Source: a virus
IMG/VR virus record: IMGVR_UViG_3300032047_000108
Span: 1 to 26,560 of that record
Length of the DNA stretch: 26,560 nt
Reading direction: 5' to 3' (one strand)
Shown here: one piece after another, positions 1 through 26,560 of the stretch
Layout of the letters: the number at the start of each line of letters is the position of its first letter
How positions within the stretch are numbered: the stretch's first letter is position 1
Program-made: the position numbers and the translations under genes
Notes under the pieces: model-generated
Told to the model about the DNA's origin: nothing
The model's database searches: none
What the model saw: only the letters and a program-made list of their open reading frames with translations

Positions 1-192
1 ATCAGCAAAACAATTAGCTTCATTAAACTTGGCCCAAAACTCTATAACAACTGGTTTTGTTTTATCATCACCAAATGCTTCATTTGTATTAATAGCTTTT
101 TCAAAACCACTATCGTCTACCCAATATTCCTCAGGAACATCTTGTTGGCTAAAAGATAAAAATGGTATTAAAAGTAAAATTAAGTATTTCAT
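1..192 (-). CDS. secreted thioredoxin-like protein, N-terminal part (runs off left edge)
   Basis: A 64-codon open frame begins with ATG at 192 and is still open at base 1, so only the N-terminus is present. Residues 1-15 (MKYLILLLIPFLSFS) form a signal peptide with a Bacteroidota-like FSQQ junction. Residues 46-61 (KPVVIEFWAKFNEANC) look like the beta strand and active-site turn of a thioredoxin fold (compare VVDFWAxWCxxC). The first Cys of the usual CxxC is absent and only Cys61 is visible, so a redox role is uncertain. Its ATG shares one base with the stop of the upstream 95-residue membrane-protein gene (TAATG), indicating translational coupling and membership of the envelope cassette. The remaining fold lies outside the window. 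The coding frame is solid; the thioredoxin assignment is moderate. Confidence 0.75.
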   Translation of the reverse strand, partial: MKYLILLLIPFLSFSQQDVPEEYWVDDSGFEKAINTNEAFGDDKTKPVVIEFWAKFNEANCFAD

Positions 193-479
193 TATCTATT
201 TTTTTGAATGTCATATAATCTCTCATCGATCTTACTAAGATCTTCTAGTATCTTGTCTACATCTTCTTGCGTATCCATGATTGTTTGACGAATCAATTCG
301 TCTTTTAAATCATATTCTACCCTATCTATTACTGGTTCAGGTTTTTCCATTGCTAAAGCTATATCTGCTTGTAATGTAAACCACATTCCTGCTAGTGTAA
401 TAACAAATCCAACTATCATCCCGATAGTTTTTAAGTCTAGTGTTACTTTAGTTGATTCTCCTATTTCCGGTGCTGCCAT
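192..479 (-). CDS. single-span membrane protein with C-terminal coiled coil (holin or inner-membrane spanin candidate)
   Basis: The 95-residue product has a polar N-terminus (1-15), one hydrophobic segment at about 17-37 (IGMIVGFVITLAGMWF), and a long charged helix at about 53-93 with heptad-like spacing (VDKILEDLSKIDERLYDI), consistent with a coiled coil. There is no cleavage site, so it should stay in the membrane. Architecturally it fits an inner-membrane spanin (Rz-like) or a one-span holin-like protein; the sequence alone cannot separate these. It overlaps the 3' end of the upstream lipoprotein gene by 32 bases, and its stop codon overlaps the start of the thioredoxin-like gene. AAGGA lies almost against the ATG, too close to act as a normal ribosome binding site. 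Function is inferred from topology and neighbours, not from family recognition. Confidence 0.8.
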   Translation of the reverse strand: MAAPEIGESTKVTLDLKTIGMIVGFVITLAGMWFTLQADIALAMEKPEPVIDRVEYDLKDELIRQTIMDTQEDVDKILEDLSKIDERLYDIQKNR

Positions 480-891
480 TTCCTTTAGTTTGATTGTTGT
501 TTGTTGCTGGTTTGTTTATTGAGATTGATGGTTTTACTAAAGCTGGTGAAGACGTGTTAGGTCCAGATCCAGATTGATTAGAATTAGAATTAGAATTAGA
601 ATTAGAATTATTTGGTCTATAAGGTCTTACTACAGGTCTAGTGTAATTATTGTAACCCCAACCGTATTGATAACCTGGACTAGGATGCCAATAACTATAG
701 TAGTAAGGGTAAGAATGATATATATTTTGATACACTCTAGGTCTTAATGAATTAACATCAAGTTGTATTGTATCTCCTTCAGCTGTAACAGCTAAGACTT
801 TTATTGTGTTTGATGGTGCTGGTGTATAGGACGCGCAACTAGCAAACGCCGCAATAACCACCACATAAAGGGCAATTTTCCATACTTTCAT
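448..891 (-). CDS. Tyr/Pro/Asn-rich lipoprotein
   Basis: The 147-residue product starts with a short positively charged N-terminus and a hydrophobic stretch ending in a lipobox-like FASC, with Cys19 as the predicted lipidated residue (signal peptidase II). The mature protein has a short folded-looking part (about 29-52), a Tyr/Pro/Trp-rich segment (53-93), an Asn-Ser dipeptide run (94-106) encoded by a hexanucleotide repeat, and a polar Asn/Thr/Gly-rich tail ending in RRIN. This resembles a flexible periplasm-spanning or surface linker. The start shares one base with the stop of the beta-barrel-like gene (TAATG), and the 3' end overlaps the membrane-protein gene by 32 bases. A lipoprotein overlapping a one-span coiled-coil membrane protein recalls Rz/Rz1 spanin pairs, though the order is reversed. 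The lipoprotein call is fairly sure; the spanin role is inference. Confidence 0.8.
   Translation of the reverse strand: MKVWKIALYVVVIAAFASCASYTPAPSNTIKVLAVTAEGDTIQLDVNSLRPRVYQNIYHSYPYYYSYWHPSPGYQYGWGYNNYTRPVVRPYRPNNSNSNSNSNSNQSGSGPNTSSPALVKPSISINKPATNNNQTKGNGSTGNRRIN
576..610. repeat. hexanucleotide microsatellite (GAATTA) within the lipoprotein gene
   Basis: Five perfect copies of GAATTA occupy 581-610, preceded by a partial copy (GATTA, 576-580). On the coding strand this reads as alternating Asn and Ser codons (residues 94-106). The unit is a multiple of three, so copy-number change by slippage would alter linker length without shifting frame. Confidence 0.9.
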
Positions 892-2066
892 TATTTAAGT
901 GTTATGTTCAGACCAACTGAACTATTATATATTTTACTATCCCAGAATTTAGTATATTCACCTTCAAAGAATATTCCTATGCTTTTACTAAGTTTCCATC
1001 CAAATTGTAATCCGGTTTGATAGTCTTCCCATTGTTCTTTCTCAGCATCTTCTACCAATCCACCTAATCCCCAGTTATTTCTATTATGATAACTAAAAGC
1101 TTCATCACCTTTTACATAGTTGTGATATGGTAATAAATAAGAACCATAAGCGTGTAACCAGAAATTATTTTTATAATGGTAATAGTCAAAACCGACCACA
1201 GGAGACACTACTCCAAAAGCATCTATTGTATCCCATATTTCGTTATTATAACGATTCATAAGATCAGTAAATACTGTCTGTCTGAACTGTAAATCTGTAT
1301 AAGCTACAGTTTGACCTTCTTCATTAATCCAATACCAATCAGATACTGTTTCACCTGAATAACTATCTTCATATGTATAATAAATGTCATCATACCCATA
1401 ATAGAATCCTAAAGTATACCATGGATTAATAGCTTGACCTTGAGCGTTGGTTTCATTTAACCATATCTCTACTGGATTATATCCATAAGGTCTTTCATGT
1501 GTACGATATATAGCTCCTGCAGATAAACTAAACTTTTTACCAATAGGTAATTTAGCTCTTAATTCTGCAGATTTATAATCAAAATTTACTTTTCCTTGTT
1601 TTCTACTTTCTACTTTAACAATATGGTATTTTCCACTGTGTTTTAAGAAATATCTGTGATTTTTAAATACATCATCTCGGGATCTTTCTTTTTCAGTATG
1701 AAATACATATTCAAATCCTTTAATAGCTGAATTAGGAGCTGTCATAGCTACATTAGATTCAGTCCCATCATAATATTGTTTGCCCTTTATTTCATAATCA
1801 AACCTTGCAATCTTACGAATACCAAATCCATAGCGATAATCATGATCATAATAATCAGTTCCATCTACTACAACAGGTACATCGTATAAACTTCCGTTAG
1901 GATTTGTTCTTACAAAATAACTTGGTGCATTTTCTTTTGAGTTTTTAAGATCTCCAGATACATAAAGAGTGCTGTATTTAAAAAAATCTTTAAATAACTT
2001 TTTCTTTTCTTGTCCACTTATATTAAACGTGATAAGTAAACAAAGAGTAAGTAAAATTTGTTTCAT
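891..2066 (-). CDS. outer-membrane beta-barrel-like protein
   Basis: The 391-residue product has a signal peptide (residues 1-18, ending NISGQ). The mature chain is rich in Tyr, Phe, Trp and Gly in alternating polar/aromatic strands: residues about 190-215 (KFSLSAGAIYRTHERPYGYN), about 295-330, and a closing block at about 355-391 (GLQFGWKLSKSIGIFFEGEY, later SVGLNITLK). Alternation and length suit an 8- to 14-strand outer-membrane barrel. The C-terminal residue is Lys, not the aromatic residue usual in BAM substrates, a small argument against. The gene follows the 71-residue exported protein with no gap (TAAATG) and overlaps the lipoprotein start by one base. A barrel placed beside phage structural genes could alter the host surface, for example in superinfection exclusion. 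I do not recognise a named family; topology is inferred by eye. Confidence 0.75.
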   Translation of the reverse strand: MKQILLTLCLLITFNISGQEKKKLFKDFFKYSTLYVSGDLKNSKENAPSYFVRTNPNGSLYDVPVVVDGTDYYDHDYRYGFGIRKIARFDYEIKGKQYYDGTESNVAMTAPNSAIKGFEYVFHTEKERSRDDVFKNHRYFLKHSGKYHIVKVESRKQGKVNFDYKSAELRAKLPIGKKFSLSAGAIYRTHERPYGYNPVEIWLNETNAQGQAINPWYTLGFYYGYDDIYYTYEDSYSGETVSDWYWINEEGQTVAYTDLQFRQTVFTDLMNRYNNEIWDTIDAFGVVSPVVGFDYYHYKNNFWLHAYGSYLLPYHNYVKGDEAFSYHNRNNWGLGGLVEDAEKEQWEDYQTGLQFGWKLSKSIGIFFEGEYTKFWDSKIYNSSVGLNITLK

Positions 2067-2282
2067 TTAGTTTTTCTTTTTACGGTTTTTTCTTTTCTTT
2101 TTACGAGATCTCCAGTCTTTCTCTAACATAGTAGTTACTGTAATAACATTTTTACATGTATCAGTTTTAGTAATTCTTACTCTGTAGTCCTCGATTTTTT
2201 CTACTTTAACCGTTACACATCTTTCTTGTGCGTTTGCTGTTAAACATAGTGATAAAAATAAGATTGTAATTAAATTTTTCAT
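2067..2282 (-). CDS. small exported protein with polybasic tail
   Basis: The 71-residue product has a clear signal peptide (1-18, cleavage after LTANA, leaving QERC). The mature part is about 53 residues with two cysteines (22 and 43) that could form a periplasmic disulphide, a beta-rich middle, and a C-terminus (58-71) that is almost entirely Arg, Lys and Asn. It abuts the 25-residue peptide gene upstream (TAAATG) and the beta-barrel-like gene downstream (TAAATG), so all three are probably translated together. The tail might bind peptidoglycan, lipopolysaccharide or nucleic acid; the sequence does not say which. I recognise no family, so the function is unknown. Confidence 0.75.
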   Translation of the reverse strand: MKNLITILFLSLCLTANAQERCVTVKVEKIEDYRVRITKTDTCKNVITVTTMLEKDWRSRKKKRKNRKKKN

Positions 2283-2360
2283 TTATTTGTATTTTTTAAA
2301 CATTAATTTATATAGCAATTTGTTCCAAGCTTGCTGTAACTTGTCGATAAATTTTTTCAT
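2283..2360 (-). CDS. 25-residue cationic amphipathic peptide
   Basis: This micro-ORF exactly fills the 80-base space between the giant-protein gene and the 71-residue gene. It starts with ATG at 2360, two bases after the upstream stop, and its TAA directly abuts the next ATG at 2282 (TAAATG), the same packing seen throughout the window. The peptide begins MKKFIDKLQQAWNKLLYK and ends LMFKKYK. It carries eight Lys and one Asp, with Phe/Ile/Leu/Trp spaced every three to four residues, so it could form an amphipathic helix with a Lys-rich face. No signal peptide or full membrane span is present. A membrane-active or lysis-associated role is possible but not shown; it could also be a coupling leader. 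Expression is inferred from the packing. Confidence 0.6.
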   Translation of the reverse strand: MKKFIDKLQQAWNKLLYKLMFKKYK

Positions 2361-2362
2361 AG

Positions 2363-5300
2363 TTATGGTTTTTTATAATATTGTATCATTCCGTCATATC
2401 TCTCTATCTGTACATAGTCTTTTCCTAATTTAAATCCTTTTGGTATACCTTCACTCCAAGAGTTTTCACCCGTAAATGGTATTCTTTTTGTAAAGCCATC
2501 TTTTTTTGCTTTACGAACATCAGCTTTAAATTTCTTTTTTAAAGTTTCTTCATCTTGCAGTTCTTGTTGTATTGTACTTTCTCTACCCCAATATGGTAAT
2601 CCAAAGTTCCAACCATTCCAACCAAGTAGTAAAGCTACTCTTTCAAAAGTTCTAGTCTCTTCATCAAAAGCTTGATTAATATTATTATATTTTCTCAAAA
2701 GCCTGTCTATAGGAATATTACCAAATGCAGAAATTAATTGAGCTATAGCTAAATAAGCTGGGTTTTCTAAACTCCACCCTCTTTTTTTGATTTCTTCTCT
2801 ATTCCAACTAAATGTTCTTAAAGCTGTTCTAACATTACGAACCTTTTGATCTATTACAGGTGATATATCAAACAAATTCCAAACTGCTTCTTCATACTTA
2901 GGAGTTTTTCTATTATGCTGGAAGTTTAATTCTCTTGCTACGTTTTTAACAGTTGATACTATAGCTCCACCAAAACCAAGTCCAAATAATAATGAATCCA
3001 TCATTCCATTTATAGTGTTAGCAACTTTATCTTTTTCTCTTTCTTCTTCCTCGTCAAATGCTAAAGCAAACAATGCTTGTTGTAAAGAATTAAATATTAA
3101 ATTTTGAACAGCTACATAATATATAACCCCAGATAAATTACTTAAATCACTTTCACGCTGTGTCATTCCTGGTCTACGTCTTCTATTTACAAAATCAAGC
3201 AACATCTTTTTAGCCTTCCTGTTATACTGCATTGTAACATTTTGGAAAGCTAATATTACACGACCAAATAAACTAGCTTGCTGAGATGATATTTTACTAG
3301 GATTACTAGACTGTTGAGTTTCTTCTGCTATAGCATAAAAATCATCAAACGCAGCCGCTTCAGCTTCAGCTTGTGTATATAATTTACCAGTTTCTGCATT
3401 AACTCTTTTTAAATTAGCTTTGGTTCTATTTATATAAAAAGTAGCTCCACCTGTAGCAATAGCTAAACTATCAAATATTCTTGTAAGTATAAAACCTTTA
3501 TCAAGTAAATAGTTGAGCATTCCTTTAAAACCACCTTGATTAGCTGCCGCCGCAAGCTCTGCTTCGTTAACATTTATTTTTAAACCATCACGCCTGTTTA
3601 CAAGATAATCAGAGTTCATTAACTTCATAACCGCAGGAACATAATCTTTACTAGCAAAAGCTTTAGCAGCTGCATATATATTATTATCACCCCAATTTAT
3701 AAAATTTACATTAGATAACATCTGTAGTGATCCAGATCTTACGTTTAAGAACATTGCTACAGCTACTGAACCATTTAACCAGTCCATCATTTCATTCACT
3801 TGACGAGATCCACTACCTTCATAAGTTGATCTATTACTACCACTCGTCATACGAGTTATTGCGTCTCTTATAGCTTCTACATATTTAGAACCAAAAGCAG
3901 CTTCAAGTTTGTTCAGGTTTTTATCTGAAAAAGCTATATCAACATTTGATTTCCATTCAGTTAAAAGTTTTGCTCTAAAAGTTTTATCTAATCCACTTAG
4001 TATATCTGATTTAATATCTCCTGCGAACCAATATATTGATGGCTTGGGATATTCTCCTTCTTTTTGTATAAGTTGTAATTTATCTGCAAATTGTTGGAAT
4101 TCAAAATTAGTATCAACAGCTTCTACTAAATTATCAATGTCTGTTTTAGAAATACCAGGAATATCCATACCTTGTTTATTCCACAAATAAACTCTCACAG
4201 CTTGAGAAACAGTAAAAGATTTATATCCTATTTCCTCATTTAACGGGTTTTTCATTTTAAAAGGACCATAATTTTTTAAACTTGGAAAAGCTTTTTTAAT
4301 TGCACTAAAATCATTAGCAGTTGTTACTTTAGCAGAAATTAATTCTTGTTCAGCTTTATCATAAGGTTTTATTAAATTATCAATATACCATTTTTGCTGT
4401 GAGGTACCTTTTTTACCAAAACCAAATAGTTTATAACCTAATCCTAAAAAATCATCAGCAGAAGATGTTATTTTAAATTGTCTTAATACTCTTTTAAGAA
4501 ATCCTTTATCTCTTTTCTTTCCTTCTAATCTCGCTTCAACATCTGTTACCTCTGTGGTTGCATCTATACCAGCAGCATCCTCAATAAGATCATTCATTTC
4601 TTGATCAAGCTTTTTTGCTTTATCAGCTATAGCTAGTTGAACTTTAGACTTAACATCTATTTGGCTAAGTATATCTTTAACAGCTTGAACATTAGGTAGA
4701 GCATCATCAGCAAAATAGAAATCATTATAACCATCTGCTGCTTTATCCACAACCCACAAAGCTTTAGCTTCAGGAGTTCCATTCTCTAAGCCAGTTATAT
4801 TTGATAAAGGTAAATCTAACCCTATCCCTTTTAAGAATCTTTGTATAGATTTAGCCGATGCTTGTGGTCTTGCGGTTAATACAAATATATCACCACTACC
4901 AAACTTCTTTTGACGTTTTAACGCTAAGTCCGCTAAAGGTCCTTTTCTTCCTTTTACAACTTTATTAAATTCATCAAAGTTAAAAGTAGCTCCTTCACTT
5001 TCTAGTGTTGAAAATGATTCTGCAAACTCAGCTGGTGTTATTTTAAAAGTTTTACCATTTTGTGTTACAACAACTTTACTATCACTAAAAGCTAAGGTAT
5101 CATCAAAATCAAATACACTTAAACCTTTTCGTTTTTTGAAAGGATTTAAAGCTTTTACTTTTGCTTTTAATGAAGTCAACAATGTTTGCTTTATTTCTTT
5201 AGTTGTTTGTTTTTTATCTGTAATAGTAGGAGCTAATTTAGTAATTTTGTTTTTAGCTTTCTTTTCAGCAGCTGTTAATTCTACTAATTTAGTTTCACCT

Positions 5301-8300
5301 TTACTATTTATATCAAATACTTCACTTAGTGGATTACCATCTAAATCTACTATATTACCAGGATTAATTCCTCCATCAGTTTTTGCTACGTCAGTATTAA
5401 AGTATCTTTGCCACCATTTTCCATCAAAAGGATTCCATCCTTTAGGCATGTTTCTTTGTAATTTTGCTTTCCTTAATTTATTATCATCTGCTTTATCTAA
5501 AGCTATTACTTTATAATTATCTATAACTAAATCATAAATATCATTAAATCTTTTACCCTCTAAAATAGCATCTAATAAATATTGATACGCGGCGGTAGCT
5601 GGCATAGCGTGTTCATATTCGTATCTTTGTTTAGGATTTAAAGAATACCCAAATATTTGAGCACCCATTTTATGCCAATGACCACGATGGTTGGCTACTA
5701 ATTTTAAATAAGTGGCAATATCTGGAGCAATAGTTTTATCATCTGCAATAAGTTTATTAATTCTCTGCCATAATACTTTATGTATTTTACCTACTTTATC
5801 ATTAAAAGTATCTGCTTTTTCTTTTATCTCAGCTGGTGTTCCTTTAAATATAGTGCTATAACTTGAAACAGAAAAATTATCTACACCATCTATATCATCA
5901 CCAAATTTGGTTTCAGGGTCACTAAGCATGTCACTAATTTCTTCTCTTAACTTAGTAAGCGCGGCTGCTTTCTTTTTATCATATCTAGGATTTGGTTTTC
6001 CTTTATTAGGCCCTCGTGTTATTGTAGGGCTCATGCTTATATCATAATCCGAACCACTTGTTGCAAATACATGTCCTCCTTGTGGGCCAACCCACGCTGC
6101 TCTTGGTAATAATTGTACTACCTTTCTATACGTATCAACAATTGTTTTTCTACCCTCTTTTGTTAATACTAATGTAGGTAAGTCGAGTGTTTTATTTAAT
6201 CCTCTTTTTGTTAATAAATCATCTATTTTAGATCTTCCTTTTAATTTTAAATCAAAATCTTTTACTAATTCTTTTAGCTTTTTTTGATTAAAATCTAATG
6301 CTGTTTTAAGCTTTTTTCTAATAATACTAGTAATATCTTTTATTTGATTCCTAGTAAGTGAATATTTATCTTGAAGTGCATTAATAAAATCATTTATAAA
6401 TTTATTTAAAGCTTCTTTAAATGGTTTACCTTTTTTAATAAGGGATTGATAACCTTTTAATGCGGTTTTTAAAGCTTGAGCAATTGCCCCAGGAGTAGGG
6501 CCACTACCTGCAGCTCCTCCAGATTCTTTAATTCTTGGCTCTAAAACATTTTCAATAAATTTATCTATTTTACTTGTTACATCTAAAGTTGTATCTTCTT
6601 TAGTTCTTTGATCCATTTTAGATTCTAAATCATTTATAAAGTCAACAGCATTTTTATCTTTACCTAAAGCATCCTGCAGTTTACTCATAAACACATCATC
6701 ATTTTTCAATTCTATTAATTGCTCCATAGCAATTTCAGTGCTCATTTTTTGAAACAATCCTAATCTATTTTGATTACCCTTTTTAAAATAATCTTTTACT
6801 TCTTGAACCATTTTAGGTGTTATTTCACCTGGTAATAAATATGTATCTGGTCTACTATAAGATTTTTTACCATCTTCTTTTACAACAACCTTGTCAGATT
6901 TACCTATTTTTTTTACACCTAATATTTCACGTAATCCAGATTGTTTAATATACGCAGTTGGTAGTTGAGATATAAAATCAGCATCAACTATATTGTCAAC
7001 AAATTTTGGATAACCTTTTTTAAATGATCCTATTTTGTCACCAAGTATATTCCATTTTCCTGCTACTACATCATTTTTTTCAGCTCTAGCTTTTGCATCT
7101 CCAAACATAGCGTTTATAGCACTTACAATACCCGTGGTATTTTTACCTTTAGCTACTTGGTCTAATATTGCTTGACCAGTTTCATTTTCAATTTGTTTTC
7201 TAGCTTCTATTCCAACAACCTCATTTACTTTTTCATTTGAACCTAAATATCTTTTATCTCTTTTACCAGTAACTTCTTCGGTTTTAGAATCAAAATCTTT
7301 TTGAGATGTAGTTTCTAAAGATACTCCTTTTTCTTGCAATACATCTTGACTAACTTGTTGACTTTTTCTAGTTGCTTCTTCTACAATTTTAGGACCAATT
7401 CTTTTAGCTATCTGATTCATATATGTAGAAGCTTCTGATTTTGTTGGATCAAAATTTCTAGTAAAACTATCAAACTGCATATTTAAAAGACTAGTAACTT
7501 CTTGATTAACTTCTGGGTTACTTAAATTAAGAGGAACTCCTCTTTTTCCAGCCCATCTTTGCAACGCGTCTCTACCAACAGCTTGGTATTGCTTTTTTAG
7601 TTTGTTTATATTTTTAGAATCACCTTCTTTATAGTCTTTAGTTAATTCTGATAATTTTTTACCTTTTTGCTCTGCTTCAAATTCTGCTATTAAATCTTCA
7701 GCTGATTGCTCTGTAAGATCCATTTCGCCTTCATTAATATCCATATCACCTTCTTGCGCACCAGTAGGTAGTATACTCATACCCACAGTGTTAGCTCTTT
7801 CAATTTCTGCTTGCTTTATAGACTCAGCTAATTTTAAATTTATAAATTCTAATTTTTCTTTTAGTTTTACAGCTGCTTCAGGACTTACTTTTTCTAAATC
7901 TTTAATAGCTTTTTCTAGTCTTTCTTTTTCTAACATTAAACCTGTAGCTCTAACGTTTGTGCTAAGACCAAATGGTTTTAAAAGATTAACAGCTTGTTGA
8001 GTTTGTATAAATTTTTCTTTTATAGAGTTAGATTTTTCAACAGTAATTTTCCCTGATTTTGTTTTTGATTGTAATTCTTGCTCTAATCTCTTTTTAGCAC
8101 CTGCTATTTGTGTAAATTGTATTTGACCTTCACTTGTAATATCATCTTTATCAAATAGTTCATAACTATTATCTACATTAGATTTTTTTAGTATATTATT
8201 TTGATTTTTAGTATCTATAGCTTTTGAAGCTAAATTTGTGGTAGTAGCAGTACCAGAAACTCCAAAACCAGAAACTGAACCTATAATACCAGCGTCTAAT

Positions 8301-9988
8301 ATTTCAACCCAAGCTTTATTCCAATCAACTTCTTTACGTTCCAACGCAGCATTTGAAGCGTTTTCAATAGCTGTTTGCATTGCCTCTGTTAAACCTTCAC
8401 CTCCACTATCTGCTAATAAATCAATGGCATAATCTTTAAGGGTTCTTTCTATTGCTTCTTTAGATTGACCTTTTAAAGCTGAGTAAAGTTTATTACCTAT
8501 TCTACCTGAAAACCTTTCTAGTATACTATTAGCGGCACCAACAACAGTATGATGAGTTAAATTTTTTACACTTATTTCACCCGCTTTTATTCTATCTTCT
8601 AATTGTTTTTTCTTTTCAACATAATTAGGGTCTGTTACAGAAAGATTTATCAATTCTTTATAAGCATCACTAGCATCAGTGTTTTCATCAAATTCTCCTC
8701 CTGCAGCTGTTGAAATACCTATTACTGCTAGACCAGGAATACCCATTGTAGAAACTGCCATATAAGGTAAACTAGCAACAGCTTCTTTAGTTGTTCTACT
8801 TAAAGCTCTACCTAAACCAGTAAAATCTCCATCGGATACAGCTTTGCTAATACTTTCAGAAACACCCATTTCATATTTAAATATTTTTTCATCTAGCTGA
8901 TCAATGTGATTATCTATATTATCTGCAATATCTATTGCGTAATCACCAACTTCTTTACCAGAATATTTTTCAAAAGCTAGTTTAAAAGGTTCATAACCTG
9001 GTTGAGCCAAAGCGCTAAATATGTTTTCAATTGTTCCAAGTTTAGAATTAGCAATTAAATCGTTTATAGCTTTTGCTTCTGCAGAAGCGTCACCAGCATA
9101 TCTTTTTTCAATTTCATCTAATTGATCAGGATAAAAAGCTCTTGCAGCTATTTTATTAGCAAAACTATCTCCTCTTAATAAACCAGATGTTATAGTAGAT
9201 ATAGTGTTTACGGTTCTATAAACCGTGTCTTTACTAAAAAATCCAGGATCTTGAGCATCGTGTATTTGTTTTCTTTTTTTATCGTAATCTGGTACTATTC
9301 TTTCTAGCTCTTTTACTTTTTTATTTAAAGCGTTTTTTTCTTCTTCATTTAAATTATCACTTTTAGCAGTTAATTTAAGTATATCTATTTTTCTTTTTAA
9401 ATCTTCTGTTTTATTTTCAGCCTCAAAATCTTCATCTAATTTAAAACCCGCTTTTTGAATAGCTGATAATTCATTTTCATTATATTCGTATAGTTTTAAA
9501 GTAGCGTTTTTTAGGTCTTTAATTTCATTACCATCTTCATCTACACTAGGAACAAATAAATCGTTGTATACATCTGCTGATCTTATTGATAAATCTATAC
9601 CTTCATTTATAGTATTTTTTAAATTATTTATAAATTCAGTGTCATTTCTTTTTAAAGCTCTTATTATTTTTCTTTTATTAGGAAAATCTTTAACAGCATA
9701 AGAAGTGGCTTTGTTTATTAAACGATCAGCTTCTGTTGAAACTTCTTCTAATTCAGTATAAGTAAAAGGAGTAGGTGACTCTAACGTGTCAACTTCTGTA
9801 GAAGCTATTTTAGTTTCTTTTGGTTCATCACCAATAACAACTTCATCAAGTACCTCTGTTCCAATAGGTTTATCTTCCTCAGTTTCAACTGGAGTTGGAT
9901 TGTCAGCTTGCCACTGTTTTACTTTATTGTCTAGATCATCTCCATACAAACCTTGTGACTGCCACTCTATTATTTTTTCTTCTAACAT
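2363..9988 (-). CDS. giant multidomain virion protein with HAD phosphatase domain (putative ejected/polyvalent protein)
   Basis: The 2541-residue product is the largest in the window and lies last in the virion module, where internal ejected proteins are usually encoded. The N-terminus is acidic and helical. Hydrophobic stretches lie at about 400-435 and 560-585, a coiled coil at 625-735, and a segment with weak sigma-region-2 resemblance at 808-866 (FDPTKSEASTYM from 846). A His-rich block spans 1434-1460 (HRGHWHK, YEYEHAMP). A HAD phosphatase domain lies at 1622-1770: motif I FDFDDTL (Asp1627, Asp1629), motif II Thr1705 in LTARP, a candidate motif III Lys1742, motif IV Asp1761/Asp1762. A helical C-terminal region (about 2050-2350) contains FLNVRSGSLQMLSNVNF and two further hydrophobic segments, reminiscent of domains in phage polyvalent proteins. 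No RNA-polymerase DxDGD motif was found. The start abuts the upstream stop (TAAATG). Packaging in the virion is inferred. Confidence 0.85.
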   Translation of the reverse strand: MLEEKIIEWQSQGLYGDDLDNKVKQWQADNPTPVETEEDKPIGTEVLDEVVIGDEPKETKIASTEVDTLESPTPFTYTELEEVSTEADRLINKATSYAVKDFPNKRKIIRALKRNDTEFINNLKNTINEGIDLSIRSADVYNDLFVPSVDEDGNEIKDLKNATLKLYEYNENELSAIQKAGFKLDEDFEAENKTEDLKRKIDILKLTAKSDNLNEEEKNALNKKVKELERIVPDYDKKRKQIHDAQDPGFFSKDTVYRTVNTISTITSGLLRGDSFANKIAARAFYPDQLDEIEKRYAGDASAEAKAINDLIANSKLGTIENIFSALAQPGYEPFKLAFEKYSGKEVGDYAIDIADNIDNHIDQLDEKIFKYEMGVSESISKAVSDGDFTGLGRALSRTTKEAVASLPYMAVSTMGIPGLAVIGISTAAGGEFDENTDASDAYKELINLSVTDPNYVEKKKQLEDRIKAGEISVKNLTHHTVVGAANSILERFSGRIGNKLYSALKGQSKEAIERTLKDYAIDLLADSGGEGLTEAMQTAIENASNAALERKEVDWNKAWVEILDAGIIGSVSGFGVSGTATTTNLASKAIDTKNQNNILKKSNVDNSYELFDKDDITSEGQIQFTQIAGAKKRLEQELQSKTKSGKITVEKSNSIKEKFIQTQQAVNLLKPFGLSTNVRATGLMLEKERLEKAIKDLEKVSPEAAVKLKEKLEFINLKLAESIKQAEIERANTVGMSILPTGAQEGDMDINEGEMDLTEQSAEDLIAEFEAEQKGKKLSELTKDYKEGDSKNINKLKKQYQAVGRDALQRWAGKRGVPLNLSNPEVNQEVTSLLNMQFDSFTRNFDPTKSEASTYMNQIAKRIGPKIVEEATRKSQQVSQDVLQEKGVSLETTSQKDFDSKTEEVTGKRDKRYLGSNEKVNEVVGIEARKQIENETGQAILDQVAKGKNTTGIVSAINAMFGDAKARAEKNDVVAGKWNILGDKIGSFKKGYPKFVDNIVDADFISQLPTAYIKQSGLREILGVKKIGKSDKVVVKEDGKKSYSRPDTYLLPGEITPKMVQEVKDYFKKGNQNRLGLFQKMSTEIAMEQLIELKNDDVFMSKLQDALGKDKNAVDFINDLESKMDQRTKEDTTLDVTSKIDKFIENVLEPRIKESGGAAGSGPTPGAIAQALKTALKGYQSLIKKGKPFKEALNKFINDFINALQDKYSLTRNQIKDITSIIRKKLKTALDFNQKKLKELVKDFDLKLKGRSKIDDLLTKRGLNKTLDLPTLVLTKEGRKTIVDTYRKVVQLLPRAAWVGPQGGHVFATSGSDYDISMSPTITRGPNKGKPNPRYDKKKAAALTKLREEISDMLSDPETKFGDDIDGVDNFSVSSYSTIFKGTPAEIKEKADTFNDKVGKIHKVLWQRINKLIADDKTIAPDIATYLKLVANHRGHWHKMGAQIFGYSLNPKQRYEYEHAMPATAAYQYLLDAILEGKRFNDIYDLVIDNYKVIALDKADDNKLRKAKLQRNMPKGWNPFDGKWWQRYFNTDVAKTDGGINPGNIVDLDGNPLSEVFDINSKGETKLVELTAAEKKAKNKITKLAPTITDKKQTTKEIKQTLLTSLKAKVKALNPFKKRKGLSVFDFDDTLAFSDSKVVVTQNGKTFKITPAEFAESFSTLESEGATFNFDEFNKVVKGRKGPLADLALKRQKKFGSGDIFVLTARPQASAKSIQRFLKGIGLDLPLSNITGLENGTPEAKALWVVDKAADGYNDFYFADDALPNVQAVKDILSQIDVKSKVQLAIADKAKKLDQEMNDLIEDAAGIDATTEVTDVEARLEGKKRDKGFLKRVLRQFKITSSADDFLGLGYKLFGFGKKGTSQQKWYIDNLIKPYDKAEQELISAKVTTANDFSAIKKAFPSLKNYGPFKMKNPLNEEIGYKSFTVSQAVRVYLWNKQGMDIPGISKTDIDNLVEAVDTNFEFQQFADKLQLIQKEGEYPKPSIYWFAGDIKSDILSGLDKTFRAKLLTEWKSNVDIAFSDKNLNKLEAAFGSKYVEAIRDAITRMTSGSNRSTYEGSGSRQVNEMMDWLNGSVAVAMFLNVRSGSLQMLSNVNFINWGDNNIYAAAKAFASKDYVPAVMKLMNSDYLVNRRDGLKINVNEAELAAAANQGGFKGMLNYLLDKGFILTRIFDSLAIATGGATFYINRTKANLKRVNAETGKLYTQAEAEAAAFDDFYAIAEETQQSSNPSKISSQQASLFGRVILAFQNVTMQYNRKAKKMLLDFVNRRRRPGMTQRESDLSNLSGVIYYVAVQNLIFNSLQQALFALAFDEEEEREKDKVANTINGMMDSLLFGLGFGGAIVSTVKNVARELNFQHNRKTPKYEEAVWNLFDISPVIDQKVRNVRTALRTFSWNREEIKKRGWSLENPAYLAIAQLISAFGNIPIDRLLRKYNNINQAFDEETRTFERVALLLGWNGWNFGLPYWGRESTIQQELQDEETLKKKFKADVRKAKKDGFTKRIPFTGENSWSEGIPKGFKLGKDYVQIERYDGMIQYYKKP

Positions 9989-11095
9989 TTAACTTAATTT
10001 ATTTTGCTCCATGTATTTTTTAGCATTTTCTTTTCTTTTTTCTGCTACATCAAATACTGCCGCATCTTCTTGAACATCAGGTAATTGGTTAGTTGTGAAT
10101 TGTACTAAATAATTTTTCATGAAATATTTTTTATAATGATCCATGAATAATATTTTTTTACTTTGTGATAATGGTAAAACTTTTTCATATTGCCAAGCGC
10201 TTTCATAAGCTGTAGCGTTTTGAGTCATTTGATCATCTTCTTCAACGCTAGTTAACTCAGCTAAGTAAACATTCCACGATGCAACTGCTTCTTGTTCTCT
10301 GTCTAATAAACCTGCAACCTCAGCATTGATAAATGGATCTGTTTTTCTCTCTATTTTATCTAGATCATATCTTAGTATGTTTCTACCTTTTCCATTACCA
10401 ATTTCTACTATTTCATATATAGGAGTTCCATCAGGATTTTTTAAAACAAATTCATCTAGTATTTTAGCTGTTTCTAATAATTCGCCTGTTTCTGGATTGA
10501 CCATATCTGGACTAAATAGACCAACTTCAGTTAGAAGTCTAGTCATATCTTTATTAATATCTGGAGTCGATGCTATTAAGAAAGTTCCACTGTTTAATAA
10601 TACTTTTAATGTAGAGCTATTTATAATTAAAGGTTCATAAAAACCAGGACCAGTAAATGTAATTTCTTGACTACTATCTTCTAATAGTTCTAAACTTATT
10701 TCATAACCATCTGATCTAGAGAAACCAGGTTTTTCAGTTAACATAGATTGAGCAATGGTATAATCAGCATTGTTTACTACATCAAAGTTTGGTTCTTCAG
10801 TAACAGATAATTCACCTCCTAAATTCTCCATGAATTCTACAAAGATTTTAGGAGCACTTTGTAAAGCAGCTAATGAAGCTAATTCAAACTCACAGTTTTC
10901 TGTATCACATTCACCAGATTTAACTTTTAATTCTAACTCAGCATATACTTTTTCTGTACCTTCAAAAGCTTTTAAAATATTAAAATTAGAATCAGTAGGT
11001 TTTGCTAAAAACTTTTTATTATAAGCCATAGCATCACTATAAAGCATTTGCCTTAGGATTAAGTTTTTATTTATATTTTCTATTTTATTCATCAT
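9989..11095 (-). CDS. virion-associated protein of unknown function (368 residues)
   Basis: The product is acidic, mostly helical at both ends with a beta-like middle, and has no signal peptide or membrane segment. It begins with two consecutive Met codons; the first, at 11095, is used here. Cys63 and Cys68 lie close together (GECDTENCEF). The C-terminal 60 residues are charged and helical, ending EQNKLS. The gene sits between the Ala/Gln-rich internal-protein gene (11 bases upstream) and the giant-protein gene, which it abuts (TAAATG). That position suggests a component of the ejected or internal complex, or a partner of the giant protein. I do not recognise the family. Confidence 0.8.
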   Translation of the reverse strand: MMNKIENINKNLILRQMLYSDAMAYNKKFLAKPTDSNFNILKAFEGTEKVYAELELKVKSGECDTENCEFELASLAALQSAPKIFVEFMENLGGELSVTEEPNFDVVNNADYTIAQSMLTEKPGFSRSDGYEISLELLEDSSQEITFTGPGFYEPLIINSSTLKVLLNSGTFLIASTPDINKDMTRLLTEVGLFSPDMVNPETGELLETAKILDEFVLKNPDGTPIYEIVEIGNGKGRNILRYDLDKIERKTDPFINAEVAGLLDREQEAVASWNVYLAELTSVEEDDQMTQNATAYESAWQYEKVLPLSQSKKILFMDHYKKYFMKNYLVQFTTNQLPDVQEDAAVFDVAEKRKENAKKYMEQNKLS

Positions 11096-11106
11096 AGCTA
11101 GTTATT

Positions 11107-11844
11107 TTAAAATAAATCGGATAAATTACCCGCGCTTTTTCCAGCTGACAAACTACTCGCCATGCCGCCTATTGCTCCTGTTATTGCAGACGTAGCGTCT
11201 CTACTTGCTTGCGCTGCGTTATTAGTAGCTTGATCTAATTGACCAGCAACTCTATTTAATTTTTGCATTTCTCTTTGTTCTCTAGCATTAAACTCAAATG
11301 CTCTACCTTGTGCCATTGCTGATTGTTCTCTAGCTCCTTCAGAAATACTTATATTCTGTATTCTTTGTTTTTCTGACATCACTTGTTGTTGTAATTGAGC
11401 TTCACCTTGTGCTCTTCTATCTTCATTCGCCTTTTCTTGTTGCTCAATACTTGCTGTTACACCTTGCTTCGCCTTTAATGCTGCTTGAGCTAATGCTGTA
11501 GCTCCACCTGCACCTGCTCCGGTTGCTCTTAATGTATCTAATGTGTTAGCTAAACTAATATCTGCTTCTTCTATTTTCATTTCAGCAGCTTTAGTAGCAA
11601 CACTTAGATTAGCAAAAGGATTTGATAACGTGTTAGATAGATCAGTAGCCATACTAGCCAAGCTAGTTACATTATCGTAAGGATTTATAATTGATTGTCT
11701 ATTTCTTTCTAAATGATCTAATTTTTTCTGCAGAGATTTTGCGAGTCTTCTTTGACGTCTAGCAGCTCTTCTAGCTTTTCCTGATCCAAAAAGACCTCCT
11801 ATTAAGTTAACTGCTGCGCCTACTGCGGCTACTGGTACTGGCAT
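11107..11844 (-). CDS. Ala/Gln-rich internal virion (cargo or ejection) protein
   Basis: The 245-residue product begins with a Gly/Ala/Val-rich hydrophobic patch (MPVPVAAVGAAVNLIGGLFG) followed by a very basic helix (residues 21-50, KARRAARRQRRLAK). A characteristic block reads NPYDNVTSL, NPFANLSVATKAAEMKIEEA, then ADISLANTLDTLRATGAGAG at about 94-113. The rest is a long Gln/Ala/Glu-rich helix (about 125-215) and a Gly/Ala/Ser C-terminus. This composition (short membrane-active patch, basic helix, long Ala/Gln coiled coil) matches small internal or ejection proteins of podoviruses such as the T7 gp14 and P22 gp7 classes, by analogy and not by detected homology. It is encoded just after the tail proteins and before the giant protein, as expected for virion cargo. 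Role moderately confident. Confidence 0.8.
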   Translation of the reverse strand: MPVPVAAVGAAVNLIGGLFGSGKARRAARRQRRLAKSLQKKLDHLERNRQSIINPYDNVTSLASMATDLSNTLSNPFANLSVATKAAEMKIEEADISLANTLDTLRATGAGAGGATALAQAALKAKQGVTASIEQQEKANEDRRAQGEAQLQQQVMSEKQRIQNISISEGAREQSAMAQGRAFEFNAREQREMQKLNRVAGQLDQATNNAAQASRDATSAITGAIGGMASSLSAGKSAGNLSDLF

Positions 11845-11862
11845 ATTATTATATTTTTATTA

Positions 11863-13278
11863 TTATTGTTGTATTGCAAATGTACTACTAACAGCAAATA
11901 GTTCTTTTAAACCACCTGGGTTTGTTGTTGTATCTGTTTTCATAGTAACTGTTGTGTAATAAGCTTTTATTCCAGTCATTGAATTACCAAATAATACTTC
12001 ACCTGCCATAGGTGTTTGAGTGTTATTAGGTATGACTGCCATATATTTATTTTGTTTTCTATCAAACCCTGCTCTATACTGAACATTGTTTTCTGTATAA
12101 GTTCCTTCATCGTAACTATATATTTTTCTATATTGATTAGCTCCTGTACCTTGTACAATAGTATCAACATGACTAATCCAGTTACCACCACTTGCATCAA
12201 AACCTGTTTCATCAGATATAAATGCTGTTACTTCCCAACCATTAGTTCCTTCGTAATTAATTGTTTGGAAAGTTTTAATATTATTTGGAGCTGGATTAAA
12301 AACAAATTGTATAGATGATTGATGAGATGTTCCGTAAAAATTATTTCTTGTTTGATTTGAATAATGTTTATAAACTCTTGATTGATCGTTCTCGTCTTTT
12401 GTTGTATAAAAATATCCTTGAGAGCTAAACATATCGTCTGGTTTATAAGTATAAAAACTTGTCCAACCCTGGGATCTTTCATCAAAACTTAAAGTGTAAT
12501 AAGTAGTACCTGTATATCTAGCATCAGGTTGTATTGATAAAACATAGTTTTGATTATAATTATCATAACACCCTAATACAGCTCCATTACTAGTAACTAA
12601 AGATAATTTATCTCTAAAGAAATCTATCATTCCAAAATTAGATATTTCTGTTATACTACCACCAGCTAATCTTAATACAGCATTTCTATTTTTATCTACA
12701 AAATACTTATTATAACCATATACAGCAAAAGATTCTGGGTTAGTTCCTATACCCCAATTACCTGGGTAAGGAGTAATTTGTCCTATAACTTGTAAACCTG
12801 TAGAACTTATACCTACACCTTCAGCGGTGTATATAGCGTCTTTATCTATTAAAGCTCTATTTACTTTACGCTCTTGAAAAACAATTAAATTAGTATCTTC
12901 TGCGTATAACTTTTGTATACTACCACTTATTGGATCAACTGATCGAGTTATTTCTTCCGCTACACTAAATTGATTAGTATCATTAACACCTGTTCTAGAA
13001 TTAAATATACCAGAGTATATTAAAGAGTTAGATCTTCTAGCTTGAGCATCATTTTCTTCTACAATATAAGCTTTAACACCTAGATCAACACTAGTATTAT
13101 TATAACCTCCTCTAATACGAGATTCTTCAATATACCAATCTTCATCTTGAGTGGATGAAGGAGGAGCTGTCCAATCAGGTATTTTTAAAGCACCGACAAG
13201 ATTGTTTTGAGCAGGTATATCAGCTATTCTCTTCACATAAAATGAGTTAAAATATGATACCTCAAGTGTTAATGCCAT
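11863..13278 (-). CDS. tail muzzle/stabilisation-type protein, second part
   Basis: The 471-residue product is beta-rich, rich in Tyr, Asn and Gly, and lacks any signal peptide. The centre (about 120-235) carries motifs I associate with crAss-like and marine podovirus muzzle proteins: LIVFQERKVNRALIDKDAIY, then NPESFAVYGYNKYFVDKNRN, then LRLAGGSITEISNFGMIDFF. These read as blades of a beta-propeller-like fold at the distal end of a short tail. It lies directly downstream of the 1377-residue muzzle-type gene in the same orientation with a 30-base AT-rich gap, and the two products probably assemble together. In crAss-like phages comparable motifs occur, as I recall, inside a single muzzle protein, so this may be a split version. 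The structural role is fairly sure; exact subunit identity is inferred. Confidence 0.8.
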   Translation of the reverse strand: MALTLEVSYFNSFYVKRIADIPAQNNLVGALKIPDWTAPPSSTQDEDWYIEESRIRGGYNNTSVDLGVKAYIVEENDAQARRSNSLIYSGIFNSRTGVNDTNQFSVAEEITRSVDPISGSIQKLYAEDTNLIVFQERKVNRALIDKDAIYTAEGVGISSTGLQVIGQITPYPGNWGIGTNPESFAVYGYNKYFVDKNRNAVLRLAGGSITEISNFGMIDFFRDKLSLVTSNGAVLGCYDNYNQNYVLSIQPDARYTGTTYYTLSFDERSQGWTSFYTYKPDDMFSSQGYFYTTKDENDQSRVYKHYSNQTRNNFYGTSHQSSIQFVFNPAPNNIKTFQTINYEGTNGWEVTAFISDETGFDASGGNWISHVDTIVQGTGANQYRKIYSYDEGTYTENNVQYRAGFDRKQNKYMAVIPNNTQTPMAGEVLFGNSMTGIKAYYTTVTMKTDTTTNPGGLKELFAVSSTFAIQQ

Positions 13279-13308
13279 ATTATTAGTATTACTTGTTTTT
13301 ATTAATTA

Positions 13309-16300
13309 TTACAATGGACCTAAGTTACACTGACCAGTGTATGTCGCATCTCCAAAGTTTATAACTAAACTCTGCGTTCCAGTTCCACATGCTTCACCTG
13401 TTACGTTTGTTGTAAACGCTCTATATTCTCCAGGTATACTAAAGTTTTTAGTAAATGTTCCAGGAAAACCATTGCTGGCTGTTAATTGTATATTGTTTAT
13501 AGTATTGTTACTAGTATCTATTGCTTGCGACCATGAAGAGTTTGCGTTAGCTCTATACTGTATTGTTACATAGCATGATATACTTCCAGTTCCACCAGTC
13601 TGAGTAAGTACAGGTATAATTTTCATAACACCTTGAGTTAATGCTCCTGTTGTAGATCCAGTCGCTGCATTAGCTCTTACATTGTAAAACTGTATAGCAT
13701 TAGATGGGTAAAATATACCACCAATAGTACCATATGCACCAGTGCTAGTAGTAGAATTACTTGCACCAAAGAAAGTTTCATAACTTTGATTACAAACAGC
13801 TACAGCATTACCCTGTCTACCGAAACATATAGCTCTAGGCACATGTTGGATACCTACTGTAAATTGTATTTGACACGTAGCTGATAATCCATTACCGTTT
13901 ACATCTCTAACCCTCGCTTTTATTGTCCATGTATCACCTTCTACTAATGAACCTGTATTAGCGGTTAGTAAACCACTAGAGCTCATTGTAAATTTATTTA
14001 ATACTGACGATGCGTTAGTAGGATCTAAATCAAACAGTAATTCATTGGTTCGATTAGCAACATTAGCTGATCCATTTTTCGCTGTAAATTGTTTTATTGT
14101 AGTGCTAGATATTGTAATACCAGTCGGGTTTGTACAGCTATCAAAAGTTGGAGCCACGTTTGTTAAAGTAGCTGTGTATGTTACATTACTTGTATATGTT
14201 TGACCCACACCACCTGGTTGATACGTTACTGCAAAAGTTAAATTATAAACATCATTTGAAGGGTTTGCATCTGATAAAGCACTATACCAAAACGTAGTTC
14301 CCGACGCTGTTTTTAATTGATACTCTGCATCACTACCAGTGTGCGTAAATGTAAACAAACTACTTACATTATTACTTTGACTTAAATCATTAGCTCTATA
14401 AGCGCTAACAATAGATATATTAGACAAATGAGCGTTGTTAGTTACGGTTGTTCCACCTCCTGTTACAAACTCTATATCAGTTCCTATTTGACTTGTAGCT
14501 GTTAAGCTTTCCGGGAAGTTAGCTGAATTAGTAGTAAGAGCTGTTATACCAGGGTCTTGAGAGTTTATTAAAGAGTTTAAAGTATTTATTTTACCTTGTA
14601 ACGATGTTTCGTAGAATAATTCCAATAATGAAAATACAGGTCTTGTTTCTGCTACAGCTAAAAACGGAGACATAGTAGGTAAATTGTTAGAAGCATTAGA
14701 AACTTGAGAACTACACGTTGCTCCCACAGGACCCGCTATAGTTGATTGTAATGTTTGTATTTTACCGTTTTGAGTTATATCTATTTTTATAGCAAATGGA
14801 TTTAAATCCGCATTATATAAAGGACCAACGTCTGGATCTGTGCCAGAAGGAGTTCCTTCAGCACTAGCTGGAGTTGTTCCCCAAGGAATACAACCTAATG
14901 TTGATGGAGTTGTTACTCCACTTGAATCTGTTAAAACCACTTGACCATATGGACCCTGAGCAATACCAGCTTTAAAAGGTATTGATTGTATTTCCATATC
15001 TCTTACTGTTTGAATAGATAAAACTTCTTGAGCTATATTTCCAGGATAATACTGAGTGTTCCAAGCAATACTAGTTCTAGGATAACCATATGGTCTAGCC
15101 GCATTTCTATTGTTTATTCTAGGGTTGTTAACTCTTATATTTAAAACTTGACTACTAGTATACTCTGTATCAGTAGGTCCAACTTCATTTAAATCTCTAG
15201 GTATTTTATTTATATTATCACTTAATAAAACACTAAAAGCACTTTTGTTTTCTTCTGCAGTCCCTGTAATAGGTAAACCATTTACAAAACCAGGCAAATA
15301 AACATTATAATATTCTTGCTCTTGTTGTTTGACAACTATTTTATAACTATACCATCCTAAAGGGTTATTAGTGGCGTGCCAGATACCAGGTTGACCGCCT
15401 GTTGTTTCTGTACCAATAGCATTATCTACTCTTATACTTAGTGTTTTACCTAACCAATCTAGTATTGGATTAGATATTTGATCACTAAGAGTATTGTAAG
15501 GAAGAAAAACAGTAGAACCTTGAGCCCCTGGAACATCGTCATAAGCAGAAAGTATAACATCAGATTGTCTACCGTATCTATCAGCTAATATAAAACCTAC
15601 TTGATATGTTCTGTCTTGTTTTAAATTATGATAAGGATATTCAATATGACTAGTGTTGTATGGTTTTTTATTATCTGTTAAAGCACTAAAATTTATAGAG
15701 CTTGGACTAGTGTGTTTATCTACATAATTACCATATACAATTCTATTACTTATAATTTCTTGAGACAAGGCTTTTAAAGGTACTTTATCATAAACTCTTA
15801 CAGTTTGAGAACTTGGCAATGTCTTATATGGTTTGTTAGAAGCGTAATCATAGTCATAAAACCTTTCATTTTGATTTTCACCATTAACAGGATCCCACCA
15901 GCTAATTCTACTTAATGAAGAGATGTTTACTAAATCTACTGTATCTAAAACTTTAACAGCTAATGAATCAGATTCTTTATATAAAACATCTATAGAACTT
16001 ATCAATAAATTACTCACAGCACCGTTAACAGTTGATTCTGGAAAAGGTATTCTTAAATTAATATTTTGAGTGTTATTTTCAAACCAATTTAATATAGTTG
16101 ATTCAAACGCGTTATCCATATCTTCTGGTTGAGGAAACGAACCTCCTCCAAATTCACTATATTGTTTAGGAATAAACATGCATTGGGTAAACGGAGCCAT
16201 TAAAGAGTATTCATTGTCTTCAAACTTAAACCTATAACTAAATCTTACAAATTTATCTTCTAAAAACTTAGCATCTCCTGTCCAATTAGCATCATAATCA

Positions 16301-17442
16301 GGATTAACACTTATTTTAATATTATTACCTACGCTTAACGTAACCGTTTCAGAAAAAGTAAACGTGAATCTATTGATACCTATACCAGCGTATTCACACA
16401 CAGCAGTTAATATTGTTGTTCCTACCGGAACAGTTCCTGATACACTACTTGTTACTAAATCCCCTATTCTAGGAATCATATTAGTGTATTTTAAATTTTC
16501 ATAACTACCATCATAAGTTCCTTTTAGTTCTGTTGCTGGGTAAACAACAGTATATACACCTCCACCAGGAGCAGTTTCTACTGTTCCTTCATAACCATTG
16601 GATTTTAATTCTTTTGTTTTTTGTGTAGATGTTGGTCTAGAAAAAACCAAGTATTGACCACTTGCAATTGTTAAAGCTCTAGAAACCGTAACAGTGTTAG
16701 CAGCATTCCCTGGATTAACAGCTACGACATATGTAGATTTATCTAATGGAGAAAATTCACTAGTCGTTGGTAGCACTATAGTTTTCCAAGGAGAAATAAT
16801 ATCACCTGGTTGTATACCCGTGCTATCATCTAAAACAACAGTTGTTGAATTAGAAACAGCTCCATTAGTTCTAGCGTTAATTCTTTGCATAGCTAGTATG
16901 GCTTTACAAGGCGCGTATTTAGCTACAGAAATTTGATCTTCATTTGTATAATGGGTAGGCGTAGTAGCATTTGCTGGATTTGCTAAAGATATATTTATTT
17001 TTCTAGGTTGATTTAAATTATCTGTCCAGAATAATAAATCTTCTACCAAATTAACACCGGTTATAGGAAAAGATTGATTAAAATTTAAAAAATTACCAGT
17101 TACTAATGTCTTTAAATTATAAGGAGCGTTTAAATCTAATTCGAATATTCTATGTTCTTGACCCGAAGACCTAACACCATCAGCGTTATTATATGCAGTA
17201 GCAAATAAATAAACCTTATTAGTTGTTTCATTAACATAATGACCAATAACAGCTTCATTATCAGTGCTTAATTCTTTAATACTAGTATTACCTAAAACAT
17301 TTTCAAACTCACCAACAGTTGAACCTTCTGATCTACTTATCATTAAGTTTATAGCTTCTCGATATTCACCATTAGGCAACAATCTAGAGTCAAGATCTTG
17401 ATTCATTTTACCTTTTAAAAAGGTATTTTTAATTTCTGGCAT
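13309..17442 (-). CDS. tail stabilisation/muzzle-type protein with C-terminal Ig-like repeats
   Basis: The 1377-residue product opens with a recognisable block: FLKGKMNQDLDSRLLPNGEY and SEGSTVGEFENVLGN in the first 50 residues, then LLFWTDNLNQPRKINI at about 135-150. These are characteristic of P22 gp10-like tail-stabilisation and crAss-like muzzle proteins. The core runs to about residue 930, where ETRPVFSLLELFYETSLQGK marks a boundary. Beyond it lie two or more Ig/cadherin-like beta domains (about 970-1100 and 1115-1195, the second with DVNGNGLSATCQIQFTV) and a Cys-containing C-terminal domain (1200-1377) rich in Thr, Ser, Asn and Gly. The C-terminal part may reach outward and contact the host; that is inference. 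The gene follows the 403-residue ring protein with a 2-base gap. Family-level assignment is fairly confident. Confidence 0.85.
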   Translation of the reverse strand: MPEIKNTFLKGKMNQDLDSRLLPNGEYREAINLMISRSEGSTVGEFENVLGNTSIKELSTDNEAVIGHYVNETTNKVYLFATAYNNADGVRSSGQEHRIFELDLNAPYNLKTLVTGNFLNFNQSFPITGVNLVEDLLFWTDNLNQPRKINISLANPANATTPTHYTNEDQISVAKYAPCKAILAMQRINARTNGAVSNSTTVVLDDSTGIQPGDIISPWKTIVLPTTSEFSPLDKSTYVVAVNPGNAANTVTVSRALTIASGQYLVFSRPTSTQKTKELKSNGYEGTVETAPGGGVYTVVYPATELKGTYDGSYENLKYTNMIPRIGDLVTSSVSGTVPVGTTILTAVCEYAGIGINRFTFTFSETVTLSVGNNIKISVNPDYDANWTGDAKFLEDKFVRFSYRFKFEDNEYSLMAPFTQCMFIPKQYSEFGGGSFPQPEDMDNAFESTILNWFENNTQNINLRIPFPESTVNGAVSNLLISSIDVLYKESDSLAVKVLDTVDLVNISSLSRISWWDPVNGENQNERFYDYDYASNKPYKTLPSSQTVRVYDKVPLKALSQEIISNRIVYGNYVDKHTSPSSINFSALTDNKKPYNTSHIEYPYHNLKQDRTYQVGFILADRYGRQSDVILSAYDDVPGAQGSTVFLPYNTLSDQISNPILDWLGKTLSIRVDNAIGTETTGGQPGIWHATNNPLGWYSYKIVVKQQEQEYYNVYLPGFVNGLPITGTAEENKSAFSVLLSDNINKIPRDLNEVGPTDTEYTSSQVLNIRVNNPRINNRNAARPYGYPRTSIAWNTQYYPGNIAQEVLSIQTVRDMEIQSIPFKAGIAQGPYGQVVLTDSSGVTTPSTLGCIPWGTTPASAEGTPSGTDPDVGPLYNADLNPFAIKIDITQNGKIQTLQSTIAGPVGATCSSQVSNASNNLPTMSPFLAVAETRPVFSLLELFYETSLQGKINTLNSLINSQDPGITALTTNSANFPESLTATSQIGTDIEFVTGGGTTVTNNAHLSNISIVSAYRANDLSQSNNVSSLFTFTHTGSDAEYQLKTASGTTFWYSALSDANPSNDVYNLTFAVTYQPGGVGQTYTSNVTYTATLTNVAPTFDSCTNPTGITISSTTIKQFTAKNGSANVANRTNELLFDLDPTNASSVLNKFTMSSSGLLTANTGSLVEGDTWTIKARVRDVNGNGLSATCQIQFTVGIQHVPRAICFGRQGNAVAVCNQSYETFFGASNSTTSTGAYGTIGGIFYPSNAIQFYNVRANAATGSTTGALTQGVMKIIPVLTQTGGTGSISCYVTIQYRANANSSWSQAIDTSNNTINNIQLTASNGFPGTFTKNFSIPGEYRAFTTNVTGEACGTGTQSLVINFGDATYTGQCNLGPL

Positions 17443-17444
17443 AT

Positions 17445-18656
17445 TTAATGTTTAATCCATTTAGATTTATTACGCATTACTTGTACTATTTCATCTAATT
17501 TAATATTAGATAATCTTATTTTAGCATTACGTAAAGCTGCGTATCTTTGTCTTTTATATTGTGGGGCTATAGTAGCAGTGTCTCTTCTAGTTGACATTAT
17601 GCTATATAATAAATGTTGGTACATAGCTTCTTCCGCTAACTTAGGAACCTTACTATCTAGATCATAAGCTAAACCATCAGATACATATTCTAATAATATT
17701 AATTTATTCTTTAAATCACTAGAAAAATTAAATGTACCTCTCTTGTCATCTATATTAAACCAACCATTCATCTGCATGTTAACCGGATCACCTCCATATC
17801 TTTGGCCATACCATCCTCCAAATCCATATGCATTTTCACCAAACCAGTCATACATAAACAAATCTGGGTTATTAGAAGACATAGGCCACACACCTGTTAT
17901 ATTACTGGTATTTGCTTTTTGCCATGATTCATTTATAACTGAAGTTGCATCTACATTATCTCCAAAATTATCTTGTATTATTTGGCCTTCTTGACTTTGT
18001 ATAGGGGCTTCCCAAGGACTACTAGTAAGTTGTGTAGGATATATAGTGTGTTTAACACCTAATCCATCAATCCAGGATAATTTAACATAATTAACATAAT
18101 CCTGTGGTATTGTTAATGAAAGGCTATCTGGTATTGTTAATTCTTGAGACTTTATACTTTTCAAAGTATCATAACTAAACTCTTGTAAACCTCGCTTAGC
18201 GTGAAACAAAACATCTGTTCTATTAACTCTAGGTATTAATTTATCTTGACCAACATAACCCACAATAAAGTTATTAACAATATCTTTTAAAGATATATAT
18301 TCGTAGCCTCCATAATTATTTTGTAAAGCTTCTTGTTTCAGTTGCACTTTTACATATGTTCCTATTGGTTGTTGAGCTCCTAATACTATAACATTATTAT
18401 TTTTAGCGCTTGATAAAGTAAAAGTAGTTGTAAAAAGAGCCCACTGGTTAATACCATTAGGACTTGTATAAATAAGAAAATTATTTAACGGATAGTCAGG
18501 ATTATTTGGGTTCCAACTAGTTGTGCTACCTAATACTAACGGAGTATTAAATGTAAAAGTATATGTAGCCGTAGCCACAGGAGTATATATAATCTGCGCG
18601 CCCGCGTAATATTGTACATTTTGTTCTTGGATTAATCCTCCATCTGGTCTAGGCAT
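17445..18656 (-). CDS. tail-tube / ring protein (403 residues)
   Basis: The N-terminal 100 residues are beta-rich and hydrophobic but not a signal peptide. The middle (about 115-205) has a block common to crAss-like tail-tube or ring proteins: YEYISLKDIVNNFIVGYVGQ, then RVNRTDVLFHAKRGLQEFSY, then SLTIPQDYVNYVKLSWIDG. A Gly/Trp/Tyr-rich loop region (FGENAYGFGGWYGQRYGG) follows at about 275-292. The C-terminus is a basic helix (RQRYAALRNAKIRLSNIKLD). It sits between the 230-residue adaptor (3-base gap) and the muzzle-type protein (2-base gap), where head-to-tail connectors are encoded. ATG at 18656 is preceded by AAACT with no Shine-Dalgarno. Assignment as a connector/tail-tube protein is good; the exact ring cannot be set from sequence. 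Confidence 0.8.
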   Translation of the reverse strand: MPRPDGGLIQEQNVQYYAGAQIIYTPVATATYTFTFNTPLVLGSTTSWNPNNPDYPLNNFLIYTSPNGINQWALFTTTFTLSSAKNNNVIVLGAQQPIGTYVKVQLKQEALQNNYGGYEYISLKDIVNNFIVGYVGQDKLIPRVNRTDVLFHAKRGLQEFSYDTLKSIKSQELTIPDSLSLTIPQDYVNYVKLSWIDGLGVKHTIYPTQLTSSPWEAPIQSQEGQIIQDNFGDNVDATSVINESWQKANTSNITGVWPMSSNNPDLFMYDWFGENAYGFGGWYGQRYGGDPVNMQMNGWFNIDDKRGTFNFSSDLKNKLILLEYVSDGLAYDLDSKVPKLAEEAMYQHLLYSIMSTRRDTATIAPQYKRQRYAALRNAKIRLSNIKLDEIVQVMRNKSKWIKH

Positions 18657-18659
18657 AGT

Positions 18660-19352
18660 TTACTGTTTTGAGTTTTGTTCTTCTAATTGTATCTCTTGTT
18701 GAGCTACTTGTATTATTGTAGGATCATTTATTATAACCCCTGCATAAGCTAATATTCTAGTTATAACGTTTGTTTGCTCGCTAACACTTAATTCAAAATT
18801 AATAGAAGTTCCAGCGTTATAAACATACTGACCTAATGAACCAACACTGTATTTCCAATCTACATCAGCAGGTTTTTTTAAATAAGATATAGTTATATTA
18901 TTTATTATACTTGTAGGATACACGTATAACAAATTGTTCTCATATAAATATATAGGAAAGTTAGTAGTGGGTTGTGTTAAAGGGGAAAGTAATAATTGAG
19001 TTAACTCGTTTCTTTGAGCATATTGAGTTAGTTCTGTTCCATTATAAAATACAGATCCTAATCTATATATATCGTTAGGAGTTAAAGTAAAATGAGGTCC
19101 TACATAAGCTGTAGCACCTGTTCTCTGAAAAAATGATAAATTTTCTTCAATATTTTTTATGCGATTTGCATATTCAGTGTCATTCTGTGGCATTCGATAC
19201 TGTTGATTTAAATCATCTTCGTATTTTTCAAATATATTTAACTGCACCTGTGTTCCTACCTTGTTGAACTCGTCAGGTGTCATATATCCTCTCTGTTGTT
19301 GATTAAGGATTAACAAAACAGTTTTGTATACAGTATCTACGTTTATTGCCAT
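18660..19352 (-). CDS. head-tail adaptor / tail tubular protein A-like
   Basis: The 230-residue product starts MAINVDTVYKTVLLILNQQQ and continues RGYMTPDEFNKVGTQVQLNI, a helical N-terminus I associate with crAss-like ring/adaptor and T7 gp11-like tail tubular A proteins. The rest mixes helices with a short beta region (FPIYLYENNLLYVYPTSI at about 140-157) and ends in a helix with Gln/Glu. I chose ATG at 19352 over an in-frame TTG at 19376: the ATG has an AT-rich leader like its neighbours, and the TTG falls at the edge of the GC-rich hairpin upstream and would add only eight residues. The gene follows the 257-residue head protein after a 58-base spacer and is three bases from the next ring gene. 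Confidence 0.8.
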   Translation of the reverse strand: MAINVDTVYKTVLLILNQQQRGYMTPDEFNKVGTQVQLNIFEKYEDDLNQQYRMPQNDTEYANRIKNIEENLSFFQRTGATAYVGPHFTLTPNDIYRLGSVFYNGTELTQYAQRNELTQLLLSPLTQPTTNFPIYLYENNLLYVYPTSIINNITISYLKKPADVDWKYSVGSLGQYVYNAGTSINFELSVSEQTNVITRILAYAGVIINDPTIIQVAQQEIQLEEQNSKQ

Positions 19353-19375
19353 TATAGTATATTTTTTATAATACA

Positions 19376-19393
19376 AGGCGGCGTTAACCGCCT
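19376..19393 (-). terminator. GC-rich intergenic hairpin after the 257-residue gene
   Basis: A perfect 6-bp stem (AGGCGG / CCGCCT) with a 6-base loop lies in the spacer between the 257-residue gene and the adaptor gene. It stands out against AT-rich surroundings. On the transcribed strand it is followed by TGTATTATAAAAAATATAC, which has no U run, so it is not a textbook intrinsic terminator. It may act as an attenuator, RNA-processing site or 3'-end stabiliser. The hairpin is certain as sequence; its role is inferred. Confidence 0.55.
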
Positions 19394-19410
19394 CATATTA
19401 GTATTACATG

Positions 19411-20184
19411 TTAAGAGAGTTTTTTCTCTATAGTTTTATAAACTTCTACACCTTCATCTGTTTTAAACCATGCAGCTAATGCTGAGTATGGGTTTTCATC
19501 AAATGGTACCGTCATAAGTTTACGTTTATTAGAACCAAAAGTAAAGCTTCTTTGATCTTGTGAAAGCTGTATCATACCAGATTCTGTAGCTTTAATACCA
19601 AAGTTTCTTAACATTACATTATCATCTTTTGCTAATTCAATAAACAATCTAGCGTTCTTTTTAGCAAACAATAATATATCTCTTTTTAATTCTTTAGATG
19701 ATAGATCAGCGACAGCACTACCCATTTCTACTCTTAGTATTGCTTCTATTTGTTCTATATCCATTTCTTTAGCAGCGTTTAAAGCTAGAATTTCTAATTC
19801 TAAATCTACTAAAGCATCTCTTGCTATTACTTGAGGTTTTAGTTCTGAATATCTTTTGTCCCTATCTGGGTGATATAAAGATAAAAGCTTTTGTAAAGCT
19901 TGTTCTTGTTTAGGAACAACCAATGTTCCATCTTTAAACATTATATGTTTTAATGTAACTTCTCCTTTTTGCTCATCTACAAATGGTGAAGATTGATTAG
20001 TAGCATATCTTAACGCTCTTTGAGTGTTTGTCTCTGTATCAAAATATAATAACGGGTATTTTTCCGTGTGTCTTGATTTCAATGTAAACGTTAATGGTTC
20101 TTTACTTCCTGTTAGAAAATAAGTTCTATCTTTTATTTCCCAAGTGTCTTTGACCTTAGGTTTTTTTTCTTTTGTTGTTGACAT
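19411..20184 (-). CDS. head-associated protein encoded after the capsid gene (257 residues, unknown)
   Basis: The product has a Lys-rich N-terminus, a beta-like section (about 14-100) containing TWEIKDRTYFLTGSKEPL, RYATNQSSPFVDEQKGEV and IMFKDGTLVVPKQEQALQKL, then helices (about 115-215) and a C-terminus ending YKTIEKKLS. No signal peptide, membrane span or catalytic motif is apparent. Its place between the capsid gene and the adaptor gene suggests a head-completion, decoration or neck protein. It has its own regulatory-looking setting: a hairpin on each side and a 26-bp leader/start sequence identical to that of the scaffold-like gene, suggesting expression set apart from its neighbours. I think similar proteins occur in marine phages but cannot name the family. 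Confidence 0.8.
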   Translation of the reverse strand: MSTTKEKKPKVKDTWEIKDRTYFLTGSKEPLTFTLKSRHTEKYPLLYFDTETNTQRALRYATNQSSPFVDEQKGEVTLKHIMFKDGTLVVPKQEQALQKLLSLYHPDRDKRYSELKPQVIARDALVDLELEILALNAAKEMDIEQIEAILRVEMGSAVADLSSKELKRDILLFAKKNARLFIELAKDDNVMLRNFGIKATESGMIQLSQDQRSFTFGSNKRKLMTVPFDENPYSALAAWFKTDEGVEVYKTIEKKLS

Positions 20185-20204
20185 AATATAATATAATTAA
20201 ATAA
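20179..20204 (-). promoter_or_regulatory. duplicated AT-rich leader/start sequence, copy 2
   Basis: These 26 bases, covering the first two codons and 20 bases upstream of the 257-residue gene, match bases 22966-22991 exactly. The upstream part is entirely A and T, includes TATAT steps and ends ATTATGTCA. There is no Shine-Dalgarno. It probably serves as a translation-initiation region in a Bacteroidota-type host, though a promoter element cannot be excluded. The identity is seen directly; the function is inference. Confidence 0.6.
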
Positions 20205-20209
20205 GTTAA

Positions 20210-20238
20210 AGGTATTGGGCGCCGAAGCGCCCTAACCT
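20210..20238 (-). terminator. cUUCGg-tetraloop hairpin after the major capsid gene
   Basis: The transcribed strand reads GGGCGCTTCGGCGCCC (20217-20232): a perfect 6-bp GC stem closed by an exceptionally stable C(UUCG)G tetraloop. Flanking bases (AGGT on the + strand at 20210-20213 with ACCT at 20235-20238) can extend the stem past a small internal loop. It follows the capsid stop by 16 bases. The bases after it (AATACCTTTAACTT) lack a clean U run, so it may be a partial terminator or an mRNA-stabilising 3' end, as often found after phage capsid genes (for example T7 after gene 10). Confidence 0.65.
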
Positions 20239-20248
20239 TATATAAAAA

Positions 20249-21730
20249 TTAAGCTGTGAATAATACGAAATTATTTCTTGCTTGTACACATAAACATCTT
20301 TCTGATAAGAAGTTAACCTCCATAGCATCAAGAGTAGAAGTTTGTGCTCCACCAACTGAACCAGTTAGCCAAGACTTCATTCTTCTATCATCAGCTTGAG
20401 AAGCTCTATATCTTACATGTAAGAAAGGTCTTCTAATGTTTGTTCCAAGTAATTGATCGTATACTGTAGAAGTTCCCGCAGGAATTAATACACCATCGAT
20501 GTTATCACCGTTAACAAAGTTTGAAGAACCACCTCTTGTAGAAGCGTCGTTTAAGTATTTCCACGATGTTTTGTAGAAATCATATGAACCTCTTCTGAAA
20601 CCAGAGAATCCTAAGTTAAGCGCCATATCTTCAGAGTTTTCAAATACACCGTAAGATGTACCTCCAGCTCCGTAAGAATTTTGTTGTGCTAACATGTTAT
20701 CAAATAGTAACTCAGTTTTTCTATCTAAGAAAAGCATGTTTTCTTCAATAGCTCCTTGAGTATCTAGGTTTTCTAACACAGCATCAAAATCCTGTAAAGA
20801 TCCAGCATATCCAGAAAGTACATTACCACCATTGTTAATAGCTGAGAATAAACCTTCAGTACCTATTGTACCAGCAGGCGCAGCAGCAGCGGCAGGGAAA
20901 CTAATGTTTCCAGCAATTGCAGCAGCTTGTACAGCATTTGCTAATTCACCTTCAATCATTGCCATTTCTAAATAATCTTCGAATCTCATTCTAGTTTCAC
21001 CTTCAGCTTTTAGATACCATAAGTATCCAGAGTTACCATCTTCAGTAGCAACCTCAACCCAACCGATTTGAGCTGTATCAGAACCAGATACTGCATATCT
21101 GTCTCTAATGATAATTGGTTTGTTACTAAATGTAGTTAACTGAGGTTGAATAGATTGTGTAGCACCTGGTCCAGTAGAACCTTTTCCATATTCAGAACCG
21201 TATACAAATACTTTTAATACAGCACCTGTACCAGCAGCAGCAGCGTTAACAGCAGCTCTAGTATAAGGAAGTACATCAAAGTTTTGAGCACCACCAGCGT
21301 TACCACTAGCCGCACTACCTGAAGCTGTTACAATAGCTTTTACAGTAAACGATGGATCAGCAGGATCCATGATTACTACAGTCATGTTAGGAAAAATTGT
21401 GTTCACTTGGCCAGCAGCGATAGTAAGTCTATTACCACCGTTTGCACCTACAGCAGAACAAGCTACACCATCGTAAGAGATGTGTAATCTGTTTTGCTCA
21501 GACCAAATTACTTGATCAGACATCATTGGCATCTCAGCGCCAACCATTCTTAAGAAGCCACCTAACGTTCTGTTTCCATAACGCTCTACCTCTGCTTCAT
21601 AAATTTCTGGTAGATATTGTTGTGCGAAGTCGTTTCCTCCACCACTGTTAAAGTTCAAGTAATTGCTTACAAGAGGTTGAGTGGTTAACGAAGGTAGTAA
21701 ACTTCCAAATTGAGGACTTAATACACCCAT
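20249..21730 (-). CDS. major capsid protein
   Basis: The 493-residue product lies directly after the scaffold-like gene (11-base gap) and before a stable hairpin, the usual capsid position. The N-terminal arm contains FAQQYLPEIYEAEVERYGNR and TLGGFLRMVGAEMPMMSDQV (about 34-75), a helical arm followed by a beta region. It continues with Ala/Gly-rich segments (about 90-170, 255-300), then WYLKAEGETRMRFEDYLEMA (about 238-257), resembling a spine helix, and C-terminal blocks with RRPFLHVRYRASQADDRRMK. Size and layout suit an HK97-fold capsid protein. Codons look more evenly chosen than in neighbouring genes, consistent with high expression, though I did not compute this. No protease gene lies beside it. 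Confidence 0.88.
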   Translation of the reverse strand: MGVLSPQFGSLLPSLTTQPLVSNYLNFNSGGGNDFAQQYLPEIYEAEVERYGNRTLGGFLRMVGAEMPMMSDQVIWSEQNRLHISYDGVACSAVGANGGNRLTIAAGQVNTIFPNMTVVIMDPADPSFTVKAIVTASGSAASGNAGGAQNFDVLPYTRAAVNAAAAGTGAVLKVFVYGSEYGKGSTGPGATQSIQPQLTTFSNKPIIIRDRYAVSGSDTAQIGWVEVATEDGNSGYLWYLKAEGETRMRFEDYLEMAMIEGELANAVQAAAIAGNISFPAAAAAPAGTIGTEGLFSAINNGGNVLSGYAGSLQDFDAVLENLDTQGAIEENMLFLDRKTELLFDNMLAQQNSYGAGGTSYGVFENSEDMALNLGFSGFRRGSYDFYKTSWKYLNDASTRGGSSNFVNGDNIDGVLIPAGTSTVYDQLLGTNIRRPFLHVRYRASQADDRRMKSWLTGSVGGAQTSTLDAMEVNFLSERCLCVQARNNFVLFTA

Positions 21731-21741
21731 AATAATTGTTT

Positions 21742-22971
21742 TTAATTGTTAAATTTACTTCGTTTAATTCTAAGTTTTGAACTATCTACACCGTCTATAG
21801 CTTTGACTTTAAGACCTCCTATGAAAATATCACCAGACGCTTGTCTAGCTTCAGTTGATGGATTTTTTGATCCCTCAACAATGTTTTTAATTCCATCAGA
21901 TTTCCCTTGTTCATAAAAATGATTTACTATTTTATCTATATTCTGTGCAGCATACATAGCTTTGTGATAACCTCTCGTATCTTTAACATTTCCTTCATTG
22001 TCTAAGAACTTCTCGACGAAGTTGTTAATGTTGGATTGATTCTCGGCTACAGCATCTGGGTCTTTAACTCCGTATCTAAACTTTTTTTCTCCAACTTCGA
22101 AATCAAAACCTTTGAATTCATCGGAAAAATATTGAGTAGTATCGTTTTTAAATTTTGAATGCTGTTGCTTAGCTATTTCTTGTTCTTGATTGTAGCGGTT
22201 GAAAAAGTCCATAGCTTTTTTTTGCTCTTGTGTTACTCCGGGCCTCAACTTGATTTCTTCGTAATACTGTTGCTTTAATTGTTCTAAATGACTACGTGCT
22301 TCTGCAACTGCTTCTTTTTTAGCGAGTTTCCTTTTTCTGATGTCTCGCTCTTCATCAGTATCTTCATCAAACCTAAACTGATCTTCCATAACAAATGAAA
22401 TTTCATCATCTGTAAGATGTGGTTTAGTATTTTTATAATATTCTTTTAATAAAGCATCTTCATTTACATTAGTGTAATCAGCATTTAACCTAACATAATC
22501 TTGAATATCACCACCAGTTTCTTCCATAAACTGAACTAGTTTTTCTACATTATCTGGTAATACAACTTTTTTAATAGGTTGTATATGCTCTTGTTCTACT
22601 TTATCTTCTTTTACTTCTTTTTTTAACTCTATTTCCTCTTTTACTTCTTGGATCGGAGAAATCCCTTCAGTAGTCTCGTTGGACTCTTGTACAGGTTCTC
22701 CCATCTCTGCGCTATCTCCGGATGGTTTTTCCACAGATACTTCCTTTGTTTCTCCGATTTGAATGGCATCTTCTTCAGGTTTTTTAGTTAAATCTACTTT
22801 TACAGGTTCTTCTGCTTTTACATTAGGATCTTTTGTAAGATCTACTTTTACAGGCTCCTCTTTAGTAGCATTGAATTTTTTTACTTTAGGTTTTGATTTC
22901 ATTTTCATATCTCCACCTTCTGATTTGACTTCTTGAGTCACTTCAGGTTTTGTTTTTGTTTCTTCTGACAT
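21742..22971 (-). CDS. scaffold-like capsid assembly protein
   Basis: The 409-residue product is highly charged and lies between portal and capsid genes, where scaffolding proteins are encoded. The N-terminal third (about 1-135) is low-complexity Lys/Glu/Val/Pro with a 10-residue motif EEPVKVDLTK repeated at 38-47 and 54-63. The middle (about 165-265) is a long charged helix likely to form coiled coils (LAKKEAVAEARSHLEQLKQQ). The C-terminus ends with a basic segment (LKVKAIDGVDSSKLRIKRSK), fitting the usual scaffold arrangement in which a basic C-terminal helix binds the capsid protein. Its leader is the 26-bp sequence also found before the 257-residue gene. There is no protease catalytic triad that I can see. 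Role strongly suggested by position and composition. Confidence 0.8.
   Translation of the reverse strand: MSEETKTKPEVTQEVKSEGGDMKMKSKPKVKKFNATKEEPVKVDLTKDPNVKAEEPVKVDLTKKPEEDAIQIGETKEVSVEKPSGDSAEMGEPVQESNETTEGISPIQEVKEEIELKKEVKEDKVEQEHIQPIKKVVLPDNVEKLVQFMEETGGDIQDYVRLNADYTNVNEDALLKEYYKNTKPHLTDDEISFVMEDQFRFDEDTDEERDIRKRKLAKKEAVAEARSHLEQLKQQYYEEIKLRPGVTQEQKKAMDFFNRYNQEQEIAKQQHSKFKNDTTQYFSDEFKGFDFEVGEKKFRYGVKDPDAVAENQSNINNFVEKFLDNEGNVKDTRGYHKAMYAAQNIDKIVNHFYEQGKSDGIKNIVEGSKNPSTEARQASGDIFIGGLKVKAIDGVDSSKLRIKRSKFNN
22783..22860. repeat. two copies of a 30-bp in-frame repeat in the scaffold-like gene
   Basis: Copies at 22783-22812 and 22831-22860 are offset by 48 bases and encode the same ten residues (EEPVKVDLTK). 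The DNA copies differ at several, partly synonymous positions, so the duplication is not recent. Confidence 0.75.
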
Positions 22972-22991
22972 AATATAATATAATTAAATAA
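22966..22991 (-). promoter_or_regulatory. duplicated AT-rich leader/start sequence, copy 1
   Basis: This is the translation start region of the scaffold-like gene, identical over 26 bases to 20179-20204 (20 bases of pure A/T leader, ATG and the next codon TCA). It occupies most of the 27-base gap after the portal stop codon. The likely role is efficient translation initiation without a Shine-Dalgarno; a late promoter overlapping it is an alternative. Confidence 0.6.
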
Positions 22992-22998
22992 TTAATAC

Positions 22999-25377
22999 TT
23001 ACACCAATGGCGGTGTTGTGTTTTGTTCAAAATTAATAGGTAAAGAATCATTTTGTCTTTGACTTATTAATTCACTTTGTTGAGTAGCTTCCATTTTAGA
23101 TCTTCTATCTTTACGATCTTCTATTAAAGCTTCTTTTTGTCTCATACCATCAACCTCTAATCCTTTTAACTCCATATCGTATTGATGCTTTATTTGCATT
23201 TCTTGATATTTAAGATCAGCTTCTAACTGCATTCGTTGAATTTCCATCTGGTTTTTAGCTTGTTCATATTGAACATTAGCTGCTGAAATAGCTTCTTGTT
23301 TTTGAACTTCCGCTAAAGCAGTTTTTTCAACTGTTTCTGCTTTTGCAGCTTCTTGAGCCTGGATATTAGCTTGTTGATTTTGTTGTTCTTGAGTAATACG
23401 TTTTTTACGTTTTTGTTTTAAAACATCATTAGCTAGTTTAAGATTATTGATTTCTCTTATATCTATAGCATCTTCTAAATCAATTCCTCCTTGCTGTAAA
23501 GCCATTTGTATGTTTTGTTCTAACATAGCTTTTTCTTCATCTTCAGGTTCTAATTGTAAATAAATACCAAAATCATGTAAAGGTAATTTATCTATTTCTT
23601 TTAATGTTCCAACATTGTATACAGATATAGAACTTTTTAAAGAGTTTAATGTTAAAGGATACCTTAAAGAATCAGCTACTTTAAGAGAAATGTTTTCACA
23701 TGTTCTTAATGTTAACCACAAACTTGCTTGCATAACGTGTCTAGTAGCAGTGTTAGAAGCGTTTACGGCCATTTTCTGTAATCCAACTAATGTATCTTTT
23801 TCTGGCATACTACCATCTCTAGCTTCATTTAATCCGGTCACGTCTCTTATCATTTGTAGATAATACTGATACGTACTAATTAAACTCTGTACTTTTCCTT
23901 GACCACTAGAAGTTGCTAGCTCTTGTATAGGAACTTTACCAGGATTCATATCTCCTTCCTGCGTTAATGATCTACCTACAATACTACCAGTTTGAAAATA
24001 CATATTTAATGCTTCAGCTGGATTATAATTAGTACCATTTCCTAAATCAACCTCAGCTAATCCATCCATATCTAAAAATACACCATCTGGAACTAATCTA
24101 GATATAACTTGTTGTAATTTTAAATGCGTAAGTTGAATCATATCAGCAAACCCAGTTATTCTACTAACAATAGAATCAATACGTCCTTTATAAAGTCTTG
24201 GAGCACATACAGTATAACTCATTTCTACTTTTGTAGTATCAGCCATAGGTCTCGTCATATTTTCTGCAAGTTCCCATTGTATCATTTCACCGTTACCTAT
24301 AACTTTAACACCTTTATATAATACTTCTATTTTTCTTTCTACTCTTTCAAAATTATCATTAACCGGAGGATTAAAAGTATCTGGTTTTTCTAAAGCTTTT
24401 TCTAAACCATATTCTGTTTGTTTTATTTTAAATACTTGAGTGTTATAAGTTTTGTATTCAAAAAATAAAACTTGCACAGTGTTTTGGTCATAAGTTTGCC
24501 AACCATATAAATTTTGACTTGTATAAGCTTTTGTTTGTTGTATTTTTGTTAGTTGTTCTTCAGTTAAATAAGGAAATTGCTTTGCTATTTCAGGTATAGT
24601 TAAGGGTTTAACTTCTCCCACATAATATATATCTTCAAAGTTTGGATCTTCTGTGTAAGAATATATTAAATTAGCAGGGTCAACATAATCTATAGTTATA
24701 CCATTAGCTTTATTCCAACTAGTTTTAGCACAACCAATACCTAGTGTAACTAAATCATAATTGAATCTTTTCTTTACATTATCAAATTTGTTTTTCTTTA
24801 ACGTATTATTTATAACTTCTTCTTCAGCTATTTCTATAGATTCTTTATAAGACAACTGCATGTGAAGATCTAATTCTTTTTCATCTTCTGGTAAACCATC
24901 TACATTTGGATTTTGATACAAATCAATACCTAATGTATTTTTTAATTCTTCTAAATAAGGCTTAGCCAACATATCTTGATATATAGCAGTAGCGTAATCT
25001 GTTCTTTTCTTTAAAGAAACAGGGTCTTGAGCAAAAGCTTTTATATCATAACTTTTGTTATTCATTCCATTTGATACAATATCAACAAACTTTGAAATAA
25101 CGGGAACTGGTTTCCAATCTAAATTCATATAAGACATATCACCATTAATAGCTAATTCATCTTTATATTTCTGAACTGGTTGTTCTCCTCTTGCATATAA
25201 CCTTAAAGTGTGGAATCTATTATATGAAGTAGCAAATCTAGTACCATTACCACCTTGTCTCCACCATTCACTTTCTATAGCTTGAGCTACTCTTCTTCCA
25301 TAGTCTACGGAAGCTTTCTCAGCATCTGGTACAGTCTGGCTTGGAAAAGCGCTATTTGGATTTGCGTATGTATTCAT
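22999..25377 (-). CDS. portal protein
   Basis: The 792-residue product lies directly after the large terminase and before the scaffold-like protein, the standard portal position, and its length suits P22-like or crAss-like portals. The N-terminus has conserved-looking helical segments (MSYMNLDWKPVPVISKFVDI at about 81-100). A central wing/stem region includes RLYKGRIDSIVSRITGFADM and the helix around LKLQQVISRLVPDGVF (about 390-440). The clip/crown side has YQYYLQMIRDVTGLNEARDG and LVGLQKMAVNASNTATRHVM (about 505-565), matching what I know of crAss-like portals. Residues about 652-770 form a long Gln/Lys/Glu/Ala-rich coiled coil, an extended barrel or crown. The ATG abuts the terminase stop (TAAATG). 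Confidence 0.88.
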   Translation of the reverse strand: MNTYANPNSAFPSQTVPDAEKASVDYGRRVAQAIESEWWRQGGNGTRFATSYNRFHTLRLYARGEQPVQKYKDELAINGDMSYMNLDWKPVPVISKFVDIVSNGMNNKSYDIKAFAQDPVSLKKRTDYATAIYQDMLAKPYLEELKNTLGIDLYQNPNVDGLPEDEKELDLHMQLSYKESIEIAEEEVINNTLKKNKFDNVKKRFNYDLVTLGIGCAKTSWNKANGITIDYVDPANLIYSYTEDPNFEDIYYVGEVKPLTIPEIAKQFPYLTEEQLTKIQQTKAYTSQNLYGWQTYDQNTVQVLFFEYKTYNTQVFKIKQTEYGLEKALEKPDTFNPPVNDNFERVERKIEVLYKGVKVIGNGEMIQWELAENMTRPMADTTKVEMSYTVCAPRLYKGRIDSIVSRITGFADMIQLTHLKLQQVISRLVPDGVFLDMDGLAEVDLGNGTNYNPAEALNMYFQTGSIVGRSLTQEGDMNPGKVPIQELATSSGQGKVQSLISTYQYYLQMIRDVTGLNEARDGSMPEKDTLVGLQKMAVNASNTATRHVMQASLWLTLRTCENISLKVADSLRYPLTLNSLKSSISVYNVGTLKEIDKLPLHDFGIYLQLEPEDEEKAMLEQNIQMALQQGGIDLEDAIDIREINNLKLANDVLKQKRKKRITQEQQNQQANIQAQEAAKAETVEKTALAEVQKQEAISAANVQYEQAKNQMEIQRMQLEADLKYQEMQIKHQYDMELKGLEVDGMRQKEALIEDRKDRRSKMEATQQSELISQRQNDSLPINFEQNTTPPLV

Positions 25378-26560
25378 TTATTTAATTATTTTTGACAACG
25401 TTCCTTTGTTATCATATTTTTTTATACCTAAATCAATTGGTTCTCTTTTTCTTCTGCTAACCGGTGCGTATCTATTTTTATTACACGCCATTATAGCAAG
25501 ACCTGAACTAATAGAAGCATCATGAGAGGTTCTATTATTTATATCAAAAGAAGCCCAATCTTCTAATGTTCTTTGAAAATATAAATCTCCATAACTATCT
25601 CCATTAAAACCTATAGAGTTTTCTATATAAGACTCAATTGCTGCGGCATGAGCCTGTTTTATATCTTCACTTGAATTAGGTATACCACCTATTTCTTTTT
25701 CTGTTACTGACAACTTGTTCCAAACCTTATCTGGTCTGTTCATTGCAAAACCTCTATATCCTCTACGTTTAAAATGATATAACAATCTAGGTTTATTATT
25801 TTCTACAAGTATAGGCATTCCATAAAATATGCAAGCCATTAATACATCTTCAAAAAATATCTCAGCAGTTTGAGGTCTAGCTATATATTCTAAAAAGAAG
25901 TGATCAGCAGGAGCGTTTTCCATGCTAAATTTTGTTAATCCGTGTAAAGATCCATTAGATCCTCTTTTATCTACAGTACCTGATATATCATAAGGGTCAC
26001 ATCCAAATGCTCCCATGTGTTCATTACCAGCGTATTTAATACCATTTTTCTCAATATATCTATTTTGTAGATTAGCATCAGGTATCCAAGTTATAAAAAA
26101 TCTACCTTGATTGCTTGGAGAAAAAATAATTCTTGTATCTTTTATACCATTTTGCCATAAAAAGTTACCCCGTGTTACAGCAGATTTATTATTAGAATCT
26201 TCATTAAAATCTATTTGTTGATATATCTTTGTTAGATTAAATAAAGATGATTTAGACTCATCCCTAAACGCGTGTTTAGTTGTTCTAGGAAATTGTCTAT
26301 AAAATTCGTTTAAAGCGTCTTGATCATTTTTTAATCCTTCAACTTCGTTTTCCCAATACTCGATGACACCAAGATCGATAAATTCTCCTTGTGGTCCTGA
26401 GACTTCAGTAGTTGGGGTATCGAAGACAGGTAGGCCATAAGAATCAATGTATCCTTCGTAGTTCCATTCCATAGGTATGAACAAAGAATATAATCCCGAG
26501 CTAGTCTGTCCATTGCGGTTTCTTTTTGTAACATCTGAGCTATCATATAATTTTTTAAAG
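25378..26560 (-). CDS. terL: terminase large subunit, C-terminal part (runs off right edge)
   Basis: The frame stays open from the stop at 25378 to the right edge (first complete codon at 26559), so the N-terminal ATPase with its Walker motifs lies outside. A TTG at 26484 could be taken as a start, but the frame continues upstream as NGQTSSGLYSLFIPMEWN, which reads as ordinary terminase sequence, so the gene is truncated by the window and not short. The visible part has RQFPRTTKHAFRDE (end of the ATPase/linker region) and an RNase-H-like nuclease domain with candidate metal-binding residues in FGCDPYD, in MPILVENN, and in TSHDASISSGLA (Asp188, Glu253 and Asp347 counted from 26559). It cuts and packages concatemeric DNA at the portal encoded immediately downstream. 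Confidence 0.88.
   Translation of the reverse strand, partial: FKKLYDSSDVTKRNRNGQTSSGLYSLFIPMEWNYEGYIDSYGLPVFDTPTTEVSGPQGEFIDLGVIEYWENEVEGLKNDQDALNEFYRQFPRTTKHAFRDESKSSLFNLTKIYQQIDFNEDSNNKSAVTRGNFLWQNGIKDTRIIFSPSNQGRFFITWIPDANLQNRYIEKNGIKYAGNEHMGAFGCDPYDISGTVDKRGSNGSLHGLTKFSMENAPADHFFLEYIARPQTAEIFFEDVLMACIFYGMPILVENNKPRLLYHFKRRGYRGFAMNRPDKVWNKLSVTEKEIGGIPNSSEDIKQAHAAAIESYIENSIGFNGDSYGDLYFQRTLEDWASFDINNRTSHDASISSGLAIMACNKNRYAPVSRRKREPIDLGIKKYDNKGTLSKIIK

Follow-up and report, generated by a model that had tools for sequence, protein, structure and literature searches.

The window, a 26,560-nucleotide stretch of viral DNA (IMG/VR record IMGVR_UViG_3300032047_000108), contains a 25-codon open reading frame that, judged by its substitution pattern among relatives, is a real and strongly conserved gene. 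Sequence comparison indicates that its product belongs to a new family of short peptides outside Pfam and PHROGs, restricted to phage contigs within the sets searched. The micro-gene is frequently found in proximity to endolysin and holin genes, and the peptide may be an unrecognised part of the phage cell-lysis machinery.

Organization of the micro-gene locus

The micro-ORF runs on the minus strand from an ATG at 2360 to a TAA at 2283. It is separated by 2 bases from the giant ORF, which ends at 2363, and by 0 bases from the next ORF, which starts at 2282. Translation and ORF coordinates confirm the complete frame and the tight junctions described in the first-pass annotation of this DNA. The features of the region are as follows.

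2363..9988, minus strand: gene of a giant 2541-aa protein (ORF; C-terminal family alignment)
2283..2360, minus strand: 25-codon micro-gene encoding MKKFIDKLQQAWNKLLYKLMFKKYK, intact in 9/17 contigs found through neighbouring genes, with relatives in at least 162 loci
2295..2327, minus strand: core motif W12-K22 of the micro-peptide, W-N-x-L-x-Y-x-L-M-F-K (alignment of 24 members)
2067..2282, minus strand: 71-aa protein with a signal-peptide-like N-terminus and a very basic C-terminus, directly downstream of the micro-gene (ORF and sequence)
891..2066, minus strand: 391-aa exported protein, the conserved downstream neighbour in relatives (ORF and sequence)
448..891, minus strand: 147-aa candidate lipoprotein with a lipobox-like ASC (sequence and lipobox scan)
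192..479, minus strand: 95-aa protein, phrog_1009 (unknown function), with one hydrophobic stretch followed by a charged, likely coiled tail
1..192, minus strand: exported thioredoxin-like gene, start only, cut by the contig end; a homologue matches PF00085

The order is thus giant gene, micro-gene, small exported basic protein, 391-aa exported protein, lipoprotein, membrane/coil protein and, at the contig end, the thioredoxin-like gene. The giant protein has no Pfam or PHROGs match, and no family match was found for the 71-aa or the 391-aa protein; the latter is perhaps an outer-membrane protein. Among relatives, the presence of the 71-aa protein gene is independent of that of the micro-gene. 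The candidate lipoprotein is possibly an o-spanin-type protein, and the 95-aa protein is holin- or i-spanin-like by shape only. Their genes (192-891) overlap by 32 nt, an arrangement with the shape of an o-spanin/i-spanin pair in reversed order, and the two could be spanins. Homologues of the 95-aa protein often precede a thioredoxin-like gene and in some loci precede an endolysin. No endolysin is seen within the window, whose contig ends first. In three longer relatives (L030, L052 and L062), the micro-gene is followed after 2.0-3.2 kb by an M15 endolysin, and the endolysin of the window phage is expected beyond the thioredoxin-like gene.

A separate feature was observed at the starts of genes of the 391-aa type. 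In L003 (region 6216-6275) and in homologous genes, a short Cys-rich frame (14-19 codons, MxNE..CPxCGGxCGxC), out of frame with the gene, lies over the signal peptide. It is present in 22 of 52 distinct gene starts and absent in the window, and could represent a double-coded mini-gene or result from the codon usage of the signal peptide.

Relatives of the portal and capsid proteins were found in an uncultured podovirus and in phages of Flavobacterium, Cellulophaga and Maribacter, with identities below 60% throughout; the host is probably a flavobacterium or a relative. The DNA of window positions 1-8000 gave no match to phages.

A simulation with the composition of the window returned a comparable frame, with an ATG within the first 9 nt and a stop near the end, in 3,851 of 400,000 random 80-mers (~1%). 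The window sequence alone therefore cannot decide whether the micro-ORF is coding. This frequency speaks for a chance open frame, a reading contradicted by all of the comparative data below and already refuted in our assessment.

Conservation in relatives

Two scans querying the neighbouring proteins, with the micro-gene unused, yielded 17 distinct contigs (L003 and L016 represent one contig). In nine of them the gap is occupied by an uninterrupted frame, 25 or 29 codons long. No such frame is present in the other eight; in seven of these the gap is closed and the stop of the giant gene overlaps the next ATG, and the remaining contig, L017, is more distantly related. The peptide does not occur elsewhere in the eight records (0/8), while the same check was positive in 2/2 carrier records. 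Two patterns had been named beforehand as speaking against the gene: a disrupted frame in a gap of unchanged spacing, and conservation of the DNA but not of the peptide. Neither was found among the 17 contigs, and a broken frame with the gap retained occurs in 0/17. The eight contigs that lack the micro-gene indicate that it is dispensable for some phages.

Codon differences were counted over 19 codons in all 45 pairs of ten carriers, including the window, which had been chosen without the motif. We found 217 synonymous and 73 nonsynonymous differences. Since neutrality would favour nonsynonymous changes, this points to a coding sequence. The dN/dS-type comparison proposed at the outset thus gives a synonymous excess, and the initial suggestion of a hidden gene is well supported by relatives that keep the frame intact with mostly synonymous differences. 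Between the window and each relative, pS ranges from 0.35 to 1.04 and pN from 0 to 0.082. The window differs from L003 by 3 synonymous and 0 nonsynonymous changes, and from L006 by 8 and 0. Compared with L103, one of 19 core residues differs, while 10 further codons differ synonymously. Peptide columns 15-25 are invariant across the eight distinct sequences of the neighbour-found relatives.

These data also bear on the proposal that the frame is a translational coupler or spacer whose peptide is irrelevant. The tight 4-nt and 1-nt overlaps seen at its junctions would suit such a role, but the amino acid sequence is strongly conserved against synonymous drift, and the gap closes completely in 7/8 relatives without the gene. 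The substitution pattern already disfavours this proposal, and we regard it as very improbable.

A family of short phage peptides

DNA patterns for the C-terminal part, the middle and the N-terminal half of the peptide matched 51, 116 and 111 IMG/VR stretches, respectively, and a looser core pattern gave at least 119 matches. A complete small frame is found in 51/51 of the C-terminal matches, where the pattern fixed only the last codons and the stop; one of them (L042) is without an ATG start. Among the matches listed, with repeat contigs removed, 162 of 164 loci contain a short frame with W-N-x-[LF]-x-Y-x-L-M-F-K. The family therefore comprises at least 162 loci, most of them retrieved with DNA patterns in which part of the motif is predetermined, with members of 22-58 aa. 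Many records are fragments, and absence refers to the record, not to the phage.

In an alignment of 24 members, mostly fetched by patterns fixing part of the core, the W, N, Y, L, M, F and K of the core are invariant and the first L is present in at least 90%. N-termini are variable, and C-termini may bear basic or Cys-rich tails. A diverged member in L208 (about 4748-4864) was reached through its endolysin neighbour with no motif filter. A Cys-rich tail follows the conserved core in L208, L250, L254, L241 and L268. Over 92 distinct cores pN/pS is 0.118, a value biased low by motif-based fetching, for which the neighbour-found set is the fair one.

When the 24 members were scanned against Pfam and PHROGs, no family was matched by more than one of them (best E 0.043). 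A profile search of 395 genomes from the order of genome G011 gave 2 matches, which are probably phage contigs in bins. Matches in genome collections named Woesearchaeota, Bacteroidetes and Aliivibrio correspond to four loci; because three of the four have the giant gene, these too are probably phage contigs in bins. The carriers are many uncultured phages, probably infecting Bacteroidota. A profile search of seven named phage records found no family member. Cultured phages gave no tblastn match with the 25-aa peptide, a search in which the low-complexity filter masks about half of the query and which is not evidence of absence, nor with the 36-aa form, likewise weakened by masking. With a 41-aa form, matches had E=2 or worse; the best falls on the strand opposite an early Cellulophaga phage gene and was taken as chance. 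A small-gene catalogue of phage genomes may include the family with no function assigned.

Genomic context and the link to lysis genes

Among the matches listed, 11 loci show the order T7-type holin, micro-gene, M15 endolysin. They look like one or two lineages, and in most the micro-gene overlaps by 4 nt on both sides. The holin belongs to phrog_920 and the endolysin to phrog_894 of PHROGs; the Pfam holin match is below cut-off. In four close relatives that lack the micro-gene (L174, L179, L181 and L185), the holin and endolysin genes abut, indicating that the micro-gene is an insert in the lysis pair. It is possible that a peptide inserted so exactly regulates lysis timing, as an antiholin-like holin partner or an endolysin-associated peptide. 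The partners vary, however, between T7-type holins, other membrane proteins, M15 and amidase endolysins, while the core remains unchanged, and we consider such a regulator quite improbable.

Other arrangements are common. The micro-gene lies directly after the giant gene in 61/162 loci among the matches listed. In an endolysin-based scan, it was directly upstream of the endolysin in 13/80 loci. Other endolysins or small membrane proteins can also be its neighbours, on either side, and homologues follow amidase endolysins that are unrelated to M15. The position at the head of an envelope-directed cassette, as first described, holds in the window but is not general; in other phages the gene follows the giant gene or an amidase, or separates holin from endolysin.

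We assessed the distance to endolysin genes in 16 records of at least 60 kb, picked by length from the listed matches. Each contains the peptide once; 13 have an M15 endolysin, two an amidase and one neither. With distances taken as circular, the gaps between micro-gene and endolysin in the 15 records are 42, 42, 47, 54 and 66 bp in five, 382, 1200, 2659, 2823, 3136 and 3334 bp in six, and 27.6-31.6 kb in the remaining four. Uniform placement predicts 0.05 records at distances up to 100 bp and 1.6 at distances up to 3.5 kb, against 5/15 and 11/15 observed; because related phages are counted separately, these figures are descriptive.

A stricter null placed the gene at late junctions of the same locus; opposite-strand genes of less than 150 aa were dropped before counting. 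Upstream neighbours are co-directional in 117/117 cases, partly by construction since the short opposite-strand genes had been dropped. Adjacency to an endolysin was observed in 23/107 loci against 16.3 expected, a value reached in 71 of 3000 shuffles in one of nine tests, and no endolysin excess was present at ±2 or ±3 genes. An earlier version of the test, for endolysin or holin, gave 13/64 against 9.8. Adjacency to the giant gene was observed in 41/107 loci against 28.2 expected, with 0 of 3000 shuffles as high. Under this null, endolysin adjacency is weak and giant-gene adjacency is stronger.

The latter, together with the 61 loci directly after the giant gene, could indicate that the peptide is an accessory to the giant late protein, acting for instance when that protein folds, is packaged or is ejected from the virion. 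The conserved C-terminal domain of the giant protein occurs across many uncultured phages and is common to many, not all, micro-gene carriers. Its family was found in only 3 of 12 micro-carrying records searched and is absent from nine, some of 52-63 kb, although records may be fragments. In addition, the eight relatives without the micro-gene were found through the giant protein or its neighbour. We therefore judge this role distinctly unlikely. Taken together, these data place the micro-gene among the small late genes, where lysis genes are frequent neighbours and there is no single obligate partner.

A candidate lipoprotein lies within 5 kb of the micro-gene in 13/162 loci among the matches listed, the window included, by a crude lipobox scan in which some candidates look spurious. 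Most loci thus have no obvious o-spanin nearby, although spanin genes may lie elsewhere. An apparent contrast in lipoprotein matches between micro-carrying (1/14) and micro-lacking (22/43) endolysin loci was rejected, as the matches checked were out of frame inside a 742-744-aa gene.

Properties and predicted action of the peptide

The 25-aa peptide has a net charge of +7. Its hydrophobic moment is 0.38 against a shuffled value of 0.20, with p=0.054 over the full length and p=0.027 over the 18-residue core; the mean Eisenberg value of the core is 0.14. The regular spacing of hydrophobic residues noted initially is therefore marginal. A 36-aa homologue was modelled as one helix with a mean pLDDT of 84.6. 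The 25-aa sequence contains no signal, no Cys or lipobox, no transmembrane segment and no long hydrophobic run. It thus has neither the lipobox or N-terminal transmembrane segment of a spanin nor the transmembrane helix, at least one, of a holin, and it agrees with the description of a disruptin as a short, phage-encoded cationic peptide. A PDB profile search returned CAP18 as the sole match, at chance level (E=0.67) and outside the conserved core.

Our favoured prediction, held at slightly under even confidence, is that the peptide is a cationic, helical lysis accessory with a disruptin-like action, encoded by a gene that would be expressed late in infection. The signal-less peptide made from the micro-gene would build up in the cytoplasm. 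Opening of the inner membrane by the holin would let it out, and the released peptide would then assist the endolysin by helping to break down the envelope, most probably at the outer membrane, in the manner proposed for disruptins. The membrane target, the release through the holin and the disruption of the outer membrane are parts of this scheme that we infer. The predicted lysis role, put forward in the first-pass annotation, draws support from the placement of homologues beside holin and endolysin genes.

The conservation of the core suggests a further aspect. The polar and aromatic residues N13, Y17, M20 and F21 are invariant, a degree of specificity that general membrane activity would not require. 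With the polar N13 and Y17 part of a near-invariant core, the peptide is more likely to make a specific contact than to act through composition alone. This keeps alive the alternative that the peptide inhibits or modulates a conserved protein of the host (or phage) in a sequence-specific way, being encoded by a mobile late accessory gene and not primarily membrane-active. In its favour, the core is almost frozen while the neighbours change completely, N13, Y17 and M20 on the polar face are invariant (the search patterns predetermine some of these positions), the neighbour-found set likewise shows no variation in columns 15-25, and the comparison with L103 sets a single core residue against ten further synonymous codons. 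Repeated placement in lysis blocks would be unexpected for a generic host-takeover gene, and no host-like sequence was found, the 2/395 genome matches being probably phage contigs in bins. We see this alternative as somewhat unlikely.

Relation to known systems

The lysis accessory reading can be compared with several known systems. The phiKT peptide is 56 aa long. The micro-peptide is half that size or less and, compared by its general properties, resembles disruptins in being short, cationic, phage-encoded and, as modelled for a homologue, helical, in phages that have a holin and endolysin and often no evident o-spanin-like lipoprotein nearby. It differs in its near-invariant motif, in contrast to the generic composition of disruptins. 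The phiKT peptide is the archetype of this class (Holt et al. 2022, as cited in PMC12819732).

In Gram-negative lysis the micro-peptide would take the third position, the one that spanins occupy (PMC6139136); unlike these, it is a 25-aa peptide without a signal, lipobox cysteine or transmembrane helix. T7-type holins (phrog_920, PF10746) are small like the micro-peptide and are its neighbours in the holin, micro-gene, endolysin loci, but the micro-peptide does not match them in sequence and lacks a long hydrophobic stretch. The cationic antimicrobial peptides CAP18 and LL-37 are similar in charge and length, whereas the CAP18 match mentioned above is of chance level and lies outside the core.

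Spanins were not found in 91 of 677 phages, including Bacteroides phage B124-14 and Croceibacter phages P2559S and P2559Y, and the same source asks whether another route of outer-membrane disruption exists (PMC6139136). Whether spanin-less phages carry disruptins is described as open, and the diversity of disruptins as hampering prediction, in PMC12819732. Flavobacterial phage holins and spanins are mentioned in passages of PMC8776804 that do not describe this peptide. A full-text literature search for KLMFKKYK returned 0 papers, and literature on disruptins, Flavobacterium and Cellulophaga phages, spanins and lysis cassettes, judged by title and the start of the abstract, described no such peptide.

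A bolder version of the lysis accessory reading, which we consider unlikely as it stands, is that these are undescribed, widespread lysis peptides of Bacteroidota phages. Here, a cationic helix with the W-N-x-L-x-Y-x-L-M-F-K core would disrupt or disarm the outer membrane through a specific conserved target, providing a third route besides spanins and generic disruptins. The searchable motif, the clean insertion between holin and endolysin in some phages and the absence of the gene in near relatives make the question of whether spanin-less phages have another route through the outer membrane testable. Such a family would mean that Bacteroidota envelopes are targeted by a new type of peptide.
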